Translations under genes and position numbers: made by a program
Notes under the pieces: model-generated
What the model saw: the letters and a program-made list of their open reading frames with translations, nothing else
The model's database searches: none
What the model was told of the DNA's origin: nothing
From: Vibrio echinoideorum
GTDB taxonomy: Bacteria; Pseudomonadota; Gammaproteobacteria; Enterobacterales; Vibrionaceae
Assembly (NCBI RefSeq): GCF_024347455.1
Contig: NZ_AP025483.1
Coordinates: 744,001-808,000 of the forward strand
Direction of reading: 5' to 3'
DNA length: 64,000 nt
Shown: in pieces, positions 1 to 64,000 of the stretch
How the letters are laid out: the number at the start of each line of letters is the position of its first letter
Numbering within the stretch: the first letter of the stretch is position 1

Positions 1-568
1 CTTCAATGCTGTGTGATGAAGCGATACATGCGATGTTCTTGTGACCATGACGAATCAAATATTCTGTAGCAAGGTAAGCGCCTTTCTTGTTGTCTAAGAA
101 AATACAACGCTCGGCGATTTCGGCAATATAGCGGTTGATCAACACTAAGCCTTTGACTTCTTTTGCGTAGGCGATGAGTTCTTCATCCGTTAATCCCTTA
201 GAATGGATCACCAAGGCATCACAGCGACTATTGATCAGCAACTCAATGGCTTGTCTCTCTTCTTCACGATCGTGAGAACCATTGCCGACAAGGATATGTT
301 TACCGTTCTCGCGTGCGACATTATCAACAGCTTTAACTAAGGTGCCAAAAAAGGGATCGGAGATATCACCCACTAACACACCAACCGTGTTCGTGCTTTG
401 GCTTACAAGCGCACGAGCATTGGCATTCGGACGATAGCCGAGCTTTGTCATGGCTTTAGTCACAGACTCAATTGAGTTTGCACTTGCCTTCGGAGACTTG
501 TTTACGACTCGAGATACGGTTGCAACTGAAACACCAGCTTCCTTTGCTACATCTTTAATTGTTGCCAT
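1..568 (-). CDS. galR: Galactose-type LacI-family repressor GalR (3' part missing at window edge)
   Basis: LacI/GalR-family transcription repressor; the first 189 codons are present and the gene runs off the left edge. Reading the minus strand from the ATG at 566-568 gives MATIKDVAKEAGVSVATVSR, the classic helix-turn-helix, then a hinge-region YRPNANARAL motif and the start of the periplasmic-binding-like sugar domain (VGVLVGDISDPFFG, LVINRY-type strand). The similarity to enterobacterial GalR/GalS extends through the hinge and first lobe, so galactose is the likely effector, but the sugar-binding C-terminal half cannot be seen. A LacI-type dyad at 691-704 in its own upstream region suggests autoregulation. 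Whole family is dimeric, cytoplasmic, and releases DNA on sugar binding. Confidence 0.85.
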   Translation of the reverse strand, partial: MATIKDVAKEAGVSVATVSRVVNKSPKASANSIESVTKAMTKLGYRPNANARALVSQSTNTVGVLVGDISDPFFGTLVKAVDNVARENGKHILVGNGSHDREEERQAIELLINSRCDALVIHSKGLTDEELIAYAKEVKGLVLINRYIAEIAERCIFLDNKKGAYLATEYLIRHGHKNIACIASSHSIE

Positions 569-690
569 TTTTAACCTCTATTCATTGCTGTATCTATTTA
601 ACACCGACAATGAAGGTAAGGCAATGAAACTCTCATTTTACTTCCATTAATGCGATCTTTACCGCTTGTAATTATTGACCTTAGTGCTAG

Positions 691-704
691 TGTAAACATT
701 TACA
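691..704. promoter_or_regulatory. Putative GalR/LacI-type operator
   Basis: TGTAAACATTTACA is a 14-bp dyad with only the central two bases unmatched. It lies between the galR start and the divergent gene at 766, about 125 bp upstream of galR, and has the half-site character (TGTAAA) of LacI/GalR-family operators. The assignment to GalR is inference. Confidence 0.45.
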
Positions 705-762
705 TTTTACTTAATTTTAGTAAATACTTTAATGGGTAAAAACAAATCAATATAGGAAGTGA

Positions 763-1098
<336 letters not shown>

Positions 1099-1116
1099 GA
1101 CAGTTTTATGTCGGTG

Positions 1117-1294
1117 AGTCCATGTGTTCACCGACTATCTAGGTTTTGCCACTATCAAGATTTCGCTAACTATCAAGGTTTGCTAACTATATAAGTTTCG
1201 CTTACTACACAAGTTTCACCGACTATTTGGATTTCGCCGATGAGTTGAATCTCATCAGCTATTTGGATTTCACCGTCCGCATGAAGTTCGCCGA
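1117..1294. repeat. Degenerate 18-bp tandem repeat array
   Basis: About ten head-to-tail copies of a degenerate unit resembling CTATCAAGGTTTCGCCGA, each 17 or 18 bp long. Clear unit starts are at 1135, 1152, 1170, 1187, 1205, 1223, 1259 and 1277, with more diverged units at 1117 and 1241. The array fills the space between the tRNA-binding gene and ends exactly at the stop codon of the minus-strand gene at 1295. No promoter or terminator is evident in it. Confidence 0.8.
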
Positions 1295-1849
1295 TCAGCT
1301 TCGCACTGTCAATAATAGCCCGTCAATGACACTGTGGTGGTGATCGGAAACCCCTGCCAGGTTGCCGTATTTTGGCTGGTGGCGATCATTTTCTAATGGA
1401 TGGTGCCAACCTTGTGTGTGTTTCACAAAGTGCGCGGCAAAGCTTTCAGACACTTCTAAACATCCTGCTAGCACAGTATCCACGTAGGTTTGAACAATCG
1501 GACTGTTTTCGCAAGGCGCTTCGATTTCGTCTTTGATGTAAACCCAGATCGACGCATTGGCATTGAATCCTGTTTCGCTTGCTATCTGTTCAGGGCTAAG
1601 TTGAATTCTATGATAGCCACGTTCACGGCGATCAAATTCCGCGAGTGCTTCCTCATCAACTTCAAGCAATACCCCATTCACTTGGCCATCACCTGGGTTT
1701 ACGATCAGAGGAGACAATACGTAGCTATCATCAATTTTACTCCAGTGCCGCACTAAGCCATGCACTATCGAAGGAATAGCTTGTCCTGTTTGACCTGTGA
1801 GTTGACGTGAAGAGGAGTTGATCAAGCTACCATAACCAAAAATATACAT
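1295..1849 (-). CDS. Gamma-glutamylcyclotransferase-like (AIG2/GGCT fold) protein
   Basis: A 184-residue protein of the gamma-glutamylcyclotransferase-like superfamily. The hallmark FGYGSL stands at residues 4-9 and forms the substrate-binding loop; FDRRERGYHR near 72-81 supplies the glutamate (about residue 76) expected as catalytic acid/base. Such enzymes release 5-oxoproline from gamma-glutamyl amino acids or glutathione-type substrates, but the substrate of this bacterial branch is unknown. Cytoplasmic, no signal peptide. It is monocistronic on the minus strand, and its stop codon abuts the 18-bp repeat array. The C terminus looks complete, so the array is not part of the gene. Confidence 0.75.
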   Translation of the reverse strand: MYIFGYGSLINSSSRQLTGQTGQAIPSIVHGLVRHWSKIDDSYVLSPLIVNPGDGQVNGVLLEVDEEALAEFDRRERGYHRIQLSPEQIASETGFNANASIWVYIKDEIEAPCENSPIVQTYVDTVLAGCLEVSESFAAHFVKHTQGWHHPLENDRHQPKYGNLAGVSDHHHSVIDGLLLTVRS

Positions 1850-2155
1850 CGCGTTCCCTGTCTGTTCTTTTGTATTTGAGACTAGTCTTACTATATGTTC
1901 CGCTTTCTAAAATGTCAGTAGTTTTTATTTTTAACACTGATGAGTCTAAAAGACTTCTTTCTGGGGTGTTTAATTGACTCTTTTTTGATGTTGAATAACA
2001 CGTTGATGGTTGTTTTTATTGGGTTTCTATCTTTGGCGTACTTCGTGCATTGTCTAAGGAAATATTGCAATAATGATGACTGCATCATGAATTTGGCTAT
2101 TTATACCAATTCCATATAAGCCATTCTTGGCCGTTATCTGAAATGAGGAACGAGT
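1850..2155. other. Intergenic region between GGCT-like gene and nnrS
   Basis: No gene is supported here. It carries the divergent promoters of the flanking genes and an inverted repeat ATGATG-ACTG-CATCAT at 2074-2089 that could be an operator for nnrS, although it does not match the NsrR consensus. A short ATACCAATT-like segment at 2103-2111 resembles the ends of the repeat element at 21313. Confidence 0.5.
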
Positions 2156-3340
2156 TTGTTAAATATCACAGATAAAAGTGTAGAAGACGCAATTCCAGCC
2201 TACCTTCGTTTAGGCTTCCGACCTTTCTTCTTCCTGGGCAGTCTCTATGCTGTTATCGCTATCGTGGCTTGGGTTGTCATGTTCCAAAATGGTCAGCCGG
2301 AGATTTTAAAAGTCCCTGCACTTTGGTGGCACGTACATGAAATGTTGTTTGGCTTTGCTATGGCGATTGTTGTCGGCTTTGTTTTAACGGCGGTGCAAAC
2401 GTGGACGGGAGTCAATGGCACTAAGCATTATCGATTAGCTGCCCTAGTGGGATTATGGCTTGCACCGCGTATTCTATTTTGGACTCCTGCGCCTTTGTGG
2501 CTGATCTCATCGGTTGAGGCACTGTTCTTGATTTTTGCCGCTTACGAGATTGGTTTCCGAGTTGTGAAATCAAAAGGCTGGAAGAACCTGTTCTTTGTTC
2601 CGTTGTTTATACTGGCTATCGTGGCGAATTTTGCTAGCTATGCAACCATTAAGGGCATGCCTCCATTTCCATCGTCTGCAGTATGGCACGCGATGTTGTG
2701 GTGGTTTACGTTGTTATTGTCTGTAATGGGTGGACGAGTGATTCCATTCTTTACGGCGCGTCGTTTTGATTTTGAAAAAGCACAGCCACTCGTTTGGTTA
2801 GAATGGTTAGCGAATCTACCTTTGGTTGGTTTATTTGTATTGAGCTTCTTCCCATTGACTTTTGCTCAAGTTGGCAATGAGTTAATGGTATTTGCAGGTG
2901 TGACTCAATTGGTGCGCTTTATCCGCTGGAAACCTTGGACTACGTTATCTGAGCCCTTGGTGTGGTCGCTGCATGCGGCTTACCTATGTATCCCTTTAAG
3001 CTTGCTGCTGCGAGGTTTATTAGACAACCCGTTCGCGAGCCACAATATGCTGCACTTGTTTGCGATTGGCGGTTTGAGTGGGTTAATTCTTGCGATGATT
3101 ACGCGCGTGACAATGGGGCACACAGGTCGTGCAATCTATAAAGGACCAAGTATGGCGTTAGCGTTCTCGGCTATTTTTATCGCGGCTTTGGTTCGTAGCG
3201 TAGGTGTGACATTTTTCCCTGCGTATTTATTTGAGATGGTGAACATCAGCGCGGGTTTATGGACGTTAGCATTTGGGCTGTTTATCTGGAAGTTCGGCAT
3301 GATGCTATTAACGCCAAGAGTGGATGGTCACCCAGGCTAA
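2156..3340 (+). CDS. nnrS: NnrS family heme/copper membrane protein
   Basis: A 394-residue polytopic inner-membrane protein of the NnrS family, heme- and copper-containing proteins that protect against nitric-oxide stress. N-terminal YLRLGFRPFFFLGS at residues 16-29 is the family signature; roughly twelve hydrophobic segments follow, with conserved histidines in WWHVHEMLFGF (about 62-72), in the AVWHAMLWW segment and in HNMLHLFAIGG. Translation begins at TTG 2156, with GAGGAA 7 bp upstream; no better ATG exists. Monocistronic, closed by the terminator at 3367. In Vibrio cholerae nnrS is under NsrR; no convincing NsrR site is visible here. Confidence 0.88.
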   Translation: MLNITDKSVEDAIPAYLRLGFRPFFFLGSLYAVIAIVAWVVMFQNGQPEILKVPALWWHVHEMLFGFAMAIVVGFVLTAVQTWTGVNGTKHYRLAALVGLWLAPRILFWTPAPLWLISSVEALFLIFAAYEIGFRVVKSKGWKNLFFVPLFILAIVANFASYATIKGMPPFPSSAVWHAMLWWFTLLLSVMGGRVIPFFTARRFDFEKAQPLVWLEWLANLPLVGLFVLSFFPLTFAQVGNELMVFAGVTQLVRFIRWKPWTTLSEPLVWSLHAAYLCIPLSLLLRGLLDNPFASHNMLHLFAIGGLSGLILAMITRVTMGHTGRAIYKGPSMALAFSAIFIAALVRSVGVTFFPAYLFEMVNISAGLWTLAFGLFIWKFGMMLLTPRVDGHPG

Positions 3341-3366
3341 GCGTATTGATTTTCGAACCCATTTTG

Positions 3367-3396
3367 AAAGGGAAGCACTGAGCTTCCCTTTTTTGA
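3367..3396 (+). terminator. Intrinsic terminator of nnrS
   Basis: Stem AAAGGGAAGC / GCTTCCCTTT with loop ACTGA followed by a T run. It may also serve the convergent adenine deaminase gene. Confidence 0.85.
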
Positions 3397-3417
3397 TCGC
3401 AGCAAAGCTCCATTCTC

Positions 3418-4428
3418 TTAGTGAGTATTTTCGGCAAGATATTGGCGCACTTGTGCAATGAGGTCTTCTTTGGCGTGAGGAGAGATGAAACTCGCTTCGA
3501 CAGCATTAATACTGAATTGCGCTAATTCGTTTTTCGTCAGTGGATGAGCATTAGCGACGGCGAAGAAGTTATCATTCATATAGCCACCGAAGTAAGCGGG
3601 ATCATCGGAATTGATGGTGACGCACAGCCCTTTTCTCAGTAACTCGACGATGTTGTGCTCTTGCATGCTGTCGAAGACCTTGAGCTTTGTATTCGATAGT
3701 GGGCAGACCGTCAGCGGTGTGCGTTTAGCGATTAACTGTTCCATCAAGTCTTCATCTTCAACACAGCGAACGCCATGATCAATGCGAGTAATGCCTAACA
3801 GGCTTAATGCATCGATAATGTTTTGTGCTGGCCCTTCTTCTCCGGCATGTGCAACGGCCAAAAACCCTTGATTGATGGCCTCTTGAAATACGTGTTTAAA
3901 CTTCTCTGGTGGGTTGCCTTGCTCTGATGAATCAAGTCCGACACCTATAATTTTGTCTTTGAAGGGAAGCGCTTGTTTTAGTGTTTCAAAAGCACTCTCT
4001 TCATCAAGATGTCGAAGAAAGCACATGATGAGTTGACTAGTAATATCGAGTTCGAGTTCGGCTTGCTGCAAAGCTTGAGTGATACCACCAACAACGGTTT
4101 CAAAAGCTACCCCACGTTCGGTATGAGTCTGCGGGTCAAAAAATATCTCGGTATGAATTACGTTGTCTTGCTGGCATTTCAGGAGGTAAGCCCAAGTTAG
4201 GTCATAGAAGTCTTGTTCATTAATCAGTACGTTAGCGCCTTGGTAATAGATATCGAGAAAGGACTGAAGATTGTGGAATTGGTACGCGTCTTTTACTTGG
4301 TCTGGGTTTTCAAAGGGAATTGAAATGTTATTACGCTTGGCGAGTTTGAACATTAGCTCAGGTTCTAGCGAGCCTTCAATATGCAAGTGCAGCTCAACTT
4401 TAGGTAAGTTTTTGATAAAGCTATCCAT
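3418..4428 (-). CDS. Adenine deaminase (adenosine-deaminase-like, type 2)
   Basis: A 336-residue metal-dependent amidohydrolase that converts adenine to hypoxanthine in purine salvage. Zinc ligands are seen as HLH (residues 14-16 in VELHLHIEG), AHAGEEGP near 200 and the DD of NSDDPAYFGG near 275. The sequence follows the Aah1-type adenine deaminase branch (KAELHLHLEGTLEPEL-like start, DSSEQGNPPEKF, HGVRC, SDDPAYFGGY), not true adenosine deaminase, so annotation as 'add' would be misleading. Good ribosome-binding site AAGGAG just upstream. It is divergent from the DUF3622 gene, and two LacI-size dyads lie in the shared upstream region. The nearby purine permease and gpt (9.8-11.7 kb) belong to the same salvage route. 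Confidence 0.85.
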   Translation of the reverse strand: MDSFIKNLPKVELHLHIEGSLEPELMFKLAKRNNISIPFENPDQVKDAYQFHNLQSFLDIYYQGANVLINEQDFYDLTWAYLLKCQQDNVIHTEIFFDPQTHTERGVAFETVVGGITQALQQAELELDITSQLIMCFLRHLDEESAFETLKQALPFKDKIIGVGLDSSEQGNPPEKFKHVFQEAINQGFLAVAHAGEEGPAQNIIDALSLLGITRIDHGVRCVEDEDLMEQLIAKRTPLTVCPLSNTKLKVFDSMQEHNIVELLRKGLCVTINSDDPAYFGGYMNDNFFAVANAHPLTKNELAQFSINAVEASFISPHAKEDLIAQVRQYLAENTH

Positions 4429-4607
4429 AGCAACTCCTTAGCTATTGTAATTATGGGCGGAGTAGGTGAGATGTTTTGATGGCGAGATCTGAGTACATAA
4501 GCTATCTCGTTTTTTATCTTTGTTTGAGCATAGTCTATTTCGTTGTGGCTGATAAAACTGGGCGTAAATTGGTGGCGAATCGAGAGTTACGAACCAATTG
4601 AAATCAG

Positions 4608-4658
4608 GCGCAAACGATTTGCAGCATTAGAGTGTGATCCGCTGCAAATATTTGCAGC
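4608..4658. promoter_or_regulatory. Two phased palindromic operators
   Basis: 4641-4658 is a perfect 18-bp palindrome, GCTGCAAATATTTGCAGC. An imperfect copy, GCGCAAACGATTTGCAGC, lies at 4608-4625 and shares the complete right half ATTTGCAGC. The copies are 33 bp apart, about three helical turns, which suits cooperative repressor binding. The regulator is unknown; similarity to PurR boxes is partial. Confidence 0.6.
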
Positions 4659-4781
4659 AATATTCATTGATTTGTGCTCTAATACCGCGCTTACCAAGGG
4701 ATGGTGTTAAAAGATGCTCACTTAGATGGAGTTATCAAAGTGACCGATCCCTTAATGATCTCCCTTAGGAAAATATAGAAC

Positions 4782-5099
4782 ATGTCTAAGAACAAAAAAT
4801 TTGATATCCGCCTTACAGAAAAACGCAGCGGTTGGTGTGCAGAAATTACTCGTCAAGTAACGTCTCGCAGCACGACAGTATCTAAGCGTCAATCTGATTT
4901 TGAAACTGAAGCTCTAGCACAAGAGTGGGCTGAGAAAGAACTAGCATCTTTCATCTCAAACCAAGCTGAACGTAACGAGCGTAAATCAGAACAGCGTAAA
5001 GAGCGTGACGACCTACGTCACACTAAAGAGCTTAAAGCTGAGCAAGCACGTGAAGCACGCGCAAAAGCTCGTGAAGAAGAGCAAGAAGACGCTGAGTAA
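4782..5099 (+). CDS. DUF3622 domain-containing protein
   Basis: A 105-residue protein of unknown function matching the DUF3622 family, found mainly in Vibrio and relatives. Residues 1-60 form a compact basic domain (KKFDIRLTEKRSGWCAEITR); the last 45 are a charged, probably helical Glu/Lys/Arg tail with repeated KAREARAK-like elements. No signal peptide or membrane segment. ATG is preceded by a weak purine-rich site (AGGAAAAT). Single gene with its own terminator pair. Its promoter region is shared with adenine deaminase and carries the two operators at 4608-4658. No function should be assumed. Confidence 0.8.
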   Translation: MSKNKKFDIRLTEKRSGWCAEITRQVTSRSTTVSKRQSDFETEALAQEWAEKELASFISNQAERNERKSEQRKERDDLRHTKELKAEQAREARAKAREEEQEDAE

Positions 5100-5118
5100 T
5101 TCGGTGCACGATTAACTT

Positions 5119-5191
5119 ATAGGTCCCTTAATTTTAAGATAAGGGACTTATAAAAAAAGCCCCAATATAGTCACCTATATTGGGGCTTTTT
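5119..5191. terminator. Double hairpin ending the DUF3622 gene
   Basis: A first stem (GTCCCTTA / TAAGGGAC, 5122-5149) is followed by a long one, AAAAAGCCCCAATATAG with loop TCAC and its complement (5154-5191), ending in a T run. The second is symmetric and should also stop transcription from the convergent gene at 5273. Confidence 0.9.
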
Positions 5192-5272
5192 CGTTTGTGG
5201 AGTTCGTTTCTATTTTGCCTAAGAGCGACGGTTTTGATTTGTCGCTTTTAACGTCGATCTCTCAAGCTTTAA

Positions 5273-6319
5273 TCAGTTGTTCAGCGCGGTTAGCCAATCG
5301 TCTTCTGCTACTTCTTCAATGTAGCTTTCTACGGATTGGCCTACTTCTTCATCGTCTTGTTTGAAGTAAGCAATGTGGAACACCGCATCACCTTCATTCA
5401 CCAGAGGCAGCGTTTGCTGACCAATCACGATACCACCTTTAGTCGTGATCACTTGCCCTTCTTCGTGCCCTAGAGGAGAGCTGATGTAAGCCAAAGTTTG
5501 TCCGGCTTCCACTTGTTCGCCAAGTCTTACCATATTACGCAAGATACCGTCTGATTCAGCGCGGATCCAACTGGTTGATTTACTGAGCACGGGTTCAGGT
5601 AGCTTTTTGCGGTTTGGACGCAGCATGCCAATTTCTTTCATTACTTGATGAACGCCGAGGTAGCCTGCACGAATCGCTAAATGATCAAAACGCAGAGCCT
5701 CACCACCTTCGTACGTTAACACTGGAATGCAAAGCTTCTCGGCTTCGCTACGCAGTGAACCATCACGCAGAGGTGAATCAATGATGACTGGTGTTGCGAA
5801 CGCTTTCGCAATACGTAGTGTTTCTGGGTTAGACAAGTTTGCACGAATTTGTGGCAGGTTCGTACGGTGAATCGCACCCGTGTGAAGATCCAGAATGTAA
5901 TCACAGTGCTTCGCTACATTTTCAAAGAAAGTGTGTGCGATACGTGATGTCAGTGATCCTTTCTCACTGCCAGGGAAGCAACGGTTTAGGTCGCGACGGT
6001 CTGGTAGGTAACGAGACTTATGAATGAAGCCAAACACGTTAACGATCGGCACAACAATTAATGTCCCTTTTAGTTTATTGGGTTCAATTGCGTTCGTTAA
6101 CTGTCGTGCAATCTCAACACCGTTTAACTCATCACCGTGGATAGCAGCGTTTACCATTAGTGTTGGGCCTGCTTGGCGACCGTGGATGATCTCAATCGGG
6201 ATCGAAAGTGGAGAGTGCGTGTAAAGCTGAGCCGCTTGCAGTTCAATCTCTTTTCGTTGTCCTGGCTGAACAGTATAACCAAGTAATTCGAATGGTTGAT
6301 TAGGTTTTAGTCTTGCCAT
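5273..6319 (-). CDS. Succinylglutamate desuccinylase/aspartoacylase family hydrolase
   Basis: A 348-residue M14-like zinc hydrolase (AstE/AspA family). The zinc-binding HGDELNGVE motif is near residues 60-68, RDLNRCFPG near 108, and DLHTG near 145 supplies the third ligand; TYEGGE near 203 carries the likely catalytic glutamate. The C-terminal third is a beta-rich biotinyl/lipoyl-like segment (ESDGILRNMVRLGEQVEAGQ) typical of the bacterial subgroup. The family cleaves N-acyl amino acids, but this subgroup's substrate is not established, and no arginine-catabolism genes are nearby, so astE is not assigned. Monocistronic on the minus strand. Confidence 0.82.
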   Translation of the reverse strand: MARLKPNQPFELLGYTVQPGQRKEIELQAAQLYTHSPLSIPIEIIHGRQAGPTLMVNAAIHGDELNGVEIARQLTNAIEPNKLKGTLIVVPIVNVFGFIHKSRYLPDRRDLNRCFPGSEKGSLTSRIAHTFFENVAKHCDYILDLHTGAIHRTNLPQIRANLSNPETLRIAKAFATPVIIDSPLRDGSLRSEAEKLCIPVLTYEGGEALRFDHLAIRAGYLGVHQVMKEIGMLRPNRKKLPEPVLSKSTSWIRAESDGILRNMVRLGEQVEAGQTLAYISSPLGHEEGQVITTKGGIVIGQQTLPLVNEGDAVFHIAYFKQDDEEVGQSVESYIEEVAEDDWLTALNN

Positions 6320-6589
6320 TTAGGTTGTTCTCAACATAGTGATAATTCATTAACACGGAATGTAGCAATCGTTGAATTTTAGTACGAATCAATCGCTTTA
6401 CGGTGACGACAAAACTTTTTTATGGAGGGGCTTTGGAATTGGTTTCTATTTTTTATTTACGATAACTGAGGGGGCTTTATTTGTGATTTTCCTGACAATT
6501 TATTGATTTTAATCTGATAATTCTGGATGTGAGGGCTGTTATCATCCATCGCCATTTTTTGGCGGCCAAATTCATATATTGAGATAAAA

Positions 6590-7129
6590 ATGAAAAAAAC
6601 AATTACTAAGATCGTTGCACTGGCGGTGGTTTCTGTCGCTCTATCTGGTTGTGTTGGTAGCAACGCAGTTACAGGTTACTTAATGAAGTTTAACGTGAAG
6701 GCTGTTGATAACCGTTACGCTCGTGGTGGTCTTAACATTCTATTAGCTCCAGCTTACGGTTTAACTGTTGCTGCGGATTACTTGGTATTCAACTCATTAG
6801 AGTTCTGGACTGGTAGCAACCCTCTGACTGGTTCTCCGCATATTTTTGACACTAAGACTGATACTTACCTAGACATCAACCACCAACTTGATCCGTCTTT
6901 AACGGAAGCTCCAGTGGGTCCTATCACTAGTGCCGATATGATCGAGAAAGGTCAAATGCAGCAGATTGATGAGAACACTATCCAAATGGACATCACTTAC
7001 CAATCTGGTGAGCGTGCGACGTTAATCGGTGTTCGCGATGGCGAGATGGTGACGTACTTCATCGATGGTGAAGTTGTGGCACAAACTTCAATTGATGAGC
7101 TAGAGAGCTACGCGGCTACACGCGCTTAA
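6590..7129 (+). CDS. DUF3332 lipoprotein
   Basis: A 179-residue protein with a lipoprotein signal: basic start, hydrophobic core and lipobox ALSGC with the acylated cysteine at residue 21. The rest matches DUF3332 (YARGGLNILLAPAYGLTVAADYLVFNSLEFW-type core, here seen in pieces), a family of unknown function that is mostly in Vibrio. Two hydrophobic stretches at about 48-70 could sit in or against the membrane. Strong expression is suggested by a clean AT-rich upstream region and terminator at 7171. No operon partner. Confidence 0.8.
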   Translation: MKKTITKIVALAVVSVALSGCVGSNAVTGYLMKFNVKAVDNRYARGGLNILLAPAYGLTVAADYLVFNSLEFWTGSNPLTGSPHIFDTKTDTYLDINHQLDPSLTEAPVGPITSADMIEKGQMQQIDENTIQMDITYQSGERATLIGVRDGEMVTYFIDGEVVAQTSIDELESYAATRA

Positions 7130-7170
7130 TCGCTTATTTAGTCACAAGTAGTAGCTACAAAGATTAGATA

Positions 7171-7205
7171 CAAAAACAGGTACTCATTGAGTACCTGTTT
7201 TATTT
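7171..7205. terminator. Bidirectional terminator between DUF3332 gene and pepD
   Basis: AAAACAGGTACTC, loop ATT, GAGTACCTGTTTT with T run. It is symmetric and suits both converging genes. Confidence 0.9.
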
Positions 7206-7218
7206 TGTGTCGAATAAA

Positions 7219-7286
7219 CGGTGTTTACTGAAAAGTGCTATTTATTGAAGAGCCCATTTATTGGAAAACACCATTTACTGAAAAAC
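7219..7286. repeat. Four 17-bp degenerate tandem repeats
   Basis: Exactly four 17-bp units starting at 7219, 7236, 7253 and 7270, consensus roughly ACCATTTATTGAAAAAC. They lie between the terminator and the stop codon of pepD and code for nothing visible. Confidence 0.75.
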
Positions 7287-7300
7287 ACTAGCTAATCGAA

Positions 7301-8773
7301 TTATGCTTTTTCTGGAATGGCTGCTAGTAATGCAACCATTTGGTTCCAGAACAATTCAACAGTATCGATCTTCACTTTCTCATCAGGAGAGTGTGGGAAC
7401 TTGATCGTTGGGCCGAAAGAAACCATATCCATGTTCGGGTAAGGTTCTTTGAATAGACCACATTCAAGACCAGCATGGATAACCATGATGTTTGGCTTGT
7501 GACCGTAGATACCTTCGTACATGTCTCGGAAGATATGCATGATTTCTGAATCAGCGTCTGGTTTCCAACCTGGGTAAGCACCAGAGAACGCGATGTTAGC
7601 CCCTGCTAGTTCAGCAACAGAATGAAGCATGCTTTCTACTTGGCTACGGCCAGAGTCGATAAGAGAGCGGATCAAGCAAAGTACTGTGATTGAATCTTCT
7701 TCCGTTGTGATAACACCTACGTTTAGAGACGTTTCAACAACACCTTCAATCTCGTCACTCATACGAATCACGCCGTTTGGACATGCGTTAAGTGCCGCGA
7801 TAAAGCGAGCTTGGTCTGCTGATGCTAGTGTGCCCATTTCAACTGAAGCTTCTTCGTTGAAAGTTACGATGCTGTCTTCTACTTTACCTAGCTCTGTTGA
7901 AAGCAGCTCTGTGTAGTAGTTGTATAGCGAAGCCAGTTTTTCTTGGTTTACAGCAGGAACCGCAACCGTTACGAAACCTTCACGAGGGATCGCATTACGA
8001 AGGCTACCACCTTTGAATTCTACGATGCGAAGGTCTAGTTCTTTTGCGTGACCGGCTAGGAAGCGAGCAATCAGTTTGTTTGCGTTTGCACGACCAGTGT
8101 GAATGTCACAACCAGAGTGACCGCCTTTTAGGCCTTTTAGCGTTAGCTTGCGTGTTACGAAGTCAGCTGGAATTGCGTTACGTGCAATTTCAAATGTCAT
8201 TGCGCCGTCGATACCGCCAGCACAACCCATGTACACTTCACCTTCTTGCTCTGAGTCAGTATTAAGAAGGATATCGCCTTCTAGCCAACCTGCTTCAAGA
8301 CCAAACGCACCAGTCATGCCTGCTTCTTCATCTACGGTTAGTAGAACTTCGATAGGGCCGTGTTGGATTTCGTTTGAAGCAAGAACAGCTAGGCAAGATG
8401 CCATGCCCATGCCGTTGTCAGCACCAAGCGTTGTGCCTTTTGCTGTAACCCATTCACCATCGATGTATGGCTGGATTGGATCTTTTGTAAAGTCGTGATC
8501 AGTGTCTTCGTTCTTTTGTGGAACCATATCGATGTGAGCTTGTAGCACGACACCTTTTTTGTTTTCCATACCCGGCGTTGCAGGTTTTTTGATGAATACG
8601 TTGCCCGTTGGATCACGGCGTACATCTAAGCCTTGCTCTGTTGCCCAAGCAATAATGTATTGAGCAAGCTCTTCTTCATGCTTTGAAGGGTGTGGGATTG
8701 AACAAATCTTATCGAAAAACTGCCAAATAGGGGCAGGGGACAATTTACTGATCTCAGAATGGAATTCAGACAC
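7301..8773 (-). CDS. pepD: Aminoacyl-histidine dipeptidase PepD (peptidase D, M20)
   Basis: A 490-residue cytosolic zinc dipeptidase that splits carnosine and other Xaa-His or unspecific dipeptides. M20 metal ligands are visible: HIDMV near residue 80 (His then Asp), the bridging Asp in LGADNGMGMA near 119, the DEEAGMTGA glutamates near 149, and HAGLECG near 456. Length matches E. coli PepD (485). The dimerisation 'lid' lies at about 200-390. Monocistronic; in V. cholerae pepD limits biofilm formation, according to what I recall of that species. It starts 8773 with GGAGTCATC upstream. A PurR-like box lies about 215 bp upstream but nearer the divergent small-RNA promoter. Confidence 0.93.
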   Translation of the reverse strand: MSEFHSEISKLSPAPIWQFFDKICSIPHPSKHEEELAQYIIAWATEQGLDVRRDPTGNVFIKKPATPGMENKKGVVLQAHIDMVPQKNEDTDHDFTKDPIQPYIDGEWVTAKGTTLGADNGMGMASCLAVLASNEIQHGPIEVLLTVDEEAGMTGAFGLEAGWLEGDILLNTDSEQEGEVYMGCAGGIDGAMTFEIARNAIPADFVTRKLTLKGLKGGHSGCDIHTGRANANKLIARFLAGHAKELDLRIVEFKGGSLRNAIPREGFVTVAVPAVNQEKLASLYNYYTELLSTELGKVEDSIVTFNEEASVEMGTLASADQARFIAALNACPNGVIRMSDEIEGVVETSLNVGVITTEEDSITVLCLIRSLIDSGRSQVESMLHSVAELAGANIAFSGAYPGWKPDADSEIMHIFRDMYEGIYGHKPNIMVIHAGLECGLFKEPYPNMDMVSFGPTIKFPHSPDEKVKIDTVELFWNQMVALLAAIPEKA

Positions 8774-8988
8774 GGATGACTCCTTTTTTATTTGATAACC
8801 ATATATTTAGGATTTCTATAGGTGAAAACTTAGAACAAAAATCTAAAATATGGGTCTGTTTTGATGGCAACAGCATACCACTTGAGCGTTTTGACGAGTA
8901 GCGGTTCTAAACCTCAAAATCCTCAAATTTTGAAAGCGATCTTGTCTATCTGATCATTAATAAGTGCGCTGATGCTTATTGATGGCGT

Positions 8989-9004
8989 AGGCAAACGTTT
9001 GTTT
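8989..9004. promoter_or_regulatory. PurR-like operator
   Basis: AGGCAAACGTTTGTTT matches 12 of 16 positions of the PurR consensus ACGCAAACGTTTGCGT, including an intact central GCAAACGTTTG. It is located between pepD and the small transcription unit at 9123. Confidence 0.6.
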
Positions 9005-9066
9005 AGCTCCATCCTGTAATTTAATTACATAAATAAGTTTGTAAAATAACCATAAATGGTAAAAAG

Positions 9067-9116
9067 TGTGACGAACAGCAAAAAATACTTGTAATCTTTT
9101 TTCTTTGAGGTATATT
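9067..9116 (+). promoter_or_regulatory. Promoter of the small RNA/peptide unit, with CRP-like half site
   Basis: TTGTAA (9089-9094) and TATATT (9111-9116) are separated by 16 bp; transcription should begin near 9123. TGTGA at 9067-9071 is a perfect CRP half site, but its partner half is poor. CRP control is therefore only suggested. Confidence 0.55.
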
Positions 9117-9133
9117 AATAACCAACTTCTGAG

Positions 9134-9211
9134 ATGAAGAGTAAATGCTCAAAGGATGAGTCCGTTTTATCGCCTCCAAGGAACCGAGAAATCAAATTCG
9201 TTTTTTATTGA
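9134..9211 (+). CDS. Possible 25-codon leader ORF
   Basis: ATG at 9134 opens a 25-codon frame (MKSKCSKDES...) that ends at TGA 9209-9211, 18 bp before the next start. It starts about 11 nt after the predicted transcription start and has no clear ribosome-binding site, so translation is doubtful; it may be chance. Confidence 0.25.
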   Translation: MKSKCSKDESVLSPPRNREIKFVFY

Positions 9212-9229
9212 TTTATTAAGGTGATAGTT

Positions 9230-9316
9230 ATGAAAGGTTTACCATCTGCAATGTTCTGGATTAACAGCTCTGTTTACACTAGCAACTTTGCATACCCTAC
9301 AAGCTTTGGTTACTAA
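9230..9316 (+). CDS. 28-residue small protein (VcdP-like candidate)
   Basis: ATG 9230 follows AAGGTGA with 6-bp spacing, an excellent ribosome-binding site. The peptide begins MKGLPSAMFWINSS and ends SFGY; 7 of 28 residues are aromatic and only one is charged (Lys2), with no clear transmembrane run. It is the only well-supported ORF of a transcript that ends in a strong terminator 80 nt later, so it is very likely expressed. Length and position suit VcdP, the 29-residue protein of the V. cholerae VcdRP dual-function RNA; sequence identity is not verified. An alternative is an attenuator leader peptide, but the next gene lies 530 bp away behind the terminator. Confidence 0.6.
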   Translation: MKGLPSAMFWINSSVYTSNFAYPTSFGY

Positions 9317-9397
9317 TACCGGAAGCATGTAACTCGAACAGTTTTGTTCACCCCTATATATTGGAATTCTTTTACAGCCCTTTTGGTTGACAGATTC

Positions 9398-9435
9398 TAC
9401 CGCCACTCAGTTTTGAGTGGCGTTTTTTTTGCCTG
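9398..9435 (+). terminator. Terminator of the small RNA/peptide unit
   Basis: CGCCACTCA, loop GTTTT, GAGTGGCG, then eight T. A textbook rho-independent terminator, also of the type that Hfq-binding sRNAs use. Confidence 0.9.
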
Positions 9436-9849
9436 CTACTTTACCGCCTGCTTTTTTATTAACTACTTTCATTGACCATTTCTCCGCTATTCGTTGCGGT
9501 CGTTTTTTGAACGCCAAGCTATCAATTTGCACCTTATTACTGATTCTGTTGGAAAATACATAACTCTTGTGAGTTTGGATTGAGAATTTGTGAGCTACAT
9601 TCTTAATGAAAATAACCAATGGTCGAAAAAATAACCAAATTATTCCGTCGTCTTTTTTGTTTTTAAGATATTGTTTTTAATGGTAATTTGCATTTCCCTC
9701 ATTCTCTTTTAATCGTTCTGTTTCATACGGCATTCTGATAAATATTAATTAGAGCCTTAATTCTATCTGGAATTTGTTATTTGATAACTTTATAATCCAC
9801 AGCCAATCGATTACGCAACCGTTTACTCTTACCCTTATAGGATTCGATA
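9436..9849. other. Long upstream region of the purine permease
   Basis: 414 bp without a supported gene. A minus-strand frame overlaps the terminator and is not credible. The only recognisable site is the PurR-like box at 9813-9828; I found no purine riboswitch core. Confidence 0.6.
9813..9828. promoter_or_regulatory. PurR-like operator before the purine permease
   Basis: ACGCAACCGTTTACTC agrees with the PurR consensus at 12 of 16 positions and lies 22 bp upstream of the permease start, a plausible repressor position for a purine transporter. Confidence 0.55.
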
Positions 9850-11139
9850 ATGTTCGAAAAGCTATTTAAACTCAGTGAAAATGGCACCAATGTGCGCACT
9901 GAAATCATCGCAGGTCTAACAACCTTCCTAACAATGGCTTACATCATTTTTGTAAACCCAATGATTCTAGCTGACGCTGGGATGGACCATGGCGCTGTAT
10001 TTGTAGCAACCTGTTTAGCGGCTGCTATTGGCTGTTTCATCATGGGCTTTGTTGCTAACTATCCAATTGCTCAAGCTCCAGGTATGGGTTTGAACGCTTT
10101 CTTTACCTATGCTGTTGTAATGGGTATGGGTTATACGTGGCAAGTTGCTCTGGCAGCAGTTTTCGTATCAGGCGTAATCTTCATCTTCTTAAGTATCTTT
10201 AAGATCCGTGAATGGATTATCAACTCGATTCCGATGTCTCTGCGTGTTGGTATTTCTGCGGGTATCGGCCTTTTCCTAGCATTTATTGCACTTAGCAATG
10301 CTGGCATCGTAGTTTCTAACCCAGCAACTAAGGTTTCACTGGGCGATATTACAGCGATTGCTCCAATCTTAGGCGCGCTTGGTTTCTTCATTACGATTGC
10401 TCTTGTTCACCGTGGTGTGAAAGGTGCAGTAATGATCGCGATTCTCGCTATCACAGCGATTGGTATTGCTATAGGTGACGTTCAATACGGCGGCATCATG
10501 TCTACACCGCCAAGCCTAGCACCAACATTTATGCAGCTTGATTTCTCTGCTGTATTTGAAATTGGTATGATTTCAGTGGTATTCGCATTCTTGTTCGTCG
10601 ATTTATTCGATACAGCAGGTACTTTGGTTGGTGTTGCTACAAAAGCAAACTTAATCAAAGAAGACGGCAAACTGCCACGCTTGAATAAAGCCCTGCTTGC
10701 TGACTCAACAGCAACGTCTATTGGTGCTCTTCTGGGTACATCAAACACCACGTCTTACGTTGAAAGTGTTGCTGGCGTTGCTGAAGGTGGTCGTACAGGT
10801 CTAACAGCGGTTGTTGTTGGTATCTTGTTCCTACTGGCTCTTTTCTTCTCGCCACTTGCAGGTATGATTCCAGCTTACGCAACATCAGGTGCGTTGTTCT
10901 ATGTAGCAATTCTGATGATGTCAGGCCTAGTTGGCATTGATTGGCGTGATCTTACGGAAGCAGCACCAGTCGTGGTAACATGTCTGCTAATGCCGTTGAC
11001 GTACTCTATCGCTGAGGGTATCTCATTAGGCTTCATCGCTTACGCTGCAATTAAGCTGCTAAGTGGTAAAGGTCGCGACGTTTCACCTGCTGTGTGGGTA
11101 ATGTCGGCTATCTTTATTCTCAAATACATTTTCGCTTAA
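9850..11139 (+). CDS. NCS2-family purine permease (AdeQ/GhxP/PbuG group)
   Basis: A 429-residue inner-membrane proton symporter of the nucleobase-cation symporter-2 COG2252 branch, importing adenine, guanine or hypoxanthine. The opening EIIAGLTTFLTMAYIIFVNP (residues 19-38), PGMGLNAFFTY near 80, LFVDLFDTAGTLVGV near 248 and the SNTTSYVES segment near 300 are family signatures; about 12-14 membrane segments. Length is typical. gpt lies 84 bp downstream without a strong terminator between, so the two may be one salvage operon in which the base is imported and then ribosylated. A PurR-like box precedes it. The exact base specificity cannot be read. Confidence 0.88.
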   Translation: MFEKLFKLSENGTNVRTEIIAGLTTFLTMAYIIFVNPMILADAGMDHGAVFVATCLAAAIGCFIMGFVANYPIAQAPGMGLNAFFTYAVVMGMGYTWQVALAAVFVSGVIFIFLSIFKIREWIINSIPMSLRVGISAGIGLFLAFIALSNAGIVVSNPATKVSLGDITAIAPILGALGFFITIALVHRGVKGAVMIAILAITAIGIAIGDVQYGGIMSTPPSLAPTFMQLDFSAVFEIGMISVVFAFLFVDLFDTAGTLVGVATKANLIKEDGKLPRLNKALLADSTATSIGALLGTSNTTSYVESVAGVAEGGRTGLTAVVVGILFLLALFFSPLAGMIPAYATSGALFYVAILMMSGLVGIDWRDLTEAAPVVVTCLLMPLTYSIAEGISLGFIAYAAIKLLSGKGRDVSPAVWVMSAIFILKYIFA

Positions 11140-11223
11140 TCGTCTAGATTTCTGCTTAATCGCTGAAGAGGCTATGTTTGGCATAGCCTTTAATAACATG
11201 ACAAAATTATTAGGTTTTATACT

Positions 11224-11688
11224 ATGAGCAACAAATTCATTATCACTTGGGACAACATGCAGACTTACTGCCGTCAACTAGCAGAAAAGCAAATGCCAGC
11301 AGAACAGTGGAAAGGTATCTGGGCTGTAAGCCGTGGTGGTTTGGTTCCTGGTGCAATCTTGGCTCGTGAGCTAGGTATTCGTCACGTAGATACGATTTGT
11401 ATTTCTAGTTACGACCACGATCACCAGCGTGATATGACTGTAGTTAAAGCACCTGAAGGTGACGGTGAAGGCTTCCTAATCGTTGAAGATCTTGTTGATA
11501 GTGGTGACACTGCACGCAAGCTTCGCGAAATGTACCCTAAAGCGAAACTGATCGCTGTTTGTGCAAAACCATCTGGCGCACATTTATTAGACGAGTACAT
11601 CGTTGATATCGCTCAAGACACATGGATTGAGCAACCTTGGGATACTAGCCTAAGCTTCGTTGAGCCGGTAAATCGCAAGTCAAAATAA
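11224..11688 (+). CDS. gpt: Xanthine phosphoribosyltransferase Gpt
   Basis: A 154-residue enzyme that joins xanthine, guanine or hypoxanthine to PRPP, giving the nucleotide. Matches E. coli Gpt (152 residues) along its length: [19 protein letters not shown] near 30-48, and the PRPP loop [13 protein letters not shown] at about 82-94. Acts at the inner face of the membrane in E. coli. It follows the purine permease at 84 bp and is closed by a terminator at 11711, so permease and gpt appear to be a transport-coupled salvage pair. Confidence 0.95.
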
Positions 11689-11710
11689 GTGTAAACTTAG
11701 TTTTTTGAGA

Positions 11711-11741
11711 AATGACCCTTTATAGGGTCATTTTTTTTTAT
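11711..11741 (+). terminator. Terminator after gpt
   Basis: ATGACCC, loop TTTATA-type, GGGTCAT followed by nine T. It lies inside the upstream extension of the frsA frame, which argues for the later frsA start at 11778. Confidence 0.9.
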
Positions 11742-11777
11742 ATGATTAGTAACAACCATTTCTTATTAAGTATCCCA

Positions 11778-13031
11778 ATGTCTGAATCAGAAGAAACGAG
11801 CTCGAACCTTTCGGAAACCTTGTTTGTAAAGCACAAGCAGGCCAAAGAGACCTCAATGCTTACTCGCTACATGCCAAGTTCAGAAGAACTGCTGGATAAA
11901 AAGCGTGAAGAGCAGAACTCATCTTGGTATCGAAACCTAAGACGTCTTCAGTGGGTATGGCAAGGCGTTAACCCGATAGAGCAAGAAGCGGTATTGGCAC
12001 GCATCGCGTCATCCGATAATTCTCGTACCACTGATGAGTGGCTAGATACCGTGATGGGCTACCGCAGCGGTAACTGGGCATACGAGTGGACCAAGCTGGG
12101 CATGCAGCATCAAAATCGCTCGAATGAAAAGAGCGGTGAAGAGATGGCTGAAGAGTTGTTTTCAGCATCGCTGTGTTTCAGCATTGCGGGCTACCCACAT
12201 CTAAAGAACGATAACCTTGCTGCTCAGGCACAGGTACTAGCGAATGCGGCGTATTCTGAAGCGATCAAACACACTAAATTGATCGTCAAACAAATCGAAG
12301 TGCCGTATCAAAACAAAAAGATTAAGGCGAACTTACATCTAACCAAAACAGACAAACCACAACCTGTCGTGATCGTGAGTGCAGGTTTAGATAGCCTGCA
12401 AACAGACATGTGGCGTTTGTTTAGAGATTACCTAGCACCGAAAAATATTGCGATGCTAACGATTGATATGCCGTCGATAGGGCACAGTTCGCATTGGCCA
12501 CTAACCGAAGACTCTTCTTGCCTGCATCAAGCCGTGTTGAATGAACTGCCTAATATCCCATGGGTGGACCATCATAAAGTCGGTCTGTTCGGTTTCCGAT
12601 TCGGTGGTAACGCGATGGTGAGGTTATCCTTCCTTGAGCAACATAAACTCAAAGCCTGTATCTCTTTAGGGGCTCCGATCCACGATATCTTTGTTCATGC
12701 CGACAAACTAAAGCAGATGCCTAAGATGCACTTGGATGTATTGGCTTCGCGTCTTGGTAAAGGGGCGGTGGATATCAATAGCCTTTCTGGACAACTGATG
12801 GCTTGGTCATTGAAGGTGCAAGGCTTGCTGGCTAACAGTAAAACCAGTGTTCCTATTTTGGCATTGGCTTTGGAAGGTGACCCTGTTTCACCGCATCTGG
12901 ATAATCAACTGGTTGCTATTTACAGTGATTACGGCAAAGCGAAGAAAATCAAAACCAAATCAATTACACAGGGGTATGAGCAATCCCTCGAATTAGCGAT
13001 AAAGTGGCTTGAGGATGAATTATTTAGATGA
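11778..13031 (+). CDS. frsA: Esterase FrsA
   Basis: A 417-residue alpha/beta-hydrolase of the FrsA family, described in V. vulnificus as an esterase or cofactor-independent decarboxylase and in E. coli as a fermentation/respiration switch protein that binds unphosphorylated EIIA-Glc. Start chosen at MSESEETSSNLSETLFVKHK because this is where family members begin and because the terminator at 11711 covers the longer frame. The family pattern LRRLQWVWQGV near 50-60, VVIVSAGLDSLQTDMWR near 196-212 and the nucleophile-elbow equivalent GLFGFRFGGNA near 273 are visible (no serine at the usual GxSxG position, as in relatives). Followed at 143 bp by crl. Confidence 0.9.
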   Translation: MSESEETSSNLSETLFVKHKQAKETSMLTRYMPSSEELLDKKREEQNSSWYRNLRRLQWVWQGVNPIEQEAVLARIASSDNSRTTDEWLDTVMGYRSGNWAYEWTKLGMQHQNRSNEKSGEEMAEELFSASLCFSIAGYPHLKNDNLAAQAQVLANAAYSEAIKHTKLIVKQIEVPYQNKKIKANLHLTKTDKPQPVVIVSAGLDSLQTDMWRLFRDYLAPKNIAMLTIDMPSIGHSSHWPLTEDSSCLHQAVLNELPNIPWVDHHKVGLFGFRFGGNAMVRLSFLEQHKLKACISLGAPIHDIFVHADKLKQMPKMHLDVLASRLGKGAVDINSLSGQLMAWSLKVQGLLANSKTSVPILALALEGDPVSPHLDNQLVAIYSDYGKAKKIKTKSITQGYEQSLELAIKWLEDELFR

Positions 13032-13174
13032 CATTTCTCCGAAATTAGTTAAGCATGAAAAGTGTACAAAGTAAGTACCTGATACTCAGAGAAAATTTAT
13101 AAAATCCAACTGCGTGCTTTCTACGTATTGCAGTCTGAGTAACGTCATTCTTAACATTGAAATGGAGATTCAAT

Positions 13175-13564
13175 ATGTCAGAAGTGACACAACAACCTAC
13201 GCATTATCGCTTGTTAAACGTTTTAAAGGCTATTGGGCCTTACTTGAGGGAGCCGCAATCAGAAGATGGTCACTACATTTTTGATTGCTTGTCTGTGTGT
13301 GTGAACGATAAAAAGTCACCAGAAGAGCGTGAGTTCTGGGGCTGGTGGTTAGAGTTGGATAAGTCGGAAGAAGGATATTCGGCGAAGTACAACATCGGTA
13401 AATACAACGTCGATGGCAACTGGGTTTGCTTACCATTACCTAAGAAGGCAGTAGCCGAGGTGTCTCGCACTCAAGAAGCCTTTCACCAAAAACTGGTTGA
13501 TGAGCTTCAAAGTAAGTTTGAAATCAGTGTTCAATTCGACGAAGAGTCTGTCGAATTCGTCTGA
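13175..13564 (+). CDS. crl: Sigma factor-binding protein Crl
   Basis: A 129-residue protein that binds the stationary-phase sigma factor RpoS and helps it load onto RNA polymerase. The start at 13175 is set by TGGAG eight bases upstream and by the length of relatives. Conserved FDCLSVCVN and [11 protein letters not shown] blocks are present. The order frsA-crl-proB matches that of other Vibrio and enterobacteria. Terminator at 13593. Confidence 0.92.
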
Positions 13565-13592
13565 TTTTAAAGGTTACTCTTCTCTATAAAGC

Positions 13593-13620
13593 AAAAAGGT
13601 GCGGTTTCGCACCTTTTCTG
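13593..13620 (+). terminator. Terminator after crl
   Basis: AAAAGGTGCG, loop GTTT, CGCACCTTTTC; a compact bidirectional-looking hairpin with T run. Confidence 0.85.
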
Positions 13621-13685
13621 CTTGTGAATTCCCCTGTTGATTGCTAAAACATCACCTCTTATTTGTTTTATCCATAAAAGACTTC

Positions 13686-14825
13686 ATGACAACAAATCAT
13701 CAAAGCGGGACAACAACACAGCGCAAAACTGTCGTTGTTAAACTGGGTACCAGTGTCTTAACTGGTGGAACATTGGCATTAGATCGTGCTCACATGGTTG
13801 AGCTGGTTCGTCAATGTGCTGAATTAAAAAAACAAGGCCACTCTGTGGTTATGGTTTCGTCTGGCGCAATTGCAGCAGGACGCGAGCACCTTGGTTACCC
13901 CGCACTCCCCAACTCGATGGCGAGCAAACAGTTGCTTGCGGCAGTTGGGCAGAGTCAGTTGATTCAAGCTTGGGAGTCTTTGTTTGCGATTTATGGCCTT
14001 AAGATTGGCCAGATGCTACTGACTCGTGCAGATCTTGATGATCGCGAACGTTTTCTTAACGCTCGTGACACGATCAACGCACTCGTTGAACACGATATTA
14101 TTCCCGTAGTTAATGAAAACGACGCAGTAGCAACCAATGAAATTAAAGTGGGTGACAACGATAACTTGTCGGCACTGGTGGGTATTTTATGTGGCGCCGA
14201 TAAGCTTCTGCTATTAACCGACCAAAAAGGCCTGTTTACGGCAGACCCTCGCAAAGATCCGAATGCTGAGCTCATAAAAGAAGTGAAAACCATTGATGAT
14301 ACATTGCGTAAGATCGCAGGCGGCAGTGGTACTACGTTAGGTACTGGTGGCATGGCGACAAAACTGCAGGCCGCTGATATTGCTCGTCGTGCGGGTATTG
14401 AAGTGATCATTGCAGCTGGCAGTGCTGAAAACGTGGTGTTTGACTCATTAAGTGATAACCCACAAGGCACGCGTTTCTTGCCGTTAGAAGAAGCGCTTGA
14501 AAACCGTAAGCGCTGGATTTTAGCAGGCCCAGCTTCTGCTGGAGATATTGTTGTTGATGATGGAGCGGTCAATGCCGTGAACACTAAAGGCAGCAGCTTG
14601 TTGGCAAAAGGGGTCATTCGAGTTCAAGGCGAATTTTCTCGTGGTGAAGTCACCCAAGTTACCAACAGCAAAGGCAAAGTCATTGCGCGTGGTATCGCCA
14701 GTTATTCAAGCCAAGACCTAGCAAAAATCGCAGGCAAGCACAGTAAAGATATTGGCGATATTCTTGGTTACGATTACGGGTCAGAGGTCATTCACCGTGA
14801 CGACATGGTAGTGATTCAAGAGTAG
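13686..14825 (+). CDS. proB: Glutamate 5-kinase ProB
   Basis: First enzyme of proline synthesis, phosphorylating the gamma-carboxyl of glutamate. 379 residues: amino-acid-kinase fold at about 14-265 ([15 protein letters not shown] at the start, [17 protein letters not shown]) and a C-terminal PUA domain from about 285 ([19 protein letters not shown]). The start at 13686 is preferred over the upstream frame because E. coli ProB (367 residues) begins close to the KLGTS motif; a short Thr/Gln-rich extension remains. In the operon order proB-proA, separated by 160 bp that hold short CTAGCATTTAG repeats. Confidence 0.94.
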
Positions 14826-14857
14826 TTCGTGATGATAAGGCGATTAACTGCGCATCT

Positions 14858-14933
14858 ACTTCTAGCATCTAGCGTTAGTTTCTAGCATTTAGTATCTAGC
14901 TTTAGTGCTTAGCATTTAGTTTTAGTAGGTAGT
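14858..14933. repeat. Imperfect CTAGCATTTAG repeats between proB and proA
   Basis: The motif TCTAGCATYTAG recurs at 14861-14872 and 14881-14892, with related TTAGCATTTAG at 14909-14919 and TAGTATCTAG-like links. It forms a low-complexity stretch directly after the proB stop codon. Confidence 0.65.
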
Positions 14934-14985
14934 GCGAATCGCTTTTTTACATCCAAAGACAGACAGAATTTAGGGAGAGTTAAAC

Positions 14986-16236
14986 GTGGATTTAACTAAT
15001 ATGGGTATCGCAGCAAAAGACGCTGCTTTTCACCTAGCGACCGCATCAACGGCGCAGAAGAACAAAGCATTGGCGATCATTGCTGATGAGCTAGAAGCAA
15101 ACGCAACGACCATTTTAGAAGCAAACGCGAAAGATATTGAGCTTGGTTGCGAAGCGGGTTTAACCGATGCTCTACTTGACCGTCTATTACTCAACGAAGA
15201 ACGTTTAACGGGTATTGCTAACGATGTACGTAACGTTATTAGTTTGAATGATCCTGTTGGCAGCGAAATGGACAGTAAGGTACTGGAAAACGGTATGTCA
15301 CTGTCTCGTCGTCGTGTACCGCTTGGTGTAGTTGGCGTTATTTATGAAGCTCGTCCGAACGTAACCATCGATATTGCGGCACTGTGTCTTAAAACAGGTA
15401 ATGCAAGCATCTTACGTGGTGGCAAAGAGACGTTCTTCTCGAACATGGAGCTGGTTAAAGTCATCCAGTCTGCATTAGAGAAAGCGGAACTTCCTGCTGC
15501 TTCAGTTCAGTACATTGAAAAACCTGATCGTGAATTAGTATCTCAACTGCTTAAGTTGGATGACTACGTGGATATGATCATTCCTCGTGGTGGCGCTGGC
15601 TTGCACAAGATGTGCAAAGAGAACAGCACCATTCCAGTGATCATTGGCGGATTTGGTATCAGTCATATCTTTGTTGATGAAAGTGCGGATATTGAAAAGT
15701 CGGTAGATGTGGTTGAAAACTCTAAAGTTCAACGCCCGTCTGCGTGTAATTCACTAGATACATTATTAGTGCACGAAGCGGTTGCTGAGGCTTTCTTATC
15801 GCAGCTAACACAGCGTTTAGCGGGCAAGGTTACCTTGGTTACTGATGTTAGCGCAAAATCGTTGCTGGTTGGTTTTGAAGATCAACGTGATGCCGTTGAA
15901 GGTGACTTTGACACTGAATGGCTAAGCTACACGCTAGGCGTGAAAGTAGTCGCGGATGTCGCACAAGCGATTGACCACATGCGTGTACACAACGCGAGCC
16001 ACTCCGACGCGATCATGACCAATAGTCTAGAGAGCTCAGAGCGTTTTATTAACTCTGTCGGTTCTGCTGCGGTCTATGTGAATGCATCAACACGATTCAC
16101 CGATGGTGCACAGTTTGGTTTAGGCGCTGAAGTGGCTGTATCGACTCAGAAACTACACGCTCGTGGCCCAATGGGCTTAGAAGAACTCACAAGCTACAAA
16201 TGGGTGGGTAAAGCGAACTATTTAGTTCGTGGTTAA
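14986..16236 (+). CDS. proA: Gamma-glutamyl phosphate reductase ProA
   Basis: Second enzyme of proline synthesis; reduces glutamyl-5-phosphate with NADPH to the semialdehyde. 416 residues, the same as E. coli (417). The aldehyde-dehydrogenase fold is seen with [18 protein letters not shown] near 105-122, and the catalytic cysteine in [14 protein letters not shown] near 252. Begins at GTG 14986 behind GGGAGAG. Probably transcribed with proB. Terminator at 16313. Confidence 0.95.
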
Positions 16237-16312
16237 CGTTCACGTTAATTTTTCTCCTCAGCTCATTTTTGAAATTGCTATCGCGTAGCAATAATCAATG
16301 AATCACCACACA

Positions 16313-16338
16313 AAAGGGCCTTAATTGGCCCTTTTTCT
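16313..16338 (+). terminator. Terminator after proA
   Basis: AAAGGGCC, loop TTAATT, GGCCCTTT with T run. Confidence 0.88.
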
Positions 16339-16391
16339 TTCCTAACGTTTGGCAATTCCGTTACACTGATATTCAATTATTTGGAGGTGAT

Positions 16392-16841
16392 ATGCATTGT
16401 CCTTTTTGTTCAGAGAACGACACTAAAGTAATCGATTCAAGACTGGTAGCCGATGGCCATCAGGTTCGTCGTCGCCGTCAATGCCTTGCATGTAGTGAAC
16501 GTTTTACTACTTTTGAATCGGCAGAGCTTGTGATGCCTAAAGTCATAAAGTCGAACGGAAACCGCGAACCATTCAATGAAGATAAGATGGTGGGTGGCGT
16601 TCAGCGCGCTCTCGAAAAACGCCCAGTGAGTGCTGATGCTATTGAACTGGCAATTAGTACGATTAAGTCACAACTCCGTGCAACGGGCGAGCGTGAAGTT
16701 CCTAGTGAAATGATTGGTAACCTTGTTATGGGCCAATTAAAAGATTTGGATAAAGTAGCGTACATTCGTTTTGCTTCTGTTTACCGCAGCTTTGAAGATA
16801 TCCGAGAATTTGGCGAAGAAATCGCTAAATTAGAGGATTAA
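16392..16841 (+). CDS. nrdR: Ribonucleotide reductase repressor NrdR
   Basis: A 149-residue transcription repressor of ribonucleotide reductase genes that senses ATP/dATP. N-terminal zinc ribbon CPFC (Cys3, Cys6) and CLAC (Cys31, Cys34), then an ATP-cone domain at about 49-139. GGAGGTGAT just before the ATG is a very strong ribosome-binding site. First gene of the nrdR-ribD cluster, which is conserved through gammaproteobacteria; ribD starts 10 bp downstream. Confidence 0.96.
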
Positions 16842-16851
16842 TGCCTCAATC

Positions 16852-17964
16852 ATGTCAAATTTTACTCCCCTAGATTTTCAAATGATGTCGCGTGCTATTC
16901 AGTTAGCGAAGCGCGGCATTTACACCACTGCGCCGAACCCTAATGTTGGTTGTGTCATCGTACAAAGCGATGGTCAGATCGTTGGTGAAGGTTTTCATGC
17001 CAAAGCCGGTGAACCTCATGCTGAAGTTCACGCTATGCGCATGGCAGGTGACCAGGCAAAAGGTGCGACTGCTTATGTCACGTTAGAGCCTTGTTCGCAC
17101 TATGGTCGAACACCGCCTTGTGCCGAAGGTTTGATTAAGGCTCAAGTTTCAAAAGTAATTTGTGCCATGCAAGACCCAAACCCGAAGGTCGCAGGACGTG
17201 GTATCAAGATGCTACGCGACGCGGGTATTGAGGTTGAAATAGGCTTACTAGAGCAAGATGCTCTCGACTTGAACCCTGCATTTATCAAGCGTATGCAAAC
17301 GGGCATGCCATTCGTTCAGTTAAAGATGGCGGCCAGCCTTGATGGCCAAACTGCATTGGGAAATGGTCAAAGCCAGTGGATCACATCGCCAGAAGCGCGT
17401 CGTGATGTTCAGAATTACCGAGCAAAAGCAGGCGCGGTGCTATCAACTAGCCAGACGGTGATTGAAGACAGCGCATCGCTGAATGTTCGCTGGGCAGAAT
17501 TGCCAAGCAATACCAAAATAAATTACCTTGAAGACGAGTTGCGTCAGCCGATTCGTGTGATTCTTGATCGCCAAAATCAACTGTATCCTGAGCTCAAGTT
17601 ATTCCAGACTCCAACTTCGGTATTGAGAGTAGCTGAAACCTCTGCTGATATTACAGTCGGAACAACGGATGCAGGTAAGCTAGACTTACACGATTTAATG
17701 CGTCAATTGCCAGCGAATCATATTGACCATATTTGGGTCGAAGCGGGCGCTACCTTAGCAAAAAGCTTAATTGAAGCGCAGTTGGTGGATGAGCTAATCC
17801 TCTATTTAGCGCCTAAACTAATGGGCAGTGACGGACGAGGCTTGATGGGAGCATTAGGGCTCACTTCAATGTCTGACGTTATTGACCTAGAAATTAAAGA
17901 TGTTAGACAGGTTGGCGTAGATATTCGCATTGTGGCGAAGCCAATATTGGCGAAACTACAATAG
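16852..17964 (+). CDS. ribD: Bifunctional riboflavin deaminase/reductase RibD
   Basis: Carries out the second and third steps of riboflavin synthesis from GTP. 370 residues: N-terminal zinc deaminase (about 1-145) with HAEVHAM near 62-68 and EPCSHYGRTPPC near 82-93, and a C-terminal NADPH-dependent reductase (about 147-368) beginning FVQLKMAASLDGQTA. Directly follows nrdR (10-bp gap). A 137-bp spacer, which has a partial copy of a repeat end, separates it from ribE. Confidence 0.95.
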   Translation: MSNFTPLDFQMMSRAIQLAKRGIYTTAPNPNVGCVIVQSDGQIVGEGFHAKAGEPHAEVHAMRMAGDQAKGATAYVTLEPCSHYGRTPPCAEGLIKAQVSKVICAMQDPNPKVAGRGIKMLRDAGIEVEIGLLEQDALDLNPAFIKRMQTGMPFVQLKMAASLDGQTALGNGQSQWITSPEARRDVQNYRAKAGAVLSTSQTVIEDSASLNVRWAELPSNTKINYLEDELRQPIRVILDRQNQLYPELKLFQTPTSVLRVAETSADITVGTTDAGKLDLHDLMRQLPANHIDHIWVEAGATLAKSLIEAQLVDELILYLAPKLMGSDGRGLMGALGLTSMSDVIDLEIKDVRQVGVDIRIVAKPILAKLQ

Positions 17965-17969
17965 AAGCC

Positions 17970-17998
17970 GTAATACCAATCGTAAAAAATAACTGACA
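17970..17998. repeat. Solo end of a Vibrio intergenic repeat element
   Basis: TAATACCAATCGTAAAAAAT and the following AACTGAC closely match the left end of the element at 21313 (ATATCAATCGTAGTAAATAA). Only one end is present, so it looks like a remnant in the ribD-ribE spacer. Confidence 0.55.
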
Positions 17999-18101
17999 CG
18001 ACCATAAACCCTCGCATCAGAAATACATGTTCAACGGTAAGTGTTGAGCTCTAAAAGTAGCGAGCAGCATGAGTATCGTTGACAACAAGAAGAGTTTTAA
18101 A

Positions 18102-18758
18102 ATGTTCACAGGAATTGTAGAAACCGTAGGTACATTGAGTGCTATTACTCCCCGCGGAGAAGACATTACCGTAACGGTTAACGTTGGTAAGCTTGATATG
18201 GCCGACGTTAAACTTGGTGACAGTATTGCCACCAACGGAGTTTGTTTGACGGTTGTTGAATTCAATGACCATAGCTACAGTGCAGACCTATCGCTTGAGA
18301 CCCTGAAAAAAACGGGTTTTGTGGATTACCAAGCAGGCGATAAGGTTAACCTAGAAAAAGCGATGCTGCCGACGACACGTTTCGGTGGTCATATCGTGTC
18401 TGGTCACGTTGATGGTGTGGGCGAGATTGTTGAGCGTAACCAAGTTGGACGTGCGATTGAGTTCTGGGTAGAAATGCCCGCTGAAATCTCAAAGTACGTG
18501 GCTCAGAAAGGTTCAATCACAGTTGATGGTATAAGCCTTACGGTGAACGATTTACGTAAAAATGCATTTAAGTTAACCATCGTTCCTCACACCTCGTCAG
18601 AAACAACCATCGACCAATTCAATGTCGGTCGTAAAGTGAATCTAGAAGTCGATGTATTGGCGCGTTATATGGAGCGTCTATTACAAGGTCAACAGCAAGA
18701 GTCTGAGCCTGAATCTCGATTGACGATGGAATTCTTACAGCAGAATGGTTTTGCCTAA
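18102..18758 (+). CDS. ribE: Riboflavin synthase alpha subunit RibE
   Basis: Dismutates two 6,7-dimethyl-8-ribityllumazines into riboflavin and the pyrimidine precursor. 218 residues built from two lumazine-binding barrels (about 1-97 and 98-200); the canonical start MFTGIVETVG fixes the start at 18102 rather than the upstream in-frame ATG at 18069. The second-barrel motif FGGHIVSGHVDGVG is near 91-104. Called ribC in E. coli. Part of the riboflavin cluster; no FMN riboswitch is visible upstream. Confidence 0.94.
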   Translation: MFTGIVETVGTLSAITPRGEDITVTVNVGKLDMADVKLGDSIATNGVCLTVVEFNDHSYSADLSLETLKKTGFVDYQAGDKVNLEKAMLPTTRFGGHIVSGHVDGVGEIVERNQVGRAIEFWVEMPAEISKYVAQKGSITVDGISLTVNDLRKNAFKLTIVPHTSSETTIDQFNVGRKVNLEVDVLARYMERLLQGQQQESEPESRLTMEFLQQNGFA

Positions 18759-18865
18759 TAACTTTTACTCAGTCTCCAAATAGCACTTTGTAAAAGCTAA
18801 GCAATATCATCAGGTTTAAATATGTCGGTTCTAGGAAGCAGAACCATTTCAAAGGATATAAAACA

Positions 18866-19975
18866 ATGCCAATTAGTACTCCTCAAGAAATTATTGAAGA
18901 CATTCGCCTAGGAAAAATGGTTATCCTGATGGATGATGAAGATCGCGAAAATGAAGGCGATCTTATCATGGCAGCAGAACATGTAACGCCAGAAGCCATT
19001 AACTTCATGGCGATGTATGGCCGCGGCTTAATCTGTCTAACTCTTACCAAAGAGCGTTCAAACCGTATGGGTCTAGCGCCTATGGTTCAAGACAACAACG
19101 CGCAGTACACCACAAACTTTACGGTTTCAATTGAAGCAGCTGAAGGTGTAACTACAGGTATCTCTGCATCAGACCGTGCAGTTACCGTTCAAGCAGCAGT
19201 GGCAAAAGATGCGAAAGCGGCTGACTTAGTTCAACCTGGTCATATCTTCCCGCTGACAGCTCAAGAAGGCGGCGTTCTAACGCGTGCTGGCCACACAGAA
19301 GCTGGTTGTGATTTAGCTCGTCTAGCCGGTTGTGAGCCTGCTTCAGTTATCGTTGAGATCCTAAACGACGATGGCACCATGGCTCGTCGCCCTGATCTTG
19401 AAGTGTTCGCTGAAAAACACGATATCAAACTAGGCACGATTGCTGACTTGATTGAATACCGCAACAACACTGAAACGACAATTGAGCGTGTAGCACAGTG
19501 CCACCTGCCAACAGAGTTTGGTGATTTCGAGCTAGTGACTTACCGCGACACGATTGATAACCAGATCCACTACGCGATGCAAAAAGGCGACCTGTCTGAG
19601 GGGGCTCCTTTAGTGCGTGTTCACCTGCACGATACGTTCACCGATCTGCTTCATTCAGATCGTGGTACCGAGCGTAGCTGGTCGCTAGATAAAGCGATGA
19701 AGCGTATTGGTGACGAAGGCGGCGTGTTGGTTATTCTGGGTAACGAAGAGTCGTCTGATTCTTTGATCCACAAAGTGAAGACATTCGAAGCTCAAGATAA
19801 GAATGAGCAACCAACCATGGCTAAGAAGCAGGGTACCTCTCGTCGTGTTGGCGTAGGTTCTCAGATTCTACAAGACCTAGGCGTTCACGATATGCGTTTG
19901 TTGTCTTCAAGCTCTAAGCGTTACCACGCATTGGGTGGCTTTGGTCTTAACGTTGTTGAGTACGTTTGTGAATAA
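18866..19975 (+). CDS. DHBP synthase with degenerate GTP cyclohydrolase II-like tail (RibBX type)
   Basis: Makes 3,4-dihydroxy-2-butanone 4-phosphate for riboflavin. 369 residues. The N-terminal RibB domain (about 1-205) is intact, with [12 protein letters not shown] at about 22-33 and HTEAGCDLA carrying active-site residues. The C-terminal domain follows the fold of GTP cyclohydrolase II ([12 protein letters not shown] for the RVHSECLTGD region) but lacks the three zinc cysteines and the HRQEGRNIGL arginine loop, so it should not hydrolyse GTP. This matches the proteobacterial 'RibX' variant. Do not annotate it as ribBA; a separate RibA is expected elsewhere in the genome. Confidence 0.88.
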
Positions 19976-20034
19976 GACTTGGGTGCATAAGCTTTGTATG
20001 AGCAAGCACGCCTGTTCTCGTTTCAATATAGATC

Positions 20035-20112
20035 GCTGCGACATAGGTCGTAGCAACATAATTCACGGATGATTTTAGTTGCTCTTTTGGTTGTAAATAA
20101 TGCCAAAAGAGC
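20035..20112. other. Two hairpins in the ribBX-ribH spacer
   Basis: GCTGCGAC-ATAG-GTCGTAGC at 20035-20054 and a stronger 10-bp stem GCTCTTTTGG / CCAAAAGAGC at 20081-20112. Neither has a proper T run downstream on the plus strand, so their role as terminators is uncertain. No RFN core is seen. Confidence 0.5.
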
Positions 20113-20260
20113 AAAGTAGGGAAGCTTGATTTGCTCTGTGACAAATGAACGAGCTTTTCTGCTTGCTGTTCCTATATGTTTGGGAGCAACGCTGCACTAT
20201 CATCTTTACATCTCCGGCGTCTGCTCTGCTAAATTAGCATTAGATATTGCTCACAGTTTT

Positions 20261-20270
20261 GTGCTAGAAT
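20261..20270 (+). promoter_or_regulatory. Extended -10 promoter for ribH-nusB
   Basis: GTGCTAGAAT contains TGn followed by TAGAAT (20265-20270), an extended -10, 42 bp before the ribH start. It suggests that ribH-nusB can be transcribed independently of ribBX. Confidence 0.45.
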
Positions 20271-20311
20271 CCGGCGATTCTCACTTGATGAAAATAGTTA
20301 AAGGAAGGCTT

Positions 20312-20782
20312 ATGAAAGTGATCGAGGGTGGCTTCCCAGCGCCAAATGCAAAAATTGCTATCGTTATTGCTCGTTTCAACAGTTTTATTAACGAAAGTTT
20401 ACTTTCTGGTGCAATCGATACTTTAAAGCGTCACGGACAAGTAAGCGAAGACAACATCACTGTTGTTCGATGCCCTGGTGCAGTAGAACTTCCACTTGTA
20501 GCGCAGCGCGTTGCAAAAACGGGTAAGTTCGATGCGATTGTATCTCTTGGTACAGTAATTCGTGGCGGTACACCTCACTTTGACTATGTTTGTAGTGAAT
20601 GTAATAAAGGTTTGGCACAAGTGTCTCTGGAATTTTCTCTTCCAGTAGCGTTTGGTGTTCTTACTGTTGATACGATCGATCAAGCTATTGAACGCGCAGG
20701 AACCAAGGCTGGTAATAAGGGTGCAGAAGCAGCACTTAGCGCACTTGAGATGATCAACGTTCTTTCTGAAATCGATTCCTAA
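20312..20782 (+). CDS. ribH: 6,7-dimethyl-8-ribityllumazine synthase RibH
   Basis: Condenses the RibD product with DHBP to lumazine. 156 residues, same as E. coli. Start [18 protein letters not shown] at 20312 with AAGGAAGG upstream; the longer upstream frame has no counterpart in the family. Active-site elements: ARFNSFI near 20-26, [11 protein letters not shown] near 50-60, and [14 protein letters not shown] with the catalytic His near 88. The stop codon overlaps the nusB start by one base (TAATG), indicating translational coupling. Confidence 0.95.
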
Positions 20783-21249
20783 TGGGGGCCAGTGTGAAAC
20801 CAGCCGCACGTCGTAACGCACGTCAATTTGCTCTACAAGCAATTTACTCTTGGCAAATTACTAAAGAAAATATTGCTACCGTTGAAGAACAGTTCTTATC
20901 TGGTGGTAAGTATGATGAAGAAGAGCATCATGCCGCAGAACCTGCGCTAGCTATGCCAGAAACAGACGTTGCATACTTCCGCGACCTGCTAACTGGTGTT
21001 GCTCTTAACCACATGGAACTTGATAGCAAGCTTCGTCCATTCGTATCTCGCCCAATGCAAGATCTCGATTTGATGGAACTAGCGCTTCTACGTTTAGCTA
21101 TGTACGAGATGACTCGTCGCGAAGATGTACCATATAAAGTGGTTATCAACGAAGCTATCGAGCTTGCAAAAGTATTTGCAGCAGAAGACAGCCATAAGTT
21201 TGTTAACGGTGTGCTTGATAAAGCAGCGCCGCACGTTCGTAAGAAATAA
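20782..21249 (+). CDS. nusB: Transcription antitermination factor NusB
   Basis: Binds boxA RNA together with NusE (S10) in ribosomal RNA antitermination. 155 all-helical residues, with the typical [16 protein letters not shown] opening and the conserved C-terminal [14 protein letters not shown] and FVNGVLDK motifs. Compared with E. coli (139) it has a short acidic/His insertion around residues 40-52 ([11 protein letters not shown]). Overlaps ribH by one base; ends in a terminator at 21271. Confidence 0.95.
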
Positions 21250-21270
21250 GACGTTCGTATATTGAATCTA

Positions 21271-21299
21271 AAGGTCAGCTCTCATGCTGGCCTTTTTTG
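21271..21299 (+). terminator. Terminator after nusB
   Basis: AAGGTCAGC, loop TCTCAT, GCTGGCCTTTTTT. Confidence 0.88.
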
Positions 21300-21312
21300 T
21301 AACTAAATTATC

Positions 21313-21491
21313 GTAATATCAATCGTAGTAAATAACTGGTCACCCTAGCTTGCTAAAACGCTCGATAACTGCGTTAGAGTTTTTAATTGTAGAATAACTA
21401 CTTATCGAAACTTCTTGTCGAAAAGAGCTGCCTTGTTCTCAAGCCTTTTCCCTACGCTAATTTTGATCACTTACTTACTGTGATTGGTATA
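21313..21491. repeat. MITE-like Vibrio intergenic repeat with terminal inverted repeats
   Basis: About 180 bp bounded by ATATCAATCGTAGTAAATAA on the left and the inverted counterpart ending CTGTGATTGGTAT on the right (about 18 of 25 positions pair). The interior has an AACGCTCGATAACTGCGTTA segment and short internal dyads but no ORF. A single end recurs at 17970. Such elements are common in marine Vibrio intergenic regions; the mobilising transposase, if any, is unknown. Confidence 0.65.
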
Positions 21492-21531
21492 ATTACTGTG
21501 ATTTGTATGAAGACCAAAAATAGGGCATGTG

Positions 21532-22506
21532 ATGTCTGGCGAATTTAACCTGATTGAAAAATATTTTGTAAATCGACAACCACAACGTAAAGATGTGCTT
21601 TTGGCTGCGGGCGATGATTGTGCTTTGGTCAAAGCACCTGGCAATGTTGAGATTGCGATCAGCACCGACACCTTAGTCGCAGGCACACATTTCTTAGCAG
21701 AGGCTAGCCCTGCTTGGGTGGCACATAAAGCTTTGGCTTCAAACATTAGCGATCTTGCCGCTATGGGCGCGACGCCTGCATGGGTGTCTTTTGCGTTAAC
21801 TATGCCTGAAGTCGATGAAGCGTGGCTTGCCCCATTTTGTGATTCCTTTTTTAAACTTGCAGACTACTTTGGTATTCAGTTAATTGGCGGTGATACGACC
21901 AAAGGGCCGTTAAGTCTGACATTGACTGTGCAAGGCTTTGTGCCTGAAGGGCGAGCACTACGCAGAGATGGCGCTAAAGTTGGCGACTGGATTTACGTTA
22001 CGGGTAATCTAGGGGACAGCAAAGCAGGTCTAGAAGTGTTACTTGACCCTGAGCAGAATAAAGCTAAACCTTATGCTCTCAAGCTTGAAGAGCGACACTA
22101 CCTGAGCGCCCCTCGAGTTTTAGCAGGTCAAGCATTAGTAAGCCTTGCTTCGTCTGCTATTGACATCTCTGATGGTGTTATTGCTGATTTAAAACATATC
22201 CTCAAACGTTCTCAGGTTGGTGCGAGCATTGATGTAAGCACGCTACCAATCTCTCCAGAATTACGCCAATTCGCTTCTGATATTACTTCGGCTCAGCAAT
22301 ATGCCCTCACCAGTGGTGAAGAGTACGAATTGTGCTTTACTGTACCTGAAGAAAATAAAGGTTCATTGGAAAGTGCTTTGTCACACACTGGAACAAAAGT
22401 CACCTGCATTGGCCAGATAAGACCTGTAGAATATTTTGAATTACACAATAATGGTGAACCACTGAGTTGGAACTTAACTGGTTACGATCACTTTAAGGTT
22501 AATTGA
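21532..22506 (+). CDS. thiL: Thiamine-monophosphate kinase ThiL
   Basis: Last step of thiamine diphosphate synthesis. 324 residues starting MSGEFNLIEKYF, as in E. coli ThiL (325); a GTG three bases upstream is an alternative. PurM/SelD-like ATP fold: GDDCALV near 28-34, STDTLVAGTHF near 46-56, SDLAAMGATPAWV near 74-86, GGDTTKGPLSLTL near 120-132. Ends within the TGATG overlap with pgpA, so the two are translationally coupled. The promoter must lie in or just after the repeat element at 21313. Confidence 0.94.
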   Translation: MSGEFNLIEKYFVNRQPQRKDVLLAAGDDCALVKAPGNVEIAISTDTLVAGTHFLAEASPAWVAHKALASNISDLAAMGATPAWVSFALTMPEVDEAWLAPFCDSFFKLADYFGIQLIGGDTTKGPLSLTLTVQGFVPEGRALRRDGAKVGDWIYVTGNLGDSKAGLEVLLDPEQNKAKPYALKLEERHYLSAPRVLAGQALVSLASSAIDISDGVIADLKHILKRSQVGASIDVSTLPISPELRQFASDITSAQQYALTSGEEYELCFTVPEENKGSLESALSHTGTKVTCIGQIRPVEYFELHNNGEPLSWNLTGYDHFKVN

Positions 22507-23012
22507 TGACAAACCCACTTTCTCTTATTTCTCTTAAAAATCCTTGGCACTTATTGGCAACGGGTTTTGGTAGTGGCTTATCGCCGATTATTCCCGGCAC
22601 CATGGGCACGCTTGCGTCGATCCCATTTTATCTATTGCTGGTTCAGTTACCTTTCCCTATTTATGTCATTCTTGTGGTTGTGAGCTGCATTATTGGTATC
22701 AAAATATGCCAAGTGACGTCTGATGACATGGGCGTGCACGATCACGGCTCTATTGTATGGGATGAGTTTGCGGGCTTTTGGATCACCATGGGCCTAGTGC
22801 CGTTGTTGGGTATTCCTGTTAATGATTGGAAATGGCTATTCGCTGGCTTTGTTCTGTTTCGTTTTTTCGATATGGTAAAGCCTTGGCCAATTGGTTGGTT
22901 AGACAAGCGAGTTCACGGCGGCTTAGGTATCATGATTGATGATATCGTGGCGGGTATTATGGCGGCGATTTCGCTGTATGCAGTGGCTCATTTTTCAGGT
23001 TGGCTCGTTTAA
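22506..23012 (+). CDS. pgpA: Phosphatidylglycerophosphatase A
   Basis: Inner-membrane lipid phosphatase that dephosphorylates phosphatidylglycerophosphate. 168 residues with three to four membrane segments; family motifs GSGLSPIIPGTMGTLASIP near 21-39, HDHGSIVWDEFAG near 79-91 and FRFFDMVKPWPIGWLD near 118-133 carry the conserved acidic and histidine residues. The start at 22506 overlaps the thiL stop by one base. Order nusB-thiL-pgpA matches E. coli. Confidence 0.93.
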   Translation: MTNPLSLISLKNPWHLLATGFGSGLSPIIPGTMGTLASIPFYLLLVQLPFPIYVILVVVSCIIGIKICQVTSDDMGVHDHGSIVWDEFAGFWITMGLVPLLGIPVNDWKWLFAGFVLFRFFDMVKPWPIGWLDKRVHGGLGIMIDDIVAGIMAAISLYAVAHFSGWLV

Positions 23013-23062
23013 GAATCAATATCCAAAGCACTGATGATAATAGATAAAAACAAGGAATTACA

Positions 23063-23422
23063 ATGTCTAAGAAGATTTACTGCGTTGCTCAATTTCAGCC
23101 TAAAGAAGGCAAATTGAACGAGTTGTTTGAAGTGCTAAAGTCACTAGAGCCAAACACAATGCGTGAAGACGGTTGTATCCAATATACAGTGACTCGTCAC
23201 ATCAAGAGCCCATTTGCTGAAGGTGAGAGTTTCCCTATCGCATTCAATGAAATCTGGGCAGACAACGAGGCATTTGAAGCTCACTGTCAGCGTAATGAAA
23301 TCCAACAGTTCTTCCAAGAACAGTGCGTTGAAGAGACGGGGTTAGTCGAGAAGTTCAATGTTGCTATCTACTCTGACGAACCAGAGAACTATGACGCGCC
23401 AGTACTTAAGCCTTGTTGTTAA
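23063..23422 (+). CDS. Antibiotic-biosynthesis-monooxygenase-like (ABM) protein, YgiN type
   Basis: A 119-residue dimeric alpha/beta-barrel protein of the ABM superfamily. Opens with the KIYCVAQFQPKEGKLNELFEVL-like first strand and helix, followed by GCIQYTVTR and FNEIWADNEAFEAHCQ segments typical of quinone- or small-phenol-acting YgiN relatives. It ends in a CC pair. Function unknown; name from the family only. It follows pgpA at 50 bp with its own ribosome-binding site, and is closed by the terminator at 23492. Confidence 0.78.
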   Translation: MSKKIYCVAQFQPKEGKLNELFEVLKSLEPNTMREDGCIQYTVTRHIKSPFAEGESFPIAFNEIWADNEAFEAHCQRNEIQQFFQEQCVEETGLVEKFNVAIYSDEPENYDAPVLKPCC

Positions 23423-23491
23423 GGTTAGTAAGCTAAGGTTTTAACGAATAAGTTTTTTAGTCGATAAGACTTTAGTTAATCGACACATACT

Positions 23492-23522
23492 AAAAAGGTT
23501 GACCCTAGGGCCAACCTTTTTT
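23492..23522. terminator. Bidirectional terminator between ABM gene and dxs
   Basis: AAAAAGGTTGRCCC/GGGYCAACCTTTTT-type symmetric hairpin with flanking A and T runs; serves both converging units. Confidence 0.9.
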
Positions 23523-23612
23523 GATTTTGCTGTTTAGCTAAAGACTCACTTAGCTGGGTATTTACTTAGTTAGATGTTGACCTAGTAAACACCTACTTAC
23601 CTTGTAAAGAAT

Positions 23613-25496
23613 CTATTTAGCTAGATAAGCCGCGATTGATTGCTCAATCCCTTTAACATCTAAGCCAAGCTCTTCGTGCAGTTCACCTTGAGTACCTTGA
23701 GCAATAAATTTGTCTGGTAAGCCAAGGTTCAATACGGGCATCAGTAGTTTCTCTTTCATCAAGAATTCAACCACCCCAGAGCCTGCACCACCTGCAATTG
23801 CGTTCTCTTCGATAGTCACGAGGACATCGTGATCAGCAGCAAGTTGTTTGATCAGAGCTTCATCTAGCGGTTTCACAAAACGCATGTCTGCAACTGTCGC
23901 ATCGATAGTGTCTGCGGTTTGAAGTGCACTCTCAAGGAAAGTACCAAAGCTCAGGATAGCGACCTTCGAGCCATCTTTTGCTTTTTCGCTTTCGCGAACG
24001 ATACGACCTTTACCAATCTCAAGCGCAGTAAACTCACTTTGAATCTCAGTACCCATACCATTACCACGAGGGTAACGAACGGCACTTGGACCTGTGTGCT
24101 GGTGGCCGGTGTAAAGCATTTGGCGACATTCGTTTTCGTCGCTTGGTGCCATGATCACCATGTTTGGAATGCAGCGCATAAAGCTTAAGTCGAACGCACC
24201 TTGGTGTGTTTGACCATCCGCTCCGACAAGACCTGCACGGTCAATCGCGAACATAACCGGTAGATCCATGATGGCAACATCGTGGATCAGTTGATCGTAG
24301 CCACGTTGCAAGAAAGTCGAGTAAATAGCGACAATCGGCTTATCACCCGCAATCGCCATACCGGTGGCTAGCGTCACAGCGTGCTGCTCAGCAATCGCTA
24401 CATCAAAGTACTGTTCTGGGTATTCTTTAGAGAAACGAACCATACCAGAACCTTCACGCATTGCAGGCGTGATCGCCATTAGCTTAGGATCTTGAGCGGC
24501 CATATCACATAGGAAGTCGCCAAAAATCTTAGAGAAAGTTGGTTTAGAGCTGGTGCTCTTAGGCAGACTTGAATGTGCCGGATCGAATTTAGGTACGCCA
24601 TGGTAGCCAATTGGATCTTTCTCAGCTGGCTCGTAGCCTTTGCCTTTCTTCGTCATGATATGCAGGAACTGAGGACCTTTAAGATCTCTCATGTTCTTGA
24701 GCGTTTTAATCAGCTCATTCACATCGTGACCATCAATTGGACCAATGTAGTTGAAGCCTAGCTCTTCGAACATGGTGCCAGGGACAACCATGCCTTTTAG
24801 ATGTTCTTCTGTACGACGAACGAGCTCTTTAATCGGCGGAACGCCTGATAGCACTTTCTTGCCACCCTCACGAATAGACGTGTAAAGACTGCCAGAAAGA
24901 ACTTGAGCTAGGTGGTTGTTTAGAGCACCGACGTTTTCAGAGATCGACATCTCGTTATCATTAAGGATAACCAGCATGTCATTGTGAATATCGCCCGCGT
25001 GGTTCATTGCTTCGAAAGCCATACCTGCGGTAATCGCGCCATCACCAATAACGCTTACGACTTTACGATTCTTACCTTCTTTCTTCGCACTGATCGCCAT
25101 CCCAAGTCCGGCACTGATCGATGTTGAAGAGTGACCAACAGATAGGGTGTCGTATTCGCTCTCTTGTCGCCATGGGAATGGGTGCAATCCATCTTTCTGA
25201 CGGATAGTCGACAAGCGGTCACGACGACCAGTAAGAATTTTGTGCGGGTATGCTTGGTGGCCAACATCCCAAACCAATTGGTCAAAAGGAGTGTTGTACA
25301 CATAGTGCAGAGCAACTGTTAGCTCTACCGTACCTAAGCCTGACGCTAAGTGACCACTTGACTGGCTCACTGAGTTAAGAAGATAGGTGCGTAATTCATC
25401 ACAAAGCTGTGTTAGCGTCTCTTTCGGAAGTAGACGCAAATCCTCTGGCTTATCAGCCAAAGCAAGAGTTGGGTACTTTGATATATCAAGAGTCAT
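23613..25496 (-). CDS. dxs: 1-deoxy-D-xylulose-5-phosphate synthase
   Basis: First step of the MEP isoprenoid pathway, thiamine-diphosphate dependent; joins pyruvate and glyceraldehyde 3-phosphate. 627 residues (E. coli 620). Transketolase-like: [11 protein letters not shown] near 80, [18 protein letters not shown] (thiamine-diphosphate motif) near 151-168, catalytic glutamate in [11 protein letters not shown] near 370, and [18 protein letters not shown] near 415. Third gene of the xseB-ispA-dxs operon, 21 bp after ispA. Degenerate TTAGCTA-type repeats fill the gap between its stop and the terminator. Confidence 0.97.
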
Positions 25497-25517
25497 AGGT
25501 AATGCGCGCTTATTGTC

Positions 25518-26414
25518 TTAGTTCTTGCGCTCGATGACGTATCGGGCGAACTCTTCGAGTAACTGGGTATTGTATGGGATTGCAGCCAAAGCTTGAAGCG
25601 CTTCCTGTAGCAGAGTTTGCGCTTTTTCTTGAGCGCCCTCTAAACCTAACAAAGAAGGATAGGTGCTTTTGTTCAAATCTTGGTCAGAACCTTGTGGTTT
25701 TCCCAAAGTTTCGGTGTCGCTGATGATATCTAAAATATCATCTTGAACCTGGAAGGCTAACCCGATTGCATCGGCGTACTTGTCTAATTGAGGCATGACT
25801 TCTAACGCTTTTTCACCAGCAGCCAGTGCACCTAAACGAATCGCACTCTTCATAAGAGCGCCCGTTTTATTACGGTGAACTTCTTCCAGTTCTTCTAACG
25901 TGACAGCGCGGTTTTCTGCTTCAATATCAAGCGCCTGACCGATACACATACCTTGAGCACCAGAGGCTTCAGCTAGGCGTTGAATCATTCGAACGCGATT
26001 GCTTTCCCCAGCAGCACTTAATGTGCCTTCTGCAAGTATAGTAAACGCGAGAGTTTGTAGTGCATCGCCAGTTAAAATGGCTGTCGCTTCATCGTATTTG
26101 ATGTGACAAGTCTGATGACCACGACGCAGTTCGTCGTCATCCATTGCTGGAAGGTCGTCGTGAATCAGAGAATAGGCATGAATACATTCGATTGCAGAAG
26201 CTGGAGTGTCGAGTTCTTCAGCGGTGCAGCCAAGCATTTCCCCTGTAATGTAGACAAGAAATGGACGTGCACGTTTGCCGCCTAAAAGTAATCCGTAACG
26301 CATCGCGTTGATAAGATTCTGATTTTGGTGTGGCAGGCGATCAAGCCAAAGGTTCAGTTGCTCGTTATTACGTGCTTGATAAGACAATAAAGTCTCAATC
26401 ATAGGGGATCTCAT
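25518..26414 (-). CDS. ispA: Farnesyl diphosphate synthase IspA
   Basis: Condenses isopentenyl and dimethylallyl diphosphates to farnesyl diphosphate. 298 residues; the aspartate-rich motifs DDLPAMDDD near 91-99 and DDILDIISD near 231-239 are intact, and GKRARPF near 47. The first ATG at 26414 or the second at 26402 could be used; neither has a clear ribosome-binding site, and translation coupling to xseB (8-bp gap) is likely. Operon xseB-ispA-dxs as in E. coli. Confidence 0.95.
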   Translation of the reverse strand: MRSPMIETLLSYQARNNEQLNLWLDRLPHQNQNLINAMRYGLLLGGKRARPFLVYITGEMLGCTAEELDTPASAIECIHAYSLIHDDLPAMDDDELRRGHQTCHIKYDEATAILTGDALQTLAFTILAEGTLSAAGESNRVRMIQRLAEASGAQGMCIGQALDIEAENRAVTLEELEEVHRNKTGALMKSAIRLGALAAGEKALEVMPQLDKYADAIGLAFQVQDDILDIISDTETLGKPQGSDQDLNKSTYPSLLGLEGAQEKAQTLLQEALQALAAIPYNTQLLEEFARYVIERKN

Positions 26415-26422
26415 ACAATTCG

Positions 26423-26665
26423 TTATTCAGGTTGTGGGTTAAAGTCGCTAAGTTCTGCATTTTGATCATTTTGCAGTAAGATGCTAACGCGTTGTTCAGC
26501 ATCGTTTAGTTTACTTTGACCAGCACGAGCGAGGGAGATGCCTCGTTCGAATTTTTTCAGCGCATCATCTAAAGCTAGATCACCATTTTCTAGTTGATCA
26601 ACCAAGCCATCAAGCTCTTCGATTGCTGCTTCAAAGCTCATATTTTCAGGTTTCTTAGTAGCCAT
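26423..26665 (-). CDS. xseB: Exodeoxyribonuclease VII small subunit
   Basis: 80 residues, same as E. coli XseB. Small helical subunit; several copies bind one XseA to form the single-strand exonuclease. Conserved SFEAAIEELDGLVDQLENG and LKKFERGISL motifs. First gene of the isoprenoid operon. Confidence 0.95.
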   Translation of the reverse strand: MATKKPENMSFEAAIEELDGLVDQLENGDLALDDALKKFERGISLARAGQSKLNDAEQRVSILLQNDQNAELSDFNPQPE

Positions 26666-26888
26666 AATAAATCTGCGTTTGGAAAGATGAACGAACGTTA
26701 CCCTAGGCCGTTGATATGGTCAAATGTAACCAATAAATTTTGCTAGAAAGTTCGTTTTTAAGGGACTTGAACTCACTTTGATTGAATAACCTTAGCTTTA
26801 TCGAGTTTATGCGCTACGGATAGGGCTAAAGTCGGCTAATAGTTGTGACTCAAAAACGAAAAGTGTGATACTTAGGCCAAGAATTTAC

Positions 26889-26915
26889 TAAAAGATCTTA
26901 TAGTCTGGCCGATAA
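26889..26915 (+). promoter_or_regulatory. Sigma-28 (FliA) promoter of pomAB
   Basis: TAAA at 26889-26892, 15 bp, then GCCGATAA at 26908-26915. This is an exact match to the flagellar sigma-28 consensus TAAA-N15-GCCGATAA, 48 bp upstream of the pomA start. Confidence 0.9.
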
Positions 26916-26963
26916 AAAGATTATCGTCGACGTAGAGCTACAAAAAAGCATGAGGAGTGCTCA

Positions 26964-27728
26964 GTGGATTTAGCAACCCTAATAGGTTTGATTGGTGGAT
27001 TTGCCTTTGTAATCATGGCAATGATCCTAGGTGGAAGCCTCGGGATGTTCTATGACACGACATCCATTTTGATCGTGGTGGGTGGTTCAACGTTTGTTGT
27101 TCTGATGAAGTTCACTATGGGGCAGTTCTTTGGCGCGACTAAAATTGCCGGCAAAGCATTTATGTTTAAAGCCGATGAGCCTGAAGATCTTATCGCTAAA
27201 GTCGTAGAGATGGCTGATGCAGCGCGTAAAGGCGGCTTCTTAGCACTCGAAGAGATGGAAATCAGTAATAGTTTTATGCAAAAAGGTATCGACCTATTGG
27301 TGGATGGCCATGATGGTGATGTGGTGCGTGCTGCACTGCAAAAAGACATCGCATTGACAACAGAGCGTCACGAGCAGGGCGCGAAAGTGTTCTCTGCATT
27401 TGGTGATGTTGCACCTGCGATGGGTATGATTGGCACCCTGGTTGGTTTGGTTGCTATGCTTTCGAACATGGATGATCCTAAAGCGATCGGCCCGGCAATG
27501 GCAGTTGCACTTTTAACCACGCTTTACGGTGCAATCCTTTCGAACATGGTGTTCTTCCCGATTGCAGACAAACTTGCCCTACGTCGTGACCAAGAGACGC
27601 TGAACCGTCGCTTGGTTATGGATGGCGTTTTAGCGATTCAAGATGGTCAGAACCCACGAGTTATTGATGGTTACCTGAAGAGCTACCTAAATGAAGGTAA
27701 GCGAACTATTGATGGTGAACCCGCGTAA
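26964..27728 (+). CDS. pomA: Sodium-driven flagellar stator protein PomA
   Basis: Inner-membrane stator subunit of the sodium-driven polar flagellar motor. 254 residues with four membrane helices (about 4-24, 29-50, 150-170, 180-203) and a large cytoplasmic loop between helices 2 and 3. That loop holds the charged residues that push on FliG (AARKGGFLALEEME). Close to V. alginolyticus PomA from the first residues (MDLATLIGLIGGFAFVI). GTG start at 26964 after GAGGAGTG. Transcribed from the sigma-28 promoter at 26889; pomB follows 12 bp downstream. Confidence 0.96.
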   Translation: MDLATLIGLIGGFAFVIMAMILGGSLGMFYDTTSILIVVGGSTFVVLMKFTMGQFFGATKIAGKAFMFKADEPEDLIAKVVEMADAARKGGFLALEEMEISNSFMQKGIDLLVDGHDGDVVRAALQKDIALTTERHEQGAKVFSAFGDVAPAMGMIGTLVGLVAMLSNMDDPKAIGPAMAVALLTTLYGAILSNMVFFPIADKLALRRDQETLNRRLVMDGVLAIQDGQNPRVIDGYLKSYLNEGKRTIDGEPA

Positions 27729-27740
27729 AAGGATTTGAAG

Positions 27741-28688
27741 ATGGATGAAGAAAATCCATGCAAATGTCCTCCTCCGGGGTTACCTCAATGGATGGGGACA
27801 TTTGCTGATTTGATGTCACTGCTGATGTGTTTCTTCGTACTGCTGCTCTCATTCTCTGAGATGGACGTACTGAAGTTCAAACAGATCGCAGGGTCGATGA
27901 AATTTGCGTTTGGTGTACAAAACCGCTTGGAAGTGAAAGATATTCCTAAAGGTACTAGCATCATTGCACAGGAGTTCCGTCCTGGTCGCCCTGAGCCGAC
28001 ACCGATTGATGTGATCATGCAACAGACCATTGATATTACGCAGCAAACGCTTGAGTTTCATGAAGGTGAATCTGAGCGTGCTGGCGGTACAATGCGAGAC
28101 CAAGGCAAGATGACCGGAGGCAAGTCGCCAGAGGTCTCTACTCATGACAATCAAAACTCTGAGTCAGACCAACAGCAACAGCAAGCTGAGGCTCAATCGC
28201 AAGAGATGGAAACCTTGATGGAAAGCATCAAGAAGGCGTTGGAGCGAGAGATTGACCAAGGCGCGATTGAGGTTGAAAATCTTGGCCAGCAGATCGTCAT
28301 TCGAATTCGTGAGAAAGGCGCATTCCCATCGGGTTCCGCTTTCTTACAACCTAAGTTTCGACCTTTAGTTAGGCAGGTTGCTGAACTGGTAAAAGATGTG
28401 CCGGGTATTGTTCGTATTTCAGGCCACACCGATAACCAGAGACTTGATTCAGAGCTCTATCGTTCTAATTGGGATTTGTCATCACAGCGAGCGGTGTCTG
28501 TTGCTCAAGAGATGGAAAAGGTTCGCGGTTTCTCTCATCAACGTTTGAGAGTGCGTGGTATGGCGGATACAGAACCTGTTGAGCCAAATGATACGGAGTG
28601 GCAACGCAGCCTAAATCGCCGCGTAGAAATCAGCATCATGCAAGGTGAACCACTTTACAGCGAAGAAGTTCCAGCGATTACCGAATAG
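27741..28688 (+). CDS. pomB: Sodium-driven flagellar stator protein PomB
   Basis: Partner of PomA; anchors the stator to peptidoglycan. 315 residues: short cytoplasmic N terminus, one membrane helix (about 17-41) carrying the sodium-binding Asp23 in MGTFADLMSLL, a plug/linker, a Gln-rich stretch near 140 and a C-terminal OmpA-like peptidoglycan-binding domain (ISGHTDNQRL, LNRRVEIS). The start at 27741 (MDEENPCKCPPPG) fits known PomB proteins; AAAAGGA lies 8 bp upstream. Closed by a terminator. Confidence 0.96.
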   Translation: MDEENPCKCPPPGLPQWMGTFADLMSLLMCFFVLLLSFSEMDVLKFKQIAGSMKFAFGVQNRLEVKDIPKGTSIIAQEFRPGRPEPTPIDVIMQQTIDITQQTLEFHEGESERAGGTMRDQGKMTGGKSPEVSTHDNQNSESDQQQQQAEAQSQEMETLMESIKKALEREIDQGAIEVENLGQQIVIRIREKGAFPSGSAFLQPKFRPLVRQVAELVKDVPGIVRISGHTDNQRLDSELYRSNWDLSSQRAVSVAQEMEKVRGFSHQRLRVRGMADTEPVEPNDTEWQRSLNRRVEISIMQGEPLYSEEVPAITE

Positions 28689-28710
28689 TCTTTACCAAGA
28701 GTATGTATTC

Positions 28711-28745
28711 CAAAGCCCAATCTTTAATCGATTGGGCTTTTTGTT
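28711..28745 (+). terminator. Terminator after pomB
   Basis: CAAAGCCCAATC, short loop, GATTGGGCTTT and T run. Confidence 0.9.
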
Positions 28746-29006
28746 TGAGACATAAAGGTGTCTGTACGAAACTTGGGAAGAGGTGGAAAGAGAGATAGAA
28801 AGAAATTGATACGATAGTTTGTCCTCAGGTTCTGTTTATTGGTGGTGCTAAAGCACGCACTCTTTTCCTTGTTTCACTTTCTCATGTATAATTCGCGCCC
28901 TTAGATTTAATATTGATCTATTATTGCTTCAATAACTATGTGAAATGACCTTTTACGTGGTGATGAACCTACTAAAATTTGTGAACCTTATTGGCGTGAA
29001 AGTACT
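28746..29006 (+). promoter_or_regulatory. thiI upstream region
   Basis: Contains a consensus -10 TATAAT at 28887-28892 with a weak -35, followed by a leader of about 110 nt. I see no TPP riboswitch core in it. Confidence 0.45.
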
Positions 29007-30455
29007 ATGAAATTTATTGTTAAGCCTCATCCGGAAATTTTTATTAAAAGTGAATCGGTGCGTAAGCGCTTCACAAAGATTCTAGAACGTAATATTCGTA
29101 CTATTCTTCAGCGTCGTACTGAGTCTGTGGCTGTCTTCAACCGTCGTGACCACATCGAAGTGACGTCTGAGAGCGACAAGTACTTTAAAGAAACACTCGA
29201 AGTACTGACGCAAACTCCGGGTATTCATCACTCCCTTGAAGTTCAGCAATCAGAATTTAAAGACCTGCACAATATTTACGAGCAAGTTCTTGAACGAAGC
29301 GGTGCTCTTATTGAAGGTAAGACTTTCTCTGTGCGAGCCAAGCGTCGTGGTAAACATGACTTTACCTCTATCGAGCTAGAACGCTACGTAGGTGGTGGTT
29401 TAAACCAAGCGGTTGAATCAGCAAAAGTAAAACTGAAGAATCCAGATATTACCGTTAAAGTTGAAGTCGAGAACGAGAAGCTTAACCAAGTTATTGAGCG
29501 TCATAAAGGCCTAGGCGGTTTCCCTCTAGGTACTCAAGAAGATCTGCTTAGCTTGATCTCTGGCGGTTTCGATTCTGGCGTTTCAAGCTACTTACACATC
29601 AAACGTGGTTCTAAAGTGCATTACTGCTTCTTTAACCTAGGTGGCCCTGCGCACGAAATTGGTGTTAAGCAAGTTTCACATTACTTGTGGAACAAGTTTG
29701 GTGCTTCTGCAAAAGTGAAATTTATCTCTATTGATTTCGAACCGGTAGTAGCTGAAATCCTAGAAAACGTAGAAGACGGCCAAATGGGCGTTGTACTTAA
29801 GCGTATGTTCATGCGTGCTGGCGGTATGGTTGCAGAACGCTTCGGTATCGAAGCCCTAGTAACAGGTGAAGCATTAGGTCAGGTTTCTAGCCAAACGCTA
29901 ACTAACCTTCGTCACATCGATAACGTGACTGATACGTTGATCCTACGTCCGCTCATCAACTGGGACAAAGAAGACATCATCGATCTATCTCGTAAGATTG
30001 GCACCGAAGATTTCGCAAAAGTAATGCCTGAATACTGTGGTGTTATCTCTAAGAAGCCAACAATAAAAGCGAAGAAAGGTAAACTAGAAGCAGAAGAAGC
30101 TAAGTTTAACTTTGAAGTGCTGGAGCAAGTGATCGAGAACGCTCGTGTTATGGATATCCGTGACATCGAGAAAGAGAGCCAAGAGCAAGCTCCTGAAGTT
30201 GAACAAGTTCAGGCTGTTGCTGAGCACGCTATCGTTCTTGATATCCGTAGCCCAGACGAAGAAGACGAAAGCCCACTAGAGATCGATGGTGTTGAAGTGA
30301 AACACATCCCGTTCTTCAAGCTTTCGACTCAGTTTGGCGACTTGGATCAAGCGAAAGAGTACTTGCTGTACTGTGACCGTGGTGTAATGAGTCGTCTACA
30401 GGCACTTTACCTACAAGAGCAAGGCTTCCATAACGTTAAGGTTTACCGCCCATAG
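29007..30455 (+). CDS. thiI: tRNA 4-thiouridine synthetase ThiI
   Basis: Adds sulfur to uridine 8 of tRNAs and, in enterobacteria, to ThiS for thiamine thiazole synthesis. 482 residues, the same as E. coli: NFLD and THUMP domains (about 1-165), PP-loop ATPase with [11 protein letters not shown] near 186-196, and a C-terminal rhodanese domain with the persulfide Cys456 in [10 protein letters not shown]. The presence of the rhodanese domain means that it carries its own sulfur relay. Monocistronic with its own terminator. Confidence 0.97.
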
Positions 30456-30486
30456 TGGTGTGTTAACCGAATAGCTGAATATTTTG

Positions 30487-30522
30487 CAAAGCCGCTTACT
30501 AGAAAGTAAGCGGCTTTTTTAT
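30487..30522 (+). terminator. Terminator after thiI
   Basis: AAAGCCGCTTACT, loop AGAA, AGTAAGCGGCTTTTTT. Confidence 0.92.
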
Positions 30523-30822
30523 TTTCTATTGTTAATGATTTACAGTAAGTCGGGAGGGGGCGTGAGTTTGGTGCGGTATCGGCAGGCTTTGATATTTTAA
30601 TTTTTTGGGTTCTAAGCTGATTTCTAAGTTAGTTTCTTTGTGACTGGGAAATGTGAGTATCTTGAAGGGTTCTGTTACTTTTTAGTGCTATTCAATGATT
30701 CTATTTGTATGTGTTCAGTTGACTATTTGAGTGCGTGTCTAATTCTGTGATTAACGATGAAAAATAATCAAGATTAATTAGTTCAGCTATTGATAAACTT
30801 GTTGTTACTTTTCTTTGCACAT
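30523..30822. other. Gene-free spacer between thiI and gcvB
   Basis: 300 bp with no ORF, repeat or promoter that I can support on either strand. Confidence 0.5.
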
Positions 30823-31071
30823 AAAAAAACACCGCCCATAAGGCGGTGCAAACAAATTTGACAGACAGGTCAAAATAAATACAGGAAGTACATGCCTCGT
30901 TTCAGTATAGAACTGCAACAAAACATTTGGTAGAACTCTACCCAACTCGAAAAGAACGAGTTTGCAAACACAACATCGCAGGAGCTAAACCAATTGATTC
31001 TAGAGAGAATCAAGCCGTTCAGGCTAGCTACTGCGGGATGAAATATAGAATTTCTCTGGCCGCTAGGCAAT
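30823..31071 (-). ncRNA. gcvB: GcvB small RNA
   Basis: Hfq-dependent sRNA that represses many amino-acid and peptide transporter mRNAs. It is read on the minus strand, divergent from gcvA exactly as in enterobacteria. Conserved blocks: the GU-rich R1 seed GATGTTGTGTTTGCAAA (complement of 30961-30977 region), ACTTCCTGTA followed by GACCTGTCTGTC shared almost word for word with E. coli GcvB, and the terminator CACCGCC hairpin with T run (complement of 30823-30848). A consensus -10 (TATAAT on minus, 31083-31078) puts the 5' end near 31071, giving about 249 nt, longer than the roughly 205 nt of E. coli. Confidence 0.93.
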
Positions 31072-31077
31072 GGACAA

Positions 31078-31107
31078 ATTATAATGTTTCAGATAAAAAA
31101 AACTAAT
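31078..31107. promoter_or_regulatory. gcvB promoter and GcvA site
   Basis: The minus-strand -10 TATAAT lies at 31078-31083. CTAAT, the core reported for GcvA binding, lies at 31103-31107, where it can act on gcvB and on gcvA itself. Confidence 0.6.
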
Positions 31108-31126
31108 GCTTATTTAGAGAGTGACT

Positions 31127-32035
31127 ATGTCTCGTCGATTACCCCCATTAAACTCGTTAAGAGTGTTTGAAGCCGCTGCTCGACATTTGAGTTTTACGCG
31201 TGCTGCAGAAGAGTTGTTTGTTACTCAAGCTGCGGTCAGCCATCAGATAAAAGCACTTGAAGAATTTTTGTCTTTGAAGCTTTTTCGTCGAAGAAACCGT
31301 TCTTTGCTGCTGACCGAAGAAGGGCAAAGTTACTTCTTGGATATCAAAGATATTTTCACATCACTCGCAGAAGCCACTGACAAAGTGCTTGAGCGAAGTG
31401 AGAAGGGCGCATTGACTATTAGTTTACCGCCAAGTTTCGCCATTCAATGGTTAGTACCAAGGCTTGCAGACTTTAATCAGCAAGAACCTGATATTGATGT
31501 ACGAATCAAAGCCGTTGATATGGATGAAGGCTCGTTAACCGATGACGTAGACGTTGCTATTTACTACGGGCGAGGTAATTGGTCTGGCTTAAGAGCCGAT
31601 AAGCTTTATCAAGAATACTTAATTCCTTTGTGCTCACCTTCGGTGTTACTTGGAACCAAGCCATTAGAATCGCTTAGTGATTTGGCATGCCATACGTTAT
31701 TGCACGATACCTCTCGTAAAGATTGGAAACAATTTGCCAAGCAAAATAGTATCGACGGCGTGAACGTTAATCATGGTCCGATCTTCAGTCACTCAACCAT
31801 GGTGCTGCAAGCTGCGGCTCACGGCCAAGGCATTGCATTGGGCAATAATGTATTAGCACAGCCTGAAATAGAGGCAGGCCGTTTGATAGCACCATTTGAC
31901 GAGGTGTTGGTCAGCAAGAATGCCTTCTATGTTGTCTGTCATGAGAAACAAGCTGACATGGGACGTATTGCCACTTTTCGTGACTGGATGCTTGCCAAAG
32001 CGCAGAGCGAGCAAGAGGACCTACTTGATGAATAA
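31127..32035 (+). CDS. gcvA: Glycine cleavage system regulator GcvA (LysR family)
   Basis: LysR-type regulator of the glycine cleavage operon and of gcvB. 302 residues; the winged helix at 1-65 (RLPPLNSLRVFEAAARHLSF, then TQAAVSHQIKALE) is nearly identical to E. coli GcvA, and the effector domain carries VDVAIYYGRGNW and GPIFSHSTMVLQAA. Start at 31127 (MSRRLPP) is preferred to the in-frame GTG six bases earlier. The next gene starts eight bases before its stop codon, so it heads a small operon gcvA-hydrolase-DUF423-rlmM. Confidence 0.95.
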   Translation: MSRRLPPLNSLRVFEAAARHLSFTRAAEELFVTQAAVSHQIKALEEFLSLKLFRRRNRSLLLTEEGQSYFLDIKDIFTSLAEATDKVLERSEKGALTISLPPSFAIQWLVPRLADFNQQEPDIDVRIKAVDMDEGSLTDDVDVAIYYGRGNWSGLRADKLYQEYLIPLCSPSVLLGTKPLESLSDLACHTLLHDTSRKDWKQFAKQNSIDGVNVNHGPIFSHSTMVLQAAAHGQGIALGNNVLAQPEIEAGRLIAPFDEVLVSKNAFYVVCHEKQADMGRIATFRDWMLAKAQSEQEDLLDE

Positions 32036-32651
32036 TGTCATCATTGATGGTGAAGATTATCCTATCACCTTTATTTTCGCACATGGTGCGGGTGCCGGTA
32101 TGGATCATGAATTCATGCAGTCGGTGGCGAAAGGGTTAGCGTTGAAAGAAATACGCGTTATCCGCTTTAATTTCCCTTATATGATTAAGCGTGCTGAAGA
32201 TGGCAAGCGTCGTCCACCTGACAGAGCCCCTAAGCTGCTTGAAGCTTACCAAGAGATTATCGAGCAGGTTGATGCCGATAAACTTGTGATTGGCGGTAAG
32301 TCGATGGGAGGGCGCATGGCGAGTCATTTGTCTGAACTTGATAAGGTTGCAGCGATGGCGTGTTTAGGTTTTCCTTTCCACCCTCCAGGCAAACCAGAGA
32401 AATACAAAGGTGAGCATCTTGCTGAGTTAGCAAAGCCGTGTCTTATTCTACAAGGCGAGCGCGATACCTTTGGTAAGCGTGAAGAGTTTGCTGATTTCGA
32501 TTTGTCGGATTCAATTCGTGTTGAGTTTATTCCCGATGGCGATCATAGCTTTAAACCTCGTAAGAGTTCTGGTTATACCGAGCAGCAGAACATTGCGTTG
32601 ACGGTCGAAAAACTTTCCGCGTTTATCAAAGAGGTGCTCAATGAGAAGTAA
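32028..32651 (+). CDS. Alpha/beta-hydrolase family protein (KANL3/Tex30-like)
   Basis: A 207-residue small alpha/beta hydrolase. Visible elements: FAHGAGAGMDHEFM near 14-27 (oxyanion region), nucleophile elbow GGKSMGGR near 85-92 with Ser at about 88, ILQGERDTFG near 142-151 carrying the acid, and GDHSF with the catalytic His near 171. Substrate unknown. It overlaps gcvA by 8 bp and the DUF423 gene by 11 bp, so all are co-translated; the longer upstream frame through gcvA is not real. Confidence 0.82.
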   Translation: MNNVIIDGEDYPITFIFAHGAGAGMDHEFMQSVAKGLALKEIRVIRFNFPYMIKRAEDGKRRPPDRAPKLLEAYQEIIEQVDADKLVIGGKSMGGRMASHLSELDKVAAMACLGFPFHPPGKPEKYKGEHLAELAKPCLILQGERDTFGKREEFADFDLSDSIRVEFIPDGDHSFKPRKSSGYTEQQNIALTVEKLSAFIKEVLNEK

Positions 32652-33039
32652 GTATTTACTCACTATCGCAGGCATTTCTGGTGCCATTGCTGTGATGCTT
32701 GGTGCATTCGCCGCTCATGGCTTAAAAGCGATCTTGCCTGAGTATCTTTTGGGTGTGTTTGAGACGGGTGTTCAGTATCAGTTTATTCATACTCTAGCGA
32801 TATTGGCATGTGGTGCTCTGTTACAGATGAAACTTGGCGCTAAATCACAAAAATATTTTTTCATTGCGGCAATTTGCTTTATCATCGGCATCCTTTGTTT
32901 TAGTGGCAGCCTTTATGGGCTAGCACTGACAGGAATAAAATGGTTTGGCCCTATAACACCGTTTGGTGGTCTACTATTTATCATTGGTTGGGGAGTCTTC
33001 TCCTTCGCTGCTTTGAATATAAAAGAGGTAACTCAGTGA
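32641..33039 (+). CDS. DUF423 membrane protein (YgdD-like)
   Basis: 132 residues, four membrane helices. Signature [15 protein letters not shown] near 14-28 and [16 protein letters not shown] near 40-55 identify DUF423. Unknown function. Placed between gcvA and rlmM as in E. coli (ygdD). Its stop overlaps the GTG start of rlmM (GTGA). Confidence 0.88.
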
Positions 33040-34127
33040 AACACGTACTACTTTATTGTCGCTCTGGTTTTGAAAAAGAATGTGCTGGCGAAATTCAAGA
33101 CAAGGCAACACAACTGGAAGTGTTTGGTTTTCCTCGCTTAAAGAACAATACAGGCTTTGTATTGTTTGAATGTTATCAAGCAGGCGAAGCCGATAAACTG
33201 GTTAAAGAGATCGACTTCCAATCGCTGATCTTTGCTCGTCAAATGATCGCGGTAGCGGTTGAAATCAAAGATCTGCCGACTGATGATCGTATCTCCCCAA
33301 TTCTTGAGGCGCTTTCTGAGAAAGAAGGTTTCCCACGTTGTGGCGATATCCGTATTGAAACGCCTGACACCAATGAAGCGAAAGAGCTTTTGAAGTTCTG
33401 CCGTAAGTTTACCGTGCCAATGCGTCAAGCTATGCGTGGTAAAGGCCTGATGACAGCGAAAGACAATGTTAAGAAGCCTGTGCTTCACTTATGTTTTATC
33501 GCTCCGGGTCACTGCTTGGTCGGTTACTCTTACCCAACCAACAACTCACAGTTCTTTATGGGCATTCCTCGTTTGAAGTTCCCATCAGATGCACCAAGCC
33601 GTTCTACATTGAAGCTAGAAGAAGCATTTCATGTATTCATCCCTCGTGATGAATGGGATGAGCGTCTTGCTCCAGGTATGTGGGGCGTAGATTTAGGTGC
33701 GTGTCCAGGTGGTTGGACTTACCAACTGGTTAAGCGTTCTATGTTCGTTCACTGTGTTGACAACGGCATGATGGCAGACAGCCTAATGGAAACGGGTCAA
33801 ATCAAGCACCACATGGTGGATGGCTTTAAATTTGAACCTGACCGTAAGAACGTGACTTGGATTATCTGTGACATGGTTGAGAAGCCAGCTCGTGTTGCTC
33901 ACTTAATGGGTGAGTGGATCATCAAAGGCTGGGCGAAAGAAGCACTGTTCAACCTTAAACTGCCAATGAAAGGCCGTTACGATGAAGTACTGCAGGATAT
34001 CGAGAACCTGAAACAGTTCCTGATTGATAACAAAGTTAAATTCAAGATGCAGGCGAAGCACCTTTACCACGATCGCGAAGAGATCACGGTTCATATTCAG
34101 TCGCTTTCGAATATCTCACCGTACTAA
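33036..34127 (+). CDS. rlmM: 23S rRNA 2'-O-ribose C2498 methyltransferase RlmM
   Basis: Methylates the ribose of C2498 in 23S rRNA. 363 residues: N-terminal THUMP-like domain (about 1-155) and C-terminal Rossmann methyltransferase with the SAM motif [15 protein letters not shown] near 220-234. It begins at GTG 33036 ([15 protein letters not shown]), overlapping the DUF423 stop by four bases; the longer upstream frame lies inside that gene. Closed by the terminator at 34143. Confidence 0.94.
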
Positions 34128-34142
34128 TTCGCAGTTCGATAA

Positions 34143-34176
34143 CAAAAAAACGCTCCTAATAAGGAGCGTTTTTTTA
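34143..34176. terminator. Bidirectional terminator between rlmM and nuclease gene
   Basis: AAAAAAACGCTCCT, loop AAT, AAGGAGCGTTTTTTT; symmetric. Confidence 0.92.
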
Positions 34177-34187
34177 TTGTGAGAGGT

Positions 34188-34949
34188 TTACTCTGAGGTA
34201 GGCCACATTTCCCAAAGCATTGCTTCCATATTACTTTCTATATCATCGCTAGTGTTTGCGAAAAAATCCAAGTTGGTGCGGACTTCTACTTCATCAATAG
34301 TTGTGACAAAGCTTGCGAGCTCACTGCTCGATACGTCACGGTGCGGCACAATAAAAGCAATCGCATCGTTGTAATACGGGTCGAGAATCACTTTGTAGAA
34401 TGCACTTGGAATCATAACTCCATTGCCAATAAAGGTTTCATTCCCGTCATAAATAGGGCCTGTCACCACATAGAGCTCTTGATATTCATTGGCAAGGTCA
34501 CGTACATGCTCTTCTAGCAATCGCCAGCCAACTCGGTTAAACCCTGGAAGTTGTGGTGACATATTGCTTAGCAAGAAACTTTCTTGCATCGACACTTCGC
34601 TGAAGTCCATTGCTGCAGATGGAGCAAGATGGCCGCGGTCATAACCGGATTTGGAGTAGTCACTTAGTGTTGATTGGGTGTATTCGGGTAGTTCTGAATC
34701 GGCTTTAAAGCGGTTACTTCGTTTGAACTGCCCATTTATGCTTTCTGCGGTGACATGATAGGCAACCCAATCAGCATTTTTCATGGAATAGTTGTAGCCA
34801 ATGGCATAACCGGTTCGACAAAGCATTTGATCAGAGTTTTCTGAAGGTAAACCTTTAGCTAGGTGTTCACCACAGGCCTCGTTTGCAACAGCAAGAGGTG
34901 TGATATTAAGTAAGAGGGTAGTTAATGATAGTAACAGTATGTTTTTCAT
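34188..34949 (-). CDS. Secreted DNA/RNA non-specific endonuclease (NUC1/Serratia type)
   Basis: 253 residues with a Sec signal peptide (about 1-23, ending AVA). The beta-beta-alpha-metal active site motif DRGHLAP is at 104-110, with catalytic His107, and the metal-binding Asn of LLSNMSPQ is at about 129. Periplasmic or extracellular; degrades DNA and RNA, presumably for nutrient scavenging, matrix turnover or defence against incoming DNA. Three cysteines (26, 44 region) may form a disulfide. Monocistronic; a perfect 15-bp inverted repeat lies 66 bp upstream (35015-35052). Confidence 0.88.
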   Translation of the reverse strand: MKNILLLSLTTLLLNITPLAVANEACGEHLAKGLPSENSDQMLCRTGYAIGYNYSMKNADWVAYHVTAESINGQFKRSNRFKADSELPEYTQSTLSDYSKSGYDRGHLAPSAAMDFSEVSMQESFLLSNMSPQLPGFNRVGWRLLEEHVRDLANEYQELYVVTGPIYDGNETFIGNGVMIPSAFYKVILDPYYNDAIAFIVPHRDVSSSELASFVTTIDEVEVRTNLDFFANTSDDIESNMEAMLWEMWPTSE

Positions 34950-35014
34950 TGTATTTCTCCTTATTGGAGCAATGAAATTAAATACTTATATCAATAAGAC
35001 TGTGATGAAGGATA

Positions 35015-35052
35015 AATGTTAATCAATACTCGGTAAGGTATTGATTAACATT
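35015..35052. repeat. Perfect 15-bp inverted repeat upstream of nuclease gene
   Basis: AATGTTAATCAATAC, an 8-bp loop, then its exact complement GTATTGATTAACATT. AT-rich, without T run, lying between the nuclease promoter region and the xni stop. It could be an operator or a weak terminator. Confidence 0.75.
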
Positions 35053-35110
35053 ATGATTAGGTTGTGAATGTAATGGAGAACACAACAGAAAAGATGAACA
35101 TCTAGAAGTG

Positions 35111-35887
35111 TTAAGCTTGGTTATCAGAGTAACGAATATCTTGAAGATTGAAACCCAAATCGATGTCTGTTTTGAGTGCTGAAACGAGCTTACATACGCG
35201 AGCCGATTCAATATGCTCATCGAATTTCTTGCGATATTTTTTTGGTAAGTCTTCAGCTAGGAATGCCGTTTCTATATCTGGATACGTTGTTAATATCTCT
35301 TTGGCAGCTTTTGGTCCAACTCCAGGAATCCCCGGCACTTGGCTTGAGCTGACGCCCGTTAATCCCCAGTAATCTGCGAGCTGTTCAGGTTTTACGCCAA
35401 ATTCCGCTTCGATAAAGGGTTTATCTAACCAACGGTGCTGGAAGTAATCACGGATCTGTAGCGTTGGTGACAACAGTTGGCAGTAGCCCTTATCCGTCGA
35501 GATGATGGTGACTGTTTCTCCGTGATCGGCCACTTTCTTAGCGAGCGTTGCTACTAAGTCATCCGCTTCATCACCATCAGAAAGCAGCGAATCAATACCT
35601 AATTCCCACCAAGCCTGCTGAATAGCATCAAGACCTTTCATTAATGGTTCAGGCATTGGCTTTCTGTTCTGTTTGTAGGCAGGAAGTACCTCAGCGCGCC
35701 ACCCTCTATCTTGTAAATGGTGATCAAATACCGCGATGATGTGGGTTGGTTGTGATTCGTTTAGAATTCGGTTCAGTGTGCGAGTTGTGGTGGTAATGGT
35801 TCTTGCTATATCGGCTGGATCCGGCTGAACAGAGTGTACGCGTCGGATGAGATTTAAGGCATCGATAATAACAAGATGGATAGACAT
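35111..35887 (-). CDS. xni: Flap endonuclease Xni (exonuclease IX)
   Basis: 258-residue FEN1-like protein related to the 5' nuclease domain of DNA polymerase I; acts on DNA flaps. Acidic metal residues appear in HLVIIDALNLIRR, SDGDEADDLVATLA near 101-114 and ISTDKGYCQLL near 128-138, and the helix-hairpin-helix GIPGVGPKAAKEIL near 188-201. As in E. coli Xni, it is shorter than Pol I's domain and lacks some acidic ligands. In E. coli it neighbours the same ygdH/ppnN-type region; here ppnN lies just upstream. Confidence 0.93.
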   Translation of the reverse strand: MSIHLVIIDALNLIRRVHSVQPDPADIARTITTTTRTLNRILNESQPTHIIAVFDHHLQDRGWRAEVLPAYKQNRKPMPEPLMKGLDAIQQAWWELGIDSLLSDGDEADDLVATLAKKVADHGETVTIISTDKGYCQLLSPTLQIRDYFQHRWLDKPFIEAEFGVKPEQLADYWGLTGVSSSQVPGIPGVGPKAAKEILTTYPDIETAFLAEDLPKKYRKKFDEHIESARVCKLVSALKTDIDLGFNLQDIRYSDNQA

Positions 35888-36028
35888 AGGTTTCCACTAA
35901 GTAGGCAATAAATAAGGGGTTGCTAGCCCCTTATAGTAACGTATCAGTAGGTTAGTTGAAACGTTGGTGACGTAAACGTCATGACTTGTTTAGCTTTATG
36001 CTTGTGGCCTGTTATCAGTCACTTGTCG

Positions 36029-37396
36029 TTATTCGCTACTCGGCATAATTTTATAGCAAGGAACGTAGTCAGTGCCGCCCGGCAGTTTCATTCTATGTTG
36101 TTCAACAAAGTCACTTAACAGTTGGTCCATTTTTGTCATCAACTCTTTATCACCATCAATGAGGAATGGACCATGTTTTTCTATCTCTAGAATACCTTCG
36201 GCTTTGACATTACCCGCCACAATTCCTGAGAACGCTTTACGTAAATTAGCCGCAAGGCTTTCTGTTTTCTGGTCCATATGAAGATCAAGTGCCGCCATAG
36301 ACTCATGTGTCGGATCGAAGGGCAGTTGGAACTCAGGCTCGATATGCAGTGACCAGTTATAGCTATAAGCATCGCCGGTCTCTTTACGGTGAGAGCGTAC
36401 ATCTGGCATCGCTTGTTTCATGATTTTCGCAGCGCGTGCAGGGTCATCAATCACTATTTCATAGTGCTTTTGTGCTTCTTCACCCAGAGTTTCGCCAATG
36501 AATTTATCAATTGAACGGAAGTAAGCTTCGCTCTCTTTCGAGCCCGTCAAAACAATAGGCATCGGCTGGTCTACGTTATTCGGATGCATCATGATACCTA
36601 AGATGTACAGTAGCTCTTCAGCCGTACCGGGGCCTCCAGGGAAAATAATGATGCCATGCGCCATACGAACGAATGCTTCAAGACGCTTTTCTATATCGGG
36701 CATGATCACCAGTTCATTTACGATCGGGTTTGGTGGCTCAGCAGCGATGATCGAAGGCTCAGTAAGACCTAAATAACGATGTTCGGTATAGCGTTGTTTA
36801 GCATGGCCAATAGCTGCACCTTTCATTGGTCCTTCCATAGCGCCCGGTCCACAGCCGGTACAAATGTTCAGTTCACGCAACCCAAGTTCATTACCGACTT
36901 CGCGAGTGTATTGATATTCGCTGGCATTGATCGAGTGCCCACCCCAACAAACAATCAGGTTCGGTTCAATGCCTGGCGTGAGCGCTCCTGCGTTTCTCAA
37001 GATCCCAAACACTAGATTGGTAATGTGAGTAGCATTGGTTAAGTTCAGTCTTTGGTTGTCTGCTAAATGCATATTGACGTAGACAATGTCACGCAGAACA
37101 GAAAACAGATGCTCTTGTATACCCTTGATGATTTCACCATCGACAAAGGCATGCTCTGGTGGGTTACTCAGTTCGAGTTTTATACCACGCTCACGACGAA
37201 CGACTTCAACATCAAATGATTGATATTTATCTAGTAATTCTTTGGAGTTGTCGGTGTGGCTACCTGAGTTGAGTACCGCCAATGTACAGTTACGATACAG
37301 TTGGTACAGATCACTAGATGCGGTTTTCTTAAGACGCTCAACTTCAAGTTGAGAGAGTAAATCCATGCTACCGGCAGGGCTGATATGAGTAATCAT
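36029..37396 (-). CDS. ppnN: Nucleotide 5'-monophosphate nucleosidase PpnN (YgdH)
   Basis: 455-residue enzyme that hydrolyses purine and pyrimidine nucleoside monophosphates to base plus ribose 5-phosphate; in E. coli it is stimulated by (p)ppGpp. LOG-family core with [15 protein letters not shown] near 250-265 and [17 protein letters not shown] near 175-191. Start at 37396 ([14 protein letters not shown]) agrees with E. coli and has GGAGG six bases upstream; the 26-codon extension is not supported. Connects to the purine salvage theme of the window. Confidence 0.94.
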
Positions 37397-37550
37397 AATG
37401 CCTCCTTGTTGATAAGAGCAGAGGCGACTTTTGAAGTGACCCTCTGGCTCGAGAGTGAGAAGCAAACGTTGCAAGTGTTTGGTTAAAGGTGAGAAGAGTT
37501 AACCAGACGAAACGGTTACGACAGCGTTGCTTAATGGATTGTATGGGATA

Positions 37551-37594
37551 GCTTAAGAGCTAATATCCAGTTGCTTAAGAGTCAATATCCAGTT
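37551..37594. repeat. 22-bp direct duplication
   Basis: GCTTAAGAGCTAATATCCAG plus TT (37551-37572) is repeated as GCTTAAGAGTCAATATCCAG plus TT (37573-37594), 20 of 22 identical. It lies in the 335-bp gene-free region between ppnN and the diguanylate cyclase stop, which otherwise shows only the ppnN promoter region. Confidence 0.75.
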
Positions 37595-37731
37595 GTTCAA
37601 GCTCTTATAAACAGCATTGCTTGTCAAGAATGCTTGTTAAGCGAATGTTAATCATTAGCTTAGCAAACATTGAGGGAATTGGTATGTGATAAGTATTTGA
37701 AAAAAAGAAATAAATTAAATCTAAGGTCGGC

Positions 37732-39297
37732 TTAGTTCCAAACCAGTTGGTTAGTACCGCGCTGTTTTGCTTTGTTTAGCGTTTTATTTAGTCGCTCTAA
37801 TATTTCTTCAGGTGTATCTGATTCTTTAAACTGAGTGGTTGTCGCACACAAGGTAATGGTGATCTGTTGGTCACGGAACTTAAATGGCAATCGGCTCACT
37901 TGCGTCTGGATGTTTTGAATTACCTGATGGCAATATTCATCGGTTTGTTCTGGCAACAACAAGATAAATTCCTCACCAGAAAAACGCGCGACGGTGTCGG
38001 TAGTGCCTGTTTCTTTGGTGATGGTTCTCGCTATGATTTTGAGCGCTTTATCACCCGCTGTGTAACCAAAGCTATCGTTAATGGCTTTGAAGTTGTCGAT
38101 GTCGAGCAGAACGACTCGCAGTGAGTGTTGCGCGCGAATCCAACGACGGTATTCAAGTTCTAGACGATCGGTAAAGGCAGTACGATTGTAGACCTTGGTT
38201 AGAGGGTCAAGCAGCATACGCTGAGCCTGATCTTCCAAACGCTTTCGGTAGTCTTGAGTCACTTCATAGAGCGAGTCTAACTGAGTTTTCCCGTAATTCA
38301 TTCTCTCTATCAGAGCTTGTTCTTTTTGCTCGGCATGATTCAGTCTTTCAGAAAGAGAGGCGATTTCACTAAGCAGAGGATTAATTGTCTGCTTTAAGTT
38401 ATCGATGTCTGTGGCTTTATCAACGGAGTTTTGGCTTTTAGATACAAGCTCATTTAACTCAGAGTTCAGACCTTGGCGGTGCTCAAAGTAACTTTGGCTT
38501 TGGTCAGCATTTTGGTCTGCTGTTTTGATACTGGAAGCGAGTGATGCGTTGAGTTGATCGATAAATTGTTCAGACTTCTTACGCTCTAGGTTGGTGCCTT
38601 CAATAACCAGTTTGAGGATCTGAAGTGTTAGCTCAAGTAAGCTTTGTGTTGAAACGCCAATCAAAAGTTTTGCTCGAATATCGGCGAGTAAATCACCTGA
38701 TTCACCCTCAAAGTCGAGTTCAGTGATCAGATGTTGTAATTCGTTTGATAGGTCGGAAAGGAGTTCTTGTTCTGGCGATTGGGCAGCGTCGGCGAAATGA
38801 GTACGCGAGTTATTCGCCATAATCTTTATGGCACGCTCGTAAATACCGAGAAGTTTCATAGCGTGGTCAACTTTCTGACTGCCATTACATTCGGAGAAGC
38901 TAAGTAAGTTTCGCAGGTCACGTTTCAACGGTGCTGGAAGGCCAGTTATACGTTGTAGCGTTTCTCCACTGTGCTTAATGCTGTCGTCCAGATATCCGTT
39001 CTGTTTATCCATAGCCAACGTTTTCTGCTTGAGCATCCTTTCTAAGACTGCCAACTTTGGGATCATTGAGCTGATGTCTTTTTGCTTTTCTAGCTCTTCC
39101 CTAAGGGCAATGAGGTTTTCATCTAAATAGCTGTTACTACCAACACACGCATCACTTAAAGATGTGACGATACGCTTAAGAACTTTCTGCTCTCTAATAA
39201 ATTTGAACGAGGTGTCTCTTTGCGTCAAACGAACTTGCTCCAACTGAAATTTCAATTGGTGTAGTTGCGCCTGAATGTCTTTTTCAAGAATGCCCAT
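37732..39297 (-). CDS. GGDEF diguanylate cyclase with long coiled-coil N terminus
   Basis: 521 residues. The first about 345 are soluble and mostly helical/coiled coil without a membrane segment or known sensor fold; the GGDEF domain occupies about 355-521, with FKAINDSFGYTAGDKALK and the active-site loop RFSGEEFILLLP (SGEEF near 440) in place of GGEEF. The Gly-to-Ser change is tolerated in active cyclases. The product inhibition RxxD site has lost its arginine (GTTD). Makes c-di-GMP, if active. By gene order (GGDEF - TPR - queF - syd) it should be the counterpart of V. cholerae CdgG; that is inference. Confidence 0.85.
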   Translation of the reverse strand: MGILEKDIQAQLHQLKFQLEQVRLTQRDTSFKFIREQKVLKRIVTSLSDACVGSNSYLDENLIALREELEKQKDISSMIPKLAVLERMLKQKTLAMDKQNGYLDDSIKHSGETLQRITGLPAPLKRDLRNLLSFSECNGSQKVDHAMKLLGIYERAIKIMANNSRTHFADAAQSPEQELLSDLSNELQHLITELDFEGESGDLLADIRAKLLIGVSTQSLLELTLQILKLVIEGTNLERKKSEQFIDQLNASLASSIKTADQNADQSQSYFEHRQGLNSELNELVSKSQNSVDKATDIDNLKQTINPLLSEIASLSERLNHAEQKEQALIERMNYGKTQLDSLYEVTQDYRKRLEDQAQRMLLDPLTKVYNRTAFTDRLELEYRRWIRAQHSLRVVLLDIDNFKAINDSFGYTAGDKALKIIARTITKETGTTDTVARFSGEEFILLLPEQTDEYCHQVIQNIQTQVSRLPFKFRDQQITITLCATTTQFKESDTPEEILERLNKTLNKAKQRGTNQLVWN

Positions 39298-39415
39298 AGA
39301 TGTATTAATTAGCGCCGCGTAGACCGATCACGATCATTTAAATGAAATTCCGTTGCATCGATAATAACAAAACTAAAAATAAGGTCACGACTTGCAAGTC
39401 TTAACCGCTCGCAAA

Positions 39416-41674
39416 TCAGTCATCTTTTAGCATTTTTTTGATGTTGTCCTCATTCTGGTACGACGATTGTATTTTTATTAACCCTTGATTAATGGCATGT
39501 TTACAAGCTTCTCTTATGTTACCAGTTGCAAGGCTTGCCGCTGGAGCATTATCGATAGCTTTGAGGTATACCCATTGGCTAGTGCGTTCTTTTAAGCTGA
39601 TCTCGCGTGCTAAGTTGGTCGACATCAATAATACATCTAGTAACTCTTGGTCGTTAATCGCAGTGTAAGCGCGTGGTAAGAACGGATAGTCAGCGATGCC
39701 CATTCGAAGCGTACGGTTGATGTTGCGTTCTGGTTCGAAGTTATTAATCCACGATTGAATCTTTAGGAACATGGCTTCTGGTGATGAATCTCGGTCTGAA
39801 TTTGGCTCTATATAAAGCAAGTTCGCATCTGAGAAATGGTAGACGCGTGCCGGGCCTTCAAGTTTTGATTTTAGGAAGTCACCGAAAGCGTCTTCTAACT
39901 CTAGACCTGCTTTGTAGCCATTCTGCGTGTACATATTGCGTAGGAAAGGTAAATCAATCATCACAAAGCGTAAACGGTCGTTCAGTGGCTCATAGATTAA
40001 TTCACCAAGCTGCCATTGCTCGAAGGTTTGGCTCGTTTGTTCTAACGAATTTGAGAGCTTAGCATTCAGCATTCTTAGATTGGGAAGCTTTGAACGTGAG
40101 TGGGTAAAGAGGTCCGTGCGCAGTGAGTCCACTTCTTTGGCTAAGGTTTGAATCAGGTAGCCTCGGCGCAGAACAAAGAAGAACAAAATGATGCTGAACA
40201 AAAATAGGGCGAACGATATTTTTTGGAATTTACGATGCTCTAGTTTGTATCTTTCCAGTTCTTGCGCTTGGCCGGCATAGTGCAGTGTTTGTTCGGCAAA
40301 CTCTTTCTGTTGACGGAATGCATCCTCGCCAACACGGTTGAGTTTTTGTTGCTCTAAAGACACCAGACTATTGTATTGCTTGAGGTTGGCTAATGCCTGT
40401 TGAGGTTGGCCTGCTTGCTCATAACCCAAAGAGAGTAAATAGTATGAGCGTTGCGACAGGCGCATATTTTCTACCTGACGTGAAATTTCGAGTGCACGCG
40501 TTGCATGCTTGATTACATCATCGCTTTCTTGCAAGTGGTAAGCCAATCCTGCCGATAACAGCGCAGCGCGTCCTTCCAGTTTTGGAATGTCAGTGTATTC
40601 CAACAGTTCCAGTGCGCGTGTTAGGTACTGCTCTGCCAGAGGGTAGTTATAAAGACGCAAGTAAGTTGCTGATAAACTTAACCTAATATCAATAACTTGG
40701 TGGATGTCTCGGTCGGTACTTTCATGATCTAGGACGTTAAAAAAATGCACTAAAGCGAGGTTATATTTTCCTTGGAAGAAGTACACATCACCCATTTTCT
40801 TTAGCACTTGTGCCAAGATCGGAGAGTTTTCAAAGTTGTCGTAGAAATCAGCGGCTTGAGAAAGGTGCTCTAGTGCTTTATCCAATACTTGGCGCTCAAA
40901 GAAAAGCTGTGCAAGCAAGCGGTTTACTTTGGCTAAGCGTGCGCTTAGGTTGCCTTCTACCGACTTCCAGTAACCATAAAGTAATTCAGATAGCGCGTGA
41001 TTGTATTCTTTGTGGTTCAGATAAAATTCACCGACTGCGATGTGGTAGTCGATGGTGACCTTTTCTGAGTAGCGTTGATCTAGGTAAGTTTTCGCTTCTT
41101 GATAGAACTTCTCGGCTTCGTCTACTTTATTATCATAAGAGGCGATATCGGCTTTTAACATGATCAAACGATAGGTGATGCCTTCTGTTAAGCGTAAGGT
41201 TTTATTCACCGATTCTAGGTCTGTTTCGATACTCGCTAGTTCTGTTTTCGCTTTGATTGATTTTCTATCACTAAGCCAAAGTAATCTAACTTTTAGGATC
41301 TGAAGATCCAGTTTTAGGTACTCAAGTTTATAAGTTTTTGCTAACTCAGACGCTTTGTCGATATGTTGAATTGCAGTATGAATGTTGCCAAGGTTGTATT
41401 CTGCTTTCGCTAATATCTTGTAGGCATCGATACTGCTGTTTGGAGTTCTAATCGAAGAATCTGTCTCTTCGCGAGAAATGGCCGATGGGCTTTTCTCGCT
41501 TTGATCAGAAAGGATACGTAGCGTTAGGTAGCTATTCGCCATTTGTTTTGCTTGGCTCGGCTCGATCTCAACCAAGTTATTGGCTTCATTGAGCAGCGCC
41601 GATGAATAAACCGACGCATGAACCGATGTGCTTAAGCTTAAAATAAATAGACTAACAACGTATAACCAACGCAT
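39416..41674 (-). CDS. TPR membrane protein with degenerate GGDEF-like domain
   Basis: 752 residues: signal peptide (about 1-20), periplasmic helical TPR repeats at about 75-450 (AEYNLGNIHTAIQHIDKA, QGKYNLALVHFF, LYNYPLAEQYLTRALE), a membrane helix near 485-503, a coiled-coil link, and a C-terminal region at about 515-690 with the outline of a GGDEF fold. In that fold the catalytic loop reads HFSDANLLY instead of GGDEF, so it cannot be a cyclase. Likely a sensor that signals by protein contact or by binding. It lies 118 bp upstream of the active-looking cyclase on the same strand and may control it. Confidence 0.75.
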   Translation of the reverse strand: MRWLYVVSLFILSLSTSVHASVYSSALLNEANNLVEIEPSQAKQMANSYLTLRILSDQSEKSPSAISREETDSSIRTPNSSIDAYKILAKAEYNLGNIHTAIQHIDKASELAKTYKLEYLKLDLQILKVRLLWLSDRKSIKAKTELASIETDLESVNKTLRLTEGITYRLIMLKADIASYDNKVDEAEKFYQEAKTYLDQRYSEKVTIDYHIAVGEFYLNHKEYNHALSELLYGYWKSVEGNLSARLAKVNRLLAQLFFERQVLDKALEHLSQAADFYDNFENSPILAQVLKKMGDVYFFQGKYNLALVHFFNVLDHESTDRDIHQVIDIRLSLSATYLRLYNYPLAEQYLTRALELLEYTDIPKLEGRAALLSAGLAYHLQESDDVIKHATRALEISRQVENMRLSQRSYYLLSLGYEQAGQPQQALANLKQYNSLVSLEQQKLNRVGEDAFRQQKEFAEQTLHYAGQAQELERYKLEHRKFQKISFALFLFSIILFFFVLRRGYLIQTLAKEVDSLRTDLFTHSRSKLPNLRMLNAKLSNSLEQTSQTFEQWQLGELIYEPLNDRLRFVMIDLPFLRNMYTQNGYKAGLELEDAFGDFLKSKLEGPARVYHFSDANLLYIEPNSDRDSSPEAMFLKIQSWINNFEPERNINRTLRMGIADYPFLPRAYTAINDQELLDVLLMSTNLAREISLKERTSQWVYLKAIDNAPAASLATGNIREACKHAINQGLIKIQSSYQNEDNIKKMLKDD

Positions 41675-41711
41675 TTCAATATCCCTTTAAAGATTGGGTG
41701 TTTCAACCTGA

Positions 41712-42557
41712 TTATTGGCGAGCCATACGCTTATTGTGACTTGGTCTATCTTGCTCTGTTGAACGGTATGGGTTGATATCTAAACCTCCACGACGCGTGT
41801 AACGTGCGAACACGGTTAGCTTCGATGGTGCACAGTATTTCATGATGTCAGTGAAGATACGCTCAACACATTGTTCGTGGAATTCGTTGTGCTCACGGAA
41901 AGAAACTAAATAACGTAGCAGTGATTCACGGTCAATTTTCTTGCCTGAATATGCGATCTCAACACTGCCCCAATCGGGTTGGTTGGTGATCAAACAGTTC
42001 GATTTTAATAGGTGGCTGTGCAGTGTTTCTTCTACGTCTTGCTCGCCAGCAGCACCTTCAAGTAATGACGCTTCAAAATCATAACTGGTGATTTGGATGT
42101 CTTGGTTGTCGATACAGTCACCCTCCATCGTCACGATAGGTTGGTTGGTGTAGTCGGTTACCGAGTTAACGTTCACAATCACGGCTTCGCCAGCGCATGC
42201 CGACAAGTCTTGAGTCAGACGCTCAGTGACTTGGTCCCAGTTTTGGAATTGAGTTTGATTGTAGCTGTTCAGATACAGCTTGAAAGATTTTGATTCAATT
42301 AAATTTGGGCTCGTTGCTGGGATGAAAACTTCACCCACCGCCACTTGTGGTAGGCCGTTGGTGTTTAGCCACGAAAGCTCGTACATCGTCCAAATATCAT
42401 GGCCAACAAAAGGCAGGTCACCGTTTAGCGCAAGGTCATCACGATTCAGGCTGCGAGGTACTGGCTGCAATAAACTTGCATCGTATTGGTTAGAGTACTC
42501 AGTTTTTTGGCCAAGGGTTAAACCCGCTAGCTCTTTTGCGTCAGAATATTTGCTCAT
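41712..42557 (-). CDS. queF: NADPH-dependent 7-cyano-7-deazaguanine reductase QueF
   Basis: Reduces preQ0 to preQ1 in queuosine synthesis. 281 residues, the long bimodular T-fold type. The QueF motif ESKSFKLYL is at 88-96; the thioimide-forming Cys188 and Asp195 lie in [16 protein letters not shown]. Divergent from syd by 131 bp, as in V. cholerae. Confidence 0.95.
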
Positions 42558-42688
42558 ACTTTCGTTTCAAATTCGATTAGAATGGGTTCGATTTTACTGA
42601 ATCCCTATTACCCTGTCATTAAGTCATCGCTTAATCGGCGCTGAAAGGGCTCGGATTCTATTTATTATTTTGTGTTTAGGAGATTTTC

Positions 42689-43234
42689 ATGACTCAACGT
42701 GCTCAAGACGCACTACTTTCTTTTAGTCAGCGATACGTTGACGCGTGGCAGCAGCAGCACCAAAGCTTACCTCGCAATGAGGAGTTGGTTGATATTGTGT
42801 CGCCTTGCGTAGAAGAAAAGAGCGGCGACGCCGTGTTATGGAAAAACTATCCACGTGAGCAATTCGCGGATTTCACTAACGTTGAAACGGGTATCGAGTT
42901 GACGCTGCATGAAGACATCAAAACCTTCTACGGTGCGCAATACAGCGCAGATATGAACGCGACTTTTGACGGTAACGATCTGACGTTATTACAGATTTGG
43001 AGTGATGAAGACTTCGAATGCCTGCAAGAAAACGTCTTAGGCCACCTAGTGACTCAGCGTCGTTTGAAGCTAAAGCCAACGGTTTTTATCGCAGCTACTG
43101 ACGCTGAACTGGATGTTATCTCTATCTGTAACTTAACGGGTAACGTAGTTTTAGAGCGTTTGGGAACCAAAAATCGTGATGTGTTAGCCGAGACATTGGC
43201 AGAATTTTTAAACAAGTTACAACCAGCGGTATAA
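42689..43234 (+). CDS. syd: SecY-interacting protein Syd
   Basis: 181-residue peripheral protein that binds SecY in E. coli and is thought to monitor translocon integrity. Conserved start [18 protein letters not shown] and the [23 protein letters not shown] stretch near 90-110. AGGAG precedes the ATG. Followed after 4 bp by the zinc-ribbon gene, so the two are an operon. Confidence 0.93.
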
Positions 43235-43238
43235 ATAG

Positions 43239-44015
43239 ATGTACGTACTAGAGCTTCAATTTGAGTGTTTTGATAACACAACGGTCAGCGCTGTCGATAA
43301 GGCAGTTAATGGCTTAATGGATGCACTTCGTTACAACGGACAAGTGTTAGGTCGTGAGTTTCCAATCGTGATGGGCGACGGTGAATTTTATGTTCGCGTT
43401 GTGTGCCCAGAGCAAGACAGTTTGCATCCGCGCAATCACTCGGACTTTGTTAAAGTGTGTTTTGAACGTTTGTCTGCTGCGAGCCTTCTTGCTCCTAAAA
43501 TGCGCTTGCTTGGCCGAGATCTTAACTCGGAAGAAGTGGCAGAAGATGAAGCACCGAGCTGGCAAGTGTTGTACACGACGTTTGTTCATACTTGTTCACC
43601 GCTACGCAGTGGCGAGAGCCTGTTGCCGATCCCTTTATATCGTAACCCGCCAACCTTTAATGGCGACCACAAGGCTGTGTTGAAATGGCAGACAGAGTGG
43701 CAAGCCTGTGATGAAGTACAAATGGGCGGTGGTTGTCGAGCTGAACACGCAACTCTAACCGAGATCAGTGATACCAAAAGCGTATTATTTAAACGCGGTT
43801 GGGGCTTGAGAGGGCGCATTGAGTACCTCACTAAGATCCCAACGTATTACTACTTATACCGTGTCGGTGGCATTAGCCTAAAAGCTGAAAAAGAGCGTAA
43901 ATGCCCGCAATGTGATGGTGAATGGCTGCTTGATGCGCCTATTCACGACATTTTCTATTTCAAGTGTGATGACTGCCGATTGGTGTCAAACATTTCTTGG
44001 GATCATATTAAGTAA
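43239..44015 (+). CDS. DUF2310 zinc-ribbon protein
   Basis: 258 residues, unknown function. The C terminus carries a zinc ribbon with cysteines at 222, 225, 243 and 246 (KCPQCDGEW...FKCDDCRLV); the rest is a DUF2310 alpha/beta domain with no known catalytic motif. The family is annotated as possibly nucleic-acid binding, purely from the ribbon. Tight coupling to syd (4-bp gap) suggests a shared role at the membrane or translocon, but nothing in the sequence proves it. Confidence 0.85.
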   Translation: MYVLELQFECFDNTTVSAVDKAVNGLMDALRYNGQVLGREFPIVMGDGEFYVRVVCPEQDSLHPRNHSDFVKVCFERLSAASLLAPKMRLLGRDLNSEEVAEDEAPSWQVLYTTFVHTCSPLRSGESLLPIPLYRNPPTFNGDHKAVLKWQTEWQACDEVQMGGGCRAEHATLTEISDTKSVLFKRGWGLRGRIEYLTKIPTYYYLYRVGGISLKAEKERKCPQCDGEWLLDAPIHDIFYFKCDDCRLVSNISWDHIK

Positions 44016-44042
44016 CCCACTTAGCTCTATTCTAGATTCAGA

Positions 44043-44080
44043 GTATCGAAGTATGAGCCAATACTTCGATACTTGTTCCT
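44043..44080 (+). terminator. Hairpin after the syd-DUF2310 operon
   Basis: Perfect 12-bp stem GTATCGAAGTAT / ATACTTCGATAC with a 6-base loop; the T run after it is poor, so it is a probable rather than certain terminator. Confidence 0.6.
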
Positions 44081-44278
44081 CTGCTTTTCTCCCTGTTAGC
44101 TTTCCGTTTATTTCTCTTTTTATTCCTTAATATTGATCGTTTATCAGTATTGGGAGAACCCATCTGCCGAACGAATTTTGCACTTTAATACGTTCATTCT
44201 GTGTTTTATCTCTCGCTCTGTAGCCCTTAGGTATTCACCAGAATAATTCCACACCCATCAACTTTTGCTCATTTCAAT

Positions 44279-44340
44279 AGTTAACTGGATCACAGTAATC
44301 AATCAGTTCTCTTTCAATTTATATTCTACTCAATATAAAT
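44279..44340 (+). promoter_or_regulatory. Promoter of the LamB-like porin with CRP-like site
   Basis: AGTTA-N6-TCACA at 44279-44294 is a partial CRP site (right half perfect). TATAAA at 44334-44339 can serve as -10 with no good -35, which fits an activator-dependent promoter. The rest of the 44016-44409 spacer holds no gene. Confidence 0.45.
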
Positions 44341-44368
44341 GGGATCGATCCCATGGGAATGTTCCCAT
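44339..44368. promoter_or_regulatory. Two TreR-type operators before the LamB-like porin
   Basis: ATGGGATCGATCCCAT (44339-44354, perfect palindrome) and ATGGGAATGTTCCCAT (44353-44368) share a 2-bp edge. The second is the same motif as the operators before treB (TGGGAATGTTCCCA), matching the E. coli TreR core GGGAACGTTCCC. Confidence 0.8.
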
Positions 44369-44409
44369 TTATGAAAGTGACCTAATTCTAGATTGAAAAG
44401 GAATGGACG

Positions 44410-45615
44410 ATGAAACTGTTACCTATTGCTGCTGCACTCTCTACTGCTTTACTTACTCCTAATTTATACGCTGACGAAACCACACCATTGGAGTTCAATG
44501 GCTACATGCGCGGCGGTGTTGGCCTGAGTAATGAAGGCGGCTCAAACAGCAAGTGGGAGGTGAGTAAAGTTGGCCGACTTGGCAACGAAAATGACCTGTA
44601 TGGTGAGTTTGGTTTTAAGAAAGAGGTGTATGCGGAGGACGACGTTTCATTTTTAGTTGATTCCATGTTGTCGTACTGGCAAGGCCAAGATGAAAACGCC
44701 GCGGATAAAAGCGTTGATGTGGTGCAATTGAATGTTCAGGCGGTCGGGCTTTTTGAAGATAAGGACATTGGGATTTGGGCGGGTGAACGTTACTACCAGC
44801 GTCATGATGTACACATTGTTGATAACTACTATTGGGATGTCAGTGGTATTGGTGCTGGCGTTGAGCACATCAATATGGGCCCAGGTAAATTATCGGTCGC
44901 CCTGATTCAAGACACGGTTACGGGTGATGTTTTTGATGGGAAAGAAACCACAGCCATGATTGCTGACGTGCGCTATGCCGGGATTCCATTGTGGAAAAAT
45001 GCGGATCTTGAGGTCGGTATTGATATGAACTTCGCCAATGAAAAGCAAGGTCAAACGGTCGATGCGGATGATAGCGTGATGCTAACGGCAAGCTTAAATC
45101 AAAACCTGTCAGGTGGCTTCAACAAAACTATTCTCCAAGTGGCTAACTCTGGCTATGCCGAGCAGATGACAACCTTTGGTACCGGTAAAGGCATCGTACG
45201 TGATGCAAACAATAATGACGCTGAAGGCTTTCGATTGATTAACTGGGGTGTGCTTGCTGTTGGTGAGAACATCGAGTTTGGTCACACTGTTCGTTATGCA
45301 ATGTCGACGGGTGTTGGTGCTAATAATAGCGATGATGATTCTTTCAGTGCGGTCATTCGCCCGCTTTACAAGTGGGATAAGCGTATGCGTACCATTCTTG
45401 AAATTGGTGGCTTTGTTGAAACTATCGATAACAAAGATGGGGCAGGTGGTAAATTCACAATCGCTCAGGCTTGGGTTCCACAAGTGGGTTTCTGGTCTCG
45501 TCCTGAATTCCGTATCTTTGCGACTTACCTAAACGATGCTGAAAATGACAATGCCTTCGGTGAAGGTAAAAACAGTGAAATGAGCGTTGGTATGCAAGTG
45601 GAAGCTTGGTGGTAA
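44410..45615 (+). CDS. LamB-family porin, probably for trehalose
   Basis: 401-residue outer-membrane beta-barrel of the maltoporin family. Signal peptide about 1-21 (cleavage after LYA); opening FNGYMRGGVGLSNEGGS and later GERYYQRHDVHIVDNYYWDVSG near 122-143 are the maltoporin 'greasy slide' region; it ends with aromatic Trp-Trp (EAWW), as required for barrel assembly. TreR-type operators overlap its promoter, and no mal genes are nearby, so trehalose is the likely substrate. AAGGAATGG is the ribosome-binding site. Monocistronic. Confidence 0.85.
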   Translation: MKLLPIAAALSTALLTPNLYADETTPLEFNGYMRGGVGLSNEGGSNSKWEVSKVGRLGNENDLYGEFGFKKEVYAEDDVSFLVDSMLSYWQGQDENAADKSVDVVQLNVQAVGLFEDKDIGIWAGERYYQRHDVHIVDNYYWDVSGIGAGVEHINMGPGKLSVALIQDTVTGDVFDGKETTAMIADVRYAGIPLWKNADLEVGIDMNFANEKQGQTVDADDSVMLTASLNQNLSGGFNKTILQVANSGYAEQMTTFGTGKGIVRDANNNDAEGFRLINWGVLAVGENIEFGHTVRYAMSTGVGANNSDDDSFSAVIRPLYKWDKRMRTILEIGGFVETIDNKDGAGGKFTIAQAWVPQVGFWSRPEFRIFATYLNDAENDNAFGEGKNSEMSVGMQVEAWW

Positions 45616-45642
45616 GTCGAACTTTCTTGTAAATCCTAACCA

Positions 45643-45676
45643 ATAAAAAGGGGCTGACGTTATGTCAGCCCCTTCG
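45643..45676 (-). terminator. Terminator of metNIQ (minus strand)
   Basis: AAGGGGCTGAC, loop ATAAC-type, GTCAGCCCCTT followed on the minus strand by TTTTATTGG. The T run is present only for minus-strand transcripts. Confidence 0.85.
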
Positions 45677-45706
45677 GGTATCTATAGATTGCTGTAGTTT
45701 AGTTGA

Positions 45707-46516
45707 TTACCAACCTTTAACTACGCCACCTTGGAAGATATCAGAAGCTGCTTTGTACACTTCTTCAGTTTGGTAAGCTTTTACGAAGTTCTGTACATTT
45801 TCAGCGTTTAGATTTTCTTCACGAGAAACGATTAGGTTTACGTATGGAGAGTCTTTGTCTTCAACGAAGATACCGTCTTTTTGCGGAGTCAGGTTGATAG
45901 AGCTCGCGTAAGTTGTGTTGATGATAGACAGTGCTACATCATCAAGAGAACGTGGTAGTTGTGCTGCGTCTAGTTCAACAATTGTTAGGTTCTTAGGGTT
46001 CTTAACGATGTCACGAACTGTTGCTAGAAGACCAGCACCTTCACGAAGCTCAAGCAGACCTTGTTGCTCAAGAAGCAGTAGAGAACGACCTAGGTTAGTT
46101 GGATCGTTTGGTACTGCAATGCGCGCGCCGTCTTGGATTTCGTCTACAGATTTCACTTCTTTAGAGTAACCCGCGATTGGGTAAACAAACGTGTTACCAG
46201 CGATAGTCAGTTTGTAACCACGGTCAGCAACTTGCTGATCTAGGTACGGTGCGTGTTGGAATGCATTAATGTCGATAGAGCCGTCATCCAGTGCCGCGTT
46301 TGGTGTTACGTAATCTGTGAAAGTCACTAGCTCAACATCTAGGCCGTACTGCTCTTTTGCTACTTTAGCTGCTACTTCTGCAACTTGTGCTTCAGCACCT
46401 GCCATTACGCCAACTTTTACTTTAGAAGTGTCGACTTCTTTGTCACCACAACCTGCTAGTACTAGCGCTGATGCCGCTGCTGCGATAGTAAGTAAACCTT
46501 TAAGGTTAAATTTCAT
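45707..46516 (-). CDS. metQ: Methionine-binding lipoprotein MetQ
   Basis: Periplasmic methionine-binding lipoprotein of the MetNIQ ABC importer. 269 residues; lipobox VLAGC with Cys23, mature NlpA/MetQ fold with VGVMAGAEAQVAEVA near 34-48, NAFQHAPYLD near 83-92 and AVPNDPTNLGRSLLLL near 133-148. Last gene of the metN-metI-metQ operon, 66 bp after metI. Confidence 0.95.
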   Translation of the reverse strand: MKFNLKGLLTIAAAASALVLAGCGDKEVDTSKVKVGVMAGAEAQVAEVAAKVAKEQYGLDVELVTFTDYVTPNAALDDGSIDINAFQHAPYLDQQVADRGYKLTIAGNTFVYPIAGYSKEVKSVDEIQDGARIAVPNDPTNLGRSLLLLEQQGLLELREGAGLLATVRDIVKNPKNLTIVELDAAQLPRSLDDVALSIINTTYASSINLTPQKDGIFVEDKDSPYVNLIVSREENLNAENVQNFVKAYQTEEVYKAASDIFQGGVVKGW

Positions 46517-46582
46517 AATAATCTCCTTTTAATAAATCTATTTAATTTGGTTCAGACGACTTTGAGTTTGGTCTGTAAGTCG

Positions 46583-47266
46583 TTATCTGTGGTCAACACG
46601 GCGAACTAATGAATCACCGATTGATTGAATAATTTGTACCAGCACAATCAACATCACTACCGTCACAGCCATGATAGTCACATCATAACGGTGGAATCCG
46701 TAACGAATCGCGACATCACCTAAGCCGCCACCACCTACGGTACCTGCCATTGCTGAGTAGCTCACCAGCGTTACTAATGTAATTGTTACTGAGTTGATGA
46801 TAGTCGGTAGTGCTTCAGGAAGCAGAACCTTATTGATGATTTGTGTTGGTGTTGCGCCCATTGATTGAGCGGCTTCCACTAAACCTGTTGGTACTTCAAG
46901 TAGCGCACTCTCGATAAGTCGAGCCACGAATGGGATAGCGCCAATCGTCAGTGGAACAATCGCTGCTGTTGTACCGATGAAGGTACCAATCAGCATCTTA
47001 GTCAGTGGGATAATAGCAACCATCAACACTAAGAAAGGCACTGAACGACCCACGTTCACAACCGCACCGAGAATTTTGTTTAGCTTGGTGTTCTCTAACA
47101 GACCACCTTTTTTAGTCGTATGTAGAATCACGCCTAATGGGATACCGACAGCGAAGCCAACAATGCCTGCTACAGCAACCATGTAAAGTGTTTCGCCTGT
47201 TGCGCCTAATAGAAGGTTACCGTTAAGGCTGATCCAGTCAGCAATCTCTTTGAAACTAAAGGACAT
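46583..47266 (-). CDS. metI: Methionine ABC transporter permease MetI
   Basis: 227-residue permease with five membrane helices and the EAA loop [22 protein letters not shown] near 131-152, which docks on MetN. Starts 11 bp inside the end of metN, so the two are translationally coupled. Confidence 0.95.
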
Positions 47267-48290
47267 AACCCAGTACCTCTACCTTTACATTGTTGTCGCG
47301 TAGGAATTGAATAGCAGCATTATCATCGGCTTCATTACCGAACAGTTCAGCAACCATCATGCCGAACTTAACGCCACCTGCGTAATCCAAGTCTGAGCTT
47401 AAGATGCTGACATCGATATTAAATTTGCGAGCAATTTGCGTCATTAGCGGTGCATCAACGGTTGCGCCAGTAAACTCAAGACGTACTAACGGATAGCTGC
47501 TGTTTACGCGAGTCTCTTGTAAGCGTGCTTGGTAATCTTCAGGAATCGTCAGATCCAGCGTTGAGCGAATAAATTGATGTGCCAGCTCTGTTTTAGGGTG
47601 TGCGAATATTTCACCCACAGTGCCTTTCTCTACTAGCTCACCATCACCAATGATCGCTACTTCGTGACAGATGCTTTTCACTACATCCATTTCATGAGTA
47701 ATGAGTAGGATAGTGATGTTCAGCTTGCGGTTGATTTCACGCAACAGCTCAAGAATAGATTGAGTGGTCGCAGGATCCAGTGCACTGGTCGCTTCATCAC
47801 ATAACAAAACTTTCGGGTCAGATGCCAGTGCGCGAGCAATCGCAACACGCTGCTTTTGACCACCACTTAAATTCGCAGGGTAGGTGTCACGCTTGTCTGC
47901 TAGGCCAACAAGCTTAAGTAACTCACTGACTTTCGCTTCAATAACCGCTTTATCTTTACCTGCAAGCTCTAAAGGCAGTGCGATATTGTTAAATACAGTA
48001 CGAGAAGACAGAAGATTGAAGTGCTGGAATATCATGCCGATGTTACGACGCGCTTCGCTAAGTTCTGATTTGCTAAGTTTTGTTAGGTCAATACCGTCAA
48101 CAATCACTTCACCAGACGTTGGAGCTTCCAACATGTTTACACAGCGGATAAGGGTACTTTTGCCTGCACCTGAAGAGCCGATGACTCCAAAGATTTGACC
48201 TTGAGGAATGTGGAGGTTGATATCAATTAAGGCATTGATTTCTTTAGTGCCTTGATAAAAAACCTTGTTGACTTGATTCACTTTAATCAT
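47256..48290 (-). CDS. metN: Methionine ABC transporter ATPase MetN
   Basis: 344-residue ATPase. Walker [10 protein letters not shown] near 38-46, signature [15 protein letters not shown] near 140-154, Walker [13 protein letters not shown] near 161-172, and a C-terminal NIL/ACT-like regulatory domain (about 265-344) that in E. coli binds methionine and shuts transport. First gene of metNIQ; preceded by MetJ-like boxes at 48381-48412. Confidence 0.96.
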
Positions 48291-48380
48291 AGGGAAACTC
48301 GTGCAGGTAAAACAGAATAATATATCGATAGCTCGCTCGATTTACAGATGATGCTATGGTGTTCTATGATCTAAGTCAAT

Positions 48381-48412
48381 AGATATTTTTACGTCTAGAC
48401 GGCTAAACGGCG
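48381..48412. promoter_or_regulatory. MetJ operator (tandem met boxes)
   Basis: Four consecutive 8-bp units resembling AGACGTCT: AGATATTT, TTACGTCT, AGACGGCT and AAACGGCG. Position about 90-120 bp upstream of metN fits repression of metNIQ by MetJ with S-adenosylmethionine. Confidence 0.7.
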
Positions 48413-48530
48413 ATGGTGCTGCTGAGGTAGAAACAAATCGTTAACGAACGCAAAACTAAATAGATAGTGATGAAGCAAATAAAGCGTGTAATAATTAATG
48501 ATTAATAGAGAGTTGATAGAGAACTGAATT

Positions 48531-49082
48531 TTGTCTAAACCTGCTGTTTTTTTAGATCGTGATGGTGTGATTAATGTTGATCACGGCTACGTACATGATG
48601 AGCATGACTTTGAATACATCGATGGTGTGTTTGAAGCGGCGAAAGCGTTTAAAGATATGGGCTATTTATTGGTACTTGTGACCAACCAATCTGGTATTGC
48701 TCGTGGCAAGTTTAGCGAAGATCGTTTTCTTTCTTTGACGCAGTGGATGGATTGGAACTTTGTCGATAATGGCGTTGAGTTAGATGGTATCTATTACTGT
48801 CCTCATCATCCTGAACACGGCATTGGCGACTACAAACAAGATTGTGAATGTCGCAAGCCTAAACCAGGCATGTTCATTTCTGCTCGTGACTTTCTGAAAA
48901 TTGATATGGCGAACTCTGTCATGATCGGCGATAAAGCTGAAGATATGATGGCAGCAGAAGCCGCTGGTGTTGGTACCAGAGTCTTGGTAAGAACGGGCAA
49001 GCCTGTGACTGAAAAAGGCGAGGCTCTAGCAAGTGTCGTGCTTGACAGTATTAAAGACGTACCAGCATTCTTAAAAGGTTAA
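48531..49082 (+). CDS. gmhB: D-glycero-beta-D-manno-heptose-1,7-bisphosphate 7-phosphatase GmhB
   Basis: HAD phosphatase of the ADP-heptose (lipopolysaccharide core) pathway. 183 residues; nucleophile motif [11 protein letters not shown] near 7-17, [10 protein letters not shown] near 46-55, the zinc loop CPHHPEHG ... DCECRKP near 87-108, and MIGDKAEDM near 129-137. It begins at TTG 48531, since no ATG gives the family start ([11 protein letters not shown]). Divergent from metN, as in E. coli. Confidence 0.94.
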
Positions 49083-49147
49083 GACACTAAGATATCTTTC
49101 ACTTTAGATATAAGTGTCGTTCACTATATTAAGATGAGGAACGCAGT

Positions 49148-49489
49148 ATGAAAGCATTGTTGATAGCATCTCTATGTACGGTTGCATTAGTCGGGTGCTC
49201 TAAATCAGCAGCTCCTGAGACTGAGAGCGCAACATCGGATAATCAATTCGTGACTTATCAATGTGAGTCTGACGTTTCGTTCGAAGTGGCTTACCTTGAT
49301 AATGAAAAAGCAGTATTACGTTTGCCTAATAATGAATATCGCCTGATTCAAATAGCGGCAGGTTCAGGAACGAAATACATCCTAGATGATGGTACATCTG
49401 AGGTGGTTAACAGCGTAACTTTACGCACTAAAGGTGACAATGCTCGTCTAGAACTTGATCGTGTCGTCTATAAAAATTGCCGAAAGTAG
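49148..49489 (+). CDS. MliC-like lysozyme-inhibitor lipoprotein
   Basis: 113 residues; lipoprotein signal with lipobox ALVGC, Cys17. The mature part (about 36-111) matches the MliC/PliC fold: YQCESDVSFEVAYLDNEKAVL opening, a RLPNNEYRLIQIAAGSGTKY core and a closing CR-type end (YKNCRK), with the Cys39 and Cys111 pair likely disulfide-bonded. Such proteins block c-type lysozyme of animal hosts at the cell envelope. An 18-residue insertion replaces the usual short loop before the last strands. Single gene with RBS GAGGAA. Confidence 0.75.
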   Translation: MKALLIASLCTVALVGCSKSAAPETESATSDNQFVTYQCESDVSFEVAYLDNEKAVLRLPNNEYRLIQIAAGSGTKYILDDGTSEVVNSVTLRTKGDNARLELDRVVYKNCRK

Positions 49490-49578
49490 GTCATAGTTAA
49501 CTTCTAAGATTTACAAACAGCTAAGTGAGGGATTATGCCCTCACTTTTTCTTCTCTTCCCTTTAACGTTAGACTTTTT

Positions 49579-50523
49579 ATGAGCAAAAAACTCACTATTC
49601 TCGATATTGCTAAACTGTCCGGTGTTGGTAAGTCAACCGTATCTCGCGTTCTGACCAACGATCCAAAAGTGAAACCTGAAACCCGAGAAAGGGTGGAAAG
49701 AGTAATTCAAGAATCTGGGTATACGCCGTCTAAGTCTGCGCAGTCGATGCGTGGTGGTAGTCAAAAAGTCATCGGTGTAATTATTTCTCGTTTGGACTCT
49801 CCCTCTGAAAATAAAGCTGTTAGCACAATGCTGGCCGAGTTGTATCGAGCGGATTACGATGTCGTGATCATGGAAAGTCAGCTTGATAGAGAAAAAGCCA
49901 ATGAGCACCTTCAGGTTCTCAAGCGTCGTAATGTAGACGGCATAATCGTGTTTGGCTTTACTGACTGCGATATTCCTGCGATCGAAGCTTGGGAGCATAA
50001 AGCCGTAGTTATTGCTCTAGATACCGAGAACGTGACATCTATTAACTATGATAACCAGCAGGTCATTGATCGTGCTTTAGCGCATTTATCCGATCAAGGG
50101 ATCTCTGATGTTGGGTTTATTGGTGTTGATCCTAGCGATAAATCAACCGGTGAACTGCGTTTGAAGGCTTATCTAGAGTGGTGTGAAAATACCAGTTCGA
50201 TTGCAAACTATCGAACTGGAGAGCTCCACCATGAAAGTGCTTATCAGTTAGTAGATGATGTATTAACACCCACAACTCAAGCTATTGTGTGTGCCAGTGA
50301 CACGCTAGCTCTCGGCGTGATTAAGCGTCTTCAAGAGCTACAGCGTGAAGATGTGGTTGTTACTGGCGTTGGTGGCAACACTCTGCTCTCTTTTTTGTTT
50401 CCTCGTGTCTTTAGTATTGATCCTGGGTATCAATCTGCAGGTAAATTGGCCGCCAATCTATTGATCTCTCAGCTTTTAGGCAATGCAGAGATCTCACATC
50501 ACACTCAATCACCTATTCTATAA
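49579..50523 (+). CDS. treR: Trehalose operon repressor TreR
   Basis: LacI-family repressor of trehalose uptake that responds to trehalose 6-phosphate. 314 residues. The helix-turn-helix LTILDIAKLSGVGKSTVSRV (4-23) and the hinge SKSAQSMRGGSQKVIGVII closely follow E. coli TreR, as do LKRRNVDGIIVFGF and the end VFSIDPGYQSAGK. Start at 49579 (MSKKLT) is preferred to the longer frame. It lies just before treB in the same direction; TreR-type operators precede treB and the LamB-like porin but not treR. Confidence 0.94.
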   Translation: MSKKLTILDIAKLSGVGKSTVSRVLTNDPKVKPETRERVERVIQESGYTPSKSAQSMRGGSQKVIGVIISRLDSPSENKAVSTMLAELYRADYDVVIMESQLDREKANEHLQVLKRRNVDGIIVFGFTDCDIPAIEAWEHKAVVIALDTENVTSINYDNQQVIDRALAHLSDQGISDVGFIGVDPSDKSTGELRLKAYLEWCENTSSIANYRTGELHHESAYQLVDDVLTPTTQAIVCASDTLALGVIKRLQELQREDVVVTGVGGNTLLSFLFPRVFSIDPGYQSAGKLAANLLISQLLGNAEISHHTQSPIL

Positions 50524-50586
50524 TTCACTCAATCAAGCGAAATAGAACCGCTTAGATTAAAATTAGAGTGTGATCTCTTTCAATTA

Positions 50587-50658
50587 ATGGGACTGTTCCC
50601 ATTTTAATTTATCATTCATGCGGGCATTATAATAACCGTAATTGGGAATGTTCCCATA
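50587..50658 (+). promoter_or_regulatory. treB promoter with two TreR operators
   Basis: ATGGGACTGTTCCCAT at 50587-50602 and TTGGGAATGTTCCCATA at 50642-50658 flank a consensus -10 TATAAT (50628-50633). The second covers the expected transcription start; spacing of about 55 bp allows looping. Confidence 0.85.
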
Positions 50659-50727
50659 GGTCTAGAACTGAGTGGTTATAGCCGCATGGTTTAGATGAAT
50701 AATTGAATGAAACCAGGGTGGGGTAGT

Positions 50728-52152
50728 ATGAGTAAGATAGCGAAGCAAGACGTTGCGCGTCTTATCGAGTTAGTCGGTGGCAAAGAGAATATTGCGAGTG
50801 TCAGCCATTGTCTGACTCGACTGCGTTTTGTATTGAACGATACGGAACTGGCGAACAAAGCAGAACTAGAAAAGCTGAAACTAGTAAAAGGTTGCTTTAC
50901 TAACGCAGGTCAATTCCAAGTTGTGATTGGCACCGAGGTTGATGAGGTGTACGCACTTCTGATTGAGCAAACTGGCAAAGATTCATCGTCAAAAGGTGAG
51001 GCTAAACTTGCAGCCCGTCAGAACATGAACTTTCTTGAACGTGGTATCTCCCATTTAGCCGAAATTTTCGTACCACTGCTGCCTGCCATTATTACTGGTG
51101 GTTTGATCCTTGGTTTCCGTAATGTGATTGGCGACATTCGCATGTTCGACGGCAAAACCTTGGTTGAAATCAGCCAATTCTGGGCAACCGTTCACTCATT
51201 CTTGTGGCTGATTGGTGAAGCTATTTTCTTCTTCCTACCGGTTGGCGTTTGTTGGGCAACGGTTAAGAAACTCGGCGGAACGCCTATTCTGGGTATCACA
51301 CTTGGTGTGACCTTGGTTTCACCACAACTCATGAACGCATACATGATAGGTAAATCGGTACCTGAAGTGTGGGACTTTGGTCTGTTCGTTATTGAGAAAG
51401 TCGGTTATCAGGCACAAGTGATCCCTGCGATGCTAGCGGGTGTGGCTCTGGCGTTCATCGAGACTAACCTCAAGCGCATTGTGCCTGCTTACTTGTACCT
51501 TGTGATTGTACCGTTTGTATCGATTATATTGTCAGTGATTCTAGCTCACGCCTTTATTGGCCCATTCGGTCGTATGTTAGGCGATGGTGTGGCATTCGCG
51601 GCTAAAGCTGCAATGACCGGTGACTTTGCGATTCTTGGTTCAGTAGTCTTTGGTTTCTTATACGCACCTTTAGTTATCACGGGTATTCACCACACAACCA
51701 ACGCTGTGGATTTGCAATTGATGCAAGACTTAGGTGGTACACCAATCTGGCCTTTAATTGCACTATCAAACATTGCACAAGCTTCTGCGGTTGTCGGCAT
51801 CATTATTTTGAGTAAGCGCGAAGGTGAACGAGACATCTCGGTACCTGCGGCAATCTCAGCATATTTAGGCGTGACGGAACCAGCGATGTACGGCATCAAC
51901 CTTAAATACAAATTCCCAATGTTGAGCGCGATGATCGGCAGTGCCGTAGCCGCTGCAATCTGTGGTAGCGCTGGTGTTATGGCAAATGGTATCGGTGTGG
52001 GCGGCTTGCCGGGTATCTTCTCGATTCAACCGCAATATTGGTCGATTTACTTAGTCGCGATGCTGGTGGCGGTTGTACTGCCGATAACGCTGACGCTGTT
52101 CTTCTACAAGCGAGCACAGATGAAAGGCGAACTAGAAACCGCCAACGCATAA
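50728..52152 (+). CDS. treB: PTS trehalose transporter EIIBC TreB
   Basis: Imports trehalose as trehalose 6-phosphate. 474 residues: EIIB domain with phosphorylated Cys28 in SHCLTRLRF, then EIIC with about ten membrane segments (FVPLLPAIITGGLILGFRNV near 112-131, GVTEPAMYGINLKYKF near 382-397). Start at 50728 (MSKIAKQDV) behind GGTGGGG matches E. coli; a longer start at 50707 is possible. It lacks an EIIA domain, so it should use EIIA-Glc. treC follows behind a hairpin. Confidence 0.95.
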   Translation: MSKIAKQDVARLIELVGGKENIASVSHCLTRLRFVLNDTELANKAELEKLKLVKGCFTNAGQFQVVIGTEVDEVYALLIEQTGKDSSSKGEAKLAARQNMNFLERGISHLAEIFVPLLPAIITGGLILGFRNVIGDIRMFDGKTLVEISQFWATVHSFLWLIGEAIFFFLPVGVCWATVKKLGGTPILGITLGVTLVSPQLMNAYMIGKSVPEVWDFGLFVIEKVGYQAQVIPAMLAGVALAFIETNLKRIVPAYLYLVIVPFVSIILSVILAHAFIGPFGRMLGDGVAFAAKAAMTGDFAILGSVVFGFLYAPLVITGIHHTTNAVDLQLMQDLGGTPIWPLIALSNIAQASAVVGIIILSKREGERDISVPAAISAYLGVTEPAMYGINLKYKFPMLSAMIGSAVAAAICGSAGVMANGIGVGGLPGIFSIQPQYWSIYLVAMLVAVVLPITLTLFFYKRAQMKGELETANA

Positions 52153-52163
52153 TGCATTTAACA

Positions 52164-52196
52164 AGCGATGACTTTAAGTGAGTCATCGCTTTTTCT
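52164..52196 (+). terminator. Hairpin with T run between treB and treC
   Basis: AGCGATGACT, loop TTAAGTG, AGTCATCGCT, then TTTTCTC. It looks like a functional terminator inside the tre operon and may lower treC expression or force use of a separate promoter. Confidence 0.8.
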
Positions 52197-52273
52197 CTTA
52201 GTAATAACGGCTATTCGACCATGATTCACATGGTGATTTTTTATTTATATTTTCTGGTAAGTGAGTGTTAGAG

Positions 52274-53959
52274 ATGGCGATGACTGAGCGCGATGAAAGT
52301 TGGTGGAAAACCGCAACCATCTATCAAATCTACCCAAAGAGCTTTTGTGACAGCGGGAGCCAAGGTACTGGCGATATCAAAGGAATCATTTCAAAACTGG
52401 ATTATCTTAAACACTTGAGTGTGGATGCGATTTGGCTAACCCCAGTTTACGCGTCACCCATGATCGACAATGGTTACGATATCTCAGACTACTACGCGAT
52501 TAACCCTCAATTCGGCACCATGGAAGACTTCGACCTGTTACTGTCTGAAGCTCACCAACGTGGCATCCGTATCGTGATGGATATCGTGGTAAATCATACC
52601 TCGACCGAGCATGCGTGGTTTCAGTCTGCATTGGGTGACAAAAACAGTCCATACCGCGATTATTACATTTGGAAAGATCCAGTAGATGGCCAAGCACCAA
52701 CTAATTGGCAATCTAAGTTTGGTGGTAATGCATGGGAAATGGATGAGGCCACAGGGCAGTATTTCCTGCACCTATTCGCGAAAGAGCAGGCCGACCTTAA
52801 CTGGGAGAACCCTGTTGTACGTGAAGAAGTAAAAGACGTTATCAGCTTCTGGGCTGAGAAGGGCGTCGATGGTTTTCGCTTAGACGTGATTAACTTGATT
52901 TCAAAACAGCAAGATTTCCCGAATGATGATATTGGTGATGGTCGCCGTTTCTATACCGATGGCCCACGTGTGCATGAATATTTGAAAGAGATCAGCGAAG
53001 CGGTATTTCAGAAATACGGCAGCGTGACAGTCGGCGAGATGTCTTCAACCACGTTGGAACATTGTCAGAAATACTCAAATATTGATAACAGCGAACTGTC
53101 GATGGTGTTTAACTTCCACCACCTTAAGGTTGATTACACCAATGGTGAAAAGTGGACCAATGCACCGTTTGATTTCTTACAACTCAAGTCGATCTTCAAT
53201 CACTGGCAAACCGGTTTGAACGGCAAAGGGTGGGGCGCGCTATTTTGGTGTAACCATGACCAACCAAGAGTCGTGAGCCGCTTGGGTAACGATCAACAAT
53301 ATCGTATTGAATCGGCCAAGATGCTGGCCGCGTCTGTACACATGATGCAAGGCACGCCTTATATCTATCAAGGTGAAGAGATTGGGATGACTAATCCAGG
53401 TTATACCGACATCAGCCAATATCGTGATGTAGAGAGCACCAATATGTACGACATCATGGTTAACCGTGATGGTGTAGCTCATGAAGATATGATGGCGATC
53501 TTGGCGCAGAAATCTCGTGATAACTCTCGTACGCCAATGCAGTGGAATCGTGAAGCTTACGCAGGCTTCTCACAATCACAGCCATGGCTAGATGTTGCGA
53601 ATAACTACACTGAGATCAACGCTGAGCAAGCGCTCGAAGATAAAGACTCTGTTTTCTATTTCTACAAGAGCTTGATTGAGTTACGTAAAGAAGTGCCAGT
53701 GATTACTTACGGTAGTTACCAAGATCTATTGCCTGAGCACCCGTCGGTATTTGCGTACTCTCGTGAGAGTGAAGGGCAGATCCTGCTGTGTATTAATAAC
53801 TATTATGGTGAAGCGTGTCAGGTTGAGTTGCCCAATGAACTTGATCTGGATGAAGCGCAATTGCTATTGGGGAATTACCCTGAAGATCCGTCGCCAGTTT
53901 CTGTAAATACGATGATCTTGCGACCGTATGAAACAAGAATTCTCTTGATAGAGCAATAA
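52274..53959 (+). CDS. treC: Trehalose-6-phosphate hydrolase TreC
   Basis: Splits imported trehalose 6-phosphate into glucose and glucose 6-phosphate. 561 residues, GH13 barrel: DAIWLTPVY near 49-57, VMDIVVNHTS near 98-107, nucleophile Asp in GFRLDVINL near 198-206, acid/base Glu in TVGEMSS near 252-258, and the substrate HD in CNHDQPR near 325. ATG 52274 or 52280 are both possible starts; upstream TTG is less likely. It completes the treR-treB-treC set. Confidence 0.94.
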   Translation: MAMTERDESWWKTATIYQIYPKSFCDSGSQGTGDIKGIISKLDYLKHLSVDAIWLTPVYASPMIDNGYDISDYYAINPQFGTMEDFDLLLSEAHQRGIRIVMDIVVNHTSTEHAWFQSALGDKNSPYRDYYIWKDPVDGQAPTNWQSKFGGNAWEMDEATGQYFLHLFAKEQADLNWENPVVREEVKDVISFWAEKGVDGFRLDVINLISKQQDFPNDDIGDGRRFYTDGPRVHEYLKEISEAVFQKYGSVTVGEMSSTTLEHCQKYSNIDNSELSMVFNFHHLKVDYTNGEKWTNAPFDFLQLKSIFNHWQTGLNGKGWGALFWCNHDQPRVVSRLGNDQQYRIESAKMLAASVHMMQGTPYIYQGEEIGMTNPGYTDISQYRDVESTNMYDIMVNRDGVAHEDMMAILAQKSRDNSRTPMQWNREAYAGFSQSQPWLDVANNYTEINAEQALEDKDSVFYFYKSLIELRKEVPVITYGSYQDLLPEHPSVFAYSRESEGQILLCINNYYGEACQVELPNELDLDEAQLLLGNYPEDPSPVSVNTMILRPYETRILLIEQ

Positions 53960-53982
53960 TACTCGTTCCCCTATGCGAGTAT

Positions 53983-54022
53983 AAGCTTTGAGCCTGAATT
54001 CTAAATGTTAGGCTCAAAGCTT
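53983..54022. terminator. Long hairpin after treC
   Basis: Perfect 13-bp stem AAGCTTTGAGCCT / AGGCTCAAAGCTT with a 14-base loop between the convergent treC and the lipoprotein gene. T runs are weak on both sides. Confidence 0.65.
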
Positions 54023-54057
54023 TCCTTCCTATTTCAGCGGAAGGCTTGTTCGATTGA

Positions 54058-54990
54058 TTAGCCTTTATTTACGGTAAATGAATCGAGAACCCACACACTT
54101 TCGCTCAGTTGAGTACCGTTCTTTTCATCCCAGCCCATCGTTTTTACAACACCAAAGCTTGGGTTAAACCATGTTTCGGTATTGCTTTGAAATTCAGCTG
54201 AGTCATACCCATCACATGCAACGTTGTAAGTGTTTTCAACTTTCAGGTACGCCGTTTCAATTTTCTTACCTTGAACCGTCATCGTTGATCGTTGGCCATT
54301 CTCAGATACTTGTTGGCTCCAGTTGAATCGACATTGTGTTTCTGATGGCCCTAAATCATTGATGCCTTCTTCATAGAAATCATCAAGCAAGGCTTCTAGT
54401 TGTCCAGTCGTCACATCAAACGAGAGGCTCACTGAATTGTCACTGATATCAATATTTGGGCTTTTTTCTTTTACTGTGCGGCTTGAAGATTTGAATACTG
54501 GGTTGGTCACCAAAAAGTCGACAGCCTCACCATTGCTCAGTTCTATATTGGAATCAACTGAGTTAACAAAGCCATCACTGCCTTTGTAAAATAGTTCACT
54601 GTCCGTATCACCTTGCACTGTCATATCAGCAGCGTAAAAGCCGTTGATACCACTATTTACCATGCTTTCTACCGTTGCTTTTAGCTTCTCTAGTTGAGCA
54701 ACACCTTCAGTAGTGTTAGAGATAGCTAGCTTATCCAATTCCAGCTGAATATTGGCCAACATTAGCTCAGAACTGATGTCTCGGTATGCAAGCTCCAGCG
54801 TTATGTTCTCTCCACCATCTTCTGATACTAGGTACGATAATAATGTGATGTTCTGTGGGGTAAATTGAGAGTTGTTAATTGGGTAATCGAACTGACTTGC
54901 CTCAGTTGAGCCAGTTGAAGATCCACCTCCGCCGCCACACCCGTAAAGAGCAAATAGAGAGGTCGCAAGCAGCGTCATGGTTTTTTTCAT
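54058..54990 (-). CDS. Lipoprotein with polyglycine start, unknown function
   Basis: 310 residues. Lipobox ALYGC gives acylated Cys18, followed directly by GGGGGSSTGS, a flexible tether common in Vibrio surface lipoproteins. The rest (about 30-310) is acidic, mixed alpha/beta, with Cys at about 232 and 252 possibly paired, and no motif I recognise. It lies 99 bp downstream of the ToxR/CadC-like regulator on the same strand and may be its partner or target. Function unknown. Confidence 0.75.
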   Translation of the reverse strand: MKKTMTLLATSLFALYGCGGGGGSSTGSTEASQFDYPINNSQFTPQNITLLSYLVSEDGGENITLELAYRDISSELMLANIQLELDKLAISNTTEGVAQLEKLKATVESMVNSGINGFYAADMTVQGDTDSELFYKGSDGFVNSVDSNIELSNGEAVDFLVTNPVFKSSSRTVKEKSPNIDISDNSVSLSFDVTTGQLEALLDDFYEEGINDLGPSETQCRFNWSQQVSENGQRSTMTVQGKKIETAYLKVENTYNVACDGYDSAEFQSNTETWFNPSFGVVKTMGWDEKNGTQLSESVWVLDSFTVNKG

Positions 54991-55089
54991 GTTGAGTATT
55001 CCTAATGTGAATGGCCAGGTGGCCTGATGTTTTTAGGAATGCTATTGCTGAGAGGGTTTAGAGGGCAAAAAACGAAGACACACGAGATC

Positions 55090-56649
55090 TTAATTTATAT
55101 TTAAGTCATTGTTATCATAGTCTTTAGGTTTTTTATTCGTTATCTGTTGTTCTACCGCCGTGCAGTAGCTAAGCATTAGGTTTTCCCATTGCTTGATGAT
55201 CAGTGGCTCTTTGATGCTCAGTTTTAGATTTTTCCAAGGCTGGAGACAAGTCGATTTTGACTCGGGCTTAGATAACCTTGCAAACAGTTCTTCAGAAGGA
55301 ACCACCCGCAGTAACGCAACTAAGGACTCCATGTAGTTTAGACGGAACTTATCCATGTCCCCTTGCTTGTAAGCAATATGAGAAATCATCATATAAACAA
55401 GTGCGTTTTCGATGGTGGAGTTACCCGCCGTGTTAGTCAGAAAATCTTTTGCGGTTTGTAGGTCTCTTAACTTGAAATGAATAATCCCAAGCCAGAGTTT
55501 GAGTTCGTCGGGAATCAATTTAAAGCGTGTTTGCACAAGACTAGTGAAACTAATCAGGCGTAGGTGGTCGGTCTCAAACAACGCCAGTTGTCGTGCAATC
55601 AATGTTGAGGTCATTACGTTGAGGGGGAATTTATCAAGCTCCAGTGTTTGCCCATCAAGTAAACGATTTAGTTCTTCATTATTGACAGACCATTCTGAAG
55701 CTAAAGGAGCAGGCAGAGCAAAGTAGTTCGCCAGTTCTCGATTGATTTCCATCAGGCTTTCACTGAGGTTATCGATTTCTATTGAGTAGATGCCACGAAA
55801 GGCGAGCTTCCCGGAGCTTGGGTAAATCAGGCTTACTTTGGCGGTAAGACGTTTATCGACTTCTTGATCTTTCAATTGAACATTGAGTAGGTAATCACTG
55901 GTGCGCATGTTCTTTGCGCCAGGAAAGAAGGGAGAGTTATCTACTGGATCGACGAAGTAACTCGGTGCATCTTGGTTAGCTAAATCGGTATAAGCGTATT
56001 CAATTTGTTGTTGAAGCAGCAGTGCTTTGACAGACTTTCTGTGTTTTCTCGCATTGTCACCGATGGCGTCGATGCGGTTCAACAATAGTTCTACCTTCGG
56101 AATGAGTCTCTGCTCGCGCTCAAGCACGGAGGCTTGGTTCGAAGACTGCCAAAACATATAGCCCAAGGTTGCAGTGCTGATTAGAAATATCAAAGACATT
56201 AAAAGCAGTAATGAAGTAACCAGTGACGTTTTTTTGTGAGGCTTAGGCTGCTCGGTTTGTTTTGGCGCTATCGTTGTTTCAGTCGGTGCATTGGCCAAGC
56301 TCACTGAGCTCGGGCTAAGGAAGTACCCCTTTCGTGGATAAGTCACCAAGATCTTAGTGGCGTCGCTTTCTGGTAGGTACTTTTGAATGATCGAACGTAG
56401 CGTACTGATTCTATTAGTAAGAACGTTCTTTGATATGAAATTGCTTTGCCAAACAGTTTCGATGATGTGCTCGGCAGCTAACGGGTCACCAACGCTGGTA
56501 AGAAACAGCTCTAAGAGTTCGATAGAACGAGGTTCTAAATCAATGACCTGCTCATCACAACTTAAAACACGCGTGGTTGGGTTGAATTTTAAACCTTCAA
56601 TATAAATCGAGGTTTGAGTGTCTTTGGCGCTAGAGAGGTAATCTTGCAT
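55090..56649 (-). CDS. ToxR/CadC-like membrane-bound winged-helix regulator
   Basis: 519 residues. N-terminal OmpR/PhoB-type winged helix (about 15-110: DLEPRSIELLELFL, NVLTNRISTLRSIIQKYL, VTYPRKGYF), a Pro/Thr linker, one membrane helix (about 142-167) and a periplasmic domain of about 350 residues with helical TPR-like repeats. As in CadC and ToxR, it should bind DNA while anchored in the membrane and sense a periplasmic signal. Not orthologous to ToxR itself; the signal is unknown. Likely partner: the lipoprotein just downstream. Confidence 0.85.
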   Translation of the reverse strand: MQDYLSSAKDTQTSIYIEGLKFNPTTRVLSCDEQVIDLEPRSIELLELFLTSVGDPLAAEHIIETVWQSNFISKNVLTNRISTLRSIIQKYLPESDATKILVTYPRKGYFLSPSSVSLANAPTETTIAPKQTEQPKPHKKTSLVTSLLLLMSLIFLISTATLGYMFWQSSNQASVLEREQRLIPKVELLLNRIDAIGDNARKHRKSVKALLLQQQIEYAYTDLANQDAPSYFVDPVDNSPFFPGAKNMRTSDYLLNVQLKDQEVDKRLTAKVSLIYPSSGKLAFRGIYSIEIDNLSESLMEINRELANYFALPAPLASEWSVNNEELNRLLDGQTLELDKFPLNVMTSTLIARQLALFETDHLRLISFTSLVQTRFKLIPDELKLWLGIIHFKLRDLQTAKDFLTNTAGNSTIENALVYMMISHIAYKQGDMDKFRLNYMESLVALLRVVPSEELFARLSKPESKSTCLQPWKNLKLSIKEPLIIKQWENLMLSYCTAVEQQITNKKPKDYDNNDLNIN

Positions 56650-56737
56650 AGAAAAAAGAAGGCGGCTTATAAAAGCTAAATACTAGTTGTTTTTGTTATG
56701 AAAAACAGCCAGTAATTCATTCGTTGGATAGCTAATG

Positions 56738-57340
56738 TTAAGACGCGTAGTTAACAGAGTAACGAGTTGGCTTATGATTCATGGCCAATACGATGTTCAA
56801 TACCGCAGTTCCCAATACAGAAACGGCAATTACCCAAGGCGATATAAAGAAGAAGGATGCAAACAGAATACAAGCATCAATGCCCATCTGGGTTTTACCT
56901 ACAGAGATACCGTAGCGATCTTGGATAAACAAACACAACACGTTAAAGCCACCTAAGCTTGAGCGATGACGGAATAGTATCAGCATACCTAAACCCATTA
57001 ACAAGCCACCTGCTACCGCGCAGTAAATTTCATTATGAACTTCTAATGAGATTACCAAGTATAAATGGTCGGCAAATACAGACACCAAAGCGCCAGAGAT
57101 GGCACTGCTAATCGCAAAGTGACGGCCAAATCGTTTCCATGCTAATAGGTAGAATGGACAATTGGCAATAAAGTACAAAATACCAAAGGTTACCGGCGTA
57201 AATTGACTCAAAAGCAGAGCCAAGCCAGTAGTACCACCTGTAAGCAGGTTCGCTGACTGTAAAAAGAAGACGCCTAATGCCACTAAAAACGTGCCAGTAA
57301 GAATAGCGACCCAATCTTCTTTACGTGAGTGTTTTTCCAT
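56738..57340 (-). CDS. YitT family membrane protein
   Basis: 200 residues with five to six membrane helices, matching the short form of the YitT/DUF161 family (ALGVFFLQSANLLTGGTTGLALLLS near 22-46; RHRSSLGGFNVL near 125-136). It lacks the C-terminal DUF2179 nucleotide-binding-like domain found in longer Gram-positive members. Function unknown; probably transport. Divergent from glyA by 347 bp. Confidence 0.82.
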   Translation of the reverse strand: MEKHSRKEDWVAILTGTFLVALGVFFLQSANLLTGGTTGLALLLSQFTPVTFGILYFIANCPFYLLAWKRFGRHFAISSAISGALVSVFADHLYLVISLEVHNEIYCAVAGGLLMGLGMLILFRHRSSLGGFNVLCLFIQDRYGISVGKTQMGIDACILFASFFFISPWVIAVSVLGTAVLNIVLAMNHKPTRYSVNYAS

Positions 57341-57687
57341 CGTTTTTATAATTACCTAACCAATAAAGGCGTGCATAGTAGAGAAAAACCTTAGCTTTCG
57401 GTAGCTTGAGGTGCAAAATTAAGGTAAACCTATGTAATCTGCGTTTTACAGGGTGTAAAGCGTAAAATTGACAGTAAGCTTCATCTTTGGTTGGATAAGC
57501 TTAATAACCATGATAAATCTTATTTGTGATTATGAAAAAACTGCATGATAAAATTGCAATTAGCTCTTTATGACCTAGATCAAATTATGTAGAATGCGTC
57601 ACATCAAAACGGTGACGGAAACGTTTGCTTTCGGTCGTTGTGTGGTTTTTTTGAAACTTTCAGTACAATCTGAGTCAGGAGATACAG
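57341..57687 (+). promoter_or_regulatory. glyA upstream region with PurR box
   Basis: ACGGAAACGTTTGCTT at 57615-57630 matches the PurR consensus at 13 of 16 positions, 57 bp before the start of glyA, a known PurR target in E. coli. -10-like TAGAAT at 57590-57595 would place the box just downstream of the transcription start. No MetR site of correct spacing is seen. Confidence 0.7.
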
Positions 57688-58938
57688 ATGCTTAAGCGTG
57701 ACATGAACATTGCTGATTACGATGCGGACCTATTCGCAGCTATCCAAGAAGAAACTCTTCGTCAGGAAGAGCACATCGAACTTATCGCTTCAGAAAACTA
57801 CACAAGCCCACGTGTAATGGAAGCTCAAGGTTCTCAACTTACAAACAAATACGCTGAAGGCTACCCTGGTAAGCGTTACTACGGCGGTTGTGAGTTCGTA
57901 GATAAAGTTGAAACTCTAGCAATCGAACGTGCATGTGAACTTTTTGGCGCTCAATACGCGAACGTACAACCTCACTCAGGTTCTCAAGCTAACAACGCTG
58001 TATACATGGCACTACTAAACGCTGGTGATACCGTTCTTGGTATGAGCCTAGCGCACGGTGGTCACCTAACTCACGGTTCTCCAGTAAACTTCTCTGGTAA
58101 GCTTTACAACATCATTCCTTACGGTATCGATGAAGCTGGCCAAATCGATTACGAAGAGATGGAAGCTCTCGCTATCGAGCACAAACCTAAGATGATCATC
58201 GGTGGTTTCTCAGCTTATTCTCAAGTTTGTGATTGGAAACGCATGCGTGAAATCGCTGACAAAGTAGGTGCTTACTTCTTCGTAGATATGGCTCACGTTG
58301 CTGGTCTAATCGCAGCAGGTGTTTACCCGAACCCAGTTCCACACGCTCACGTTGTTACAACAACAACGCACAAAACGCTTGCTGGTCCTCGTGGTGGTCT
58401 TATCCTTTCTAACGAAGGCGAAGATCTATACAAGAAGCTGAACTCAGCAGTATTCCCAGGCGGCCAAGGTGGTCCTCTAATGCACGTTATCGCTGGTAAA
58501 GCAGTAGCGTTCAAAGAAGCTCTAGAGCCAGAGTTTAAAGAATACCAAGCACGCGTAGTTGCTAACGCAAAAGCAATGGTTGCTGAATTCCTAGCTCGCG
58601 GTTACAACATCGTTTCAGGTTCTACAGAGAACCACCTGTTCCTAGTTGACCTAATTGACAAAGACATCACAGGTAAAGAAGCAGACGCAGCACTTGGTTC
58701 AGCTAACATTACAGTTAACAAGAACTCAGTACCAAACGACCCACGTAGCCCGTTCGTTACTTCAGGTATCCGTATCGGTTCTCCTTCTATTACTCGTCGT
58801 GGTTTCTCAGAAGCCGATGCGAAAGAGCTAGCAGGTTGGATGTGTGACATCCTAGATAATATGGGTGATGAGTCTGTTATCGAAGCAACTAAAGCGAAAG
58901 TACTAGAGATCTGTAAGCGTCTACCGGTTTACGCTTAA
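57688..58938 (+). CDS. glyA: Serine hydroxymethyltransferase GlyA
   Basis: Pyridoxal-phosphate enzyme that interconverts serine and glycine and charges tetrahydrofolate with one-carbon units. 416 residues (E. coli 417). PLP lysine in [16 protein letters not shown] near 223-238, [18 protein letters not shown] near 31-48, and [15 protein letters not shown] near 58-72. Codon use is strongly biased toward highly expressed codons compared with neighbours. AGGAG ribosome-binding site. Supplies purine and methionine pathways, consistent with its PurR box. Confidence 0.97.
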
Positions 58939-58951
58939 TTTTTTCTTCGTA

Positions 58952-59033
58952 GTAATTTGAACTTCGTTGTCGAGCATGCTCACTTACACCCGTAAGCTCC
59001 GCGTGCTCTCCTAGAATTTCAAACGACTACTTT
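58952..59033. repeat. Nested inverted repeat downstream of glyA
   Basis: Outer arms GTAGTAATTTGAA and TTTCAAACGACTAC pair across about 80 bp; inner arms GAGCATG / CGTGCTC and CTTAC / GTAAG pair within. The layout is typical of Vibrio intergenic repeat families; no T run follows directly. Confidence 0.6.
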
Positions 59034-59046
59034 GAAAAGTACTTTT

Positions 59047-59073
59047 AAAGGGGCTCATTGAGTCCTTTTTTGT
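59047..59073 (+). terminator. Terminator after glyA
   Basis: AAAGGGGCTC, loop ATT, GAGTCCTTTTTT. A second, weaker hairpin with T run follows at 59148-59175 (AAGGGCTCC ... GGGGCCTTTTTT). Confidence 0.85.
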
Positions 59074-59225
59074 TTTAGGGAAAGGTGCTGAAAACTCCGC
59101 GCCTTTTCCTTGAACTAAATCTATTTGATTGAAACATACGATTTGAAGGGCTCCTGTATAGGGGCCTTTTTTGTATTTGTCGGTATGAGCGTTGGGTTAT
59201 CTGAGAATACAGAAAGGCAGGTACT

Positions 59226-59260
59226 AAAAAGGGCTGATGTTTGCACATCAACCCTTTGCT
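59226..59260 (-). terminator. Terminator of the minus-strand lipoprotein gene
   Basis: On the minus strand AAAGGGTTGATGT, loop GCAA, ACATCAGCCCTTTTT. Confidence 0.85.
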
Positions 59261-59277
59261 GTTTGTTGGTATCGGTT

Positions 59278-59604
59278 TTACTTTTTGATGCTCAGTAAAG
59301 TACCTGACTTACATCTAAACGAGTAGTAGCTGCGGCTTTCATTAAACTTACCTAAGCCTTCACCATCACAGTAGTCGATGTTGATATCACGCATTACTTC
59401 TAGCGTTTCTTCGCTGTTCAAAGCGAATTTAGAACCATCTGAACAGACGATACGAATTCGCTCATCATGGCTTACAGAGTAGATATCGACTTCAGTATTA
59501 CACAACTCAAAAGACGCTTCACGAAAGTTGTCTTGTTGAGAGTTTGAAGAGCAACCTGCGGTGAGTGCGGCTGCGATAATGGCTAATAGTCCGAGTCTTT
59601 TCAT
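59278..59604 (-). CDS. Small lipoprotein of unknown function
   Basis: 108 residues with lipobox LTAGC, acylated Cys18. The mature part has three further cysteines (about 35, 54 and 79) and one near 98, suggesting disulfides in the periplasm, and short beta-strand patterns (DIYSVSHDERIRIVC, SRSYYSFRCKSGTLL). The spacing recalls the MliC-like fold seen at 49148 but too weakly to name it. Monocistronic with its own terminator. Confidence 0.7.
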   Translation of the reverse strand: MKRLGLLAIIAAALTAGCSSNSQQDNFREASFELCNTEVDIYSVSHDERIRIVCSDGSKFALNSEETLEVMRDINIDYCDGEGLGKFNESRSYYSFRCKSGTLLSIKK

Positions 59605-59780
59605 TGTTAGTCCTTCGATATCATCAAACTTAGTGATGAGTTTTATATGCTGTTCTGGGTAGCCTATACAACAACACGCTTTGATTCAAGGAGCGTTGGT
59701 TCACTCTAAGATATAAAAGTATAGGTGCAAACAGATAATTTATAATAGGTTTATTGGTCTTGGTCTATCACGTACCTCAA

Positions 59781-59816
59781 ACAAAAAAGACCAACACTGA
59801 GGTTGGCCTTTCAAAA
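59781..59816 (-). terminator. Terminator of the yaeP-DUF4250 unit (minus strand)
   Basis: On the minus strand AAAGGCCAACCTC, short loop, GTTGGTCTTTTTTG. Confidence 0.85.
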
Positions 59817-59835
59817 TCAAGTTTGTTTTAAATGA

Positions 59836-60027
59836 CTATCGAAACTGTTTGGCTTCTGGAAGGAACTCAAAACCAGCAGACGCAAGTTTAGCGATCAAGG
59901 CTGCTTTGTCGATTTCGTAGAAGTTGACTACTCGATCCAAATCACCGCCGAAGTCGTCACGCAGCTTCATGTTGACGATACTCATCAACATCACTGGATC
60001 CATCTTTGCAAAATTAGCGAGGTTCAT
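59836..60027 (-). CDS. DUF4250 protein
   Basis: 63 residues, unknown function. The MDPVMLMSIVNMKLRDDFG opening near 9-27 and the closing GFEF...KQFR identify DUF4250. Small, soluble, with two to three helices. Its start lies 1 bp after the yaeP stop, so the two are translated together. Confidence 0.85.
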   Translation of the reverse strand: MNLANFAKMDPVMLMSIVNMKLRDDFGGDLDRVVNFYEIDKAALIAKLASAGFEFLPEAKQFR

Positions 60028-60028
60028 A

Positions 60029-60232
60029 TTAGTCCTCGAAATCTGAGATCAGTAGGTTAGCTGCGGCAAATGCAGCACTATCTCTTGCTTCTTTAGGAAG
60101 AGACTCATCCGCAGCAAGGTCATTCAATGTTTTTACCGCGCAGGTGATCGCTTTAGGGATATAGCCTTGGTCGCCACTGCCAATTTGAGAATACAGTGCA
60201 CGCACCAAATCACAACAATCGTATACTTTCAT
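60029..60232 (-). CDS. yaeP: YaeP family protein (UPF0253)
   Basis: 67-residue helical protein of unknown function. Matches E. coli YaeP (66 residues): [19 protein letters not shown] near 16-34, [15 protein letters not shown] at the end. The start at 60232 ([10 protein letters not shown]) is chosen because family members begin here; the 34-residue hydrophobic extension in the open frame is not conserved. Forms a two-gene unit with DUF4250. In E. coli yaeP sits near rof and proS; proS lies nearby here also. Confidence 0.88.
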
Positions 60233-60419
60233 TTTTATACCTAACCAAATGATAACTGATCTCAATATACACATAGAGATAAGCAAAAACAAAGTGGATC
60301 TGATTAAGTTCAGGGTTAGTTTGTCCTTGCTCAATATCTTATTTTGTTGATGTTCAATATATCACTTGGTTAGCTCACTGCTTAGACCGATCTTTATCGA
60401 TTAGCTTGTATTTATTGAG

Positions 60420-61115
60420 TTAGCCGGATATTTGCTGTTCAAGTTGATAAGTGACTTCATTAGCAAGGTTGAGTTGCTTTGCCAACTCTTTGAGATAGGC
60501 CTTTTCCATGAAGTTCTGCTCATCTGCCACAATCAAAGAGGCTAAGTAGATTTCACTCGCTTGTTGAGGCGACGTTGCTAGCTGAGCGATCTCGCTTGGG
60601 TCGAGTGGTTTGTGCAATTCTTCAGACACCAATTTAGTCAGCTGATAATCCGCGCCCATGTTCTCGACGGCTTGCTCTATCTTAGCCATCTCTTCTTCAT
60701 CAACATGGCCGTCGGCTTTGGATGCGGCAATCATCGATCTTAGAATCAGAACGCTGTGGTTTGAATCGTTCTCATCAAATTGAGCTTGTTCGGCGTTGGG
60801 TGTTTGTCCTTGTTTAGACTGGTAGTCGTTATAAACTTTATAAGCCAGAGCACCCAGTGCCGCTGCACCACCAATCCCAACGGCTTTCTTACCCATTTTT
60901 TTTGTCTTCTTAGAGCCCATTAACGCACCCAGGAGTCCGCCACCAACAGCACCTGCGCCTAAAGCACCGAGTGTGCTCTTGTTGCTACTCTTACCATCAC
61001 CCTTACTGCTTTTGGAAAGGCTACTTAAGTTCGAAGATCCTTGTGCAAGCTTCTGAGTTCCTTGTTTAACGAGATCTGATTTAAGTGCTTGGTTAAGTAA
61101 GCTTTTGATGTCCAT
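60420..61115 (-). CDS. DUF533 / YebE-like TerB-domain membrane protein
   Basis: 231 residues. Ser/Lys-rich N terminus, glycine-rich membrane segment(s) at about 50-95 (GALGAGAVGGGLLGALMG and GKKAVGIGGAAALGALAY), linker, and a C-terminal TerB-like helical domain (about 125-228) with AASKADGHVDEEE near 132-144, where acidic residues resemble a metal site. Matches YebE of E. coli, an envelope-stress-linked inner-membrane protein of unknown role. Start at 61115 (MDIKSLL) is fixed by GGAGG five bases upstream. Confidence 0.85.
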   Translation of the reverse strand: MDIKSLLNQALKSDLVKQGTQKLAQGSSNLSSLSKSSKGDGKSSNKSTLGALGAGAVGGGLLGALMGSKKTKKMGKKAVGIGGAAALGALAYKVYNDYQSKQGQTPNAEQAQFDENDSNHSVLILRSMIAASKADGHVDEEEMAKIEQAVENMGADYQLTKLVSEELHKPLDPSEIAQLATSPQQASEIYLASLIVADEQNFMEKAYLKELAKQLNLANEVTYQLEQQISG

Positions 61116-61249
61116 CGATACCTCCAATGGTAAACGTGTCTAAAGAGTTGTTAGAACCAATATACGGACTTGAAGATGAACCGGGGATTAACTTACGTTA
61201 TTTACTCTACTGATCAATAGATAGGAGTTTGAAGAGAAACGACAGGCAC

Positions 61250-61277
61250 AAAAAAGGCCGCCTAATGGCAGCCTTTC
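61250..61277 (-). terminator. Terminator of proS
   Basis: On the minus strand AAAGGCTGCC, loop ATTA, GGCGGCCTTTTTT. Confidence 0.88.
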
Positions 61278-61317
61278 AATGTTTATCTATCAGCTTGCAA
61301 AAGCACAAGCAATAGGA

Positions 61318-63036
61318 TTACTTAGCTAGTTGAGCTTTAAGGTGCTCGATAACCGTATCCATAGCGATAGCTTCTTTATCACCAGTACGACGGTTTTTGT
61401 ATTCGAAGTTACCTTCGTCCATGCTGCGATCACCGATAACGATAGTGTGAGGAATACCCACTAGCTCGATATCTTTAAACATAACACCTGGACGCTCTTT
61501 ACGGTCATCAAATAGTACTTCGATACCCATAGCTGTTAATTCAGCGTATAGCTTCTCAGCGGCTTCTTTAACGCGCTCAGATTTGTGCATGTTCATTGGT
61601 ACGATAGCAACTTGGAACGGTGCTAGTGCGTCTGGCCAAGTGATACCAAATTTATCGTGGTTTTGCTCGATAGCTGATGCAACAACACGTGAAACACCGA
61701 TACCGTAACAACCCATTTCTAGGATTACGCTCTTACCATCAGGACCAAGCACGTTGCAGTTCATTGCTTTAGAGTAAGTATTACCTAGTTGGAAGATGTG
61801 ACCAACTTCGATACCACGTTTAAGCTGGATAGTACCTTGACCACATGGGCTAAGGTCGCCTTCAACAACGTTACGTAGGTCTTCAACTTGAGCAAGCTCA
61901 ACGTCACGACCCCAGTTAATACCGAAGTAGTGCTTACCGTCTACGTTTGCGCCAGCGCCGAAGTCGCTCATTACAGCAACAGAGCGGTCAACGATGAATG
62001 GCAGCTCTAGGCCAACAGGGCCAAGTGAACCAGGACCAGCACCAACAAGTGCGCGGATCTCTTCTTCAGAAGCCATCTCTAGCGGAGAAGCAACTTGTGG
62101 AAGATTTTCTGCTTTCACTTCGTTAAGCTCGTGATCACCACGGATGATCAGTGCAATGATATCTGCATCTACTTCATCAGACGCTTTAACGAATAGAGTC
62201 TTAACTGTCTTCTCGATTGCTAGACCGTGTTGCTCTACAAGTTCTGCGATTGTTTTAGCGTTTGGCGTATCAACCAGTTCCATCTCTTGAGTTGGTGCTG
62301 CAACTTCTTCAGTAGGAGCTAGTGCTTCTGCTTTCTCGATGTTCGCTGCGTAATCAGATTCAGAAGAGAATGCGATTAGGTCTTCGCCGCTTTCAGCAAG
62401 AACGTGGAACTCTTGAGAGCCGCTGCCGCCGATTGCGCCAGAGTCTGCCAATACTGGACGGTACTCAAGGCCCATGCGGTCAAATGCTTTACAGTAAGCA
62501 TCGTGCATCGCTTGGTAAGACTTTTCTAAGCCTTCTTTATCGAGATCAAAGCTGTACGCATCCATCATAGAGAATTCACGTGCACGCATTACGCCAAAAC
62601 GAGGGCGGCGTTCATCACGGAATTTAGTCTGGATTTGGTACAGGTTTAGAGGTAGCTGTTTGTAAGAGCTGATCTCATTACGTACTAGGCTCGTTACCAC
62701 TTCTTCTGCTGTTGGGCTAAGAACGAATGGACGAGAGTGACGGTCTGTGAAACGAAGTAGCTCAGGACCCATCTTTTCAGAACGGCCAGTCTCTTCCCAA
62801 AGCTCAAACGGTTGAACTACGGGCATCAAGATTTCAACGGCACCTGCATTATCGATCTCTTGGCGAACGATATTTTCGACTTTACGCAGTACACGTAGAC
62901 CAGTAGGTAGCCAAGTATATAAACCTGAAGCTAGCTTACGGATCATACCTGCACGTAGCATCAGCTGGTGGCTGATAACTTCTGCGTCGTTTGGAGTCTC
63001 TTTCAGAGTAGAAAGAAGGTAGTTACTGGTACGCAT
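61318..63036 (-). CDS. proS: Prolyl-tRNA synthetase
   Basis: Class II synthetase that charges tRNA-Pro. 572 residues, same as E. coli. Motif 2 [21 protein letters not shown] near 139-159, motif 3 in [16 protein letters not shown] near 438-453, a YbaK-like INS editing domain (about 225-400) that clears Ala-tRNA-Pro, and the C-terminal anticodon-binding domain (from about 475). Monocistronic with terminator; trmO stands 101 bp upstream on the same strand. Confidence 0.97.
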
Positions 63037-63137
63037 TCTATGGTATCCGTTTCATCATTGATAAAAGAAAATTTGCTGCAGTGAGTGACGACAGCAAATC
63101 TGATATAGCCGCATATAATATCAGCCTATTTGGGATC

Positions 63138-63833
63138 TCAAAAGCGTTCAATGTCGGTAACATTGATGAAAAGCGTTTCAACAACGAATTTCACGTTAAG
63201 ATCGAACAAATTTACCGCATATTCCTTGCTGTCTGGCTTGCCTTTCTTATAAGCGGGCCTTGGATCTTGGCCTAGCACTTCTTTGATCACCTGAATGATA
63301 TGGCGCGCCTGTGGGTGACCAGACAGCTTACTTTGGGCTTGCTGCGAGAAGTTCACATCTAACACTTCAGGTTCATCGGCGGCAAACCCTCCTAGTGCAT
63401 CGGGAATTGAATCTGAGTAGGGGATATAAGGTTTGATATCGATAATAGGCGTGCCGTCGACGAGATCAACGCTGCCTAGCTCTAACCAAGTTTGTCCCTT
63501 TTCTTGAGATACACCTTTGAGCTCAACTGCAGACATGCCTATTCCATTCGGCCTAAAAGTGGCACGCGATGCGAAGACACCAATGCGTTCATTACCGCCA
63601 AGTCGAGGTGGCCTTACTGTTGGTTTCCAGCCTGCTTCAAGGTTCTTATCGAACAGAAACAGCAGCCACACATGGCTAAATTGCTCAATACCACGAACGG
63701 ATTCAAGACAGTTTGCTGCGTCAGCAAGCCTAACTCTTGAGCTAGATGTTGGTACCAACCTAGGCTGCCTTGGTACTGCAAACTTCTCTTTATAGGGAGA
63801 CTCTATAAAGCCAATAGGTTCAATGGAGTACAT
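63138..63833 (-). CDS. trmO: tRNA N6-threonylcarbamoyladenosine-A37 N6-methyltransferase TrmO
   Basis: SAM-dependent TsaA/YaeB-family beta-barrel enzyme that methylates t6A37 of tRNA-Thr. 231 residues (E. coli 235). Family motifs IGFIESPYKEKFAVPRQPRL near 7-26, FSHVWLLFLFDKN near 51-63, RATFRPNGIGMSAVEL near 90-105, and DGTPIIDIKPYIPY near 125-138. Located before proS as in E. coli (yaeB-proS). Confidence 0.94.
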   Translation of the reverse strand: MYSIEPIGFIESPYKEKFAVPRQPRLVPTSSSRVRLADAANCLESVRGIEQFSHVWLLFLFDKNLEAGWKPTVRPPRLGGNERIGVFASRATFRPNGIGMSAVELKGVSQEKGQTWLELGSVDLVDGTPIIDIKPYIPYSDSIPDALGGFAADEPEVLDVNFSQQAQSKLSGHPQARHIIQVIKEVLGQDPRPAYKKGKPDSKEYAVNLFDLNVKFVVETLFINVTDIERF

Positions 63834-63897
63834 GAGGGAAGGTTCTCGGATTACAATCTATGGCTGAAAAATATCATAAAATCGCTTGTTTTTCTTT

Positions 63898-63912
63898 TGA
63901 TAATAATTATCA
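63898..63912. promoter_or_regulatory. Perfect Fur-type 7-1-7 box
   Basis: TGATAATAATTATCA is an exact 7-1-7 dyad of the Fur consensus TGATAATNATTATCA, 46 bp before rpmE2 and 65 bp before divergent trmO. Confidence 0.7.
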
Positions 63913-63913
63913 T

Positions 63914-63935
63914 TTGATACGTTATAACGTATCAA
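63914..63935. promoter_or_regulatory. Zur-like 22-bp perfect palindrome
   Basis: The two 11-bp arms TTGATACGTTA and TAACGTATCAA are exact complements, around the central GTTATAAC typical of Zur sites. It ends 22 bp before the rpmE2 start, a repressor position. Confidence 0.8.
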
Positions 63936-63957
63936 TTTAAATCTTTAGGGAAATACA

Positions 63958-64000
63958 ATGAAACCGAATATCCACCCTGACTACCGCACAGTGGTGTTCC
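63958..64000 (+). CDS. rpmE2: Ribosomal protein L31 type B (start only)
   Basis: The first 14 codons (MKPNIHPDYRTVVF) are those of the zinc-free L31 paralogue RpmE2/YkgM, made when zinc is scarce so that the zinc-containing L31 can release its metal. A ribosome-binding site AGGGAAA precedes it. The gene is cut by the window edge. The Zur-like palindrome just upstream supports the paralogue call. Confidence 0.88.
   Translation, partial: MKPNIHPDYRTVVF

Follow-up and report, generated by a model that had tools for sequence, protein, structure and literature searches.

The vcdRP unit of Vibrio echinoideorum: a conserved leader and signs of separable halves

What is the short unit at 9067–9430 of the window, the 64,000-nucleotide stretch of Vibrio echinoideorum DNA analyzed here? 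It contains, in order and on the plus strand, a CRP-like site, a promoter, a conserved leader, a Shine–Dalgarno (SD) sequence, a 28-codon ORF, UUCACCCC, and a terminator. An earlier note had called it a likely VcdRP homologue in a pepD neighborhood, and the promoter, ribosome-binding site, ORF, CCCC, and terminator that it named were all present where it placed them. The unit lies between a divergent pepD-type aminoacyl-histidine dipeptidase gene (7301–8773, minus strand; TIGR01893, 587.5 bits, cut-off 343.75) and a downstream permease gene (9850–11139, plus strand), which had no NCBIfam match at 1e-10 and is presumably of the xanthine/uracil type. We take these neighbors, which have the same order in V. 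metoecus, to be vc2279 and vc2278, respectively. A xanthine phosphoribosyltransferase gene (11224–11688, plus strand) lies beyond the permease; it scored well over the cut-off of the general family model and just short of that of the Tet(34) exception model (341.2 bits, cut-off 345). A DNA search of the genome found a single copy of the unit. Rfam gave no match to the unit at the gathering threshold, and its sole match at that threshold in the window was a GcvB small RNA (30821–31033, minus strand, 98.3 bits). Ten matches at E up to 10 were rejected, all far under gathering scores and mostly over the terminator.

The peptide encoded by the ORF (MKGLPSAMFWINSSVYTSNFAYPTSFGY; ATG at 9230 to TAA at 9316) matched the NCBIfam equivalog model NF053523.1, "small protein VcdP", over all 28 positions with 64.4 bits (cut-off 50). 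The earlier remark that standard annotation usually misses such a unit is out of date now that this model exists. At E 1, the window peptide hit no other NCBIfam model and no Pfam family. The available text of the V. cholerae study places vcdRP, 306 nt long, between vc2278 and vc2279, with the ORF at nt 104–193 and a seed at 223–232 that ends in four C (PMC8672173). If transcription is taken to start at 9125, which was picked to fit these same coordinates, the window ORF falls at 106–192, CCCC at 227–230, and the end at 306, within 2 nt of the published numbers. From the stop codon to the end of CCCC there are 38 nt in the window and 39 in the published coordinates.

Relatives carried the same unit in the same spacer. 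RNA identity to the window was 99% for V. splendidus MOR1 and 12E03, 98% for V. tasmaniensis, 86% for V. harveyi, 84% for V. anguillarum, 82% for V. mimicus, and 81% for V. furnissii and V. metoecus. V. metoecus is a close relative of V. cholerae; it has the pepD–permease order of the window and a 29-residue form with an Asn after Met that is absent in the window VcdP. V. mimicus also has a 29-residue form, with the permease seen and pepD past the locus end. A pattern scan of named contigs gave 114 stretches, all with titles of Vibrio, Aliivibrio, Photobacterium, Moritella, Vibrionales, or Vibrionaceae; V. cholerae was absent among them and was compared through published coordinates and relatives. 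DNA matches to 9060–9440 at E ≤0.001 occurred in 102 of 150 sampled Vibrionaceae genomes, many of them short. Among 184 loci, a set in which some genomes are counted twice via two collections, 151 had both pepD and the permease and 23 had one of the two (several end at the locus edge). The 10 with neither were Photobacterium second copies, Moritella loci, and L068, a chance match. The published VcdRP alignment named seven species, V. splendidus among them (PMC8672173).

By these comparisons, the unit is an orthologue of the published VcdRP and an already known system. The proposed homology is borne out by the VcdP match, the synteny, the 99% identity to two V. splendidus loci, and the transcript geometry; both VcdP similarity and conservation of the ORF across Vibrio pepD–permease spacers were found. 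The unit is almost certainly a splendidus-clade vcdRP, that is, an independent, CRP-repressed, Hfq-dependent dual-function RNA of ~306 nt acting on PTS mRNAs, with VcdP acting on GltA.

The promoter (9089–9116) consists of TTGTAA (−35, 9089–9094), 16 nt, and TATATT (9111–9116). The promoter scan alone was barely above chance (8 sites versus 4.3 expected, sd 2.2), and the call was accepted because of conservation and position, not the scan count. Transcription would start at ~9125 (±2), as judged from the published V. cholerae geometry. Upstream of the −35 box, as in the published VcdRP, lies the CRP-like operator TGTGACGAACAGCAAA (9067–9082), to which binding is predicted. It has 8 of 10 CRP consensus letters, with a perfect left half and a weak right half, and is the best match in 80 nt. 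Among 151 distinct upstream sequences, which include the window clade, 127 had a site with 8 or 9 letters, versus ~4% of shuffles. CRP binding has been published for V. cholerae, where CRP represses vcdRP (PMC8672173). The note's term "CRP-controlled" is corrected accordingly to CRP-repressed. The Rho-independent terminator (9401–9430) has a stem at 9401–9422 followed by 8 T, and terminator-like sites numbered 2 versus 0.8 expected.

The predicted base-pairing seed of VcdR, UUCACCCC (9347–9354, with CCCC at 9351–9354), corresponds to the published seed; within the window clade, both it and the terminator are conserved. For V. cholerae VcdR, seed tests, target repression, Hfq dependence, and RNase E processing have been published (PMC8672173). 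When the tail (9340–9365) was checked against PTS leaders, as the note had advised, predicted pairing was strong for nagE-type (−19.6 kcal/mol), treB (PTS trehalose IIBC, 50728–52152, plus strand; −16.0), and ptsG-type (−15.8) genes. The background was 50 window ORFs, treB included, that do not overlap and have 150 codons or more; its median was −9.5 kcal/mol and its best value besides treB −15.1. A perfect run of 7 pairs occurred in ptsG, nagE, and treB, and in 4 of the 50 background ORFs, which include treB. Pairing with ptsH was unexceptional (−10.6 kcal/mol), although GGGGU is present at its SD. Seven other PTS genes lay between −4.9 and −14.9 kcal/mol, and a twelfth PTS locus (L202) was excluded because the script found no ORF. 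Target start codons were picked by script or by hand and the pairing results are indicative; gene names other than treB (nagE-type, ptsG-type, ptsH, and the rest) are our presumptive assignments.

The best conserved piece of the unit is the leader core (9146–9190), which is better conserved than the VcdP protein downstream. It follows a 5′ hairpin, CUUC-UGAGAU-GAAG (9126–9139), whose sequence is variable among relatives. Two ANGGA motifs in the core resemble CsrA sites. One lies in hairpin 1, GCUC-AAAGGAU-GAGU (9147–9161, GGA at 9154–9156), which in the window folds with loop AAGGA; the other lies in motif 2, CUC-CAAGGAACC-GAG (9174–9188, GGA at 9180–9182), which reads CANGGAACYGAG, N being free, in nearly all rows. 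At E 0.01, a covariance model of the core, R1, had matches in 273 of 329 Vibrionaceae genomes (some of them weak) and in 93 of 394 genomes across the order. The 43 places with ≥36 bits belonged to Vibrionaceae, to genus f11/g23, or to genus f2/g14, which is taken as Moritella because its peptide is of the identical type.

We aligned 119 distinct leader-plus-SD rows. The first stem showed nine arm combinations, none of them broken: GCUC/GAGU, GCUC/GAGC, GUUC/GAAC, GUUC/GAGC, GCUU/GAGU, GCUU/GAGC, GCUU/AAGC, GUUU/AAGC, and GUUU/AAAC. The search expression behind these rows fixed two of the four stem pairs, permitted C–A breaks in the other two, and required GGA in the loop and the second motif; the degenerate leaders L267/L289, in which the second GGA is changed and the first still reads GGGA, thus fall outside the 119. 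Of the two motifs, only the first had its ANGGA exposed in a conserved hairpin loop, no stem being broken in the 119 rows. The motif 2 stem gives no covariation evidence because its CUC/GAG hardly varies. CsrB-like RNAs are also encoded in the genome (two places exceed the Rfam cut-off and two fall just short of it), and their loops include CUUCAGGAUGAAG and CACGGAACAAGUG, loop words common to the vcdP leader.

A candidate anti-SD, UAUCGCCU (9168–9175), is complementary to AGGUGAUA (9219–9226) at the vcdP SD (AAGGUGA, 9218–9224). Evidence for this helix was mixed. It was present in the MFE and centroid structures of the full RNA (z −2.27); in the isolated leader, the centroid had it and the MFE did not. 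The mean duplex energy was −9.4 kcal/mol versus −5.0 with shuffled anti-SD, 115 of the 119 rows had a duplex better than the mean of their own shuffles, and pairing probability was 0.55 versus 0.25 for the control, the observed value being higher in 80 of 102. One compensatory change (AUUGCC with GGUAAU; L069, L262) and uncompensated mismatches (L040/L184, Moritella, genera g3 and g10) were observed. We regard the modeled helix as possible. A simple stable leader fold was unsupported (z 0.02 for 9125–9229 and 0.68 for 9141–9190; V. metoecus, −0.64).

Loci beyond Vibrionaceae were also compared. Among 394 genomes of the order, 28 scored over the cut-off of the NCBIfam VcdP model; none of 14 named control genomes did. 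Outside Vibrionaceae, the genomes over the cut-off were G159 and G183 (genus f11/g23), both also with the leader; the one locus of this genus with flanks (L321) was beside pepD. In genus f25/g47, weak leader matches (23 bits or less) were found in the 20 genomes listed and a weak VcdP match in one (22.5 bits). All seven of these loci that were inspected (L358–L364) had a MSGSNSTYWFAQSLYTQGFNYPNP-type peptide next to pepD (58–59% identity), and a xanthine phosphoribosyltransferase-like ORF was recognized by eye in three. Six of the seven leaders contained the GCCUCCANGGAACCGA motif twice, GUC-AGGAN-GAC, and GUUCAAGGAU; L358 had one motif only. Weak leader matches at L365–L367 showed nothing recognizable. 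Loci related to VcdRP are found beside pepD in two further families.

The sequence suggests that the conserved leader controls VcdP translation in cis; CsrA would be the likely ligand of the two ANGGA motifs and might act by freeing the SD. Like CsrA-controlled leaders and CsrB-type hairpins, the leader has ANGGA in hairpin loops and more than one candidate site; unlike them, it also has a nearly invariant CGCCUCC, which resembles the 16S anti-SD. Quite possibly, the conservation reflects something other than CsrA, such as another protein, a second base-pairing seed, or a fixed fold. CGCCUCC and GGAACYGAG are nearly invariant, which exceeds what CsrA needs. The CUC/GAG stem of motif 2 hardly varies, and in MFE folds of the f25/g47 leaders only the GUUCAAGGAU part has its GGA in a hairpin loop. 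Against such a binder or fold stand the covarying hairpin with GGA in its loop and the same loop words in the CsrB-like RNAs of the genome; in f25/g47, moreover, the motifs occur in duplicate and in another order, which fits binding sites better than a single fold. In the literature, the available text of the 2021 EMBO J VcdRP paper did not contain "CsrA", "leader", "hairpin", or "secondary structure" (PMC8672173), and the available main text of a V. cholerae CsrA paper did not contain vc2278, vc2279, or "Vcr" (PMC7858070). For VcdRP together with CsrA, the literature search listed a Rickettsia paper only. No paper on VcdP-less or seedless VcdRP, or on the leader, was found in a search whose scope left out preprints and most subscription journals.

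The published study states that base-pairing sequence and ORF were conserved in all tested species (PMC8672173, available text). In our sample, at least 18 Vibrio genomes had the seed without the leader or an intact VcdP (e.g. L290–L296, L311–L314, L316). A pepD search covered 30 genomes mostly without a convincing leader match (25 of the window genus and 5 of genus g8), which are part of the genomes lacking one, 36 more being outside the set. The permease lay beyond pepD in 25 of the 30, all of the window genus. A model of the tail from seed to terminator matched 20 of these 25 at E ≤0.01 (best of 150 shuffles, 4.2) and three more at E 0.02–0.06; L297 and L300 gave no match. Nineteen of the 20 showed ACCCC, or ACCCT in L292 and L294, and L288 keeps the later part only. 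The count of 18 excludes L289, which has a broken vcdP, and it does not represent 18 separate losses because the genomes are related. In 16 of the 18, the match extended into the terminator (L299 and L302, seed part only), and 16 had a TTGTAA-type promoter upstream (not L293 and L295).

With filters off, the leader model found only L289 under E 0.5 among the 30 loci. The VcdP profile detected L289, in which a stop at codon 10 breaks the ORF, and in L294 what remains of the C-terminus (E 0.03); another five scores fell at E 0.15–0.93. In L289, the second GGA and an otherwise conserved leader CCG are altered; the first GGA, the seed, and the terminator are intact. A whole-genome search of the other 24 window-genus genomes with peptide alignment A1 gave the L294 remnant and otherwise, at best, E 0.0098, a match in G613 at a different place with a stop inside. 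Among the controls, G009, G075, and G159 were detected and the Moritella-type G309 was missed, so divergent VcdP copies could be missed.

The reverse form was also found. Photobacterium second copies (L051/L164, L053/L106, L136) and four Moritella loci had leader, ORF, and terminator and no seed, with neither pepD nor the permease nearby. The Moritella peptide (14.8 bits, far under the NCBIfam cut-off) would be VcdP-like by its position and its YP..(L/F)GY end only. No seed was seen in the Aliivibrio-type locus L050/L071, which lies beside pepD and the permease. In L136 (Photobacterium chitinilyticum), the seedless vcdP (1661–1744) is tail to tail with an SgrR homologue (1906–3609; 113.9 bits, model cut-off 476), and none was seen by eye among the ORFs of L106 and L164. 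Across the loci seen, leader and ORF form a pair, and the seed can be there or missing independently of it.

These seedless loci are what one would expect if the small protein alone mattered in the window clade, the RNA being a plain mRNA and CCCC incidental. We consider that very improbable, since the window clade conserves both seed and terminator, the seed persists in the 18 Vibrio genomes, the PTS leaders pair well, and the available text on V. cholerae reports seed tests (PMC8672173).

The ORF has 7 aromatic residues in 28 codons. In 66 distinct 28-codon ORFs, pN/pS was 0.36 in the vcdP frame versus 1.11 and 0.84 in the other frames, for which a simpler counting rule was used. Relatives have the peptide in their pepD–permease spacer as well. 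The ORF is more than chance because of this recurrence, pN/pS, and the VcdP match. Upstream leader ORFs of 25 and 22 aa were dismissed, as the stretch after CCG differs in length among relatives. V. tapetis (L040/L184) has leader, seed, and terminator and a strongly changed 31-residue frame (9 bits versus VcdP). L279 (G011) has a divergent 28-residue VcdP-like ORF ~125 nt past the leader, a spacing longer than most. That the 28 codons are a chance frame in a non-coding sRNA would fit the seed-bearing Vibrio relatives without the ORF and the divergent V. tapetis frame, and is practically dismissed by the in-frame-only constraint, the NCBIfam match, and the Western blot reported for VcdP in V. 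cholerae (PMC8672173, available text). There, VcdP activates citrate synthase GltA, and changing its residues 15–18 to alanine abolished the activation (PMC8672173). These residues are SVYT in the window peptide, numbered via the 29-residue V. metoecus form. In the GltA of this genome, the VcdP target residue F383 is conserved by hand count on an alignment whose reference chain we take to be E. coli.

For the coding dual-function RNA, the mechanism would be as follows. With abundant PTS sugar and low cAMP, CRP would leave and vcdRP RNA would be made. The 3′ part of this RNA, VcdR, would pair via UUCACCCC with the start regions of nagE, treB, ptsG, and probably ptsHI, so that less sugar is taken up. 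As taken from the available V. cholerae text, VcdR would act with Hfq, and VcdP would bind hexameric GltA and raise its activity (PMC8672173). Tentatively, and with some doubt, we propose that VcdRP is a chimera of a sugar-transport sRNA (seed and terminator) and a "P cassette" (the ultra-conserved leader and vcdP). CsrA on the two GGA motifs would open the anti-SD:SD helix and so switch on vcdP translation. Citrate-synthase activation would then depend on the Csr carbon system, and VcdR on CRP. Many Vibrio species would have lost the cassette as a whole, and Photobacterium would have copies of it that lack the seed; it would also occur beside pepD in two or more further families, one of which has duplicated and re-ordered leader motifs.

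Among known systems, V. cholerae VcdRP agrees with the unit in locus, promoter, CRP-like site, ORF, seed, terminator, and transcript length; it differs in its 29-residue VcdP (28 in the window) and in the right half of the CRP site, which is weaker in the window. SgrST of enterics likewise has an ORF upstream of a 3′ seed and PTS targets, but it has another regulator, and SgrT acts on PtsG whereas VcdP acts on GltA (PMC8672173, available text). The window unit has pepD and the permease as neighbors, and its peptide matches VcdP, not SgrT. Spot 42 is also a CRP-repressed sRNA, as cited in the available V. cholerae text (PMC8672173), but its Rfam model gave the unit 18.2 bits against a gathering score of 80, mostly over the terminator.

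The unit itself matters mainly as a confirmed annotation of a published dual-function RNA. What deserves to be pursued are the leader and the separable modules, which go beyond the VcdRP facts in the literature searched. The wider sample qualifies the statement that both parts are conserved in all tested species, since the halves separate. In SgrST the ORF can be missing; in VcdRP either half can be the missing one. Through the vcdP leader, the Csr and CRP carbon systems may be connected. What is new are the signs that the halves are lost separately and that the conserved front end may be a control switch.
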